Source: an uncultured Lachnospiraceae bacterium (lineage in GTDB: Bacteria; Bacillota; Clostridia; Lachnospirales; Lachnospiraceae). Taken from it: DNA of 42,955 bases. The translations under genes and the position numbers were made by a program. The stretch is from assembly GCA_944383965.1 (NCBI GenBank), contig CALWRQ010000010.1, positions 1 to 42,955 on the forward strand, in the 5' to 3' direction. Every line of letters starts with the position of its first letter. Within the stretch, counting starts at the first letter, position 1. This document shows, piece after piece, positions 1 through 42,955 of this stretch. The notes beneath the pieces were generated by a model. That model searched no databases. It was not told the DNA's origin and saw only the letters and a program-made list of their open reading frames with translations.

Positions 1-53
1 CAGCAGAAAAAGCACTGATCTTTCCGAAGAAACAGACCGATTATGCAAAACGC

Positions 54-77
54 AAGCCGGAGGTATTCCTCCGGCTT
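54..77 (-). terminator. Terminator after the acyltransferase gene
   Basis: A perfect 10-bp stem (AAGCCGGAGG / CCTCCGGCTT) with a 4-nt loop begins just after the TGA stop of the acyltransferase gene. A short GCGTTTTGC run follows on the minus strand. On the plus strand it is followed by GTTTCATTTT, so it may act in both directions. The 50 bases to its left hold nothing I can identify. Confidence 0.7.
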
Positions 78-80
78 GTT

Positions 81-1130
81 TCATTTTCCTGTTCTTTCAT
101 TCTTTCTCCCGATCCATCCTGCCTTCTCCCCCAAAGCAAAAGGCGCCTCCGCAATCCATTGGAACGCCCGGTTGACCGGTTCTGACGCCAGCATAAAAGC
201 CAATACCGTACATCCTGCCATTACAGCCAGCACCTGGACTTTAGAATGAACATTGAAAAACCGGTACAGATCAAAATACTGACACAGGTCGCGGATCAGC
301 CGGTGCAGGATATATACGGGAAGAGTTCTCTGTCCCAGTACCGTGAGCAGCGGCAGCTTCCGGTCCGGCAGAAAAGCGATCAGCCCGGCAGAAATGGCTC
401 CTGCCGCCCCGTAGCAGATCAGCCGGATCAGCCAGCACACGGGATACAGATCCGGAGCAAAACGGTCATACATGGCTCCGTACACCGCCAGACGGTACGG
501 TTCCAGAAAATCGTAGGTTCCCAGAAAGATCACTGCTCCCGCCAGGGCTCCCAGGACTTCTGCCGTCCGTCTGGAAGTTCCTGTACAGAGGCGCTCCAGA
601 TCCCGGTCCGTAAAAAAATATCCTGCAAAGAAAAACGGCATGAACGCCAGCACCCGATCTGCCGCCAGAAAATCTCCCAGTCCGCTCCCCGCATAGCCTC
701 CTGTCAGTCCTGCCGCCAGAACCAGCAGCAGAGACCATTTCTTTCCCAGCCGGCTGCATAAGGGAATCAGCAGATACCAGAGGATCAGAGCCAGCAGATA
801 CCAGGGAGCCCCGCTTTCATGAAAGATATCCACCTTCCACCCTATATGTCCTTCCAGCAGACCTTCCGTAATGTGAACTCCCCCTTCAAACAGAAGATAA
901 AGCCACGCCAGTCTGGCCGTCCTGTCCCAGCGGAACCTGCCTTTTCTGTACACCCCCTTTGCCAGAAATCCGGAAACAAACACAAAGCACGGCATATGAA
1001 AGGTATAGATCAGATACAGACTGTTGGTCGTAAACCTGGTAATTGCAGCAGGGAGCAGAAAGTGTCCGATCACCACAAGAATGATCAGGACTCCTTTTAT
1101 ATTGTCGATCCTGTAGTTTCTTGATGTCAT
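81..1130 (-). CDS. Acyltransferase 3 family membrane protein
   Basis: This 349-residue, strongly hydrophobic protein has the acyltransferase-3 layout: an N-terminal R-x-x-x-I-D-N-I-K-G-V segment running into the first membrane helix with a G-H pair (about residues 6-24), then about ten predicted membrane segments. The family moves acyl groups, usually acetyl, onto sugars of surface polysaccharides or peptidoglycan; the nearest relatives by pattern are fucose-4-O-acetylase-like proteins. The substrate cannot be told from sequence. The ATG start is supported by GAGGAG about 7 nt upstream. It lies downstream of pgcA behind a hairpin, so it is either expressed by read-through or from a promoter I could not find. 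Length is normal for the family. Confidence 0.8.
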   Translation of the reverse strand: MTSRNYRIDNIKGVLIILVVIGHFLLPAAITRFTTNSLYLIYTFHMPCFVFVSGFLAKGVYRKGRFRWDRTARLAWLYLLFEGGVHITEGLLEGHIGWKVDIFHESGAPWYLLALILWYLLIPLCSRLGKKWSLLLVLAAGLTGGYAGSGLGDFLAADRVLAFMPFFFAGYFFTDRDLERLCTGTSRRTAEVLGALAGAVIFLGTYDFLEPYRLAVYGAMYDRFAPDLYPVCWLIRLICYGAAGAISAGLIAFLPDRKLPLLTVLGQRTLPVYILHRLIRDLCQYFDLYRFFNVHSKVQVLAVMAGCTVLAFMLASEPVNRAFQWIAEAPFALGEKAGWIGRKNERTGK

Positions 1131-1166
1131 AAATTCTCCTCATTCCATGTCCGCAGACGGAGCAAA

Positions 1167-1201
1167 GGCGCTGCGGCCCGGAAAATCCGTGCCGCAGCGC
1201 C
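1167..1201 (-). terminator. Hairpin terminator after pgcA
   Basis: An 11-bp perfect stem (GGCGCTGCGGC / GCCGCAGCGCC) with a 13-nt loop follows the pgcA stop codon. The minus-strand continuation is TTTGCTC, a weak U-tract, so termination may be partial and allow some read-through into the acyltransferase gene. Confidence 0.6.
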
Positions 1202-1222
1202 CTCATATCCTATCCATCCGGA

Positions 1223-2959
1223 TTACATCATTTTATCCACCATGGCCATCACTGCATCACCCAATGCCTTGGATTTTGCTTCTCCGTCTTCCAGAGAGGA
1301 TCCTTTCACTCCATAGTAGAACTTGATCTTCGGCTCTGTACCGGAAGGTCTTACGCATACCCAGGCGCCGTCTTCCATATCATAATAGAGCACATTGGAG
1401 GACGGAAGTCCGGTGGGCTTTACCTCTCCTGTCGCCATATCTCTGACGGTATCCAGCTTATAGTCTCTTGCGGAAACTACTTTGTAGCCGCCGATCTCTG
1501 CAGGGGTATTGTTTCTCAGCTGCTCCATGATGGACTGGATCTTTGCCAGTCCTTCAATACCGGACAGGCCGATGGACTTCACCGCATCCAGGCAGTAACC
1601 GTATTTCTCATACATTTCCACCATGGCATCCCACAGAGTCATATTCTTCGTCTTATAGTAAGCTGCTGCCTCACAGAGTGCAACCGTAGCGGAAACCGCG
1701 TCCTTGTCCCTGGCGTAAGTACCGATCAGGCAGCCGTAGCTCTCCTCCATGCCGAACAGGTAAGTTCCCTTTCCTGTACGCTCATTCTTCAGAATCTGCT
1801 GGCCGATCCACTTAAAACCGGTCAGTACCTCGATCAGTTCCACACCATAGGCCTTGGCCACTTCGTCGATCAGATTGGTGGAAACAATGGACTTTACCAC
1901 CTGTCCGTCTGCCGGGATCAGATTTCTGGCCTTTTTCTGGCTCAGCACATACTCACACAGCAGGGAACCGGACATATTTCCCGTAAGAGGAATGTATTCC
2001 CCGGATTTTGTATCTTTTACATATACGCCCAGACGGTCTGCATCCGGATCCGTAGCCAGAACCAGATCTGCATCCTGCTCCTTGGCCAGCTTCAATCCCA
2101 GTTCAAAGGCTTCCTTGGATTCCGGGTTTGGATAGCTCACCGTGGGGAAATCTCCGTTAGGCAGCTCCTGCTCCGGAACAACGGTCACATGAGTAAAGCC
2201 GATCTCCTTTAAGGCTCTTCTTACCGGAAGATTTCCTGTTCCGTGAAGAGGCGTATAGACGATCCTGATGCTGTCCTGCATCTGGTCAATGGCATCCTGA
2301 TTGACTACCTGAGCCTTTACGTGTGCAATATATTTGTCATCGATGTCCGCACCGATGATCTGGTATTTTCCTGCCTTCTGCGCCTCTTCCACCGTGGTGG
2401 TCTTCACTGTGGACAGATCTTCAATAGCCAGGACCTCCTCTGTCACACCCTTGTCATGAGGCGGTGTAAACTGAGCGCCGTCCTCCCAGTATACCTTATA
2501 GCCGTTGTATTCCGGCGGGTTATGGCTGGCCGTAATATTGATTCCTGCAATACATCCCAGCTCTCTTACTGCAAAAGACAGCTCCGGCGTCGGGCGAAGA
2601 GATTCAAACTTATATGCCTTGATTCCGTTGGCTGCCAGGGTCAGTGCTGCCTCCTCCGCAAATTCCGGAGACATATGGCGGGAATCAAAGGCGATGGCCA
2701 CTCCCTTATCCGCTCCGCCCTGTTTGATGATATAATTGGCAAGGCCCTGAGTTGCGCGGCGGACAACATAAATATTCATCCGGTTGATACCGGCCCCGAT
2801 GATTCCTCTCAGCCCGGCAGTACCGAATTCCAGATCCATATAGAAACGTTCTTTGATCTCATTTTCATTTCCGGAGATGGCTCTGAGCTCTTCTTTTGTC
2901 TGCTCGTCAAAATAAGGATTGCTCAGCCACTCTTCGTAAATTTTCATATAATCTTTCAT
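1223..2959 (-). CDS. pgcA: Alpha-phosphoglucomutase / phosphomannomutase
   Basis: This enzyme interconverts glucose-1-phosphate and glucose-6-phosphate in the cytosol, feeding or draining glycogen and UDP-glucose. The 578 residues match Bacillus PgcA in length. Visible motifs are the phosphoserine loop T-A-S-H-N-P-P (Ser145), the metal loop DPDADR (residues 304-309), the sugar-binding GMEESYG segment, and the C-terminal phosphate-binding RPSGTEPKIKFYYG loop. The ATG start has AGGAGG about 8 nt upstream. A TATAAT element lies about 85 nt before the start, inside the end of the neighbouring CotS-like gene, so it probably has its own promoter. It fits functionally with glgB and malQ found 10-15 kb away. 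Confidence in function is high; phosphomannomutase activity is also possible. Confidence 0.93.
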   Translation of the reverse strand: MKDYMKIYEEWLSNPYFDEQTKEELRAISGNENEIKERFYMDLEFGTAGLRGIIGAGINRMNIYVVRRATQGLANYIIKQGGADKGVAIAFDSRHMSPEFAEEAALTLAANGIKAYKFESLRPTPELSFAVRELGCIAGINITASHNPPEYNGYKVYWEDGAQFTPPHDKGVTEEVLAIEDLSTVKTTTVEEAQKAGKYQIIGADIDDKYIAHVKAQVVNQDAIDQMQDSIRIVYTPLHGTGNLPVRRALKEIGFTHVTVVPEQELPNGDFPTVSYPNPESKEAFELGLKLAKEQDADLVLATDPDADRLGVYVKDTKSGEYIPLTGNMSGSLLCEYVLSQKKARNLIPADGQVVKSIVSTNLIDEVAKAYGVELIEVLTGFKWIGQQILKNERTGKGTYLFGMEESYGCLIGTYARDKDAVSATVALCEAAAYYKTKNMTLWDAMVEMYEKYGYCLDAVKSIGLSGIEGLAKIQSIMEQLRNNTPAEIGGYKVVSARDYKLDTVRDMATGEVKPTGLPSSNVLYYDMEDGAWVCVRPSGTEPKIKFYYGVKGSSLEDGEAKSKALGDAVMAMVDKMM

Positions 2960-3045
2960 AAACCCTTTTCCTCCTGAATCCCGCTAGGGCGCGGCCTTTT
3001 TTCTGCCGGCGCCATGGGCCTGATATGCTCACCACCGACGTGAAT

Positions 3046-3051
3046 ATTATA
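3046..3051 (-). promoter_or_regulatory. Candidate -10 element for pgcA
   Basis: A perfect TATAAT lies on the minus strand in an AT-rich stretch about 85 nt upstream of the pgcA start. The -35 position reads TTCCTT at 17-bp spacing, which is weak. The placement between two genes supports it. Confidence 0.45.
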
Positions 3052-3077
3052 CAATATTTAGGCCCAAAAAGGAAGTA

Positions 3078-4058
3078 TCATCCGCCAATCCGCTGTAAAA
3101 AAATGCGCCGTTTTTCTTCCTGTTCCTCCAGCTTTTCCAATTTTTCTCCATTCCGTTCCGGGATCCAGGCCTTGTTCCCGTTATAGTAAAAATTGATCTG
3201 CTTCCAGTATTTTTCCGGATACAGGAACAGATAATACAGGCATTTTCTCTCCTGATCCGTGAGAGGAAGAATCCGCTCATACACATCCAGCACGGATATG
3301 CCCAGAGCGCTGTTCCAGTCATGTTTTTCCATTACTTTTCTGAGAAAATGATACAGGTCTGTCACCTGAACGCCCCGATGCATCCGGTTGAATTCGATCA
3401 GTCCGATCCCCTGTCCGGTCATGAGCAGATGATGCTGGTCCAGATCTCCATGGCATAAAAAAAGAGACCGGCTTCCCTCTTTCGAAAAAATCCGTTCCAT
3501 TCCTTCCGCCGCCTCCCGGGCCTGTTCGTAAAACCGGTCGAATCCTGCGATCACACGCAGTTCAAACCCGGTTTTTCTCCGTTTCCCCCGGATAAAATTT
3601 CTGGCCCGCTTCAGTTCCTGATTATGGCGTTCCATCTCTCCGGCAAGGGATTCTCCCAGGATGGATCCCATGGTCCATTCTTCCTTAAAAGGCAGCTTTC
3701 TCAGAAGTCCGTGAAGTTCCCCGATCCGTTCTGCAGCCTGAAGGACCTCTCTGGTATCCTTCAGGCTGCATTCCCGGTCTGAAAACCATTCTTTCACAAT
3801 GTATTTGGTTCCGTCTCCGGCCGGGGACAGCAGCCCGTCTTCCCGGTTCCGCACGCAGCGGTCCACAGGAATCCTGCTGTTTTCCCCGATAAATCCCAGT
3901 ACCTCATCCTCAAACTCCAGGCGCCGGACGGTTCCCCGATACTCTTTCACCAGCTTAAGGCCCCGGTCCGTCTCACAGAGCCACGCACCCCTGCCTTTTC
4001 TGGCTGACAACAGCTCCAGATCATATTGCTGCAGAATTTCCATATATTTCTCGTTCAC
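3078..4058 (-). CDS. CotS-like spore-coat kinase family protein (divergent)
   Basis: This 326-residue protein resembles the CotS/YsxE/YutH branch of the aminoglycoside phosphotransferase fold. It has an N-terminal lobe with a V-K-E-Y strand, a helical middle, and a C-lobe motif H-G-D-L-D-Q-H-H-L-L near residues 208-217. The downstream metal-binding strand reads I-G-L-I-E-F-N-R where active kinases usually carry I-D-F. The catalytic loop also has His where Asn is usual, so it may be a weak kinase or a pseudokinase. The start is GTG, with GGAGGGG about 9 nt upstream. It follows the CCA-adding gene with a short gap holding a hairpin. A role in the spore coat is inferred from family and from spore genes elsewhere in the window. 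An unrelated choline- or sugar-kinase-like role cannot be excluded. Confidence 0.7.
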   Translation of the reverse strand: MNEKYMEILQQYDLELLSARKGRGAWLCETDRGLKLVKEYRGTVRRLEFEDEVLGFIGENSRIPVDRCVRNREDGLLSPAGDGTKYIVKEWFSDRECSLKDTREVLQAAERIGELHGLLRKLPFKEEWTMGSILGESLAGEMERHNQELKRARNFIRGKRRKTGFELRVIAGFDRFYEQAREAAEGMERIFSKEGSRSLFLCHGDLDQHHLLMTGQGIGLIEFNRMHRGVQVTDLYHFLRKVMEKHDWNSALGISVLDVYERILPLTDQERKCLYYLFLYPEKYWKQINFYYNGNKAWIPERNGEKLEKLEEQEEKRRIFLQRIGG

Positions 4059-4089
4059 GGCTGCCCCTCCACTTTCCTCTCTTTTCCCG

Positions 4090-4111
4090 CGGACAGGTAC
4101 TTTCCTGTCCG
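4090..4111 (-). other. Intergenic hairpin between cca and the CotS-like gene
   Basis: An 8-bp perfect stem (CGGACAGG / CCTGTCCG) with a 6-nt loop sits 30 nt before the GTG start of the CotS-like gene. No U-tract follows on the minus strand, so it is unlikely to be a simple terminator. It could be an mRNA 5'-end structure or an operator. Confidence 0.45.
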
Positions 4112-4143
4112 GCTACTTCTAGGGTATGTGGCAGCGCTTTTTT

Positions 4144-5313
4144 TTAGAATCGCAGCAAATATTCTTTTGTATTGTGCTCCGGATGCCTGAGCACATCATC
4201 CAGCATCTTTTCCAGAAGCTCTCCGATCTGCTTGCCCGGCTCCACACCTGCAGCGATCAGATCCTTCCCGGTCACTGCAAGCATCTTCAGAGAAATACAG
4301 TCTCCATCCCTCCGGATCTCCCCGGCCAGTTCCTTCAGCCGCCCGGTCTCCCCGGCGCTGTCCGTTCCTGCCGCCAGCCGGAAATCCAGCAGGCAGTCAA
4401 ACATTTCTCCGCTCATACGGCTCATGGCCCGGCGCAGTTCATATTTCTCAGGAGGAAGCGGCTGCCCCCACCAGCCGACCAGAGTCCTGACTCTGGAAAT
4501 CGTATCATTATCCAGCTTCAGTTCCTTCAGGATCCGTTCTGCTCCCTTTTCATCCAGATTTCTCAGGAGTGCCGCCCAGCGCACATACTTCTCGCCGGAA
4601 AACCCGGCGGAGACTTCTCCCCCTGCCTCCCGGAAATGGGTGCAGACATACGGAGCCATCCCCGTTTCAAATACCAGCCTGATCCGTTCCGGATGGGGAG
4701 AGCGGAGCAGCTTGGTCAGCTCTGTCTGGATCCGTTCCTTGCTCACATGCTCCAGATTGGGAGCAATCTGTTTTACCGCGTTCATCGTTTCCTCTTCTAT
4801 GGAAAATCCCAGCTGGGCAGAAAAACGCACGGCGCGCAGAATCCGGAGAGCATCTTCCGTAAACCGGTCTGCTGCTGTTCCCACGCACCGGATCACCCCC
4901 TGCTGAAGATCCTCCATCCCGTTGAACCGGTCCACGATTCCCGTCTTGCGGCTGTAAGCCATGGCGTTGATGGTAAAATCCCGCCGTTTCAGATCCTCTG
5001 TAAGACTGGCGGTAAACTCTACTGATTTTGGATGACGGCCATCCTCATATTCCCCGTCCACCCGGTAGGTCGTCACCTCATATCCCACCCGGTCAAGGAG
5101 TACGGTCACCGTCCCGTGCTGGATGCCCGTATCAATGGTCCTCCGGAACAGTGCCTTGACCTGCTCCGGTCTGGCTGAAGTAGTGATATCCCAATCCTCA
5201 GGCTCTCTGCCCAGCAGGGTATCCCGTACGCATCCCCCTACTGCATACGCTTCAAAACCGGCTTCTTCCAGCGTCTGTATGATCCTGTCCACTGCCTGCG
5301 GAATCTTTATCAT
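4144..5313 (-). CDS. cca: CCA tRNA nucleotidyltransferase (class II)
   Basis: The enzyme adds or repairs the 3' CCA end of tRNAs in the cytosol. The N-terminal half carries the class II signature: G-G-C-V-R-D (residues 26-31), the catalytic D-W-D (40-42) and R-R-D-F-T-I-N-A-M-A (110-119), followed by the neck motif E-D-A-L-R-I-L-R-A-V-R-F. I chose the ATG at 5313 because AAGGAGAA stands 5 nt upstream and family members begin M-K/I-I-P. A longer frame opens at 5367, but that would add 18 atypical residues. At 389 residues it is shorter than CCA enzymes with a C-terminal HD domain, and no clear HD pair is visible in the tail. It lies downstream of the proS terminator. It could in principle be an A-adding-only enzyme, though no second partner is seen here. 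Confidence 0.9.
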   Translation of the reverse strand: MIKIPQAVDRIIQTLEEAGFEAYAVGGCVRDTLLGREPEDWDITTSARPEQVKALFRRTIDTGIQHGTVTVLLDRVGYEVTTYRVDGEYEDGRHPKSVEFTASLTEDLKRRDFTINAMAYSRKTGIVDRFNGMEDLQQGVIRCVGTAADRFTEDALRILRAVRFSAQLGFSIEEETMNAVKQIAPNLEHVSKERIQTELTKLLRSPHPERIRLVFETGMAPYVCTHFREAGGEVSAGFSGEKYVRWAALLRNLDEKGAERILKELKLDNDTISRVRTLVGWWGQPLPPEKYELRRAMSRMSGEMFDCLLDFRLAAGTDSAGETGRLKELAGEIRRDGDCISLKMLAVTGKDLIAAGVEPGKQIGELLEKMLDDVLRHPEHNTKEYLLRF

Positions 5314-5381
5314 GTTCTTCTCCTTTTTCTCTGTTTCAAATACCCGTGCGTCCATGCCTCTCTCCAATCTTTCTCGGAAAC

Positions 5382-5416
5382 AAAAAAGCGGCGTCCCAAA
5401 GGAAGGCGCCGCTTTT
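5382..5416 (-). terminator. Terminator after proS
   Basis: A 10-bp stem (AAAAGCGGCG / CGCCGCTTTT) with a 13-nt loop is followed on the minus strand by six T residues. It stands 23 nt after the proS stop codon. Confidence 0.85.
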
Positions 5417-5439
5417 CATGCCTGTCTGTCCGGCCTTTA

Positions 5440-6873
5440 TTAATAGGCCTTGCCCCAGTAAACCATCTTGGTCGCCGGCTTTCCGCAGCATACGCATTTA
5501 TCAGAAAGCTGTTCCTGAGCAAAGGGCATGCACCGGGAAGTTGCTCCCGTAAGTTCCTTGATCTTATCCTCACACTCCTGACAGCCGCACCACATGGCCT
5601 TTACAAAGCCCGGCTTCTCCTCAATGGTCTTTGCAAATTCTTCCATGGTCACTGCCGTATAAGTATGAGCATCCCTGTGGCTGCGGGCCTTTTCCAACAG
5701 ATTCCTCTGGATATCCTTCAGCAGTTCATCCACCTTCACATCCAGCTCAGCCAATGCCACCGTAGTCTTCTCGTGAGTATCACGGCGTACCAGAACCGCC
5801 TGACCGTTTTCAATATCTCTCGGTCCGATCTCCACGCGAACCGGAATTCCTCTCATCTCAGACTCGCTGAATTTCCATCCCGGACTCTTATCCGTGTCAT
5901 CCACTTTCACGCGGAAGCCTGACAGCTGATTCTTCAGTTCATAGGCCTTATCCAGAACGCCGGCCTTCTGCTGCTGTACGGGCACGATCACCACCTGAAC
6001 CGGAGCGATTGCCGGCGGCAGAACCAGACCGTTATTGTCACCATGTACCATGATGATGGCTCCGATCAGACGGGTCGTCATTCCCCATGAGGTCTGGTGA
6101 ACGTATTTCAGCTTATTATCCTTATCAGAGAACTGAATGTTGAATGCTTTTGCAAAACCGTCTCCGAAGTTATGGCTGGTTCCGGACTGCAGTGCCTTTC
6201 CGTCGTGCATCAGTGCTTCGATGGTATAGGTTGCCTCTGCTCCTGCAAATTTCTCCTTATCTGTTTTCCGTCCGCGGATCACCGGCATAGCAAGAACCTG
6301 CTCGCAGAAATCTGCATAGAGATTCAGCATCTGAATCGTTCTCTCCTCAGCTTCCTCCGCAGTGGCGTGAGCCGTATGACCCTCCTGCCATAAGAATTCT
6401 CTGGAGCGGAGGAACGGTCTGGTCGTTTTTTCCCAGCGGACTACGGAGCACCACTGATTGTAGAGTTTGGGCAGGTCTCTGTAGGAATGAATATCTCTGG
6501 CATAGAAATCGCAGAACAGCGTCTCAGACGTAGGACGCACACACATCCTTTCCTGAAGAGGCTCCAGACCTCCGTGGGTCACCCAGGCCACTTCGGGAGC
6601 AAATCCTTCCACATGGTCCTTCTCCTTCTGGAGCAGACTCTCCGGAATGAACATGGGCATATATACGTTCTGTACTCCGGTCTCCTTGAACCGCTTATCC
6701 AGTTCTTTCTGAATGTTCTCCCAGATGGCATAGCCGTCCGGCTTGATCACCATACATCCTTTTACGCTGGAATAATCAATCAGCTCCGCTTTCTTCACCA
6801 CATCGGTATACCACTGGGCGAAATCCACGTCCATGGATGTGATGGCTTCCACTAGTTTCTTGTCCTTTGCCAT
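5440..6873 (-). CDS. proS: Prolyl-tRNA synthetase, archaeal/eukaryote-like short form
   Basis: This class II synthetase charges tRNA-Pro. At 477 residues it lacks the editing insertion of the long bacterial form and matches the archaeal/eukaryote-like type. Class II motifs are visible as R-P-T-S-E-T (motif 2 region), [21 protein letters not shown], and G-M-T-T-R-L-I-G-A (motif 3). The C-terminal extension has Cys pairs (W-C-G-C-Q-E-C and K-C-V-C-C-G-K) typical of the zinc domain of this type, and ends in the conserved W-G-K-A-Y. The ATG start has AAGGAG 8 nt upstream. A T-box leader lies directly upstream, so expression should rise when tRNA-Pro is uncharged. It is transcribed alone from a strong promoter and ends at a clear terminator. 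Confidence 0.96.
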
Positions 6874-6930
6874 GTTTTCTCTCCTTCTCTCTTCTATCGT
6901 TGATTATCAGAGCATCAGGGCGGGCATGAA

Positions 6931-7174
6931 AGAAAAGCGCCTCACCCCTCTGCAAAAAGGGGCCGAGACGCTCGGCGGTACCACCCAATTTAGCGGACCT
7001 TTTCGGCTGTCCGCTCACTTCATTATCCGTTAACGCCGGAATACGCCGTATTTCTCATACGGGGCTCCAAGGCCGGTTCACGATTCAGGGACACAGAGCG
7101 CCTTCCACCATACGGCCTCTTCTCTGGATGTGTATGAATCCTTACTATTCCTCTTCACTGCCTTTTCCTGTTGT
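6931..7174 (-). promoter_or_regulatory. T-box riboswitch upstream of proS
   Basis: The minus strand carries the T-box sequence GGGTGGTACCGCCG (6986 to 6973). It is followed by a terminator stem (AGCG..CTC..CCCC paired with GGGG..GAG..CGCT, 6972 to 6936) and a T-rich tail. Upstream, a Stem-I-like hairpin has a lower helix GATTC/GAATC and a middle helix CAGAG/CTCTG. The bases between them on the 3' side read TGTCCCT, which contains CCC and CCT, both proline codons; CCU followed by G fits the usual purine after the specifier. This fills the 421-nt gap between proS and the deacetylase gene. Confidence 0.92.
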
Positions 7175-7180
7175 AGGTTG

Positions 7181-7209
7181 ATTCTACGCCATTTTCTTCC
7201 GGTTGTCAA
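7181..7209 (-). promoter_or_regulatory. Sigma-A promoter for the proS T-box transcript
   Basis: A TTGACA -35 box (7209 to 7204), a 17-bp spacer and a TAGAAT -10 box (7186 to 7181) are near consensus. The expected start is close to 7174, just before the T-box Stem I. Confidence 0.88.
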
Positions 7210-7233
7210 CCGGTCTTTCCTCCAAATCCCCAG

Positions 7234-7262
7234 TCATACCCCGCCTTCTTCTCTCATACATT
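7234..7262 (+). promoter_or_regulatory. Candidate sigma-E promoter for the deacetylase gene
   Basis: TCATACC (7234-7240) and CATACATT (7255-7262) are separated by 14 bp. This fits the mother-cell sigma-E pattern (TCATATT, about 14 bp, CATACAnT), and the -10 element is an exact match. No sigma-A-like promoter is visible in the same stretch. Confidence 0.6.
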
Positions 7263-7295
7263 TCTATGAAATACCTGCCGTAAGGAAATCCGCTT

Positions 7296-8123
7296 ATGAA
7301 ACTGAAAAACCGCCTGTCCGAAAATGCCCTGTTCTGGATGGCCATCCTCCTGCTGTCCATCGGAGCTGCCGTCACCTTCTGCCAGCAGGGAAGCCTGGCT
7401 CTGACAGCCGGCTCATTCCGCATTTTTTCGGCTTCCGGAACGGAAAATCATCTGGCCGGGGGCCGTCAGCTTCCTATTTATTGTGTTCAGACAGACCGCC
7501 CCAGGGTGGCCCTGTCCTTTGACGCTGCCTGGGGCAATGAAGATACAAAGGTCCTCATGGACATTCTCGCCAAGCACCATGTCAAAGTCACCTTTTTCAT
7601 GACCGGAGGATGGGTCAGGAATTTCCCGGAAGACGTCAAATATATCGCCTCCCAGGGACACGATCTGGGCAATCACAGTGAAAATCACAAAAACATGAGT
7701 CAGCTCTCCGACGGGGAAATCCGTTCCGAGCTTCAGCAGGTCCATGACCGGGTAAAAGAACTGACCGGCCAGGACATGAACCTGTTCCGTCCTCCCTACG
7801 GCGACTATGACGATCAGGTAGTCACAGTTTCCAGGGAAATGGGCTATTATCCCGTGCAGTGGGATGTGGATTCTCTGGACTGGAAAGATTACGGAACGGA
7901 ATCCATTATCAATACCGTACTGAACCATAAGCATCTGGGCAACGGCAGCATCATCCTCATGCACAACGGAGCCAAGTATACTCCCGCTGCGCTTGAGGCC
8001 ATCATCACCGGCCTTCAGGATGCAGGCTACGAGCTGGTTCCCATCTCCCAGCTGATCTGCAGGGAAAATTATCACATTGACCACGAGGGACGCCAGATCC
8101 CGGAAACAGCTCCGGCCGCCTGA
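7296..8123 (+). CDS. PdaB-like polysaccharide deacetylase (spore-associated CE4 family)
   Basis: The protein (275 residues) has one N-terminal membrane segment (about residues 10-30) followed by a carbohydrate-esterase-4 domain, which removes N-acetyl groups from peptidoglycan-type sugars outside the membrane. Motif 1 reads S-F-D-A-A-W-G-N-E-D (Asp76) as in the PdaB/YlxY group rather than the classical F-D-D-G. The metal-binding H-S-E-N-H (His127, His131) and R-P-P-Y-G (165-169) motifs are intact. The start ATG has AAGGA about 9 nt upstream. A sigma-E-like promoter 34 nt ahead suggests expression in the mother cell, matching known sigma-E control of B. subtilis pdaB. The gene ends inside its own terminator stem. 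The exact substrate is not visible; a vegetative deacetylase role is a weaker alternative. Confidence 0.85.
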   Translation: MKLKNRLSENALFWMAILLLSIGAAVTFCQQGSLALTAGSFRIFSASGTENHLAGGRQLPIYCVQTDRPRVALSFDAAWGNEDTKVLMDILAKHHVKVTFFMTGGWVRNFPEDVKYIASQGHDLGNHSENHKNMSQLSDGEIRSELQQVHDRVKELTGQDMNLFRPPYGDYDDQVVTVSREMGYYPVQWDVDSLDWKDYGTESIINTVLNHKHLGNGSIILMHNGAKYTPAALEAIITGLQDAGYELVPISQLICRENYHIDHEGRQIPETAPAA

Positions 8124-8141
8124 CATCCCGTCAGACGGCCG
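8113..8141 (+). terminator. Terminator overlapping the deacetylase stop codon
   Basis: A stem CGGCCG-c-CTGAC / GTCAG-a-CGGCCG with a 5-nt loop contains the TGA stop codon. ATTTCTTACTTTTT follows, reaching into the convergent HD gene. Confidence 0.75.
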
Positions 8142-8146
8142 ATTTC

Positions 8147-8707
8147 TTACTTTTTGGCAGGAGCCTGCCCTCTGTTTTCTCCGAATACTCTCCGGCAAAG
8201 CTCCACATATTCCTTGTAAGGCTCACAGTGCTCCAGACTTTTCAGGCTTTCCGCCATCCCCCAGTAATACCAGGCATGGGAATCCTTATCCTTTTCATTG
8301 AACCGCTGCCAGAAATCCTCGCCCAGAAGCAGGTAATCTCTGGCCATGGAACGGATATTGCTCAGCTTATCTCCCAAAATGAGCAGTTTCAGCTCCGGAT
8401 CCGCTTTCTTCGCCTTCTCCAGCTTGCTCTGCTTCCTTTCCTGCCAGGATCTGGTCTTATCATCTGTTTCCTGAACCACCAGATCTGTGACCCGGTCTCC
8501 GAAACGGCGGCGCAGCTCTTCTTCCGAAGCATCTGTGTCTTCCAGAACATCGTGAAGAACAGCAGCGGCGATCAGTTCCTCGTCATCCGTCATACTCCCC
8601 ACAATTACAGCTGCCTCCAGAGGATGAACGATATAAGGGACCTGCGTCCCTTTCCTCACCCCTCCTCTGTGAGCTTCCACAGCAAATTCTACAGCCTCTC
8701 TTATCAT
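8147..8707 (-). CDS. HD-domain phosphohydrolase, related to small alarmone hydrolases
   Basis: The 186-residue protein has the Rel/SpoT-type hydrolase pattern: R-K-G-T-Q-V-P-Y-I-V-H-P (His28), then A-A-V-L-H-D-V-L-E-D-T with the metal-binding HD pair (52-53), and a later L-G-D-K-L-S-N-I-R-S segment matching the downstream Asp region. There is no synthetase or TGS domain, so it resembles stand-alone small alarmone hydrolases (MESH1-like) that cut (p)ppGpp. Related HD enzymes act on other nucleotides, so the substrate is inferred. The ATG at 8707 has GGAAGGG about 7 nt upstream. It is convergent with the deacetylase gene and divergent from the next gene, with a promoter of its own. It is probably cytosolic. 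Confidence 0.8.
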   Translation of the reverse strand: MIREAVEFAVEAHRGGVRKGTQVPYIVHPLEAAVIVGSMTDDEELIAAAVLHDVLEDTDASEEELRRRFGDRVTDLVVQETDDKTRSWQERKQSKLEKAKKADPELKLLILGDKLSNIRSMARDYLLLGEDFWQRFNEKDKDSHAWYYWGMAESLKSLEHCEPYKEYVELCRRVFGENRGQAPAKK

Positions 8708-8763
8708 AACTGCCCTTCCGGCTTTGCAGCCATAAAATGCACTTTTTTCTTACAATTCTTTCT

Positions 8764-8793
8764 ATTATCTTAATCATAGCACAGATGGTCCAA
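8764..8793 (-). promoter_or_regulatory. Promoter for the HD phosphohydrolase gene
   Basis: TTGGAC (8793 to 8788), an 18-bp spacer and GATAAT (8769 to 8764) form a plausible sigma-A promoter in the divergent intergenic region. Confidence 0.6.
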
Positions 8794-8809
8794 ATTTAGA
8801 AGTTAAAAC

Positions 8810-8838
8810 TTGTAAGACCATAATTTTTCTGCTATGCT
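8810..8838 (+). promoter_or_regulatory. Promoter for the membrane-anchored protein gene
   Basis: TTGTAA (8810-8815), a 17-bp spacer and TATGCT (8833-8838) lie about 50 nt before the ATG on the plus strand, back to back with the HD-gene promoter. Confidence 0.5.
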
Positions 8839-8886
8839 ATAGGTCAGAGCAATCAGAAGCATATTAAATTTATCAGGAGGCAATAC

Positions 8887-9648
8887 ATGAAACAGACCCG
8901 GACCCGCAGAAAAAAACAGGGAGAGTCGAATGACTTTCTGACCGTTCTCCTTTTTTACGTTCTGCCCTTCATTGTAATAAACAGCATTATTTTCTATCTT
9001 TTTACCGCCAAACCCAAAATTGAGATTACCGTCAGCGACACAGAGGATTATCTGACCACCACAGCCACGGTAACCATCCACTCTCTCCTGCCTACCAAGG
9101 ATCTGTCCATTTCTCAGGACGGACAGGCTATTCAGCCTGAGACGGCAAAAGGAAAGACCTACACGGTTCCCATCACCTCAAACGGCGTGCTGGAGGTGTC
9201 CGTGAAAAACTTCAACGGAATGTCTGCCGCGGAGTTTTACCATATCAACCTTCTGGATGATGCGGCTCCCACGGTCCGCAAATATACACTGGATGACGAC
9301 GGCATTATTACCATTTCCCTGGAGGATACCCAGTCCGGTGTGGATCTGGAAACTGTTTACGCCGTAGATTCCGAGGGCGCACAGTCCTTCCCCATTTCTC
9401 AGGACAACTCCGCCGGAGAAGTACAGTTTGAAATGGACTCCCGGGGTCTCACCCTCCATGCCAAGGACTTTACCGGCAATGAGCTTCTGGTTACCTTCAC
9501 TTCTCACAAGGAAGGTTCTGAGGAGGTTCTGGACAATATCGAAGGAACTGAGACCACGATCCGTCCGGGAGAACAGGAGGAAACGGAAGCCGCTTCTTCC
9601 TCTGCCGGCCTGACAGAAGAAACGGAAGCTGACATCGAAGAAGAATAA
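8887..9648 (+). CDS. Membrane-anchored extracellular protein of unknown function
   Basis: I do not recognise a named family. The 253 residues start with a basic stretch, then one membrane helix (about residues 17-41). A predicted extracellular part of beta-strand character follows (about 45-210), with short repeats of Ig-like flavour (I-E-I-T-V-S, A-T-V-T-I, I-I-T-I-S-L-E-D). The last 40 residues are rich in Glu, Thr and Ser and are probably disordered. No catalytic motif is visible. AGGAGG stands 7 nt before the ATG, and the gene is flanked by its own promoter and a strong terminator, so it is a real single-gene unit. A surface or cell-wall-associated role is likely from topology only. Confidence 0.8.
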   Translation: MKQTRTRRKKQGESNDFLTVLLFYVLPFIVINSIIFYLFTAKPKIEITVSDTEDYLTTTATVTIHSLLPTKDLSISQDGQAIQPETAKGKTYTVPITSNGVLEVSVKNFNGMSAAEFYHINLLDDAAPTVRKYTLDDDGIITISLEDTQSGVDLETVYAVDSEGAQSFPISQDNSAGEVQFEMDSRGLTLHAKDFTGNELLVTFTSHKEGSEEVLDNIEGTETTIRPGEQEETEAASSSAGLTEETEADIEEE

Positions 9649-9654
9649 GCAGCA

Positions 9655-9691
9655 AAAAGAGCGGGAATCCCTGTCGGACTCCCGCTCTTTT
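9655..9691. terminator. Bidirectional terminator between convergent genes
   Basis: A 12-bp stem (AAAAGAGCGGGA / TCCCGCTCTTTT) lies between the convergent membrane-protein and symporter genes. It has T-rich tails on both strands. Confidence 0.88.
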
Positions 9692-9705
9692 CATTTTCTT
9701 CCGGA

Positions 9706-10932
9706 TCAGCAGGATCCGGCTTTTTTCTTAATCCAGTCTTTTCCTTCCACTACCCGGGCGATAATCATGGCCAGTCCTGTATCTCCCGTCACGTTAATAG
9801 CAGTAGCAGGTGCGTCCGTAATCGTGCCGATCAGAACCATAATCGGAATGGATACTGTCGGAAAGCCAAACACGGAAATGATAAAAATTTCCGCCACATA
9901 ACCTCCTGCAGGAATTCCTCCCATCACTACAGAGGCAATCACAGCCACCACAATGGACATGATCAAATTTCTGGGCGTCCCATAATCAATGCCAAACACA
10001 GAACAAAGCAGGGCAATTTTCAGAATCTGGATAATGCACGCTCCGTCCTTATGCAGATTGGCTCCCAGAGGCACGGCGATATCCGCGATTTCATCCGGAA
10101 TTCCGATCTCCTTGGCATGGATCATGTTTACCGGCAGAGAAGCTGCAGACGAACATGTGCCCAGAGCTGTCAGCGTAGGAGCCGCGGCACCTTTCCACCA
10201 TACCTTCACCCCTTCTGCTCCGCCGCCGATATAGGCCATTACGGTCTGGGACACCACATAATAGACCAGAACCACCAGAAGGTACATAACAATTCCACGG
10301 GAAAGCGGGCCCACCACTTCCTGCCCGTACTGGCCGATAAGAATCGCAAAGTAGCAGCCCAGCCCCAGCGGAGCCAGCTTCATCACAATTCCCACCACCT
10401 TTACGATAACCTCCGTCATGCAGTCCATGGCATGCACTACCGGACGTCCTTTTTCTCCGGCCATAATAATGGCAATGGAGAAAATAACCGTAAACACAAT
10501 GAGAGACATCAGATTGGATTTGGAAAACAGAAGCGGGAAGTCATTTACCGTAAACATTCCCAGGATATTCAGGCTCGCACTGGCGTTTGTCACTTCCTCC
10601 GTCAGATCCAGTACCGCTCCCTTTCCCGGATCAAAGATCAGGGAAGGAATCATCATGAACAGACAGGCGGCCACTCCCGTAATAATCGTTCCGGCCAGAA
10701 AAGTCACCAGGATTTTTCTCAGTTTTGTCAGATCCTCCATTTTTGCAATAGCTGATGTCAGCGAACAGAAGATCAGCGGCACGACGCAGCAATACAGAAG
10801 GTTAAGAAAGATATCGGCTACCGGCTGAAGGACAGAAGCGCCTTCTCCCCAGAATGCACCCGCGACTCCTCCTGCGATCATAGCTCCAAGAAGGAGAAAT
10901 GATGATTTGTATGTGTTCCATATGTTTTTCAT
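9706..10932 (-). CDS. Dicarboxylate/amino acid:cation symporter (DAACS family)
   Basis: This 408-residue inner-membrane protein belongs to the GltP/SstT/TcyP fold and imports an acidic or neutral amino acid, or a dicarboxylate, with sodium or protons. Recognisable parts are the serine-rich hairpin T-C-S-S-A-A-S-L-P, the N-L-H-K-D-G-A TM7 region in place of the usual N-M-D-G-T, the G-I-P-A-G-G hairpin tip, and the D-A-P-A-T-A-I-N-V-T-G-D TM8 motif that carries the substrate-binding Asp. The changed TM7 motif suggests altered cation coupling. GGGGGAA precedes the ATG. It lies 33 nt downstream of the malY/patB-like gene and should be co-transcribed with it, so its substrate may be the amino acid that the lyase consumes (cystine or similar); this is inference. 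Confidence 0.88.
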   Translation of the reverse strand: MKNIWNTYKSSFLLLGAMIAGGVAGAFWGEGASVLQPVADIFLNLLYCCVVPLIFCSLTSAIAKMEDLTKLRKILVTFLAGTIITGVAACLFMMIPSLIFDPGKGAVLDLTEEVTNASASLNILGMFTVNDFPLLFSKSNLMSLIVFTVIFSIAIIMAGEKGRPVVHAMDCMTEVIVKVVGIVMKLAPLGLGCYFAILIGQYGQEVVGPLSRGIVMYLLVVLVYYVVSQTVMAYIGGGAEGVKVWWKGAAAPTLTALGTCSSAASLPVNMIHAKEIGIPDEIADIAVPLGANLHKDGACIIQILKIALLCSVFGIDYGTPRNLIMSIVVAVIASVVMGGIPAGGYVAEIFIISVFGFPTVSIPIMVLIGTITDAPATAINVTGDTGLAMIIARVVEGKDWIKKKAGSC

Positions 10933-10965
10933 GATGCAGTTCCCCCGTATTTCAGAATCCTGTTG

Positions 10966-12159
10966 TCAGTTCCACTTCTTGTGACTGTCCAGAGCGTCTT
11001 TCAGCTGCCGGAATGCCTGTTCAACCGTAGCTCTGGGACAGGCCAGATTGAATCGCTCAAACTGTGCCGTTTCCGGCCCGAAAATCTTTCCGTAATCCAG
11101 CCAGAGCTTAGCCTCCTCCGTCATCAGATGCTCCAGTTCCTCATCCGTGAACCCATATCCGGAAAAGTCGATCCACACCAGATAGGTTCCTTCCGGCTCC
11201 ACAAAAAATGCACCGGGAAGATTCTCTTTCACAAATTCCCTCACATATGCAATATTTCCTTCCACGTATTTCACCAGCTGATCTACCCACCAGGCGCCTT
11301 TGGTATAGCAGGATTTCACTGCTTCCATTCCCATGATATTCCCCTGGCTGTAGCCTGCTCCCGCATTTGCACGACGGTATCTGGCGCGGAGTTCTTCATT
11401 GGGAATGATAATATTGGCCGGCTGAAATCCTGCTACATTGAATGTTTTGCTGGGAGAGGTATACATTACCAGATTTCTGCGGTATCTGGAATCCAGAGTC
11501 ATAAAGCTGGTAAACTTGTGATCTCCGTATACGAAATCACAGTGAATCTCATCGTCCATGATAATCACGTCATGCGCCAGACAGATATCTCCCAGACGCT
11601 CCAGTTCGCTCTTTGTCCAGACACGGCCCACCGGATTGTGAGGATTGCAGAGGATGAATACCTTTACCTGATTCTCCACAATCTTTCTTTCAAAATCTTC
11701 AAAATCTATGGTGTATTTCCCGTTTTCATAATGAAGCTGATTGTTGATAAATACCCGTCCGTTGTCCTCAATCACTTCCCGGAACGGATAGTACACCGGC
11801 TGCTGGATCAGAATAGCATCTCCCTCTGCGGTAAACGCGCGAACTCCCGTAGCCAATCCGTATACAATACCGCAGCCTACGGTTACAAAATCCGAATCCA
11901 CCGTATAACCGTGACGTGCAGAAAACCACTGATTCAATGCTTTGAAATATTCATCATCCGGATCCGTATAGCCGAAAATCCCATGATCGATCCTTTTGCG
12001 GAAATCCTCAAGGATCTCTTCCGGCAGAGCAAAGTCCATATCCGCTACCCATAAAGGCAGAAGATCCTCTCTTCCCTTCCGTTTCATTCCAAAATCATAC
12101 TTCAGGCAGCTTGTGTGGCGTCGGTCCACGATCCGGTCAAAATCATAGGTTCTGTTCAT
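10966..12159 (-). CDS. MalY/PatB-type PLP C-S lyase / aminotransferase
   Basis: This fold-type-I PLP enzyme (397 residues) matches the MalY/PatB family, which splits cystathionine or cysteine to release a thiol or H2S plus pyruvate and ammonia. Visible features are the N-terminal L-P-L-W-V-A-D-M-D-F signature, C-N-P-H-N-P-V-G-R, D-D-E-I-H-C-D, and the PLP lysine in S-P-S-K-T-F-N (Lys238). The C-terminal domain ends normally. AAGGAAG stands before the ATG. The gene is read from a strong promoter divergent from a MarR gene, and a GTTTA-N5-TAAAC palindrome lies just after the start of transcription, pointing to MarR control. The next gene is an amino-acid symporter. The exact substrate and any MalT-like regulatory function remain unknown. 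Confidence 0.9.
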   Translation of the reverse strand: MNRTYDFDRIVDRRHTSCLKYDFGMKRKGREDLLPLWVADMDFALPEEILEDFRKRIDHGIFGYTDPDDEYFKALNQWFSARHGYTVDSDFVTVGCGIVYGLATGVRAFTAEGDAILIQQPVYYPFREVIEDNGRVFINNQLHYENGKYTIDFEDFERKIVENQVKVFILCNPHNPVGRVWTKSELERLGDICLAHDVIIMDDEIHCDFVYGDHKFTSFMTLDSRYRRNLVMYTSPSKTFNVAGFQPANIIIPNEELRARYRRANAGAGYSQGNIMGMEAVKSCYTKGAWWVDQLVKYVEGNIAYVREFVKENLPGAFFVEPEGTYLVWIDFSGYGFTDEELEHLMTEEAKLWLDYGKIFGPETAQFERFNLACPRATVEQAFRQLKDALDSHKKWN

Positions 12160-12191
12160 TGTTCTTTCTTCCTTTCATTTTTATTATTATT

Positions 12192-12206
12192 GTTTACTAA
12201 CTAAAC
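12192..12206. promoter_or_regulatory. Palindromic operator at the malY/patB-like promoter
   Basis: GTTTA-CTAAC-TAAAC is a perfect 5+5 inverted repeat centred about 15 nt downstream of the predicted start of transcription. The same half-sites recur at the marR promoter (12340-12353), so it is a likely MarR binding site. Confidence 0.7.
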
Positions 12207-12220
12207 CTTAATGTGAGATC

Positions 12221-12249
12221 ATCATACATCTTCACTTGAAAAAAGTCAA
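12221..12249 (-). promoter_or_regulatory. Sigma-A promoter of the malY/patB-symporter operon
   Basis: TTGACT (12249 to 12244), a 17-bp spacer and TATGAT (12226 to 12221) are close to consensus. Confidence 0.8.
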
Positions 12250-12310
12250 TAGTTTTTGTTTAAAAAGAAAACTATTTTAGTATATTTTTCACATACACCT
12301 TTTCTATCTA

Positions 12311-12338
12311 TTGTATTTCTCCCATAATATGATATAAT
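12311..12338 (+). promoter_or_regulatory. Sigma-A promoter of the marR gene
   Basis: TTGTAT (12311-12316), a 16-bp spacer and TATAAT (12333-12338), with a TG pair forming an extended -10, lie in a very AT-rich region. Confidence 0.8.
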
Positions 12339-12339
12339 A

Positions 12340-12353
12340 GTTTATGAATAAAC
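12340..12353. promoter_or_regulatory. Palindromic operator at the marR promoter
   Basis: GTTTA-TGAA-TAAAC is a perfect 5+5 inverted repeat immediately downstream of the marR -10 box, covering the expected start site. It matches the operator at 12192-12206 except for one base less in the spacer. Autorepression is likely. Confidence 0.7.
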
Positions 12354-12408
12354 CATTTTTTACTCCTTTAAAAATATATATATTAAACAAGTGGCAGGGG
12401 AAATGTAC

Positions 12409-13053
12409 ATGAAAGAGAATCAGAATCCAAATAAAAGTTTAATCTTTGAACAAATTTCTTCTATGATCCAGGAGCTCAGCCAGGAACCGGAACAGAACGA
12501 AAAGGATCGGCTGATCCAAGCGGCCGGCGGCAGCGCTCCCGGCAGTTTTATCAACCAGGCATACCAGGTCCTCAATGACCGTCACAACATTATCTACGAA
12601 TTCGTCATGCGGTACAACGATTACATTTATGCGGAACATGACTACGGCAACGGCCATCCGCTGACTATGATCGAAGTGCATACTCTGACATATATTCACG
12701 ATCATCCCGGATCCACCGTGACGGAACTTACCGCCTACTGGCACAAGACCAAAGGGGCGATCTCTCAGATCGTCAGCCGCCTGGAACATTTGGGTCTTGT
12801 GGAAAAGACAAAGAAAAAGGATAACGGAAAAAATGTATATCTTTACATTACCGACGCCGGGTTTCAGATCAGCTGTTCTCATAAGCTGTACGATATTCTT
12901 GATATCACAAAAACTCTCAGCAAAATTCAGCGGGAATGCACTCCCGCCGAGATCGACACCTTTTATAAAGTACTGGCTTCTTATTACCGGGTGATCTGCA
13001 AAGACTTTGAGGAAAACCAGATTCCGAAGCGGCAGGGAAAACGGCGGCAGTAA
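12409..13053 (+). CDS. MarR-family transcriptional regulator
   Basis: This 214-residue regulator has a MarR winged helix-turn-helix at about residues 75-150: L-T-M-I-E-V-H-T-L-T-Y-I, then V-T-E-L-T-A-Y-W-H-K-T-K-G-A-I-S-Q-I-V-S-R-L-E as the recognition helix, and a wing with K-K-K-D-N-G-K. An extension of about 50 residues at the N terminus is unusual for the family and may shape dimerisation or ligand sensing. I place the start at the ATG at 12409 because AGGGG stands 8 nt upstream; a GTG (12391) and an ATG (12403) in frame are less well placed. It is divergent from the lyase-symporter operon with matching palindromes at both promoters, so it probably controls both. The ligand is unknown, perhaps a thiol or amino acid. 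Confidence 0.88.
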   Translation: MKENQNPNKSLIFEQISSMIQELSQEPEQNEKDRLIQAAGGSAPGSFINQAYQVLNDRHNIIYEFVMRYNDYIYAEHDYGNGHPLTMIEVHTLTYIHDHPGSTVTELTAYWHKTKGAISQIVSRLEHLGLVEKTKKKDNGKNVYLYITDAGFQISCSHKLYDILDITKTLSKIQRECTPAEIDTFYKVLASYYRVICKDFEENQIPKRQGKRRQ

Positions 13054-13055
13054 AC

Positions 13056-13101
13056 AAGACAGGACAGGAGAAACTCTCATCTCCTGTCCTGTCTTCTTTT
13101 T
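13056..13101. terminator. Bidirectional terminator between marR and malQ
   Basis: A 15-bp stem (AAGACAGGACAGGAG / CTCCTGTCCTGTCTT) is followed by CTTTTTT on the plus strand. It begins 3 nt after the marR stop codon, with the convergent malQ ending at its right edge. Confidence 0.9.
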
Positions 13102-14585
13102 TATCCGTTCTTTTTTCTTCTTCCGTATATCCAGGCCAGATCCCGGCACTTTTCCCGTGTTCTCTTATCGAACTGCCCGGGCACCAGCCGCCATTTCCAG
13201 TTGTCTCCCAGGGTGGACGGTTCATTCATTCTGGCTTCTCTTCCCAGTCCCAGATAATCCTGCATGGGAATCACTGCCAGGCGGGCACGGCTCCCCAACG
13301 CTGCCCGGATGAAATCCCAGTGGATCTCCTCCGGGGGCGTATGCCCATTGCCCAGGTAGCGAACAGAAAAGTCTCTGTCCCAGGACGGCATGGACCCGTA
13401 CCAGCTCTGCAGTGTGTCGTTGTCATGAGTTCCCGTGTACACCACGCAGTTTTCATCATAATGATACGGGAGGTAGATGCTTTCCCCGTCTGCAGAAAAA
13501 GCAAACTCCAGCACTTTCATTCCCGGAAATCCGGAGTCCTTCACCATCTTCAGTACGCTCGGTGTAAGGAATCCCAGATCTTCCGCAATAATGTCCAGCT
13601 TTCCCAGCTTCTTTTCTATGGCGCAGAACAGCTCCAGCCCCGGTCCCTTTTCCCAGTGACCTCCCGCCGCAGTCTCATCCTCCGCCGGTATGGCATAGTA
13701 TTCATCAAATCCGCGGAAATGGTCCACCCGGACCACATCACAGAGCTGAAAACAGTAGGACATCCGCTGACACCACCAGGCATATCCCGTTTTTCTGTGG
13801 TATTCCCACCGGTACAGGGGATTTCCCCAGAGCTGGCCTGTCGGACTGAATCCGTCCGGCGGACATCCGGCCACAAAATCCGGCTCCCGCTCCTCATTGA
13901 ACTGAAACAGTTCCGGATGGAACCAGCTGTCAGCACTGTCCAGAGCCACATAAATGGGAATATCTCCAATGATCCGGATCCCGTTCTGATTGGCGTAGGC
14001 CTTCAGGGCATCCCACTGCTCCTGGAATTTCAGCTGCTGGAACCGGTAAAAATCAATCTCGTCTTTCAGCAGGTTTTCGTATTCCGCCACAGCCTCCGGC
14101 TTTCTCAGGCGAATATCTTCCTCCCATTCCGTCCAGCTTTTTCCCTGGAAATGATTTTTCACCGCCATGTAGAAGCAGTATTCCTTCGTTTCCGGCCGGA
14201 GCTTATCCTCCTCATGATCTTTCCGGACCTGTTTCCATCTCTCATATGCTTTTCTCAGCACCGCAAACCGGGTCCTGTAAATCCTTTCATAATCCACATA
14301 AGCCGGATACTGACCGCAGTCCGCCTCCCGGCATTCCTTTTCCGTCAGCAGTCCCTCCTCTGCCAGGGTATCCAGATCGATAAAGTACGGGTTTCCTGCA
14401 AAGGCACTGAAGGACTGATAGGGAGAATCTCCATAGCCCGTAGGGCCGAAAGGCAGCACCTGCCAGTACTGCTGTCCCGCCTCTTTCAGCTGATCAATAA
14501 ATTCATAGGCCTCCTTGGAAAAGCCTCCGATCCCGTAAGGGGACGGAATGCTGGTAATTGGAAGCAGAATTCCGCATTCCCTCAT
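13101..14585 (-). CDS. malQ: 4-alpha-glucanotransferase (amylomaltase, GH77)
   Basis: The enzyme moves alpha-1,4-glucan segments between chains in the cytosol, reshaping maltodextrins and glycogen-derived chains. The 494 residues match short bacterial MalQ. The GH77 active site is visible: the nucleophile in V-V-R-V-D-H-F-R-G-F (Asp288), the acid/base in I-I-A-E-D-L-G (Glu335), and the transition-state pair in G-T-H-D-N-D (His387, Asp388). The substrate loop G-P-T-G-Y-G-D-S-P-Y-Q is intact. Its ATG overlaps the mscS stop codon by 4 bp (ATGA), so the two are translationally coupled, with AGGAGA upstream. It is the last gene of glgB-mscS-malQ and works with the branching enzyme on storage glucan. 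Confidence 0.95.
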   Translation of the reverse strand: MRECGILLPITSIPSPYGIGGFSKEAYEFIDQLKEAGQQYWQVLPFGPTGYGDSPYQSFSAFAGNPYFIDLDTLAEEGLLTEKECREADCGQYPAYVDYERIYRTRFAVLRKAYERWKQVRKDHEEDKLRPETKEYCFYMAVKNHFQGKSWTEWEEDIRLRKPEAVAEYENLLKDEIDFYRFQQLKFQEQWDALKAYANQNGIRIIGDIPIYVALDSADSWFHPELFQFNEEREPDFVAGCPPDGFSPTGQLWGNPLYRWEYHRKTGYAWWCQRMSYCFQLCDVVRVDHFRGFDEYYAIPAEDETAAGGHWEKGPGLELFCAIEKKLGKLDIIAEDLGFLTPSVLKMVKDSGFPGMKVLEFAFSADGESIYLPYHYDENCVVYTGTHDNDTLQSWYGSMPSWDRDFSVRYLGNGHTPPEEIHWDFIRAALGSRARLAVIPMQDYLGLGREARMNEPSTLGDNWKWRLVPGQFDKRTREKCRDLAWIYGRRKKNG

Positions 14586-15418
14586 TTCTGCGTTTCTCCT
14601 TTTTCTGTCTTGTCTGTATAATTGATATGCACATCCATCTGATTATATGGAATGGCGATTCCCGCCTGATCCAGACTCAGTTTTACCTGCTCCAGAACAT
14701 CCCATCTGGTCTGCCAGTAATCGTCCGTAGCCGTCCACCCTCGTCCTCCGATGATCACGGCGCTTTCCGCAAGTTCGCTGACAAACACCTGAACCGGCCG
14801 ATCTTTTATGATTTTCGGATGGCTCATATAGATATCCATCAGAATATCTTTGGCTTTTCTGATATCCGCATCATAGCTGATCCCCACCATAATATCCAGC
14901 CGCCGCAGTTCCTCCGCCGTAGCGTTTGTCACCGGTGCGTTGGACAGACTTCCATTGGGAATCACAACCATCTTATTATCCACCGTATTCAGCGTCGTAT
15001 AAACCAGACCGATCGCAGCCACCGTTCCTTCCCCGTACTGGCTTACAATATAATCTCCCACCCTGAAGGGACGAACCAGCAGAATCAGCACTCCTCCTGC
15101 AAAATTAGACAGGCTTCCCTGCAAAGCAAGGCCCAGAGTCAGACCTGCCGATCCCAGTACGGCAATAATGGATGAGGATTGTATTCCCACCCGCTCCGCT
15201 GCCATAAACACCAGAACTGCATACATCGCTGCCTGCAGCAGCGAAAGAAGGAACTTCCTCAAGGACAGTTCCATTTCCATCCGGGCAAAGGAGCGGTCCA
15301 CCATCCTTCGGACCGCTCCCACCACTTTAAATCCTATGCTGAGTATCAGTATGGCAATGACCAGATTGATCCCAAACCGGGTCAGTCCGGGCAGCCAGTT
15401 GTTTATCATTTCAGGCAT
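14582..15418 (-). CDS. Small-conductance mechanosensitive channel (MscS family)
   Basis: This 278-residue membrane protein opens under membrane tension to release solutes during osmotic downshock. It has three predicted membrane helices (about 17-37, 60-80, 83-113). The pore helix carries the family pattern G-L-A-L-Q-G-S-L-S-N-F-A-G-G-V, followed by R-P-F-R-V-G-D-Y-I, which starts the cytosolic beta domain with V-V-I-P-N-G and an alpha/beta C-terminal part. Length is close to E. coli MscS. GGGAGAA precedes the ATG, 13 nt after the glgB stop, and its own stop overlaps the malQ start. Its place between two glucan-modifying genes is unexpected; a link between glycogen turnover and osmotic balance is possible but is inference. 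Confidence 0.92.
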   Translation of the reverse strand: MPEMINNWLPGLTRFGINLVIAILILSIGFKVVGAVRRMVDRSFARMEMELSLRKFLLSLLQAAMYAVLVFMAAERVGIQSSSIIAVLGSAGLTLGLALQGSLSNFAGGVLILLVRPFRVGDYIVSQYGEGTVAAIGLVYTTLNTVDNKMVVIPNGSLSNAPVTNATAEELRRLDIMVGISYDADIRKAKDILMDIYMSHPKIIKDRPVQVFVSELAESAVIIGGRGWTATDDYWQTRWDVLEQVKLSLDQAGIAIPYNQMDVHINYTDKTEKGETQK

Positions 15419-15431
15419 CTACTTTCTCCCG

Positions 15432-17894
15432 TCATTCCGCCTTCTTTGTTTCCCGGCGTTTTCTTCCCGCTGCCGTTTTCACCGCTTCTGCCGCTTTGGA
15501 GGCTGCTTTTTTTACCTTTGCCGCTTTGTCAGGCTTGCCTGCCTCTGCCGCAGGTGTCTCCTTTACGCTGGCCTTGACCGGTTCGGTCACTGCTGTTTTT
15601 TCCGCTTTCACCGCAGCAGCCGGAGCTTTTTTCACGGTTTTCCTTGGTACGGATTTCTTTCCCCCGTCCGGTGTGCAGGTGAAAATGCTCACACTCATGG
15701 GTGCCACATTGATCACAATGGAGTTTGGACGTTCGTTCCATTCCTCCTTCTTGGATGTTTTCACTCTGGGATTGGTACAGCCGCCTCCGCCGAACTCCTC
15801 ACTGTCACTGTTGAAAATCTCCTTATACTTTCCTGCAAACGGTACGCCCACCTGGAATTTTTCATGGACCACCGGAGCAAAGTTGCAGACGAACAGCAGC
15901 GTCTCCTCTTTTTTCTTCGTCTTGCGCAGGAATACCACTATATTTTCTGCTGCATTGTTGCACTCAATCCACTCAAAGCCATCGGGATGATAATCCAGCT
16001 GGCTCAGCGCCGGGTACGTCCGGTACAGTCTGTTCAGCGATCTCACATAGTCCTGCATCTGACTGTGGATGGGATACTGCAGAAGTCCCCATTCCAGTTC
16101 TCTGTTCTCATCCCATTCATCCATCTGACCGAATTCCTGTCCCATGAACAGCAGCTTCTTTCCGGGATGTCCCAGCATGAATCCATACGCCGTACGCAGG
16201 TTGGCAAACTTCTCTTCGAACGTGGAGCCGGGCATTTTATTGACCATGGAGCCCTTTCCGTGAACCACCTCGTCATGAGAAAAGACGAGAATGAAGGATT
16301 CACTGTATGCGTAGATCATGCTGAAGGTCAGCTCTCCGTAATGATAGTTCCTGAAAAACGGATCACACTGCATATAGCCCAGGAAATCATTCATCCAGCC
16401 CATATTCCACTTATAGTCAAAGCCCAGGCCGTTATCCCGCACATCTCCGGTGATCTTCGGCCAGGCAGTCGATTCCTCAGCGATCAGTACGGCTCCGTTC
16501 TTTTTCTTCTTGAAAATGGAATTCAGATGCTTCAGGAATTCCACCGCATCCAGATTCTCATGGCCTCCGTAAATATTAGGCACCCATTCCCCGTCATTTT
16601 TTCCGTAGTCCAGATAGAGCATGGAAGCCACCGCATCCATCCGGATGCCGTCCGCATGGTATTTTTCTGTCCAGAACAGCGCATTGGCAATCAGGAAGTT
16701 GGAAACCTGAGGTCTGGCATAGTTATAGATCAAAGTTCCCCAATGGGGATGAGCTCCCTTTCTGGGATCCCGATGCTCATACAGGCAGGTTCCGTCATAT
16801 TCTGCCATCCCCCAGGCGTCTCTGGGGAAGTGGGCCGGTACCCAGTCCAGAATCACGCCGATGCCCTGACCGTGCATATAGTCCATGAAATACATGAAAT
16901 CATCCGGGGTTCCGTAACGGCTGGTCGGCGCATAATAGCCGCTTACCTGATACCCCCAGGAAGCATCCAGAGGATGCTCCATAATCGGCAGAAGCTCCAC
17001 ATGCGTATACCCCATGCTCTTGACATATTCCGCCAGTTTCGGTGCGATCTCGCGGTAATTGTAGAATTCAGAGCCGACGATAGGTTCTCCGTCTTCGTCC
17101 GTCTGAATTTCCTTTCTCATAAAAGATCCCAGATGAAGTTCATAAATGGCCATGGGCGCAGTCTTGGTATCTGTCTTTGCCCGCCTGTCCATCCATTCCT
17201 TATCTGTCCACTGATAGTTCTCAATATCCCACACGATGGATGCCGTATTCGGTCTCAGCTCCGCATAGTTTGCGTAAGGATCAGCCTTCAGCACCGGATC
17301 TCCGTTCATTTTCTTGATCTCATATTTGTAGAGGGTTCCTGCTTCCAGTCCGGGAATAAACAGCTCATAGACTCCGTACCCCTCATGAAGCTTCATCTGG
17401 TGACGCCGTCCGTCCCACAGGTTGAAATCCCCGACTACGCTTACCCGCATGGCGCAGGGTGCCCATACAGCAAACAGAACTCCCTTCACTCCGTCAACGG
17501 TCATCGGATGGGCTCCCATTTTTCTGTAGATCTCGTAGTTTACTCCGGCATCAAATTTTTTCAGTTCCTGCTCCGTGATCTGGTCGCTGAAGGAATACGG
17601 ATCCCGGATCTCTGCCTGCCCCCCATTATCATAGGTAATCTGAAGAGTGTAAGGAGCAACCGTTTTTCTGGGAATCAGAACCGCAAAAAAACCCTCTTCA
17701 TCCGCCATCTCCATGGGATATGTCCCCGCTCCCATTTTTACCTCTATACTCTCAGCTGTCGGAATAAAAGCCTGTACCAGCACGCCGCCTTCTACCGGGT
17801 GGGCACCCAGCAGATTTTCCGGATGACGTGCCTCTGAATATACCATTTCCTCTATTCCCGCCCAATCCATTAAGTCGTACAGCATCTTGTTCAT
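15432..17894 (-). CDS. glgB: 1,4-alpha-glucan branching enzyme with Lys/Ala-rich C-terminal tail
   Basis: GlgB makes the alpha-1,6 branches of glycogen. The 820 residues comprise an N-terminal region with a CBM48-type module (W-A-P-C-A-M-R-V-S-V-V-G-D-F-N, about 144-158), a GH13 barrel and a C-terminal beta domain. The catalytic set is complete: D-G-I-R-M-D-A-V (Asp420), L-I-A-E-E-S-T (Glu473/474) and F-S-H-D-E (His540, Asp541). From about residue 743 a 78-residue tail rich in Lys and Ala, with P-A-A and K-K-A repeats, resembles a histone H1 tail and is not part of the usual enzyme. The ATG has a GGGGG-containing site upstream and a separate sigma-A promoter. It is the first gene of glgB-mscS-malQ. 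Function is certain; the role of the tail is unknown. Confidence 0.95.
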   Translation of the reverse strand: MNKMLYDLMDWAGIEEMVYSEARHPENLLGAHPVEGGVLVQAFIPTAESIEVKMGAGTYPMEMADEEGFFAVLIPRKTVAPYTLQITYDNGGQAEIRDPYSFSDQITEQELKKFDAGVNYEIYRKMGAHPMTVDGVKGVLFAVWAPCAMRVSVVGDFNLWDGRRHQMKLHEGYGVYELFIPGLEAGTLYKYEIKKMNGDPVLKADPYANYAELRPNTASIVWDIENYQWTDKEWMDRRAKTDTKTAPMAIYELHLGSFMRKEIQTDEDGEPIVGSEFYNYREIAPKLAEYVKSMGYTHVELLPIMEHPLDASWGYQVSGYYAPTSRYGTPDDFMYFMDYMHGQGIGVILDWVPAHFPRDAWGMAEYDGTCLYEHRDPRKGAHPHWGTLIYNYARPQVSNFLIANALFWTEKYHADGIRMDAVASMLYLDYGKNDGEWVPNIYGGHENLDAVEFLKHLNSIFKKKKNGAVLIAEESTAWPKITGDVRDNGLGFDYKWNMGWMNDFLGYMQCDPFFRNYHYGELTFSMIYAYSESFILVFSHDEVVHGKGSMVNKMPGSTFEEKFANLRTAYGFMLGHPGKKLLFMGQEFGQMDEWDENRELEWGLLQYPIHSQMQDYVRSLNRLYRTYPALSQLDYHPDGFEWIECNNAAENIVVFLRKTKKKEETLLFVCNFAPVVHEKFQVGVPFAGKYKEIFNSDSEEFGGGGCTNPRVKTSKKEEWNERPNSIVINVAPMSVSIFTCTPDGGKKSVPRKTVKKAPAAAVKAEKTAVTEPVKASVKETPAAEAGKPDKAAKVKKAASKAAEAVKTAAGRKRRETKKAE

Positions 17895-17928
17895 ATGAGA
17901 ACCCCCTTTGAATGGAAATCTACTTTCT

Positions 17929-17957
17929 ATTTTAGCATTTCAGGCGTTATAACACAA
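17929..17957 (-). promoter_or_regulatory. Sigma-A promoter of glgB-mscS-malQ
   Basis: TTGTGT (17957 to 17952), a 17-bp spacer and TAAAAT (17934 to 17929) stand about 35 nt before the glgB start. Confidence 0.7.
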
Positions 17958-18001
17958 CGATATTATTCTTGTTTTTCCAATTTTCACACAATTGTCTCCG
18001 C

Positions 18002-18039
18002 AAAAAAGCCCGGGCAGCCAGTATCATGACTGTCCGGGC
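18002..18039 (-). terminator. Terminator of the phosphorelay operon
   Basis: A 10-bp stem (GCCCGGGCAG / CTGTCCGGGC, one mismatch) is followed on the minus strand by TTTTTTG. It lies 15 nt after the hybrid kinase stop codon. Confidence 0.88.
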
Positions 18040-18054
18040 AGCCGGATCTGTTCT

Positions 18055-20583
18055 CTATTCTCTTGCGCGGATCAGTTTTTCCATCGTCTGCTGAAGAATT
18101 CCGAAATCGATGGGTTTGGATACATGAGCATTCATTCCTGCCGCCGTAGTGGCTGCAATATCCTCCGCAAAGGCGTTGGCCGTCACTGCAATAATCGGCA
18201 CATTTTTCGCATCCGGCCGGGGCAGAGCCCGGATATTCCTGGCTGCCTCGCAGCCATCCATCTGAGGCATCTGCATGTCCATGAGAATCACATCAATAGA
18301 AAATACCGCAGATCCTCTGAATTTCTCCACTGCCTCCAGTCCGTTCCATGCCTGGATCACCGTGGCACCGCTCATGGTCAGAATCTCCGTGGCAATTTCC
18401 ATATTTACCATATTATCCTCTGCCAGAAGCACCGTTCTTCCCTCCAGAGAAAACTCCCGGTCAGAGACCGAAGGCTCCTCCTTTTCTGTCTTTTCCTCCT
18501 TGACTGCTTCAAGGGGAATCACAATCGTAATAGCTGTGCCTTTTCCCGGTGCGCTGTCCACATTGATCTGACCGCTCATCTGCGTCACCAGATTCTTTAC
18601 GATCGGCATTCCCAGCCCGGTTCCCGCCACCCTGCGCTCACCGAACCTGGTCTCTCTTGCATAGGGTTCGAACAGCTGGGGCAGGAATTCCTCTGACATT
18701 CCCACTCCCGTATCTGATATGACAATCTTGTATTTGGGAACATTCTGATGCCGGAACTGACTCACTTCCACCCGGATCCGGTCTCCCGCAGCCGTAAACT
18801 TCAGTGCATTGGAAAGCAGATTATTCAGAATCTGGCTGATACGGAAGGGATCGCCCAGAACCTCCTTGTCTTCCAGATCAAAGGAGACCCGGAAATCTTT
18901 CTGCTCCGCCTCTGCCTGCAGGCGGAAGGCGCCGGCGCAGTCCTCCACACATTCCCTTATATTGAAATGCTGATAGTCCAGAGCCACCTTTCCCTGCTCC
19001 ATGCGGGACATATCCAGAATATCATTGATCAGCCCCAGCAGCTGGCGGCTGGACAGACTGATCTTATCCATATACCCGGATATTTTCTTCGGGTCGCGAA
19101 GGTTCTGCTGCACCAGCTCGGAAAGGCCGATGATAGCATTGAGGGGAGTTCGCATATCATGAGACATATTGCTGAAAAATGCGTGTTTGTTCTTTTCGCT
19201 CCGTTTGGAGTTTTCCAGCGCCTCCTCCAGCAGTTTTCTCTCCTGAAAGCGCCGCTGCTTCTCTTCTTCCACTTCCCGGAAACAGAGGACGGCCTCTTCC
19301 GGAGACAGGGACTCATCAAACAGCACTCTTACACTGACCCATCGGTATTCCTCTCCGAATTTTCTCTGAAAATCACCGCCGAAGTCCCGCACCCGCTTGA
19401 CTACCAGGTTCCGGATACTCTGAAGGGAAAAGTTCTCCACATATTCCTGATATGCACCAGGCTCGATCAGTTCCTTCATGGCATCCAGCAGCCGGTCATA
19501 CTCTCCGAATGCCGGAATACGGCTTCTGATGAAATCCGAGCCTTTTATCATTTCATAGGTGCCCTGTCCGAAGTTCACCCGGTACAGAGCAAAATAGGAA
19601 TTGCCCAGCACACGTACGGTCTCATTGGTGCGGTCCACCTTTTCACTGAGCCGGAAGTCTCTCCAGATCAGCACTCCCACCACCACAGCAGCCACCATCA
19701 GAACCGCCACATAATAAGCAGCAAATAGGTTCAGTTTCTGAAGAATTGTGCTGTAGGGAACCGTGATCACGGAAATCCATCCGTTGGCCAGATAACTGTA
19801 ATACACGCCTCTCTTATTTCCGTCCGAATCATAGATGTAAGAGGTGTAGGCCTCCTGTTCGCCGCGCCGGATGCTCTCCACCAGCTGAGGAAGATAATCC
19901 TCCTGCTCCTGCAGGGAGATCCAGTTTGACTGTCCGTAGATCAGCGCTCCCGTTCCGTCGCACAGGTAAAAGGCGGCATCTTCCGGCAGAGCCAGAGGGC
20001 TGTTCTGAAACTGAAAATTCTCAGGGAAAATGTCAAATGCCATTACCGTATCCGACAGCCGGCATTTTTTCGCTATGGTGATTACCGGCCTCTGGTAGAT
20101 CGCATCCGTATACAGATTGGTAAATACGATCTCTCCGTCCGCCTCCATGGCTTTCTGATACCATTCCGTACCTGACACATCGTAGCCTTCATCCCCTTCC
20201 CAGGGATTGGCCGCCAGAATCCTGCCGTTCAGAACCACATAAGGGTCTACAGTCTTGTTCCCCAGAGTGGCCGTCATTCTGCGGAAAAAAGAAATGATCA
20301 TTTCCTCCGTTTCCGCCATTTCTCTGCCGTCCTCCATCTGAAGATCAATCATCTCTGTGCCGAATTCCATCAGGGTCTCATAAACGATCAGATTATTTCT
20401 TTCTTCGGAAGCGTAACTCCTGGCTATGGAATCTCCCATATCCTGAGTGTTTCTCAGAAGCTCAATCCGAAGCACATAGAAGCTGGTACCTCCCAGCAGA
20501 GTCAGAAAGACCAGGACAAACACATACAGATAAATATTGCGCCGGAAACCTCGCCCCCGTTCTCTTCGTTTTGAAGCGCCCAT
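18055..20583 (-). CDS. Hybrid sensor histidine kinase (Cache-like sensor, HisKA, HATPase, REC)
   Basis: This 842-residue membrane kinase has TM1 (about 17-38), an extracellular sensor of dCache type (about 40-283), TM2 (285-307), a PAS-like cytosolic region (about 320-440) with a coiled coil, then HisKA with S-H-D-M-R-T-P (His475), a HATPase domain (N-N-L-L-S-N-A-L-K-F, D-T-G-V-G-M, G-T-G-L-G-M), and a C-terminal receiver with D-M-Q-M-P (Asp769) and the S-K-P lysine. It should pass phosphate from His475 to Asp769, then to the HPt protein encoded 6 nt upstream, and on to the HD-GYP regulator. A weak GGGGGT site precedes the ATG, consistent with coupling to the HPt gene. The signal is unknown; Cache sensors often bind small molecules such as amino acids. 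Confidence 0.92.
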   Translation of the reverse strand: MGASKRRERGRGFRRNIYLYVFVLVFLTLLGGTSFYVLRIELLRNTQDMGDSIARSYASEERNNLIVYETLMEFGTEMIDLQMEDGREMAETEEMIISFFRRMTATLGNKTVDPYVVLNGRILAANPWEGDEGYDVSGTEWYQKAMEADGEIVFTNLYTDAIYQRPVITIAKKCRLSDTVMAFDIFPENFQFQNSPLALPEDAAFYLCDGTGALIYGQSNWISLQEQEDYLPQLVESIRRGEQEAYTSYIYDSDGNKRGVYYSYLANGWISVITVPYSTILQKLNLFAAYYVAVLMVAAVVVGVLIWRDFRLSEKVDRTNETVRVLGNSYFALYRVNFGQGTYEMIKGSDFIRSRIPAFGEYDRLLDAMKELIEPGAYQEYVENFSLQSIRNLVVKRVRDFGGDFQRKFGEEYRWVSVRVLFDESLSPEEAVLCFREVEEEKQRRFQERKLLEEALENSKRSEKNKHAFFSNMSHDMRTPLNAIIGLSELVQQNLRDPKKISGYMDKISLSSRQLLGLINDILDMSRMEQGKVALDYQHFNIRECVEDCAGAFRLQAEAEQKDFRVSFDLEDKEVLGDPFRISQILNNLLSNALKFTAAGDRIRVEVSQFRHQNVPKYKIVISDTGVGMSEEFLPQLFEPYARETRFGERRVAGTGLGMPIVKNLVTQMSGQINVDSAPGKGTAITIVIPLEAVKEEKTEKEEPSVSDREFSLEGRTVLLAEDNMVNMEIATEILTMSGATVIQAWNGLEAVEKFRGSAVFSIDVILMDMQMPQMDGCEAARNIRALPRPDAKNVPIIAVTANAFAEDIAATTAAGMNAHVSKPIDFGILQQTMEKLIRARE

Positions 20584-20589
20584 GTTCCG

Positions 20590-20940
20590 TTACCCCCGGA
20601 TCACTGCCGTGACAGCCTGGTAAACCGTTTCGATCTCAGGCATCATCGCCTCCGCTTCTTCCCACTGATCTGCTCGCATCAGTTCTACCTGACGGGTAAA
20701 CAGGTCATAAAGGCCGGTCATGGACAGGTTCCCGCACACACCCTTTAAGGTATGGGAGCAGCGCAGTTCTGTTTCCCGGTCCTTCTCTTCTATCGCTGCC
20801 TTCAGCTGCTCATAATTCCTGTCATCCAGAAACTTGAGCAGAAAACGTTCCAGCAGTTTTTCATTTCCCATAAAGCGTCCCAGAGCATCCTCTACCTGGA
20901 TCCCTGCTTTCTTCAGACTGTTTTTCTTGGCCTCATCCAT
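20590..20940 (-). CDS. Histidine phosphotransfer (HPt) protein
   Basis: This 116-residue helical protein carries the HPt signature C-S-H-T-L-K-G-V-C-G-N-L (His63). It should shuttle phosphate between the receiver of the hybrid kinase and the receiver of the HD-GYP regulator. No other domain is present. The ATG is preceded by GAGGG, and the gene sits between the two others with gaps of 27 and 6 nt, so all three form one operon. A free-standing HPt in the same operon as both partners makes the phosphorelay order clear. Confidence 0.9.
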   Translation of the reverse strand: MDEAKKNSLKKAGIQVEDALGRFMGNEKLLERFLLKFLDDRNYEQLKAAIEEKDRETELRCSHTLKGVCGNLSMTGLYDLFTRQVELMRADQWEEAEAMMPEIETVYQAVTAVIRG

Positions 20941-20967
20941 TTATTTTCCCTCTTTCCGCGTTGGCTT

Positions 20968-22059
20968 TCATTTTTGATAATAAGAGCTCCAGATATCCGC
21001 TTCCACCTCCGTGAAGCAGGATACCAGACGGGGATTGAATACTCCGCATTCTCCGTTCCGGATCATTCTGAGCGCTTCGCTCCTGTCAAACGCACCTTTA
21101 TATACTCTGCGGCTCACCAGAGCATCATAGACATCTGCCAGAGATACCACCTGCGACCAGATCGTGATTTCATTTCCCTTCAGGCCGTCAGGATACCCCT
21201 TTCCGTCCCAGCGCTCGTGGTGATGTCTGGCTATGTCATACGCGTAGGTGTACGCTCCGTGATCCCGCATCTGGGGAATCTTTTCCAGCAGCAGAGCCCC
21301 CTGCACCGTATGCGTCTTCATGATCTCATACTCCTCCGGAGTCAGACGCCCCGGTTTATTCAGAATGGCATCCGGTATGGCGATTTTTCCCACATCGTGC
21401 ATAATGGCTGCCATGGCTATCCATTCAATATCCTTCGGAGTCAGTCCTTCCCCCATCTCCGTATGAGTCAGCATATGCTTTGTAATGTCATGGATCCGGC
21501 GGACATGCTCCCCGGACTCTCCGCTTCGGAATTCGATCGCCGTCGACAGCGATTCAATCATTCCTACGTTCAGATCAATGATCATCTGTGCCTGACGGAG
21601 CAATTCCGACTGTTGCTGGTCCACCACACTGCCCAGACGTTTTCTTGCCTGAAAAAGTTCTACCACAGAGTTGACCCGTCTGGTCACGATATAGGGAACA
21701 ACCGGCTTGCTGATCACATCCACCACGCCCATCTCATAAGCGTCCCGCATCACTGAACCGCTGGCTTCCGCAGTGATCAGAAACACCGGAATCTGAGACA
21801 GGAGCTCCCTTTTCTTCAGTTCACGCAGAACCTCGATCCCGTCCATTTCCGGCATGACCACGTCCAAAAGCACTGCACAGATCCGATCCTTCTGCTCCAA
21901 AAGTTTTTCCAGTCCCTCTTTTCCGTTTTCCGCTTCTTCAATCACATAGGTGTCGGAAAACAGATTGTCCAGAATCGCCCTGTTGATCTCATCATCGTCG
22001 ATGATCAGCACCATATCAGGGGGGCTTGGAATATTGTCATAAAGATTTTCCAGTTCCAT
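20968..22059 (-). CDS. Response regulator with HD-GYP c-di-GMP phosphodiesterase domain
   Basis: The protein has an N-terminal receiver (D-D-D-E near residue 21-24, phospho-acceptor Asp66 in L-L-D-V-V-M-P, Lys118) and a C-terminal HD-GYP domain (about 165-340) with H-D-V-G-K (221-225), H-T-V-Q-G-A, H-H-H-E-R-W and D-G-K-G-Y-P (285-290). Such domains cleave cyclic di-GMP. I use the ATG at 22059 (363 residues). A longer frame opens with GTG at 22134, but a TTGACA/TATACT promoter covers that stretch, so translation cannot start there from this promoter; GGGAAG stands before the chosen ATG. It heads the regulator-HPt-kinase operon. The expected output is control of c-di-GMP level, and so of motility, surface or sporulation behaviour. 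Confidence 0.9.
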   Translation of the reverse strand: MELENLYDNIPSPPDMVLIIDDDEINRAILDNLFSDTYVIEEAENGKEGLEKLLEQKDRICAVLLDVVMPEMDGIEVLRELKKRELLSQIPVFLITAEASGSVMRDAYEMGVVDVISKPVVPYIVTRRVNSVVELFQARKRLGSVVDQQQSELLRQAQMIIDLNVGMIESLSTAIEFRSGESGEHVRRIHDITKHMLTHTEMGEGLTPKDIEWIAMAAIMHDVGKIAIPDAILNKPGRLTPEEYEIMKTHTVQGALLLEKIPQMRDHGAYTYAYDIARHHHERWDGKGYPDGLKGNEITIWSQVVSLADVYDALVSRRVYKGAFDRSEALRMIRNGECGVFNPRLVSCFTEVEADIWSSYYQK

Positions 22060-22120
22060 CCAGAATCTTCCCTTCTTTCTGCCGCTGCCGGATCTTTTCC
22101 GGACACGTATTCCATTTTTA

Positions 22121-22150
22121 AGTATAAAGGACACCCTCCGTTACTGTCAA
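22121..22150 (-). promoter_or_regulatory. Sigma-A promoter of the phosphorelay operon
   Basis: TTGACA (22150 to 22145), an 18-bp spacer and TATACT (22126 to 22121) form a near-consensus promoter. It decides the start of the response regulator gene, because any upstream start codon would fall within the promoter. Confidence 0.8.
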
Positions 22151-23184
22151 TCAATTCCCTCTGCCTCGGCCCATCCCAGCATCAGATCCACCACCATTCC
22201 GTAGCTCTCCACCCCCTGTTCCTGATCATTGATTTTCAGGTAAGTATCATTCACCGCTTCTGCAGCCTCCGCTGCCTTTCCTTCGTACCGGCTCCAGAAG
22301 CAGCTGTTGGCTTCCAGGTCTTTTTTCACCGCCTCATCCAGCTGCTGCCGGATCTCCAGATATCGCACGGGATCCACTTCCGCCAGGGCGTTTCCCGCAT
22401 AGATCCAGCCCATGAGATAACCGCTGTAGAGAAACTCCTCACGATCCGATTCCAGGCAGGCGAGAAATCCGATGAAATTTGCTTCGTCTTCTCTCATGAA
22501 CCCCTTCAGATGGGACAGTTCATGGCACAGGGTGTGGGGAATATTGTACGGTACCATGGCATTGTTATAATTCGCTTCCACCGTAAAAGGAGAATACACC
22601 CCCGCCAGCTGCTGTACAGAAAGGATCCAGGGTACGGTCAGATATTTTGGTCGGGGATAGAAACCGGAAAGGCAGGGATAGGTCTCTCCCAGTTTTTTCA
22701 TGGCGGCGATCCCCTCCTCCCCGTATTCCCCGGCTGTGAGACGCACTCCCGCCTGCTCCCCATACCGGTTTACCTGCTCCGTCAGATAAACGAGCAGCCG
22801 TTCCAGCTCCTCTGCAGTATGCTCTTCCCGCTCATATGGAAGATACGCGGAAAAGGGCGTGCTGTAGTAGTTGATCCCGCAGTTCACACTGTAAAGTAAA
22901 AGCAGCACGCCGGCCAGCACTGCCGTGCCGGAAAAAAAGGCACTCAGCCGTTTTCTGCACCGGATCAGCCCCACAGCAGCAGCCGCCAGCAGCAGATACA
23001 GCCCGATTTCCGATACGGAAAAGGGGAAGATCCCCCAGACGCCTCCCCAGACCGTCACCAGGACCGGATAGATCCTGCCCGCATACCAGTCTGCAAAACC
23101 AGGGACCTTTCTGGCCGCTGTCAGAAGTATGAGGGCCGTTCCGGCACAGACCGCCCCGGTCAGATATCTTCTTCTGTCTTTCAT
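22147..23184 (-). CDS. DUF3810-type membrane metallopeptidase-like protein
   Basis: The 345 residues comprise three predicted membrane helices in the first 110 residues and a soluble domain with H-T-L-C-H-E-L-S-H-L-K-G-F followed by R-E-D-E-A-N-F. This is the HExxH zinc-peptidase pattern with a downstream E-A-N, as in the DUF3810 family. The family has no well-known substrate. I start at the ATG at 23184, with AGAAGGA 6 nt upstream; the open frame extends to 23535, but a TATAAT element at 23223-23218 lies inside that extension and the extra residues look non-coding. It is divergent from lepB. A role in membrane or envelope proteolysis is inferred only from the motif. Confidence 0.82.
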   Translation of the reverse strand: MKDRRRYLTGAVCAGTALILLTAARKVPGFADWYAGRIYPVLVTVWGGVWGIFPFSVSEIGLYLLLAAAAVGLIRCRKRLSAFFSGTAVLAGVLLLLYSVNCGINYYSTPFSAYLPYEREEHTAEELERLLVYLTEQVNRYGEQAGVRLTAGEYGEEGIAAMKKLGETYPCLSGFYPRPKYLTVPWILSVQQLAGVYSPFTVEANYNNAMVPYNIPHTLCHELSHLKGFMREDEANFIGFLACLESDREEFLYSGYLMGWIYAGNALAEVDPVRYLEIRQQLDEAVKKDLEANSCFWSRYEGKAAEAAEAVNDTYLKINDQEQGVESYGMVVDLMLGWAEAEGID

Positions 23185-23217
23185 TCTCAGTCCTTCTTTC
23201 TCATGTGTCATTCTCCC

Positions 23218-23223
23218 ATTATA
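23218..23223 (-). promoter_or_regulatory. Candidate -10 element for the DUF3810 gene
   Basis: A perfect TATAAT on the minus strand stands 34 nt before the chosen ATG. The -35 position (GGAAAT) is weak. It supports the shorter start. Confidence 0.45.
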
Positions 23224-23371
23224 GCCCATAACGTTCTTTGATTTCCACGGATACTTTCCGGGAAAATGTGAAAATTTTCTGTCCTTTTCCGAAAACCCCT
23301 TGCGCTTCCCGAAAATCTCATATAAACTTAGTTGATATGTAATGCAGAAGAGAGAAAGGATCGTGACATAA

Positions 23372-23932
23372 ATGGACACAGAGAAAGAACAGCAGGAAAA
23401 AGAGCCCTTTTCCCTGAAAAAAGAGATCATCAGCTGGATATGGATCATTATTACTGCGGCAGCAATCGCGTTTTTTCTGAATACCTTCATCATTGCCAAC
23501 AGCCGCGTTCCCAGCGGCTCCATGGAAAATACCATTATGACCGGAGACCGGGTGATCGGTTCCCGTCTTTCCTACCGGTTCCATGACCCGGAACGGGGTG
23601 ATATCGCCATCTTCCACTTCCCCGACGATCCTTCAGGGAAGACCCTTTATGTGAAAAGAGTTATTGGACTTCCGGGAGAAACGGTAGATATCAAGGACGG
23701 TCAGGTATACATCAACGGCGAAGCCCTGGATGAGCCTTATATCCGGGAACCGATGGATCCGGAAGAGCCCATGCACTTTGAGGTTCCCGAGGGCTGTTAT
23801 TTCATGATGGGCGACAACCGGAATTATTCCTCCGACGCCCGTTACTGGACAAACCACTATGTGGAAAAGGATCAGATTATCGCCAAGGTCATGTTCCGAT
23901 ATTTCCCCAATATCGCATGGCTGGATGAATGA
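23372..23932 (+). CDS. lepB: Signal peptidase I
   Basis: This type I signal peptidase (186 residues) cuts signal peptides from exported proteins at the outer face of the membrane. It has one N-terminal helix (about 20-41), the catalytic serine in V-P-S-G-S-M (Ser50), the general-base lysine in Y-V-K-R-V-I-G-L-P-G-E (Lys95) and box E, G-D-N-R-N-Y-S-S-D-A-R. Length is typical of Gram-positive SipS-like enzymes. AAGGA stands 11 nt before the ATG, a slightly long spacing. TATAAA at 23321-23326 may be its -10 box, with a weak CTTGCG -35. It is a single-gene unit ending in a strong hairpin, with no export substrate gene adjacent. Several paralogues are common in clostridia. Confidence 0.95.
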   Translation: MDTEKEQQEKEPFSLKKEIISWIWIIITAAAIAFFLNTFIIANSRVPSGSMENTIMTGDRVIGSRLSYRFHDPERGDIAIFHFPDDPSGKTLYVKRVIGLPGETVDIKDGQVYINGEALDEPYIREPMDPEEPMHFEVPEGCYFMMGDNRNYSSDARYWTNHYVEKDQIIAKVMFRYFPNIAWLDE

Positions 23933-23950
23933 TCCGCAGCCAAAGCGCAG

Positions 23951-23997
23951 AACAGCCGGGAGATTCAAGGCAGAAGTGCCTGAGTCTCCCGGCTGTT
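23951..23997 (+). terminator. Terminator after lepB
   Basis: A 13-bp stem (AACAGCCGGGAGA / TCTCCCGGCTGTT) encloses a second small stem (GGCA/TGCC). TTC follows, and the structure lies 18 nt after the lepB stop codon. The rpiB gene converges from the other side, so it may serve both. Confidence 0.85.
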
Positions 23998-24022
23998 TTC
24001 CTATTTATGATGTTTCTGTCTG

Positions 24023-24466
24023 TCAGCCTCTGTTTTCAATTTCCATCAGCATATCCACCCGTCTCTGATGGCGGCCGCCCTCATACTCTGCATCCAGCCA
24101 CTCTTTCACGATCATCTTTGCCAGCTCATCTCCCACAACTCTGGCGCCGAAGGCAAGCACGTTGGAATTATTATGCATCCGTGACAGTCTGGCCGTATAG
24201 GGCTCACTGCATACGCAGGCGCGGATTCCTTTTACCTTATTGGCTGCCAGGGAGATTCCTACTCCCGTACCGCAGATGGCAATACCCAGATCAGCTGTTC
24301 CGTCTGCCACCGCCCGGCCAACTTTCTCACCATATACAGGATAATCACAGCTCTCTTTGCTGTCTGTTCCAAGATTGATCACATCATATCCCAGGCTTAC
24401 CAGGTAATCTGTGATGGTATTTTTCAGGTCTACTGCGGAATGATCATTTCCGATTGCGATTTTCAT
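24023..24466 (-). CDS. rpiB: Ribose-5-phosphate isomerase B (RpiB/LacAB family)
   Basis: This cytosolic sugar-phosphate isomerase interconverts ribose-5-phosphate and ribulose-5-phosphate. At 147 residues it is standard size. It starts with M-K-I-A-I-G-N-D-H-S-A and keeps the active-site cysteine loop I-C-G-T-G-V-G-I-S and the M-H-N-N-S-N-V-L-A-F-G signature. AAGGAG stands before the ATG, 23 nt after the aroC stop, so it is the last gene of lactonase-aroC-rpiB. RpiB relatives can isomerise allose- or galactose-6-phosphate; nothing here points to those. Its partners, a putative phosphogluconolactonase and chorismate synthase, suggest a pentose-phosphate-to-shikimate supply theme, which is inference. 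Confidence 0.93.
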   Translation of the reverse strand: MKIAIGNDHSAVDLKNTITDYLVSLGYDVINLGTDSKESCDYPVYGEKVGRAVADGTADLGIAICGTGVGISLAANKVKGIRACVCSEPYTARLSRMHNNSNVLAFGARVVGDELAKMIVKEWLDAEYEGGRHQRRVDMLMEIENRG

Positions 24467-24489
24467 ATGACTGTATTCTCCTTCCTGTC

Positions 24490-25602
24490 TTACTCTCTGT
24501 CTGCTGCTCCGAAAAACTCCCGGATCCGGTCCAGCCGGGAGGTCATGGACTGAAGCAGCAGGTCTGCCGTTGTCAGCGCCGCCATAGCTTCTACCACAAC
24601 CACTGCCCTGGGAACGATCACCGGATCATGACGACCGGTGATCTCGATTTTCGTTTCCCGTCCGTCTCTGGTAACCGTCTGCTGCGTGCGGGCAATGGAA
24701 GGCGTGGGCTTAAACGCTGCCCGCAGAAAGATCTCACTTCCGTCGCTCAACCCTCCCAGAATGCCTCCGCCGTGGTTAGTCCGCTTTCTGACTGCTTTCC
24801 CTTCCATGCAGAACTCATCATTATTTTCCGAGCCGCTGCTCAGGGCCGCGTGGAAACCATCACCGATCTCCACTCCCTTCACTGCGCCGATGGACATGAC
24901 TGCCTTTGCCAGACAGGCATCCAGCTTGTCAAACACCGGCTCTCCCACTCCTACCGGCAGACCTCTGATCACGCATTCCACCATTCCTCCTGCGGAATCC
25001 CGTCCGGCCATCCGGCTCTCCAGCAGTTTTTCTGCCTTTTCCGCCGCTTCCCGATCGGGCATATACAGGCGGTTTTTTGTCATTTCCTCCCAGGAAAACC
25101 GGCTGCGGTCAATAAATACATCTCCGATCGCACTGGTATAAGCCCGAACCTGTATGCCCAGACTTTCCAGCAGTTTGGCTGAAACCGCCCCGGCTGCAAC
25201 CCGTCCGGCCGTTTCCCGTCCGGAAGACCGTCCGCCTCCCCGGTAATCCCTGAAGCCGTATTTCAGATCAAAGGGATAGTCCGCATGACCCGGACGGTAT
25301 ACCTCCATAATATTTCCATAATCCCCGGAACGCTGATCCGTATTCCTGATCATCATGGAAATAGGAGTTCCTGTGGTTTTCCCCTCGAATACTCCCGACA
25401 GGATCTCCACCCGATCTCCCTCGGCTCTGGCCGTGGTGTAGCGGCTCTGCCCCGGCTTTCTCCGGTCCAGATATCTCTGAATATCCGCCTCACAGAGAGG
25501 CAGACCTGCAGGGCAGCCGTCCACTGTGGCTCCCAGAGCTTTCCCGTGGGATTCTCCCCAGGTAGTTACTTTAAATAATGTTCCAAACTCAGACCCTGCC
25601 AT
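24490..25602 (-). CDS. aroC: Chorismate synthase
   Basis: The enzyme converts 5-enolpyruvylshikimate-3-phosphate to chorismate, the last step of the common aromatic pathway, using reduced FMN. The 370 residues contain the first family signature G-E-S-H-G-K-A-L-G (residues 17-25), the R-R-K-P-G-Q-S region, the F-R-D-Y-R-G-G-G-R-S-S-G-R-E-T loop with basic phosphate-binding residues, and a C-terminal R-H-D-P segment. Length is typical. GAGGAGG is well spaced before the ATG. It lies 10 nt downstream of the lactonase gene and 23 nt upstream of rpiB, so all three are co-transcribed. No other aro gene is in the window, so the pathway is probably scattered. Confidence 0.96.
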   Translation of the reverse strand: MAGSEFGTLFKVTTWGESHGKALGATVDGCPAGLPLCEADIQRYLDRRKPGQSRYTTARAEGDRVEILSGVFEGKTTGTPISMMIRNTDQRSGDYGNIMEVYRPGHADYPFDLKYGFRDYRGGGRSSGRETAGRVAAGAVSAKLLESLGIQVRAYTSAIGDVFIDRSRFSWEEMTKNRLYMPDREAAEKAEKLLESRMAGRDSAGGMVECVIRGLPVGVGEPVFDKLDACLAKAVMSIGAVKGVEIGDGFHAALSSGSENNDEFCMEGKAVRKRTNHGGGILGGLSDGSEIFLRAAFKPTPSIARTQQTVTRDGRETKIEITGRHDPVIVPRAVVVVEAMAALTTADLLLQSMTSRLDRIREFFGAADRE

Positions 25603-25612
25603 CCTGTCCTCC

Positions 25613-26665
25613 TCAGTTCACCCGCACAAATACGCAGCTGTTCGGTTCGTCTATCTTAAGCGAGCGGCCGCTCATCACCAGCAGACCTTTCTCGTAGTCC
25701 ACATGGAAAAATGAGATATTTCCGCCGTGATTGATTGAGGCAATATGCGCGCTGTCCGGGAAGACCGCAATATCCTTGGGATAGTCTCCGCTCACCGGCA
25801 GGCAGCAGATAAATTCCAGCAGGCCGGTGTCCTTGTCCCGGTTATACACACTGATGCTGTTGTCTCCCGCATTTCCGCAGTACAGATGGGTCTCATCCGG
25901 GGAGAAACGCATGGAACATGCCGCCGTAAGCTGGCTCATCTTTTTGGGTCCGGTAGTGGAAATGGTCTGGATCCGCTCGATCTTCGGAACCCGGTCTCCC
26001 GTCTCATAGGTAAATACATCAATCACATTCTTCTGCTCGTAAAGCAGATAAATATATTTTCCGTCTGAGCTGAAGCGGAAGCACTTGGGTGCTGACTCCA
26101 GATCACACCGGATCGCATCTACCAGCGCCAGTCTTTCCTCTCTCTCGTTGAAGCGGTAGATCTTCACCTGATCAATCCCGGAGTCTGCCACCATGACAAA
26201 TTTATTATCCGGAGTTCTTCTGGTGCAGGTCACATGAGGGCGGAAGGTCCGCTCTGCCACAGTTCCCAGTCCTTTGTGGAAGACTCCGTCCACGATCTCG
26301 CCTACCGATCCGTCCGGATTCAGCCGGAGCACCGTGGCCTTTCCGTCATGGAAGCCGGAAACAAAAAGGTATTTATCCCGGGAATCCGTAGACAGATGAC
26401 AGCCTCTCATTCCTTTTATGGAAGCCGTATTGAGCTTGGCCAGGCTTCCGTTCTGCAGGATCCTGAACGCCACCACACCTTCATCGGCTATGGAATAAAG
26501 TACTTTTCCACTGTTGGACGCTACCAGATAGGAAGCATTGTTCACTTCCTCCTCGCATCTGGGGATAAACATCCCATTCTCCACATCCACATCATAAACT
26601 GTAATGCCCTTTGCCTTTCCCGTATAAGAATAGGAACCGACATAAGCCATATATTTGCCTTTCAT
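25613..26665 (-). CDS. Lactonase-family beta-propeller (6-phosphogluconolactonase-like)
   Basis: The 350-residue protein shows the seven-bladed propeller pattern of the YbhE/Pgl lactonase family: Y-V-G-S-Y-S at the start, then repeating blades such as C-H-L-S-T-D-S-R-D-K-Y-L-F-V, F-R-P-H-V-T-C-T-R-R-T-P-D-N-K-F-V-M-V-A-D, and S-M-R-F-S-P-D-E-T-H-L-Y-C-G-N. The R-P-H-V loop is the conserved family motif. It probably hydrolyses 6-phosphogluconolactone, but the family also includes carboxy-cis,cis-muconate cyclases and proteins of unknown role. No signal peptide is seen, so it is cytosolic. AGGAGG stands before the ATG. It leads the lactonase-aroC-rpiB operon from a near-consensus promoter. Placement beside rpiB favours a pentose-phosphate function. 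Confidence 0.85.
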   Translation of the reverse strand: MKGKYMAYVGSYSYTGKAKGITVYDVDVENGMFIPRCEEEVNNASYLVASNSGKVLYSIADEGVVAFRILQNGSLAKLNTASIKGMRGCHLSTDSRDKYLFVSGFHDGKATVLRLNPDGSVGEIVDGVFHKGLGTVAERTFRPHVTCTRRTPDNKFVMVADSGIDQVKIYRFNEREERLALVDAIRCDLESAPKCFRFSSDGKYIYLLYEQKNVIDVFTYETGDRVPKIERIQTISTTGPKKMSQLTAACSMRFSPDETHLYCGNAGDNSISVYNRDKDTGLLEFICCLPVSGDYPKDIAVFPDSAHIASINHGGNISFFHVDYEKGLLVMSGRSLKIDEPNSCVFVRVN

Positions 26666-26718
26666 ACCGTCAATCCTCCTGCTTTTTCTTTCGGAAATAC
26701 CGAGTCCTGTTAGCTATC

Positions 26719-26747
26719 ATTATCTACTTTTTCCATATTATTGTCAA
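26719..26747 (-). promoter_or_regulatory. Sigma-A promoter of lactonase-aroC-rpiB
   Basis: TTGACA (26747 to 26742), a 17-bp spacer and GATAAT (26724 to 26719) form a strong match 55 nt before the lactonase start. Confidence 0.85.
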
Positions 26748-26784
26748 TCGTTACCGTCCGGAAAATAAATACGAAATATTCCTG

Positions 26785-26812
26785 TTGACACCATAGGGAT
26801 TTCCTGTATAAT
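26785..26812 (+). promoter_or_regulatory. Sigma-A promoter of the XRE-cupin/pot operon
   Basis: TTGACA (26785-26790), a 16-bp spacer and TATAAT (26807-26812) are both exact consensus boxes. The leader is about 100 nt long. Confidence 0.88.
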
Positions 26813-26829
26813 GAATCTTGCCGTTTGTT

Positions 26830-26859
26830 TATTATTACTAAACTTTCAGATTAATAATA
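26830..26859. promoter_or_regulatory. Inverted repeat in the leader of the XRE-cupin gene
   Basis: TATTATTA (26830-26837) and TAATAATA (26852-26859) form a perfect 8-bp inverted repeat with a 14-nt spacer, just after the predicted start of transcription. It could be the autoregulatory operator of the XRE-cupin protein, but AT-rich sequence gives such repeats by chance. Confidence 0.35.
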
Positions 26860-26866
26860 TAGATTC

Positions 26867-26894
26867 GCGGGGATGGAAATACGGTCTTCCCCGC
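26867..26894 (+). other. Leader hairpin before the XRE-cupin gene
   Basis: GCGGGGA / TCCCCGC is a 7-bp perfect GC-rich stem with a 14-nt loop, ending 8 nt before the AAAGGAGG site. It has no U-tract, so it is not a terminator. It may affect translation or mRNA stability. Confidence 0.45.
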
Positions 26895-26916
26895 AGGCTT
26901 GCAAAGGAGGAATGAC

Positions 26917-27450
26917 ATGCTGATCGGAAGCAGACTCAGAGAGCTGCGCATATTAAAGGGACTTACTCAGGAAGAGCTGGCGGACCGGGCGGAACTGTCC
27001 AAGGGATTTATCTCTCAGGTAGAGCGGGATCTCACTTCCCCGTCCATCGCTACCCTTATGGATATTCTTCAGTGTCTGGGAACCACTGTCAGTGAGTTTT
27101 TCAGCGAAGCACAGGAGGAGCAGATCGTTTTCGGCCGCCAGGATTATTTTGAAAAACATGATCCGGACCTGAAAAACGAGATCCGGTGGATCATCCCCAA
27201 TGCCCAGAAGAACAGTATGGAGCCCATTCTTCTCACCCTGGAGGCCGGCGGCTCCACCTGCCCGGACAACCCTCACGAAGGAGAGGAATTCGGCTATGTC
27301 CTCCAGGGTTCCGTAGCCATCCACCTCGGCGGCCGGATCTGCAAGGCAAAGAAGGGCGAATCCTTTTATTTCAGGGCGGACAAGACGCACCACCTTTCCA
27401 GCCGGTCAGGAGCCGTACTCATATGGGTCAGCTCACCGCCCAGTTTCTAA
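26917..27450 (+). CDS. XRE-family regulator with cupin domain (PuuR-like)
   Basis: The 177 residues contain an N-terminal helix-turn-helix (about 1-62: L-R-E-L-R-I-L-K-G-L-T-Q-E-E-L-A, S-K-G-F-I-S-Q-V-E-R-D, P-S-I-A-T-L) and a C-terminal cupin (about 100-177: H-E-G-E-E-F-G-Y-V-L-Q-G, K-K-G-E-S-F-Y-F, T-H-H). This is the architecture of PuuR and other regulators of polyamine or amino-acid genes. The frame opens at TTG 26899, but AAAGGAGG lies inside that extension, so the start is the ATG at 26917. potA follows after 30 nt, so it probably regulates the polyamine-transport operon it heads and may sense a polyamine. The effector is inferred from context. Confidence 0.9.
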   Translation: MLIGSRLRELRILKGLTQEELADRAELSKGFISQVERDLTSPSIATLMDILQCLGTTVSEFFSEAQEEQIVFGRQDYFEKHDPDLKNEIRWIIPNAQKNSMEPILLTLEAGGSTCPDNPHEGEEFGYVLQGSVAIHLGGRICKAKKGESFYFRADKTHHLSSRSGAVLIWVSSPPSF

Positions 27451-27480
27451 TCAAGTATACATTCAGGAGGAAAATATATT

Positions 27481-28230
27481 ATGGAACATCCGCTCATTGA
27501 TCTGGTCAATATTTCTAAAACCTTTGACAATACCATGGTGCTGGACGATCTGTGCCTGTCCGTAAAGGAGAACACCTTCGTGACTCTTTTGGGCCCGTCC
27601 GGCTGCGGCAAAACCACTACTCTGCGCATTATCGGCGGTTTTGAAAAGCCGGATACGGGAAAGGTGATTTTTGACGGTCAGGATATTACCAGCCTGCCGC
27701 CCAACAAACGTCAGCTGAATACCGTTTTCCAGAAATACGCTCTGTTCACCCACATGACGATCGCGGAAAACATTGCCTTCGGGCTGAAGATCAAGAACAA
27801 GCCGAAAGCTTATATCGATGATAAGATCAGGTACGCCCTCAAGCTCGTTAATCTGGATGGATTCGAAAACCGGAGCGTCGCCTCTCTGTCCGGCGGTCAG
27901 CAGCAGCGAATCGCCATTGCCAGAGCCATCGTGAACGAGCCCCGGGTTCTCCTCCTGGACGAGCCCCTGGGAGCCCTGGACTTAAAGCTGCGCCAGGATA
28001 TGCAGTATGAGCTGATCCGGCTGAAAAACGAACTGGGGATCACCTTCATCTATGTCACCCATGACCAGGAAGAGGCCCTCACCATGTCGGATACCATCGT
28101 AGTCATGAACCAGGGATACATTCAGCAGATGGGATCTCCGGAGCAGATCTACAATGAGCCGGAAAACGCTTTCGTAGCCGACTTTATCGGTGAAAGCACC
28201 ATCGTTCCGGGCATCATGATCCGGCATTAA
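27481..28230 (+). CDS. potA: Spermidine/putrescine ABC transporter ATPase PotA, cut by in-frame stop
   Basis: This 249-residue product is the ATPase core of PotA, the cytosolic subunit that powers polyamine import. Walker A G-P-S-G-C-G-K-T (38-45), signature L-S-G-G-Q-Q-Q-R (136-143), Walker B V-L-L-L-D-E-P (156-162) and the switch histidine in V-T-H-D (His194) are intact. Reading stops at TAA (28228-28230) right after [10 protein letters not shown], where PotA proteins normally run into the C-terminal TOBE domain. The same frame continues open for 108 codons after the stop with matching sequence, so this is a single in-frame ochre codon. AGGAGG stands 10 nt before the ATG. The product may be an unregulated or unstable ATPase, or the stop may be read through or be a sequencing error. 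Confidence 0.9.
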
Positions 28231-28557
28231 CTGGTAGAGATCTTCGGCGCACGGTTCGCCTGCGTGGACAAGGGCTTCGGCGTCAACCAGCCGGTGGATG
28301 TGGTCATCCGGCCGGAGGATATCGATCTGGTAGAGCCGGAACAGGGTACTCTGACCGGCGTCTGCACCCATCTGATCTTCAAGGGCGTTCATTATGAAAT
28401 GGAAGTGACCACTCCTGACGGCTTTGAGTGGCTGGTTCATTCCACAGATATGTGCCCTGTGGGAAAACAGGTTGGTATCCATGTGGATCCCTTTGATATT
28501 CAGATTATGAATAAACCGGCATCAGAAGACGAGGAGGCAGTGGGAGTCAATGAATAA
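28231..28557 (+). pseudogene. potA: C-terminal TOBE-domain part of PotA, separated by an ochre stop
   Basis: The 108 codons after the TAA at 28228-28230 stay in the potA frame and encode the usual PotA C-terminal regulatory domain (V-D-V-V-I-R-P-E-D-I, F-K-G-V-H-Y-E-M, Q-V-G-I-H-V-D-P). A GTG at 28264 could start a 97-residue product, but no ribosome-binding site precedes it. The end overlaps the potB start by 8 nt, as expected for intact potA-potB coupling. Either it is a dead fragment, or it is made by stop read-through, or the stop is an error in the sequence. Purifying selection seems recent, since no further damage is seen. Confidence 0.75.
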
Positions 28558-29371
28558 ACGAGCATCGCGTTTTCTGGCGGGACCCTACATCATCTGGATG
28601 ATCGGCTTTACCGTTATCCCGCTCATTATGATTATCCTCTACGGCCTGACGGACGGAAACGGCAGCTTTACTCTGGCCAATGTGGCTGCCATCGCCACGC
28701 CGGAGCACCGCAAGGCCCTTCTGCTGTCCCTGGGACTTTCCCTTGCCAGCACCCTGATCTGCCTGATTATGGCTTACCCGCTGGCACTGATCCTTCGAAA
28801 GCGAAACGTGGGCCAGGGCAGCTTCATCGTATTTATCTTTATTCTTCCCATGTGGATGAATTTCCTGCTCCGCACCATGGCATGGCAGACTCTGCTGGAA
28901 AAGAACGGCGTGATCAACGGAATCCTCTCCGCTCTTCACCTGCCGAACCTGACCATTATCAATACTCCCTGGGCCATTATCCTGGGCATGGTCTATAACT
29001 TCCTGCCCTTTATGGTCCTTCCCATTTATAACGTGCTCATAAAAATCGATGATGATGTGATCAACGCCGCCCAGGATCTGGGCGCCAGCACGGCCCAGAC
29101 CCTCACAAAAATTCTGATCCCCTTAAGCCTTCCGGGCATTATCAGCGGGATCAACATGGTATTTGTGCCGGCGCTGACCACCTTCGTAATCTCAAATCTG
29201 CTGGGAGGGAGCAAGATCCTGCTGATCGGAAACGTAATCGAGCAGGAATTCACCAAAGGAAGCAACTGGCATCTGGGTTCCGGCCTGTCACTGGTTCTCA
29301 TGGTCTTTATCCTTGTAAGCATGGCTCTCATGGCCAAATATGACAAAGAAGGGGAGGGCACAGCGTTCTGA
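28550..29371 (+). CDS. potB: Spermidine/putrescine ABC transporter permease PotB
   Basis: This 273-residue inner-membrane permease has six predicted helices and the ABC coupling loop N-A-A-Q-D-L-G-A-S-T-A-Q-T-L-T-K-I-L-I-P-L-S-L-P-G-I spanning about residues 185-210, which contacts PotA. The early W-M-N-F-L-L-R-T-M-A-W segment is typical of PotB. The ATG overlaps the end of the potA frame by 8 nt, with GGGAG 5 nt and GAGGAGG 12 nt upstream, and its stop overlaps the potCD start by one base. With PotC it forms the membrane channel for polyamines. If the upstream stop in potA ends translation early, coupled expression of potB may fall. Confidence 0.93.
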   Translation: MNKRASRFLAGPYIIWMIGFTVIPLIMIILYGLTDGNGSFTLANVAAIATPEHRKALLLSLGLSLASTLICLIMAYPLALILRKRNVGQGSFIVFIFILPMWMNFLLRTMAWQTLLEKNGVINGILSALHLPNLTIINTPWAIILGMVYNFLPFMVLPIYNVLIKIDDDVINAAQDLGASTAQTLTKILIPLSLPGIISGINMVFVPALTTFVISNLLGGSKILLIGNVIEQEFTKGSNWHLGSGLSLVLMVFILVSMALMAKYDKEGEGTAF

Positions 29372-31278
29372 TGCATGATTCAAAATTAAAACGGTTTTTT
29401 CAGGACTTTTATCTGATATTTGTCCTTATCTTCCTGTATGCCCCCATCCTCACCATGATGGTCCTGTCCTTTAATTCCTCCAAGTCCAGAACGGACTGGG
29501 GAGGCTTTACTCTGGACTGGTACCGTCAGATGTTCCAGAGTTCCTCCATTATGGACGCACTCTACAATACTCTGCTGATCGCCTTTATCTCCGCTCTTGT
29601 GGCAACCATCCTGGGAACCGTAGCGGCAATCGGCATCAACCAGATGAAACGGCTGCCCCGCAGCATTGCCATGGGCATAAACAACATCCCCATGCTGAAT
29701 TCGGAGATCGTAACCGGAATCTCCCTTATGCTGGCTTTTCTGGCCTTCGGGATCTCCCTGGGATTCAAGACGATCCTGCTGTCCCACATTACTTTCTGCG
29801 TGCCCTATGTAATCTTGAGCGTCATGCCCAAGCTGAAGCAGACCAGCCGCTATACCTACGAAGCCGCCATGGATCTGGGGGCCGGACCGGTAGAGGCCTT
29901 TTTCAAGGTGGTCCTGCCGGACATCATGCCCGGTGTGCTTTCCGGCTTCCTGCTTGCCTTTACCATGTCCCTGGATGATTTCATCATCACCCATTTTACC
30001 AGGGGGGCCGGAATCAATACTCTGTCCACCCTGATCTACAGTGAAGTTCGCCGGGGAATCAAGCCTTCCATGTACGCTCTGTCCACTATCATATTCCTTA
30101 CGGTGCTGGCTCTGCTTCTCATCACTAATTTTTCACCGGAAAAATCCGCAGCCTCCAGCGCAAAGGAAAAAGCGAGACGCAGCCGCAGGGAAACAGCACG
30201 CCGCATCCTGCTGGTAACCGCCTCCTTCTGTGTGATCGCGGCCGTATCCTTTACGACCTACAGCCACTATGCCGCATCCCGCTCCAATGAGCTGTATGTA
30301 TATAACTGGGGAGAGTATATTGACGAGACGGTGATCGAAGACTTCGAAAAGGAGACCGGCATCCATGTAGTGTATGACCTGTTCGAAACCAATGAGGAAA
30401 TGTACCCGGTAATCGAGGCAGGAGGCGTAGCCTACGATGTCGTCTGCCCCTCCGATTACATGATCCAGAAGATGATCGAAAACGATCTGCTGGCAGAGAT
30501 CAATTTTGACAATATTCCCAATATCAGCCAGATCGACCCGGAATATATGGAGCGCTCCAGAGCCTTCGATCCGGAAAACCGCTACTCCGTCCCCTACACC
30601 TGGGGTACGGTAGGCATCCTCTACAATGATAAGATGGTAGCCGAACTGGGAGCGGAACCTCCGGACAGCTGGATGGATCTGTGGGATGAGAAATTTTCCG
30701 GCGAGATCCTGATGCAGGACAGTGTGCGGGACGCCTTCATGTGCGCGCTGAAAGCCCTGGGCTATTCCCTGAATTCCACCGATCCGGATGAACTGAATCA
30801 GGCCAAAGACCTGCTGATCCGTCAGAAGCCTCTGATCCAGGCCTATGTCATCGATCAGGTCCGGGACAAAATGCTGGGCGGAGAAGCCGCCGTAGGCGTG
30901 ATCTATTCCGGTGAGATGCTCTATCTTCAGGAGCTCGCGGAAGGAAAGGACTTCCATCTGGAATATGTGATTCCCAAAGAAGGAACCAATCTCTGGATCG
31001 ATTCCTGGGTGATTCCGAAAAATGCAAAAAATAAGGAAAATGCGGAAAAATGGATCAACTTCCTGTGCCGTCCGGATATTGCAAAAAGGAATTTTGAATA
31101 CATCACCTACGCCACTCCCAATAAGGGCGCTTATGATATGCTGGATGAAGATCTTCAGCAGAACAAGGCCGTCTTCCCGGACTGGGATTCTCTCACCAAC
31201 GCTGAAGTTTACCAGTATCTGGGCGATGAAGCAGACAGTCTCTACAACGAGCTGTGGAAAGAAGTGAAATCCAACTGA
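29371..31278 (+). CDS. potCD: PotC-PotD fusion: permease plus polyamine-binding protein
   Basis: This 635-residue protein joins two usually separate subunits. Residues 1-255 are the PotC permease (six helices, coupling loop E-A-A-M-D-L-G-A-G-P-V-E-A near 165-176). A basic linker (about 257-278) leads into an extra membrane helix (about 279-298), and residues 307-635 are a PotD-type binding domain that starts L-Y-V-Y-N-W-G-E-Y-I-D and has the late W-I-D-S-W-V-I-P-K segment that lines the polyamine site. The binding domain should therefore sit outside the cell, tethered to its own permease, in place of a lipoprotein. The ATG overlaps the potB stop by one base. Such fusions are known in some Firmicutes. 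Substrate preference, spermidine or putrescine, is not decided by sequence alone. Confidence 0.92.
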   Translation: MHDSKLKRFFQDFYLIFVLIFLYAPILTMMVLSFNSSKSRTDWGGFTLDWYRQMFQSSSIMDALYNTLLIAFISALVATILGTVAAIGINQMKRLPRSIAMGINNIPMLNSEIVTGISLMLAFLAFGISLGFKTILLSHITFCVPYVILSVMPKLKQTSRYTYEAAMDLGAGPVEAFFKVVLPDIMPGVLSGFLLAFTMSLDDFIITHFTRGAGINTLSTLIYSEVRRGIKPSMYALSTIIFLTVLALLLITNFSPEKSAASSAKEKARRSRRETARRILLVTASFCVIAAVSFTTYSHYAASRSNELYVYNWGEYIDETVIEDFEKETGIHVVYDLFETNEEMYPVIEAGGVAYDVVCPSDYMIQKMIENDLLAEINFDNIPNISQIDPEYMERSRAFDPENRYSVPYTWGTVGILYNDKMVAELGAEPPDSWMDLWDEKFSGEILMQDSVRDAFMCALKALGYSLNSTDPDELNQAKDLLIRQKPLIQAYVIDQVRDKMLGGEAAVGVIYSGEMLYLQELAEGKDFHLEYVIPKEGTNLWIDSWVIPKNAKNKENAEKWINFLCRPDIAKRNFEYITYATPNKGAYDMLDEDLQQNKAVFPDWDSLTNAEVYQYLGDEADSLYNELWKEVKSN

Positions 31279-31315
31279 CCGTTCTGCTGTATATTTGAAC
31301 CTGGAGATGAGACAC

Positions 31316-32125
31316 ATGAAATACAAGATCGGAACAGTCGCCAGACTTCTGGGGGTTTCCCCGGAAGCTCTGCGGCTGTATGAAAGAAACGGAATCCTTA
31401 AGTCCTCCGTCAAGGATGCAGAAAACGGATACCGGTATTACAGCCGCCTGGATATTACCGCTCTCATGCGGGCCAGAGCCTATCACCAGTACGGCTTTTC
31501 CATGAAGGAAACAGAGGCTCTGATCAACTCTGATGACGTATCCTATATACAGGAAGAATACAGAAGCCGGGAAGACCGGCTGGAAGAGGAAATCCGGCAG
31601 AAGCAGATGATCCTGGGATGCTTAAGGCAGATATCCGCTCTGCTGGACCGGATTCCTTCCGAACTGTGGACCATCCGCCGGGAAACCTGTCCCGGCATTT
31701 TTCGTCTGGAATTCATGAAGGGAGAAGAACTGATTCTCTCACCCGCCCAGCAGGAGCTGTTCCCCCAATGGGTGGCCATGGCTCCCTTTGCTTTTCCCTC
31801 CCAGCGCAACAGCTGGAGCAGCCTGAGAAACGGCCGGGATGAGAGCTACTCGGCCCTGGGAGTTCTGGAAACCGATGCTGCTGCCATGAATATGCCCTCT
31901 GCCCTGAGCGCCGGATCCTATTTTCCCCCTTCTTCCTGTCTCTACACGGCAGTGGAAATCTCTTCTGAAAATTCATCCTGTGTCCAGTATCTGTCCCACC
32001 TGAAGGATTATGTAGACCGGCACGGGATCGAAGTAGCGGGAGACCCGGTCTGCCGTACGTTTCTCTCCATGAACAAGCGGGAAAATTACCGCCGTTTCCG
32101 TCAGATATGGCTTCCGATCCGGTAA
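31316..32125 (+). CDS. MerR-family regulator with C-terminal effector domain
   Basis: The 269-residue protein has an N-terminal MerR winged helix (I-G-T-V-A-R-L-L-G-V-S-P-E-A-L-R-L-Y-E-R, then N-G-Y-R-Y-Y), a coiled-coil dimer helix (about 75-115), and a C-terminal domain of about 150 residues with a GyrI-like drug-binding look. I start at the ATG at 31316, with GGAG 9 nt upstream; in-frame TTG and ATG codons up to 31295 are possible. It lies 37 nt after potCD, so it may be co-transcribed with the pot genes. The promoter ahead of the CHR genes, 28 nt past its stop, has a 19-bp spacer of the kind MerR regulators act on, so those genes are a second likely target. The ligand is unknown. Confidence 0.85.
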   Translation: MKYKIGTVARLLGVSPEALRLYERNGILKSSVKDAENGYRYYSRLDITALMRARAYHQYGFSMKETEALINSDDVSYIQEEYRSREDRLEEEIRQKQMILGCLRQISALLDRIPSELWTIRRETCPGIFRLEFMKGEELILSPAQQELFPQWVAMAPFAFPSQRNSWSSLRNGRDESYSALGVLETDAAAMNMPSALSAGSYFPPSSCLYTAVEISSENSSCVQYLSHLKDYVDRHGIEVAGDPVCRTFLSMNKRENYRRFRQIWLPIR

Positions 32126-32152
32126 ACGGACAGCCTTCTCTTTTTTCCGTTC

Positions 32153-32183
32153 TTGACTTTACACAAGGTTTAAGGCTTATAAT
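32153..32183 (+). promoter_or_regulatory. 19-bp-spacer promoter of the CHR transporter pair
   Basis: TTGACT (32153-32158) and TATAAT (32178-32183) are separated by 19 bp rather than 17. This is the hallmark of promoters remodelled by MerR regulators. Only a weak AAG/CTT dyad is visible in the spacer. Confidence 0.65.
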
Positions 32184-32221
32184 TTTTCTTAAATATGTAA
32201 GGTGAGGAGTGATCATTCAAA

Positions 32222-32800
32222 ATGGCACAATGGAAAAAAGCCCTGGTTCTGTTCGGGCAGTTTTTTAAGTTCGGATGCTTTACCTTCGGTGGAGGATGGA
32301 GCATCGTAGCGCAGATGCAGAAGCTCTATGTAGAAGAAGAGAAAACCATCACCAGTCAGGAACTTCTGGATATTACCAGCGTCGGCCGCAGCCTTCCGGG
32401 CACCATGATCGGCAATGTAGCCATGCTTTACGGTTACCGGGTGGGCGGCATGCTCTGCGGAATCGCCTGCGTCATAGCCATGATCACCCCGCCGATGATC
32501 ATCCTGTCCCTGATCACCTACTTCTATACCCTGTTCAGAGAGAATGTCTGGGTAATGAACGCCATGACCGGAGTGCGGGCGGCGATCGTGCCTATTATCG
32601 CCAGTGCTGCGATCAACATGGTAAAGGGCGCTTTCCGGTTTCCTCCCTGCTATATCCTCACCGCCGTTGCTTTTATCCTCTATCTTTTCTTTGGTGTGGG
32701 ATGTGCGGAGCTGGTAGTTATCGGAATCGTCGGAGGAATTCTGATCTGCGAATATTATGAGAGAAGGGAGCTGAAAAAACATGATCACAGTGCTGATTGA
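32222..32800 (+). CDS. chrA: Chromate transporter (CHR family), short subunit 1
   Basis: This 192-residue membrane protein is one half of a split CHR transporter. It has the family motif F-G-G-G-W near residues 23-27, a second S-V-G-R-S-L-P-G-T region and about five to six predicted helices. Short CHR proteins work as pairs with opposite topology. Members move chromate outward, but many in anaerobes have no known ion and may handle sulfate or another oxyanion. GAGGAG stands 12 nt before the ATG. The second subunit overlaps it by 20 nt. Promoter geometry and the adjacent merR gene suggest inducible expression. Confidence 0.88.
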   Translation: MAQWKKALVLFGQFFKFGCFTFGGGWSIVAQMQKLYVEEEKTITSQELLDITSVGRSLPGTMIGNVAMLYGYRVGGMLCGIACVIAMITPPMIILSLITYFYTLFRENVWVMNAMTGVRAAIVPIIASAAINMVKGAFRFPPCYILTAVAFILYLFFGVGCAELVVIGIVGGILICEYYERRELKKHDHSAD

Positions 32801-33317
32801 CCTTCTCTGGAGTTTTGTCAAAATCGGATTTACCAGCTTCGGCGGTCTTTCCATGATCCCCCTGATCAGCAATGAGGTGGTCTCCCACGGTTGGATGAAT
32901 CTGAGCGAGGTTTCTGACATCGTGGCCATCGCAGAAATGACGCCCGGACCCCTGGGGTTAAACTGTGCCACCTTTGCCGGAATTCATGCTGCCGGAATCC
33001 CCGGTGCCATCACCGCCAATCTGGGGGTACTGATGCCTACATTTACGCTTACTGCCGCAGCTGCGATCTTCTTTCAGAAGTTCCAGAAAAGCCGCCGGAT
33101 GGGACAGATTCTCACAGGAGTCCGCCCGGTCTGCATCGGCCTCCTTCTGGGAGTGATCGCTTCTTTCAGCCAGACAAACTATATCATCGATTCTGCCATC
33201 AGCCTTCCGGCCATTCTCATCGGCATCATCGACTTTGTACTGCTGTTTAAGTGGAAAGTGAGCATCCCCAAGGTGATCCTGCTCAGCGCCGCCTTCGGAC
33301 TGATCTTCTTCCGCTGA
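32781..33317 (+). CDS. Chromate transporter (CHR family), short subunit 2
   Basis: The partner half (178 residues) carries the matching CHR motifs F-T-S-F-G-G-L-S-M-I-P-L and M-T-P-G-P-L-G-L-N-C-A-T-F, with about five to six predicted helices. Its ATG lies 20 nt inside the end of the first subunit, with GGGAG about 10 nt upstream, so the two are translationally linked and probably form a heterodimer. A hairpin follows 25 nt after its stop and ends the unit. The transported ion is unproven, as for its partner. Confidence 0.88.
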   Translation: MITVLIDLLWSFVKIGFTSFGGLSMIPLISNEVVSHGWMNLSEVSDIVAIAEMTPGPLGLNCATFAGIHAAGIPGAITANLGVLMPTFTLTAAAAIFFQKFQKSRRMGQILTGVRPVCIGLLLGVIASFSQTNYIIDSAISLPAILIGIIDFVLLFKWKVSIPKVILLSAAFGLIFFR

Positions 33318-33342
33318 GAAACCATCTGAATTTGTGCGTCTT

Positions 33343-33380
33343 CCTGATGGTCCGCTGTGGCCATCAGGCAGGCGCTTTTT
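33343..33380 (+). terminator. Terminator after the CHR pair
   Basis: An 8-bp stem (CCTGATGG / CCATCAGG) with a 10-nt loop, extended by a GCG/CGC outer pairing, is followed by a five-T run. Confidence 0.75.
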
Positions 33381-33409
33381 CATTTTCCTGAAAAACCTCT
33401 TTTGAACTC

Positions 33410-33433
33410 CTGTCAAAGCATAAAAAATGACAG
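33410..33433. promoter_or_regulatory. Inverted repeat upstream of spoIIID
   Basis: CTGTCA (33410-33415) and TGACAG (33428-33433) form a perfect 6-bp inverted repeat with a 12-nt spacer, 40 nt before the spoIIID start. GCATAAA in the middle and AATATGAT at 33439-33446 are only a partial sigma-E match. It may be an operator, perhaps for autoregulation. Confidence 0.35.
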
Positions 33434-33472
33434 CCTGTAATATGATGTAAAAAACGTTCTCAGGGAAGATCC

Positions 33473-33745
33473 ATGAAGGAATATATCGAGGAACGGGCAG
33501 TCGCCATTGCCACCTACATCATAGGCCACAACGCCACCGTCAGACAGACGGCAAAGAAGTTCGGAATCAGCAAATCAACGGTACACAAGGATGTCACCGA
33601 ACGTCTGGAACACATCAATCCTTCTCTTGCCGCTCAGGCCCGGGTAGTGCTGGATGTAAACAAATCCGAACGCCACATCCGGGGCGGAATGGCCACAAGA
33701 GAGAAATACCAGCATCGCCTGGCCATCTGCAGCAAGGAAGAATAA
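33473..33745 (+). CDS. spoIIID: Sporulation transcription factor SpoIIID
   Basis: SpoIIID is a small DNA-binding protein that adjusts sigma-E and sigma-K gene expression in the mother cell during sporulation. The 90 residues match the family along their whole length: E-Y-I-E-E-R-A at the start, the helix-turn-helix T-V-R-Q-T-A-K-K-F-G-I-S-K-S-T-V-H-K-D-V, and the basic C-terminal part H-I-R-G-G-M-A-T-R-E-K-Y. AGGGAAG precedes the ATG. It is transcribed alone, between a terminator on the left and a shared terminator on the right. Its presence shows that the organism forms spores, or recently did. Confidence 0.97.
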   Translation: MKEYIEERAVAIATYIIGHNATVRQTAKKFGISKSTVHKDVTERLEHINPSLAAQARVVLDVNKSERHIRGGMATREKYQHRLAICSKEE

Positions 33746-33781
33746 CCGGCATTTCACCGGCAGGAATGCTAAAAAAGGAAA

Positions 33782-33812
33782 TCCCCTCCGCCGCATCCTG
33801 CAGCAGAGGGGA
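33782..33812. terminator. Bidirectional terminator between spoIIID and the PTS operon
   Basis: TCCCCTC / GAGGGGA stem with inner GC pairings. A T-rich run follows on both strands (CTGTTTTATT on plus; TTTCCTTTTTT on minus). It ends both spoIIID and the PTS operon. Confidence 0.85.
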
Positions 33813-33817
33813 CTGTT

Positions 33818-34225
33818 TTATTCGTCCTTCTGATCATCCGCACTTTCATATTCATTAACATAGATCAGATGGCTTCTGGAATCTTCCACGATCTCCCGGA
33901 TGCTTTCCGGTGTGAGCGGCACATCCTCAGGCAGAAGAACCAGGCCCATGGCGCAGATCAGATTGATCCCGCAGATCAGATGACGTTTCTCATTCATGTA
34001 GGGGCAGAAATGCTGGTTCACACTTCCTCCGAGCATATCCGTCATCATAATTACCTCATCATCCGGGTCAAAGGAGGAAAATATTTCCTCAATCTGGTCA
34101 TCCAGTTCTCGGTCATCTACATAAGCATTAATATCCCGAATGTCCCGGCAGGCTGTCAGAAACTCCAGAGTATCCTTCATTCCCTGCGCCAGCCGGTGGT
34201 GGGATGCAATCACATATCTTCTCAT
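33818..34225 (-). CDS. PTS mannose-family EIIA component
   Basis: This 135-residue cytosolic protein takes phosphate from HPr and passes it to EIIB. The phosphorylated histidine lies in V-I-A-S-H-H-R-L-A-Q-G-M (His9, with an extra His at 10 where Gly is usual). The M-T-D-M-L-G-G-S-V-N loop is also typical. Length matches the free-standing ManX/LevF type A domain. It is the last gene of the operon, 3 nt after the hydrolase gene, and GAGGAG or AGGAA serve as its ribosome-binding site. It may also phosphorylate the EIIA- and PRD-type sites in the LevR-like regulator. Substrate is unknown. Confidence 0.9.
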   Translation of the reverse strand: MRRYVIASHHRLAQGMKDTLEFLTACRDIRDINAYVDDRELDDQIEEIFSSFDPDDEVIMMTDMLGGSVNQHFCPYMNEKRHLICGINLICAMGLVLLPEDVPLTPESIREIVEDSRSHLIYVNEYESADDQKDE

Positions 34226-34228
34226 AAA

Positions 34229-35458
34229 CTATTCCTGCAGCTCCTCTATAAGTTGTTCCACGTATTTCTCTGCTTCTCCCTGCGGGAACGGCGTGGACAT
34301 ACTCTCATAGCCTTTGCCGTATTCTCCCTTCTCTACAATATAGCCGGCGCTGTAATTGGCATATCCCCATACAATCCGCATCTTTCCCTTCATTGCGTCT
34401 TTAAGCTGTAAGCCAAATGTGGAGAACAGCTCGCCTGGAACTGTGACAATCTCCAGCTCTCCCAGATGGAAGATCAGCGATTTCAGGCTCACATCCACTC
34501 CGCCCCTTTCCGCCTTCTCCTTCAGATGGCGGATGCCGGACCAGAGCAGCTTTCTCTCGTCCTCCGTAACAGCTGCCTCCAGCTTTTTCTCATCCTCTTC
34601 AATCTGCCGACGGATCTGTCCCGTATCGTAGCTGTGGCGTACCCGGTATTCCGCAGATCTGACCCTTCCTGATTCCAGGCGGATCGGCTCTTCCTGCAGT
34701 GCAAAAACGTCTATCTGTTCCATGATCCGGTCTCTCACTCTCCAGAGTTCCTGCTCGTCATTCCCCTGACGATACTGACGGTTGCCCATGTCCCCGCAGG
34801 ATCCCTGCATGGTAATAAAGGTGGTGTGATATTTCTCATCCAGAGCTTTACCCACATTTCCCAGCAGATCGGAACTGAGCTTCATGTTGTGGATCCCAAG
34901 CACTGTGGGATGGCAGGAAAACTGGAAAATTCCGGCTGCCACATGATTCTCATTCCGGAAGAGAATCATGTTGATTTCCTTATCAGACGGCTTGTCCTTA
35001 TAATTCCGGTTGCCGTATATTCCTTCGATCTGTCCCTTCACCATATAGGGCTGTACCTCCAGAAATCCCCTGTCAAAGCAGATATCCACGCCCTCAAAGG
35101 TTTTCCGGATCATCAGATCTCTGTACCGGGCCTTTCTGATATTCCGGTCTTCTCCCTGGTCCTCAAAGCTGATATCCGGACCGGAATGGGTATGTATGGT
35201 GGAAATCACAATCTGTTCCATGGGAATCGTATATTTGGCAGACAGAACCCGGCGCATGTAGTCGGTGATCTCCGGCTCCAGCCGGCACAGATCCAGCGTG
35301 ATCCATAAGAACGTCCGTCCGTCGATGCGCAGCGCCAGGATCCTGGCGTAGAGCCGGTCCAGCACACCGATGGATTTTCCGGTACGCATGGCGTAGCCTC
35401 TCATATACATAGGAAAATCCGGAGTAATATCTATTTTTTCTGCGCTTACTTCAACCAT
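34229..35458 (-). CDS. Ceramidase-fold hydrolase in a PTS operon, catalytic serine position altered
   Basis: The 409 residues resemble the N-terminal domain of neutral/alkaline ceramidases: I-S-T-I-H-T-H-S-G-P (residues 85-94, zinc ligands), F-S-C-H-P-T-V-L-G (180-188), and Q-G-S-C-G-D-M-G-N-R (218-227). In ceramidases this last motif is G-D-V-S-P-N with the catalytic serine; here Gly stands at that position, so amide cleavage by the usual mechanism is doubtful. No signal peptide or membrane helix is seen, so it is cytosolic, unlike secreted ceramidases. AAGGAAGG precedes the ATG. Its place between IID and IIA suggests it acts on a phosphorylated sugar compound brought in by the PTS, perhaps an amide- or ester-linked conjugate. 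That is inference. The family assignment is good; the reaction is unknown. Confidence 0.78.
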   Translation of the reverse strand: MVEVSAEKIDITPDFPMYMRGYAMRTGKSIGVLDRLYARILALRIDGRTFLWITLDLCRLEPEITDYMRRVLSAKYTIPMEQIVISTIHTHSGPDISFEDQGEDRNIRKARYRDLMIRKTFEGVDICFDRGFLEVQPYMVKGQIEGIYGNRNYKDKPSDKEINMILFRNENHVAAGIFQFSCHPTVLGIHNMKLSSDLLGNVGKALDEKYHTTFITMQGSCGDMGNRQYRQGNDEQELWRVRDRIMEQIDVFALQEEPIRLESGRVRSAEYRVRHSYDTGQIRRQIEEDEKKLEAAVTEDERKLLWSGIRHLKEKAERGGVDVSLKSLIFHLGELEIVTVPGELFSTFGLQLKDAMKGKMRIVWGYANYSAGYIVEKGEYGKGYESMSTPFPQGEAEKYVEQLIEELQE

Positions 35459-35471
35459 GCATTCACCTTCC

Positions 35472-36272
35472 TTACGCCAGAATTCCGAAGGCAGAGCAGA
35501 TCAGAGAGAATATAATGACCAGGAGAATAATTCTGGTGATCTTCATCCCCTTGCGTCCGATGAGTTTATAAAGAGCCCATACAGTAAGAACCGAGATCAT
35601 GGACGGAAGGATCTGATCCAGAAGTTCGGCAACTGCCATGTTCACCTCACCCATCTGGAACGTCAGCGGCGTAGTCGCAGTCACTACCGTAGCTGCCAGG
35701 GATCCTACCACGGTCAGTCCCAGAACAGATGCTGCATCCGTAATCTGAGCGATTTTTGTTCCGAACTTGGTAATCAGCTTGGTTCCTTCTTTATAGCCGA
35801 CCCACATCAGCTGCGTACGGATGATAATGAAAATCACATTGGTCAGCAGCCAGAGAATGGTTCCCACCGGGTTTCCTTCCAGAGCCATGTATCCTGCAAT
35901 GGAACCGAGAATGGTGGGAAGCAGAGTCCAGATTAACGTATCTCCCACTCCGGCCAGAGGCCCCATCAGGCTGACCTTGATGTTCTGCACCGCATCAGAA
36001 GCAGAGATGCCTTCCTTATCCTCCAGAGCCAGAGTCGCTCCAAGCACCAGGTTTGCAATCCACGGATGGGTGTTGAAATAACGGAAGTGATTATTTAACG
36101 CCTCCACATACTCATCATCATCCGGATAGATCTTCCTCAGCAGCGGTCCGATTCCGAATACTACCGCCGGAGCCAGCTGGGTATCATAGTTAAATGTTGT
36201 AACAGCCATCAGCGACCATCTGCAGGCGCCTTTTACACAGTCTTTTTTTGTTAATACCGGTTCTTTACTCAT
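35472..36272 (-). CDS. PTS mannose-family EIID component
   Basis: This 266-residue membrane subunit forms the sugar channel together with EIIC. The family pattern is clear: an N-terminal cytosolic stretch, N-Y-D-T-Q-L-A-P-A, F-N-T-H-P-W-I-A-N, A-L-E-D-K, S-L-M-G-P-L-A-G-V-G-D-T, and hydrophobic C-terminal helices. The start is the ATG at 36272 with GGGAGG 8 nt upstream; a TTG-started extension of six residues is less likely. It overlaps the end of EIIC by 8 nt. Substrate cannot be read from sequence; this family transports mannose, fructose, glucosamine, sorbose or sugar-amine conjugates. Confidence 0.94.
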   Translation of the reverse strand: MSKEPVLTKKDCVKGACRWSLMAVTTFNYDTQLAPAVVFGIGPLLRKIYPDDDEYVEALNNHFRYFNTHPWIANLVLGATLALEDKEGISASDAVQNIKVSLMGPLAGVGDTLIWTLLPTILGSIAGYMALEGNPVGTILWLLTNVIFIIIRTQLMWVGYKEGTKLITKFGTKIAQITDAASVLGLTVVGSLAATVVTATTPLTFQMGEVNMAVAELLDQILPSMISVLTVWALYKLIGRKGMKITRIILLVIIFSLICSAFGILA

Positions 36273-37035
36273 CTTCCAGTCCTCCCGCAATTCCCATTGT
36301 CATTCCTGCTTCATTATCCTGATAGAATTTATAGGCCAGGGCCACGCCTAAAAGCGCCACGCCCAGAACAGGTACGCCGATATAGGCGCTGAATACAAAT
36401 CCGATCAGAATGTAGTTAAAGTACTTCTTCGCAGGCATATAATGCAACAGCATGGCAATACCAAGGCCGGGCAGAAGTTTTCCTGCCAGCGCCAGTCCTC
36501 CCGTTACCCAGGCGGGCAGTACATCCAGGATTGTCTGTACTACAGGAGCGCCTACGGTCAGCGCCACTGCTGTAGGGAAGGACATAAAGACAGCTACCAT
36601 GACCGGGCAGATCAGCAGAATCCGATACATCTTTTTAAATTCCCGGGCATTGGCATATTTCTGAGCCCTCTGGGCAATAAAAGAATTACAGATTTTGAAA
36701 AGCACATCCATCTGTACTCCCAGCATTCCTACAGGAAGACCAATGGTGAGTCCCACCTCCGGTCCCTGACCGGTGGTCTTGGCAAAAGCACAGGCAATAA
36801 TGGTAGCGACTCCGTAGTCCGGTACGGACGATCCTCCGATGGCGGCAACGCCCAGAGACATCAGGGTAAAGGTGCCTCCAATATACAGGCCCCCGTTTAC
36901 ATCCCCCAGGATCAGTCCGCAGATCAGTCCTACGATGGCCGGTCTTGCATGGGTCAGGGAGAGACCTCTTCGGTCCACATTGATAAATGCAGCTACCAGG
37001 ATTAAGGCAACAATCTGCCAAGCAGCTAAACTCAT
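36265..37035 (-). CDS. PTS mannose-family EIIC component
   Basis: The 256-residue membrane protein has the EIIC layout of about seven helices, with G-G-L-Y-I-G-G-T and G-P-E-V-G-L-T-I-G-L-P-V-G-M signatures and a hydrophobic C terminus. It makes the transmembrane path for the sugar with EIID. AAGGAGGG stands about 8 nt before its ATG, and its stop overlaps the EIID start. It is third in the order regulator-IIB-IIC-IID-hydrolase-IIA. Substrate unknown. Confidence 0.94.
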   Translation of the reverse strand: MSLAAWQIVALILVAAFINVDRRGLSLTHARPAIVGLICGLILGDVNGGLYIGGTFTLMSLGVAAIGGSSVPDYGVATIIACAFAKTTGQGPEVGLTIGLPVGMLGVQMDVLFKICNSFIAQRAQKYANAREFKKMYRILLICPVMVAVFMSFPTAVALTVGAPVVQTILDVLPAWVTGGLALAGKLLPGLGIAMLLHYMPAKKYFNYILIGFVFSAYIGVPVLGVALLGVALAYKFYQDNEAGMTMGIAGGLEDE

Positions 37036-37065
37036 GATTCATACCCTCCTTTTATTTCAGAAATC

Positions 37066-37551
37066 CTATTTTAAAAATTCATCCAGATTAATGACAGAGT
37101 CTGCCGGCACATACTGGGCATAGATTTTCGTCCCTCCGGCCTTCAGCTCCCTGTATGCCTCGATCTCATCCGGTTCCGCGTAAGCTCTCTGATAAAGCTT
37201 GACCGCTTTTCCTTCCTCCTTCGGCTTTACGGTACCTCCCACAACCAGCTCCGGTATCTTCACCCCCTCCCTTGTGAGAGCCGTAAGAGTCTGAGGCTTT
37301 TTCACAATCAGAAATACATTGTGATCATCATATTTTCCCGCTTTAAAATTGGTGACGGCTTTTTCCAGCGTAATGATGGAGATTGCCATTCCCGTAGGTC
37401 TTGCCAGCTTCATGCTCGCCTTGGTCAGTTCGTTCTGAGCCACCTCATCATCGATGATCATGATCCGCTGCGCGCCGGATTTACCTGCCCACTGTGTTGC
37501 AACAATTCCGTGCAGCAGACGATTGTCAATTCTTGCCAGTGTAATTCCCAT
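37066..37551 (-). CDS. PTS mannose-family EIIB component
   Basis: This 161-residue cytosolic domain takes phosphate from EIIA on its histidine and gives it to the sugar during entry. The phosphorylated histidine lies in R-I-D-N-R-L-L-H-G-I-V (His14), as in ManX/LevE-type EIIB. M-I-I-D-D-E and V-G-G-T segments are also typical. AGGAGG stands before the ATG. It starts only 15 nt after the regulator stop, so the PTS genes are read together with the regulator. In LevR-type systems the EIIB protein often negatively controls the regulator by phosphorylation; that may apply here. Confidence 0.94.
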   Translation of the reverse strand: MGITLARIDNRLLHGIVATQWAGKSGAQRIMIIDDEVAQNELTKASMKLARPTGMAISIITLEKAVTNFKAGKYDDHNVFLIVKKPQTLTALTREGVKIPELVVGGTVKPKEEGKAVKLYQRAYAEPDEIEAYRELKAGGTKIYAQYVPADSVINLDEFLK

Positions 37552-37566
37552 AAATCATTTCCTCCT

Positions 37567-40317
37567 CTATTCATCTTCCCAGGTGCCCTGAGGCAGATCC
37601 CGGGATAATGCCTTGTTTTTTGAATGCATGTGAATATAATCATACAGATAGGCGATTTCGCTGACGGGAAGCTCCACCTTATAATGGCTGGCAATGTCCC
37701 GGAAGCATTCCTTCACCTGTCCGATAAATTCTTTCTGTTCCTTCTGAAAGCTTTCCAGATCCTGATAGGTTTCAATGGCTGTCTTGGTCACCAGCCGTTC
37801 CACCATACAGCACAGATGAACGTACAGTCCCGTGATCACTCTCTGATCAATCCTCTGCCCTGTGATCTGCTGCAGGCCTGCTACCCACTGCTCCACCTCG
37901 TCCAGAAGTTTGGACGGGTTCAAAATAGTAATGGACTCCACCACATTCTGGAGAGTAAAATTTTTCAGAAGATTCTGGATAAACAATTCCAGCTGACGCT
38001 CATCCATATACTCGCTGAATATCTGACTGATCTGATCAGCCGCATTCATAGAAATCATATTTTCCAGAGCAATAAAAGGAATTCCCTCGATCTCCGGATC
38101 AAACAGTCCGATGATGCACTTGACCTGATAGCTACCGAACACTGCCTCCTGCCGTCCGTTTCTGGCCAGCCGGTAATAATCGCAGCTGACAAACTGAACC
38201 GGCACAGGACCTTCAAAGCTTTTCATGATCATATCCTTGATCCGGTCAGCCATATCCAGTCCCTTTTCTCCGCAGAAAACAATGGCATCCTCTTTCTTTA
38301 CATTCCGGATTACCCGGTAAGTGCATATATTGTTCTGGCTGGCCTGGCGCAGGATTTCCTCCATGTCCTGGCCTCCGTTGATTCCAATACCGATGTCCAC
38401 AGCCAGGGCAGTGGATATGTTGTTGATAATACCGATGTTCACATCCGGCATGTTTTTCATTTCCTCATTGATCTGTTCCAGAGACCCCATATCCACCATG
38501 AGCACAATGTCGCGGCTCGCAATATAGCGTTCAATGTATTTTTCCAGCACCGCCGCAATATCCTGGCTTTTTTCATCCAGCGGCATATCAATGGCCTCAA
38601 AAACTTTCTTTCCGATGATCTGGTTGGCCGCATCTGCAATACTGGAGGCGGTGGAGTAGCCATGGCTCAGAATGATACCCGCAGTCAGGTTCATGGGGAT
38701 GGTCTGGCTCTGACTTTTGATTCCCAGAAGCAGGAGCAGCTGATTTATGATGTCCGTTTCAATATCCAGATTCTGATGGATCAGACCGATGATCCGCCGC
38801 ATGATCACCGATTCTCTGGGCAGGTTCTGGCTGATTACTGACATGAGCCCCTCGGCCGTTTCCTGATTGGCCTTCATCCATCGGGAAAGGGTGTGTTCCC
38901 CTCTCTGCTGAATATAAAGACACCGCGCCAGAAGATAACTGTACTTCTTTGACATGAAAAATCCATAGGTTTCCCCCACAGACTGGAAAATCTGATTGAT
39001 CAGCTGTTCATAGGTGGAGATCCGGACATTGACCAGTTTCTGACTGTAGATCAGATAATCATAATAGTCCTTCATGTGGCTTTCTATGGCCCGGGTCATG
39101 GCCTCCAGAGTCTGCGTTCCTTTCTGAAAATCCTGGTATTCATCCAGGATCAGCTGGAAAAAGGAAACTGCCTGATCCAGAGAACTGCCTCTGCTGTAGC
39201 TGCTGATCCGGATCAGTGGCTCGTCTTTCACATCTGTCTCCAGCTTCAGCTCTCCCAGAATATAATCCGGCAGATGATAGGTCTGAATCTGGATCCCATC
39301 CTGACTTTTCTCCATATAGGCACTGGCACAGCAGCTGGTAATACAGGCTTTGAGCTCATCAATGTTATTCTCAAACGGATAGTCCATCATACAGCCAAAT
39401 GCCTGGCGGCTGACGGATACCTCCACTCCCATCCGCCTTCCTTCCCGTCTAAGAAAGGAGATCAGCATCTCCTCCTTTTCATCTATCGTCCGCTCACTGA
39501 GGGCCGGGATGGGAATAACAATGGGAATTCTTCTGGCCAATCCCTTGAAAAGAGCCTCGCCCGGGGGGCGGCTGGCCGCAAATACCAGCCGTGCTTCCGA
39601 CCGTTTCGTTTCCCCTGTATCTTCAATCCGATATTGCCCGGATGACAGATAAGACAGAAGAAGCTCCTGGCTTTCCCAGGGCAGACGGTCAATATCATCC
39701 AGAAAGAGCATTCCCTTATCCGCCTCTGCCAGCCAGCCTTTCTGACCGTCTGTTCCCCAGAGCTTCCGCACGAATTTCTTTCTGTCCTGTATATACTCTC
39801 CGCAGTCTACCTCGATGTACCTGGCATCCGGTCCCAGCACATGCTGATTCTTTCCATATTCAAACATCAGGCGGGAAAGAAACGACTTTCCCGTTCCCGG
39901 CGGCCCCCAGAACAGAACAGGAAGTCCTGCCGGCGGATAGTGGATCGCCGCTTTGCATTGCTCTATGCAGGAGCTCAGACTCAGATAATGCCCGATGGCT
40001 TTCTGAAAATCCTTGCATGCATCCCTGTTTCCCGTTTTCAGCATGAATTCATCCAGGCCGGAAAATGTACAGGTGTCAAACGATATCTGGGCTGAAAGCT
40101 CCACGTTCCGTTTGTGAAAAAAATAAACCGGGCGGGAATTGACCTTAATAGCCCGGCTTTCCTTAACCAGATCGTTTAAGTACTGGCTGGCCAGGTTTCT
40201 GGATATATTCAGGGTTTCGCTGATGTCATTGGCTGTAAAGTGTTTTAAATCCTTCATTGAAAAGTCACGGCTGATCTGTTCCAGATAGCGGTAAACTTCT
40301 TCCTTCGTACTGACCAT
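37567..40317 (-). CDS. LevR-family PTS-controlled AAA+ regulator lacking the GAFTGA loop
   Basis: The 916-residue protein has an N-terminal winged helix (about 1-65), an AAA+ domain (about 85-345) with Walker A G-P-P-G-T-G-K-S (138-145) and Walker B M-L-F-L-D-D-I-D (203-210), two PRD-like regions (about 380-520, His514; and 795-905, His834 and His896), and an EIIA-Man-like domain (about 545-680, His552 in S-H-G-Y-S). In sigma-54 activators the GAFTGA loop lies between Walker A and B; here the stretch L-W-G-T-D-G-Q-K-G-W-L has no such loop, and the Walker B Glu is Asp. It may therefore act without sigma-54. The start is the ATG at 40317, with GGAGATG upstream; the frame opens at 40332. It heads the PTS operon. 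Phosphorylation by PTS components probably tunes it. Confidence 0.88.
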   Translation of the reverse strand: MVSTKEEVYRYLEQISRDFSMKDLKHFTANDISETLNISRNLASQYLNDLVKESRAIKVNSRPVYFFHKRNVELSAQISFDTCTFSGLDEFMLKTGNRDACKDFQKAIGHYLSLSSCIEQCKAAIHYPPAGLPVLFWGPPGTGKSFLSRLMFEYGKNQHVLGPDARYIEVDCGEYIQDRKKFVRKLWGTDGQKGWLAEADKGMLFLDDIDRLPWESQELLLSYLSSGQYRIEDTGETKRSEARLVFAASRPPGEALFKGLARRIPIVIPIPALSERTIDEKEEMLISFLRREGRRMGVEVSVSRQAFGCMMDYPFENNIDELKACITSCCASAYMEKSQDGIQIQTYHLPDYILGELKLETDVKDEPLIRISSYSRGSSLDQAVSFFQLILDEYQDFQKGTQTLEAMTRAIESHMKDYYDYLIYSQKLVNVRISTYEQLINQIFQSVGETYGFFMSKKYSYLLARCLYIQQRGEHTLSRWMKANQETAEGLMSVISQNLPRESVIMRRIIGLIHQNLDIETDIINQLLLLLGIKSQSQTIPMNLTAGIILSHGYSTASSIADAANQIIGKKVFEAIDMPLDEKSQDIAAVLEKYIERYIASRDIVLMVDMGSLEQINEEMKNMPDVNIGIINNISTALAVDIGIGINGGQDMEEILRQASQNNICTYRVIRNVKKEDAIVFCGEKGLDMADRIKDMIMKSFEGPVPVQFVSCDYYRLARNGRQEAVFGSYQVKCIIGLFDPEIEGIPFIALENMISMNAADQISQIFSEYMDERQLELFIQNLLKNFTLQNVVESITILNPSKLLDEVEQWVAGLQQITGQRIDQRVITGLYVHLCCMVERLVTKTAIETYQDLESFQKEQKEFIGQVKECFRDIASHYKVELPVSEIAYLYDYIHMHSKNKALSRDLPQGTWEDE

Positions 40318-40354
40318 TGATTCATCTCCCATGGTGATTTCTTACTACGCTCTC

Positions 40355-40360
40355 ATTATA
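40355..40360 (-). promoter_or_regulatory. Candidate -10 element for the PTS operon
   Basis: A perfect TATAAT on the minus strand stands 38 nt before the regulator start. A -35 is weak. No GG-N10-GC sigma-54 promoter was seen on the minus strand between 40318 and 40535. Confidence 0.45.
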
Positions 40361-40460
40361 CGGCTTTTGCGGAAAAGAAAAATACTTTTCCCCCAATTCC
40401 GCCACTGCTCCTTCACTTTCATCAATAGTTTCTGTAAATTTTCCCATGCTTACTCTTTTT

Positions 40461-40479
40461 CGACACTAAAGTCGACACT
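40461..40479. repeat. Direct repeat CGACACT, 12-bp period, in the divergent region
   Basis: CGACACT occurs at 40461-40467 and 40473-40479. With flanking bases this is TCGACACT twice, one helical turn apart. It lies in the 220-nt gap between the PTS regulator and the HAD phosphatase gene, so it may be an operator for either. Confidence 0.45.
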
Positions 40480-40538
40480 TTTCCCCTTCATTTGTGTTAC
40501 ACTGGAAGCAAATCCATACAGTAGGAGGTATCTGATTC

Positions 40539-41369
40539 ATGAACACTCATCACATCCGTCTGGCCGCTCTGGACATGGACGGGACTCTTCTGCGGGACAA
40601 CAAAACTCTCAGTCCCTACACCCGCCGGGTCCTTCACACTCTTGCCGAACGCGGAGTCATGCTGGTGCCTGCCACCGGCCGCACCAGAGCCGGACTGATC
40701 GAAAATATTCTGACTGTCCCCTCTGTTTCCTATGCGATCTGTACCAACGGCGCCTATATTGAAGATCTGAAGCGGAATCAGGTGCTGGCGTCCTGGCCTC
40801 TTGAGCGGGAGCATGCCGCACTTGCCGCCGAATACCTGCAGCACTTTCCCGTATATTTCTACATGCATACCAGACAGGGAACCTTCTGTCACAATTCGCT
40901 GGATCCTGACTGGCTGAGACAGCACTTTCCTTTTCTGAATTTTCCGAATGCTGTTTTCTGCAATCTGGCTGATCTTCTTCGCTGCCGGGAAATCCAGCCT
41001 CTGAAAATAGGAATTCTGGCTCCGGATCCCGATGTTTTTCATCAGCTGATGAGTCATCCCCTTCCTGTCCCCGGGATTCGCCGGATGCAGACCGGTCCGG
41101 AAAATATTGAAATCAATTCGGAAAATGCTTCCAAGGGCGCCGCTCTGGAGTGGCTGTGCCGCTACCTGGACATTCCTCTCGACCGGACCCTGGCCGTGGG
41201 CGACAGTGAGAACGATCTTGAAATGCTCCGTGCTGCCGGAATCTCTGCAGCCATGGAAAATGGTATGGACGAAGTCAAGCGGAACGCCGATTTCATCTGC
41301 CCAAGCAATCAGGAAGACGGAGCTGCCCGTTTTCTGGCCGGATACTTCGGTTTGAACGAACTGATCTGA
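40539..41369 (+). CDS. Cof-type HAD-superfamily phosphatase
   Basis: This 276-residue cytosolic phosphatase belongs to the Cof/YwpJ subgroup, which removes phosphate from sugar phosphates, FMN, PLP or similar. HAD motif I is D-M-D-G-T-L-L (Asp13 nucleophile), motif II is V-P-A-T-G-R-T, motif III includes N-A-S-K-G-A-A, and motif IV is G-D-S-E-N-D-L-E-M. A C2-type cap lies between. AGGAGG stands before the ATG. It is divergent from the PTS operon; a role in clearing a sugar phosphate made by that system is possible but unproven. Substrate is unknown. Confidence 0.92.
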   Translation: MNTHHIRLAALDMDGTLLRDNKTLSPYTRRVLHTLAERGVMLVPATGRTRAGLIENILTVPSVSYAICTNGAYIEDLKRNQVLASWPLEREHAALAAEYLQHFPVYFYMHTRQGTFCHNSLDPDWLRQHFPFLNFPNAVFCNLADLLRCREIQPLKIGILAPDPDVFHQLMSHPLPVPGIRRMQTGPENIEINSENASKGAALEWLCRYLDIPLDRTLAVGDSENDLEMLRAAGISAAMENGMDEVKRNADFICPSNQEDGAARFLAGYFGLNELI

Positions 41370-41377
41370 ACTGCAAA

Positions 41378-41426
41378 AACCCCGCTGTCCCGGGAAGATT
41401 CCTTCTTCACCGGAAACAGCGGGGTT
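41378..41426. terminator. Bidirectional terminator between the HAD and XRE genes
   Basis: An 11-bp stem (AACCCCGCTGT / ACAGCGGGGTT) encloses a 27-nt loop. The minus strand ends in TTTTTGC, the stronger side, ending the XRE gene; the plus side ends the HAD gene. Confidence 0.82.
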
Positions 41427-41449
41427 CCTTGATTCCATCTGTTATTTCT

Positions 41450-41905
41450 TTATATTTCCGATCTTTCCTTCCAGATCTGCGCCAGAATGTCTTTCAGCAC
41501 CAGAAACGCATCCTCGTCTCCATAGCCATAGTCGGATTTCAAGCGGGTCAGCAGCTTTTCCAGGCTTTTTTCATACTCTCCTGTATCTACTTCCTGTCTG
41601 TAAGAAGCAAGAACGGGATATTTTTTTGCCCACAGCCTGGTCCAGTCAATCTTTTTCTGCGTTTCCTCACTGGTTTTATCAATGATATCCTCAATTTCCT
41701 TTACGTTCACATCAAAATCGGTCAGCTCATCCAAAGTCACGCGGTACAGTGCAGCCAGATTTTTCGCCTGCCGGATATCCGGCAGCGTTTCATTCAGCTC
41801 CCATTTGGATATGGTCTGCCGGCTTACCCCCAGCTTTTCCGCTACTGCTTCCTGAGACAGTCCGCTCTTTTTTCTGGCACTGAAAAGATTGTCTCCCAAG
41901 CTCAT
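41450..41905 (-). CDS. XRE-family transcriptional regulator
   Basis: The 151-residue protein has an N-terminal helix-turn-helix (about 4-58: L-F-S-A-R-K-K-S-G-L-S-Q-E-A-V-A-E-K-L-G-V-S-R-Q-T-I-S-K-W-E). A charged helical C-terminal part of about 90 residues follows, with no recognised domain. GGAGGAGG stands about 6 nt before the ATG. A TATACT element at 41944-41939 is a plausible -10 box. No target operon is adjacent in the same direction except the metal-hydrolase gene upstream, which has its own terminator, so the target is unknown. Confidence 0.85.
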   Translation of the reverse strand: MSLGDNLFSARKKSGLSQEAVAEKLGVSRQTISKWELNETLPDIRQAKNLAALYRVTLDELTDFDVNVKEIEDIIDKTSEETQKKIDWTRLWAKKYPVLASYRQEVDTGEYEKSLEKLLTRLKSDYGYGDEDAFLVLKDILAQIWKERSEI

Positions 41906-41938
41906 TTCAGACCTCCTCCTTTTCCTCTGTTTCTTTTC

Positions 41939-41967
41939 AGTATAACGGCTTCCGGGTAAAATCGCCA
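41939..41967 (-). promoter_or_regulatory. Candidate promoter of the XRE gene
   Basis: TATACT (41944 to 41939) with TGGCGA at 17-bp spacing. The -10 is good and the -35 weak. Confidence 0.45.
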
Positions 41968-42011
41968 GCTGTCCTTCCTTTCACTTTCGCCCGTTTTCTT
42001 TCCCTTCCACG

Positions 42012-42046
42012 AAAAAAACAGCAGCCGCATGACTGCAGCTGCTGTT
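42012..42046 (-). terminator. Terminator after the metallo-beta-lactamase-fold gene
   Basis: A 9-bp stem (AACAGCAGC / GCTGCTGTT) with a 12-nt loop, followed on the minus strand by a run of seven T residues, starts 12 nt after the stop codon. Confidence 0.85.
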
Positions 42047-42058
42047 CATTCATGTTTC

Positions 42059-42916
42059 TCAGGATTCTTCTTCCACGCACATATGGATTCCATACCATCT
42101 GGTCCGTTCCACCGGCAGAATCCTTGACAGGATCCCGTGCTCCTCCGCCAGCTCATTTGCCCGCCGGAACGTTTCCGCAGAAAATCCAGGCTGTGTGTTC
42201 TCCCAGACCTCAAAGTGCATGGGAACCACAATCTGGCTCCAGCTGTCCTTCATAAAGGAAAACCATTCTCCTGCCACCTTCTCCACATCCATATCATTAG
42301 CCAGCTTGTTCCGGAACGCCAGATTGGGTCTGATAGACCGGAGTCTCTCCGTCATTCCGTCATCCGTTCCGCCGATGAAGGCCGCCCGGAATCCGTTGTC
42401 AAAAGTAAGCAGGTAATTCATATTGAACAGGCCCCCCAGGGTATGAAGCCTGGTTAACCTGGGATCTCCGGAGATCACGTCCCCTTCTTCCATACTTCTC
42501 CTGTACGTAAATCTCTGAGGTTTATGCTCTCCGTGAAACGTCTCGAGTTTAAACCCGTCAAAGTAATACACCCCATCATAGTCCACCGGATAAATGGAAG
42601 TCAGTTCCATATCCTGATAGACTTCCGCCAGCTCCGCTGCAACACCGCTGTGACAGATCACCTTGGGAGAAAAGCGCTCGATGACCTCTCCCAGATTTGC
42701 AATATGATCGCCATGGGTATGATTCAGGATCACATAGTCGCATGCTTCTATATCAGAAGTATGAAATCCATCCAGTCCGAAAACCTTCTGGATCTCCTTT
42801 TCATGCGGAAAATCGTAGCAGGGATCCGTTACGATGGTTTTTCCGTTGGGAAGCCGTATTTCAAAACACTGGCAGTTGATAAAACGGAATCTTACACTTT
42901 TGCTGTTAAATGCCAT
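42059..42916 (-). CDS. Metallo-beta-lactamase-fold hydrolase (UlaG-like)
   Basis: The 285-residue cytosolic protein has the metal-binding motif N-H-T-H-G-D-H (about 65-71) with downstream His and Asp residues (G-G-T-D-D, and P-M-H-F near the C terminus), as in the UlaG/L-ascorbate-6-phosphate lactonase-like group. The start is the ATG at 42916; a TTG 12 nt upstream is in frame but less likely. GGTGAT stands close to the ATG and AAGGA farther away. The C terminus is complete and a terminator follows. No promoter is visible in the remaining 39 bases of the window. The substrate is unknown; lactone, phosphoester or nucleotide hydrolysis are all possible. Confidence 0.85.
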   Translation of the reverse strand: MAFNSKSVRFRFINCQCFEIRLPNGKTIVTDPCYDFPHEKEIQKVFGLDGFHTSDIEACDYVILNHTHGDHIANLGEVIERFSPKVICHSGVAAELAEVYQDMELTSIYPVDYDGVYYFDGFKLETFHGEHKPQRFTYRRSMEEGDVISGDPRLTRLHTLGGLFNMNYLLTFDNGFRAAFIGGTDDGMTERLRSIRPNLAFRNKLANDMDVEKVAGEWFSFMKDSWSQIVVPMHFEVWENTQPGFSAETFRRANELAEEHGILSRILPVERTRWYGIHMCVEEES

Positions 42917-42955
42917 ACTGATCACCAATCCTTTACAGAACCGTCAAACATGCGC

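Follow-up and report, generated by a model that had tools for sequence, protein, structure and literature searches.

Among the PRD activators that are phosphorylated by the PTS, those of the MtlR/LicR type are independent of sigma-54. LevR/CelR/ManR-type PRD EBPs, including LevR of Bacillus subtilis, combine an N-terminal HTH, an AAA+ domain, an EIIA-Man domain and a C-terminal PRD, and they carry two phosphorylation histidines and adjoin mannose-family PTS genes; all of these traits recur in the protein described here. The accessible part of PMC10864463 places the UAS of LevR at -125 and, in its comparison of domain plans, gives MtlR/LicR-type activators no EBP-like central domain. The proteins reported below differ from the latter in having kept this domain and are placed among the LevRs on the tree.

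NtrC of Rhodobacter capsulatus and that of Caulobacter are alphaproteobacterial two-component response regulators without PRD or EIIA, while TyrR, DhaR, HupR, VpsR and YplP carry other sensor domains, and none of these five is a LevR-type PTS regulator. According to the accessible part of PMC10274813, both NtrC proteins are EBPs without the L1/GAFTGA loop that act on sigma-70 promoters, the R. capsulatus protein requiring ATP binding and not hydrolysis. The accessible text of PMC3162934 describes GAFTGA as deleted or changed in TyrR, DhaR and HupR, which are sigma-70 dependent, and also in VpsR and YplP, which were judged probably not sigma-54 dependent. TyrR and Rhodobacter NtrC can be regarded as precedents from other families, and the loop-less LevRs would have originated independently of the two NtrC proteins. 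No description of LevR-type proteins without GAFTGA was found in the parts of the open-access PMC literature covered by the search.

The regulator and its operon

The window, that is, the whole 42,955-nucleotide stretch analysed from an uncultured Lachnospiraceae bacterium, encodes a LevR-like PTS regulator without GAFTGA on the minus strand (37567..40317), as originally predicted. The ORF reaches 40332 when read from its first ATG; the start at 40317, giving 916 amino acids, fits better because GGGAGA lies just 5' of it and the homologue alignments begin there. Sigma54_activat (PF00158, 52.3 bits against a cut-off of 20.2), EIIA-man and PRD all match above the Pfam cut-offs, with AAA_lid_14 slightly under, and the best NCBIfam family is NF047795 DagR at 427.8 bits, far under its curated cut-off of 1400. 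An N-terminal winged-helix DNA-binding region, predicted in both fold type and boundaries, spans approximately 40108..40275 (-), from ISRNLASQYLNDLVKE to RPVYF, and contains an arginine conserved in 100 of 100 rows. It is followed by the AAA+ domain (39541..39981, -; residues 118-264 of the 921-residue ORF) with the Walker A sequence GPPGTGKS (39883..39906, -), the EIIA-Man domain (38443..38676, -; conserved His at 38662-38664) and a PRD in the PRD2 position (37630..37884, -; conserved His at 37816-37818). This PRD (residues 817-901) is the single one matched by Pfam, and no second match was found before EIIA-Man. At the EIIB-Gat position the region aligns without a Pfam match, and the column of the catalytic Cys is not safely placeable.

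The GAFTGA loop had been predicted to be absent between Walker A and Walker B, and this is borne out by alignment with 36 GAFTGA+ rows. In this interval the window protein reads LWGTDGQKGWLAEADKGMLFLDDIDRLP in place of LFGYxKGAFTGADxDKxGLxExADGGxLFLDEVHRLP; nine alignment columns including GAFTGA are absent and Glu is replaced by Asp. The site of the missing loop (LWGTDGQKG) lies at 39736..39762 (-) and the Walker B D-D, instead of D-E, at 39694..39699 (-). While D-D holds for the window protein, it does not hold as a general trait, since the nearest kin, L065 and L106, keep D-E. Both arginine-finger residues and Walker A are retained, so that the window protein may still hydrolyse ATP. A near copy of the regulator on contig C151 is 93% identical and has the same features, and the dN/dS between the two copies (0.063 in the AAA domain, 0.040 overall) indicates purifying selection on the AAA domain. 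An AlphaFold model of the whole protein, built from four sequences, was poor (mean pLDDT 62, pTM 0.29); NtrX, NtrC1, PspF and VpsR were among its best PDB matches, and little was gained beyond Pfam.

The regulator gene is followed, 15 bp 3', by genes on the same minus strand whose products were recognized by Pfam as a sorbose-family EIIB (37066..37551), EIIC (36265..37035), EIID (35472..36290), a neutral/alkaline ceramidase-like operon member (34229..35458) and a mannose-family EIIA (33818..34225). The regulator precedes the putative target EII genes in eight of the 11 clade A loci viewed.

Distribution and phylogeny of loop-less LevRs

Searches for relatives gave matches in 62 of 398, 14 of 397 and 36 of 206 genomes, and a second drawing of relatives matched eight genomes, all already in the set. 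Named genomes gave no match when scanned with a single protein and three loci when scanned with an alignment. From the -24/-12 scan onward, six near copies or fragments (L059, L096, L103, L105, L114 and L049) were dropped before counting, and L083 and L101 were in addition left out of the trees, motif counts and residue counts. Twenty loop-less rows from 18 genomes were found, which, together with the second copy, rules out chance or sequencing error as the cause of the missing loop. GAFTGA is absent from the window protein and all 20 of these rows, and the GAFTGA+ rows have it in full or almost in full. The ORFs of the loop-less proteins are long and uninterrupted, except for L109, which is ended by a contig edge.

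Clade A (SH-aLRT 98) comprises 16 of the loop-less rows and is nested stepwise among GAFTGA+ LevRs (support 97 with L144 and 99 with L146). On this tree, which combines the full set of 20 loop-less rows with 25 selected GAFTGA+ rows, loop status requires three changes, two lineages besides clade A having lost the loop separately; a first tree with 12 of the clade A rows also requires three, and a single loss event was rejected on both.

The Walker B Glu is found in two of the 16 clade A rows compared with all 80 GAFTGA+ rows, the pairs in other loop-less relatives being N-N, R-D, Q-D and E-N, and the arginine fingers are lost in most clade A relatives. The EIIA and PRD2 histidines and the P-loop Lys are kept in all 16 rows; only 11 retain the P-loop Ser/Thr, which leaves ATP binding uncertain across the clade. 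Sigma54_activat was over its cut-off in all four further clade A proteins scanned.

Promoter elements

The original prediction had noted a TATAAT box and no visible GG-N10-GC site. No -24/-12 site above six of 10 positions was found near the window regulator gene, and none of at least eight of 10 positions near any of the 20 loop-less genes. At a threshold of at least nine of 10 positions within 400 bp 3' of the regulator, a site was found at 50 of 82 GAFTGA+ loci and at none of 20 loop-less loci, with downstream sequence limited to about 30 bp in four GAFTGA+ rows and the loop-less L109, all scored as misses. The canonical LevR locus in the window's own genome has a site of 10 of 10. The TATAAT was placed at 40355..40360 (-) as the -10 hexamer of a predicted sigma-A promoter of the operon; a sigma-70 scan gave no site with both hexamers there, so the -35 is poor.

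Upstream of this hexamer, a proximal motif AGTGGCGG (40399..40406, -), with two mismatches to AGTGTYGA, starts 46 bp before the -10, and a distal double site AGTGTCGA-N4-AGTGTCGA (40460..40479, -) lies 119 and 107 bp before it. With up to two mismatches allowed, the sole other match to the double site in the genome assembly is upstream of the C151 copy. Across seven genomes three exact double sites were found, each upstream of a loop-less regulator gene; only these carry weight, because at up to two mismatches the backwards-read control matched 26 places and the true pattern five.

AGTGTY occurs within 300 bp upstream at all 15 clade A loci, L034 having been left out of this 15-locus spacing count as a near copy. 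At 12 of the 15 an AGTGTYGA-like site precedes a -10 hexamer by 44-47 bp, counted from the start of the site, and by exactly 46 bp in eight, and three loci fall outside even this range. The 46-bp distance was found at seven of 10 loci, compared with never more than three at any offset in 1000 dinucleotide shuffles; both the motif and this spacing rule come from the same data, and the 44-47 tolerance was set after later loci (putative operons) were seen. Five promoters examined afterwards, those of four later loci and of the G057 first gene, gave 44, 44, 45, 47 and one without a match, none being at 46. None of 80 control regions, which lie ahead of GAFTGA+ regulator genes and not at the promoters that these regulators target, followed the 44-47 bp rule. 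The fitting -10 is TATGAT in L119, where a TATAAT elsewhere is overlapped by AGTGTT, and TACAAT in L067; in the window, L065 and L118, two of the eight positions of the proximal site are mismatched. The distal motif lies at an offset of 118 in four of 10 loci and 119 in three of 10, and these loci may overlap. G057, which has no motif upstream of its EIIB gene, is apparently no exception: the regulator is last in its operon, which seems to begin further upstream, and the motif and a -10 precede the first gene, presumably NIF3-like.

The motif is also found among GAFTGA+ sister LevRs, defined by a score over 560 that was chosen after the scores were known: at 26 loci, 31 AGTGTY sites were found upstream of the -24 compared with 3.5 expected. 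Many of these fall within the 3' end of the regulator's coding sequence, and Ser-Val codons there could produce AGTGTY. In L082, L148, L149 and L150, two copies lie 41 bp apart, a spacing that cannot be one frame and that makes a coding cause less favoured, though possible.

Occurrence of rpoN

The rpoN scan that had been suggested at the outset found the gene (PF04963) in five of 15 loop-less genomes tested compared with 17 of 18 GAFTGA+ genomes (Fisher p 4.5e-4), the GAFTGA+ carriers possibly holding further LevRs beyond those classified. These counts cover 15 loop-less and 18 GAFTGA+ carriers, with G1116, G1255 and G1259, the genomes of later loop-less loci, outside them. Listed completeness is 96% or more for eight of the 10 genomes without rpoN, and three of the 10 are single-contig; listed contamination is 6-11% in three (G964, G828 and G1082). 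The GAFTGA+ carrier G026 (78% complete), with no PF04963 match and a 23.4-bit PF04552 match on another contig, was counted in the 17 of 18 and left out of the check toward a tree-based sign test. On the tree, three independent losses or pairs are too few for such a phylogenetically corrected comparison of loop loss with rpoN loss. Five loop-less carriers still hold rpoN, including the window's genome, which also has a canonical LevR, and this counts against a rewiring to sigma-A.

Proposed mechanism and alternatives

The window protein is probably a LevR-type PTS regulator of sigma-54-activator descent that has come to switch on its own PTS operon from a sigma-A promoter. The original prediction, of a LevR that retained its PTS control but changed its transcription mechanism and works with sigma-A or as a repressor, gains comparative support from the conserved histidines, the joint absence of the loop and of -24/-12 sites, the rpoN distribution and the motif spacing. 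The N-terminal winged helix would bind the AGTGTYGA sites, i.e. the distal pair and the weaker proximal site. With -12 taken as the start of the -10, the distal sites would lie near -131 and -119, recalling the far-upstream UAS of LevR; unlike LevR, the protein lacks GAFTGA and the Walker B Glu, the operon lacks a -24/-12 site and the motif appears to be set against a sigma-A -10 box. From the proximal site the regulator may contact RNA polymerase, a contact that could account for the nearly fixed distance between motif and -10. The P-loop may still bind ATP, which would shape or assemble the oligomer as a ligand and not a fuel; remodelling through ATP hydrolysis would no longer be required, which could explain why the L1 loop and the Walker B Glu, along with the arginine fingers of most relatives, were lost. 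As in LevR, HPr-P would stimulate through the EIIA His and EIIB-P inhibit through the PRD2 His. We also lean, if slightly, towards a broader proposal: that a clade within LevR switched sigma factor in place, keeping the ancestral motif, exchanging the -24/-12 for a -10 box 44-47 bp away and turning the AAA+ domain into a scaffold, gated by ATP and phosphorylated by the PTS, for contact with sigma-A polymerase, with at least three loop losses, mostly in genomes without rpoN.

The same sites might instead serve a PTS-controlled repressor of the sigma-A promoter, which would loop the DNA between distal and proximal sites and release it with the sugar. The pairing of a distal motif at 118/119 with one at 46 suits looping, the regulator commonly stands ahead of the EII genes, one motif copy in L119 overlaps another TATAAT, and TyrR, a GAFTGA-less relative from another family, represses too. 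We nonetheless consider repression unlikely: the conserved sites are located 5' of the core promoter (with the -10 starting at -12, the proximal one would be at about -58), the -35 of the window is poor and a nearly constant distance between motif and -10 is more typical of an activator, so that the promoter layout favours activation with sigma-A. Retention of rpoN in the window's genome and four other carriers, and of Walker A and the arginine-finger pair in the window protein, could be expected of a sigma-54 activator with a degenerate L1 loop. That reading seems extremely improbable given the lack of -24/-12 sites at all 20 loop-less genes and of rpoN in most carriers tested, and in the EBPs studied sigma-54 activation is mostly lost when GAFTGA is changed (accessible parts of PMC3162934 and PMC7175178).

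Decay of the AAA+ domain would leave a non-functional or dominant-negative remnant and assign the promoter motif to another regulator. Most clade A members have lost residues of Walker B and the arginine fingers, and the P-loop Ser/Thr is missing from five of 16, both of which point in this direction. Against it stand the long ORFs (that of L109 ending at the contig edge), the low dN/dS, the invariant P-loop Lys and histidines, the location of all three exact double sites before loop-less regulator genes and the sharing of the motif with GAFTGA+ sisters, and decay thus appears quite improbable. Activation of the operon at a sigma-A promoter is the reading retained here.

Significance

Opening of a sigma-54 promoter needs an ATP-driven machine and that of a sigma-70/A promoter does not. 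Here a single regulator family would serve both promoter types, with one sensor and, apparently, one DNA motif in common. The window protein matches the Pfam sigma-54 interaction domain, as do the four further clade A proteins scanned, yet 10 of the 15 loop-less carriers show no sigma-54, and such annotation would need correcting. The course of a sigma-factor switch might be followed step by step on a tree and tested with matched pairs and, if the proposal is true, a species that has rpoN alongside both types of LevR, as here, would show that the switch can come before rpoN is lost or persist beyond its loss. A regulatory mechanism may thus be exchanged while the sensor remains unchanged.

Results

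The regulator gene of the window (37567-40317, minus strand) encodes a LevR-like protein with an N-terminal helix-turn-helix region, a sigma-54-activator-type AAA+ domain, EIIA-Man and a C-terminal PRD. The protein was accurately described in the original prediction: it retains Walker A, lacks the GAFTGA-bearing L1 loop and has D-D in Walker B. Genes for EIIB, EIIC, EIID, a ceramidase-like protein and EIIA follow on the same strand, and the gap between the regulator and EIIB is only 15 bp, too short for a separate EIIB promoter. The ceramidase-like gene (neutral/alkaline type; 34229-35458, minus strand) also sits among PTS genes at L118 of genome G889, and a weaker relative occurs at L127 near a LevR with GAFTGA; it perhaps hints at an N-acylated sugar as substrate. 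Elsewhere in the window, a 635-residue ORF (29371-31278, plus strand) resembles PotC, a spermidine/putrescine permease, fused to the PotD substrate-binding protein.

A second regulator copy, with EIIB and EIIC, lies on a 5-kb contig (C151) of the same assembly and represents either a paralogue or a second species within the assembly. The two copies share 93% protein and 86% DNA identity, and their dN/dS (0.040 overall, 0.063 in the AAA domain) indicates that the AAA domain is under selection.

Profile searches of drawn genome samples (order, phylum, family and the Clostridium cadaveris family) yielded full-length relatives, amongst which 20 loop-less rows from 18 genomes were recognized (16 from earlier alignments and four added later). 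Sixteen of the 20, including the window protein, form clade A (SH-aLRT 98 in a tree without AAA columns), which is nested among LevRs with GAFTGA, the nearest being L144, then L110 with L145, then L146. The loop was lost separately in L113 alone and in L064, L115 and L051 as a group of three; an earlier tree with fewer rows agrees on the clade and on the separate losses. The P-loop Lys is kept in all 16 clade A rows, as are the EIIA His and the PRD2 His, with the P-loop Ser/Thr kept in 11 and the Walker B Glu in two. Arg occupies the two arginine-finger positions in five and four rows respectively, and both arginines are still present in the window protein. Among the GAFTGA-bearing rows counted, D, E, R and R are kept in 80 of 80.

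The 400 bp that follow the regulator contain a -24/-12 site matching 9 or more of 10 positions at 21 of 38 loci with GAFTGA in a first set and 29 of 44 in a second; 0.9% of shuffled 430-bp stretches reach a score of 9. The canonical LevR of the window's own genome has a perfect site, providing a same-genome positive control. No such site was found upstream or downstream of the loop-less regulators (0/16 and 0/4).

Clade A loci, where the -24/-12 site is absent, have in common an AGTGTYGA-like motif, present upstream of the window regulator as an exact double site (40460-40479). Allowing up to two mismatches, the sole other match in this assembly was exact and lay upstream of the C151 copy. Single matches upstream of the regulator were found in G817 (exact) and G889 (two mismatches), the one two-mismatch match in G057 was not upstream of the regulator, and none was found in G002, G004 or G410. 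At this tolerance a control, the pattern read in reverse, gave 26 matches across these seven genomes, so only the three exact matches are telling.

When ten loci were aligned on their -10 hexamers, a motif copy (up to two mismatches) started exactly 46 bp before the hexamer in seven, compared with a maximum of three loci at any single offset in 1000 shuffles, the 46-bp rule being derived from the same loci on which it was scored. Five promoters inspected later gave offsets of 44, 44, 45 and 47 bp and one without a fit. With a tolerance of 44-47 bp, 12 of 15 loci fit, against about one in shuffles, and eight of the 12 are at exactly 46; L121, L122 and L143 fall outside. The rule held in none of 80 regions upstream of GAFTGA-bearing regulator genes, nor at any of the four separate-loss loci, which represent two further LevR-like lineages. 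A distal motif copy was located at 118 bp in 4/10 loci and 119 bp in 3/10 (these may overlap). In G057, where the regulator is the final gene of the cluster, a motif pair with TATATT at 47 bp precedes the first gene; this links the motif to control of the operon rather than to the regulator gene itself.

Both rpoN and a canonical LevR (contig C60) are present in the genome of the window. Of the 15 loop-less carriers in which rpoN (PF04963) was searched for, five gave a match and ten gave none; these ten are 86-100% complete (at least 96% in eight), and G057, G828 and G1070 are single contigs. By comparison, rpoN was found in 17 of 18 GAFTGA carriers tested, the lone exception being 78% complete (Fisher p 4.5e-4, for rows that are related). 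A tree-aware test of loop loss against rpoN absence gave the same direction in one to three of three pairs and the opposite in none, and is powerless because independent loop losses number only three. In same-family genomes, rpoN matches lie about 0.3-2.3 kb from a GAFTGA-bearing LevR match (G380:C6, G876:C1, G906:C1 and G915:C1), and G906 and G173 each have two rpoN matches; rpoN and LevR may travel together.

Discussion

The motif may predate the proposed sigma switch. Within 220 bp upstream of the -24/-12 site, AGTGTY occurred 31 times at 26 GAFTGA-bearing sister loci (3.5 expected) and 12 times at 24 more distant LevR loci (3.8 expected), with two copies 41 bp apart in four sisters. The excess in the sisters seems to reflect an inherited DNA-binding preference beneath which the core promoter was exchanged, an argument weakened by the location of some sites within coding sequence. 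Downstream of the GAFTGA-bearing LevR genes L079 and L080, a perfect palindrome, AGTGTTACACT, lies a few bases upstream of the -24 element.

The start of the canonical LevR of the window's genome (L047:3595-6603; C60, from about 7594) matches the DNA-binding domain profile of sigma-54 itself (Sigma54_DBD positions 94-160) with 28.5 bits (cut-off 22.8). L060 scored 21.0 bits, under the cut-off, and the N-termini of L048, L062, L116 and L117 appear similar by eye. Proteins of this type would be enhancer-binding proteins whose DNA-binding part resembles that of RpoN.

If the -10 hexamer of the window promoter starts at -12, the proximal site lies at about -58 and the distal pair at about -131 and -119. 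These positions, the poor -35 and the nearly fixed -10 spacing look like those of an activator contacting sigma-A polymerase. The regulator would bind the motif and activate a sigma-A promoter, with ATP probably acting as a ligand, since every clade A row retains the P-loop Lys whereas the hydrolysis residues drift. Bacillus subtilis LevR is described as being stimulated when HPr phosphorylates its EIIA His and inhibited when EIIB phosphorylates its PRD2 His (PMC10864463); both histidines have counterparts at corresponding places in clade A proteins.

TyrR, DhaR and HupR are described as having lost GAFTGA and moved to sigma-70, and VpsR and YplP as probably not sigma-54 dependent (PMC3162934). 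Caulobacter NtrC is given as a further case of GAFTGA loss with a move to sigma-70, and Rhodobacter capsulatus NtrC is said to require ATP binding only (PMC10274813). In a survey of 490 enhancer-binding proteins in Clostridiales species with sigma-54, GAFTGA is reported as exact in 355 and variant in 100, two counts that add up to 35 fewer than the total (PMC6615313). No LevR-type case was found in the accessible parts of the open-access literature searched. The window protein is a LevR descendant that lacks defining sigma-54 features, and classing it among sigma-54 activators would therefore be wrong. It would represent a new, LevR-type variety of a change already known, GAFTGA loss accompanied by a sigma switch.
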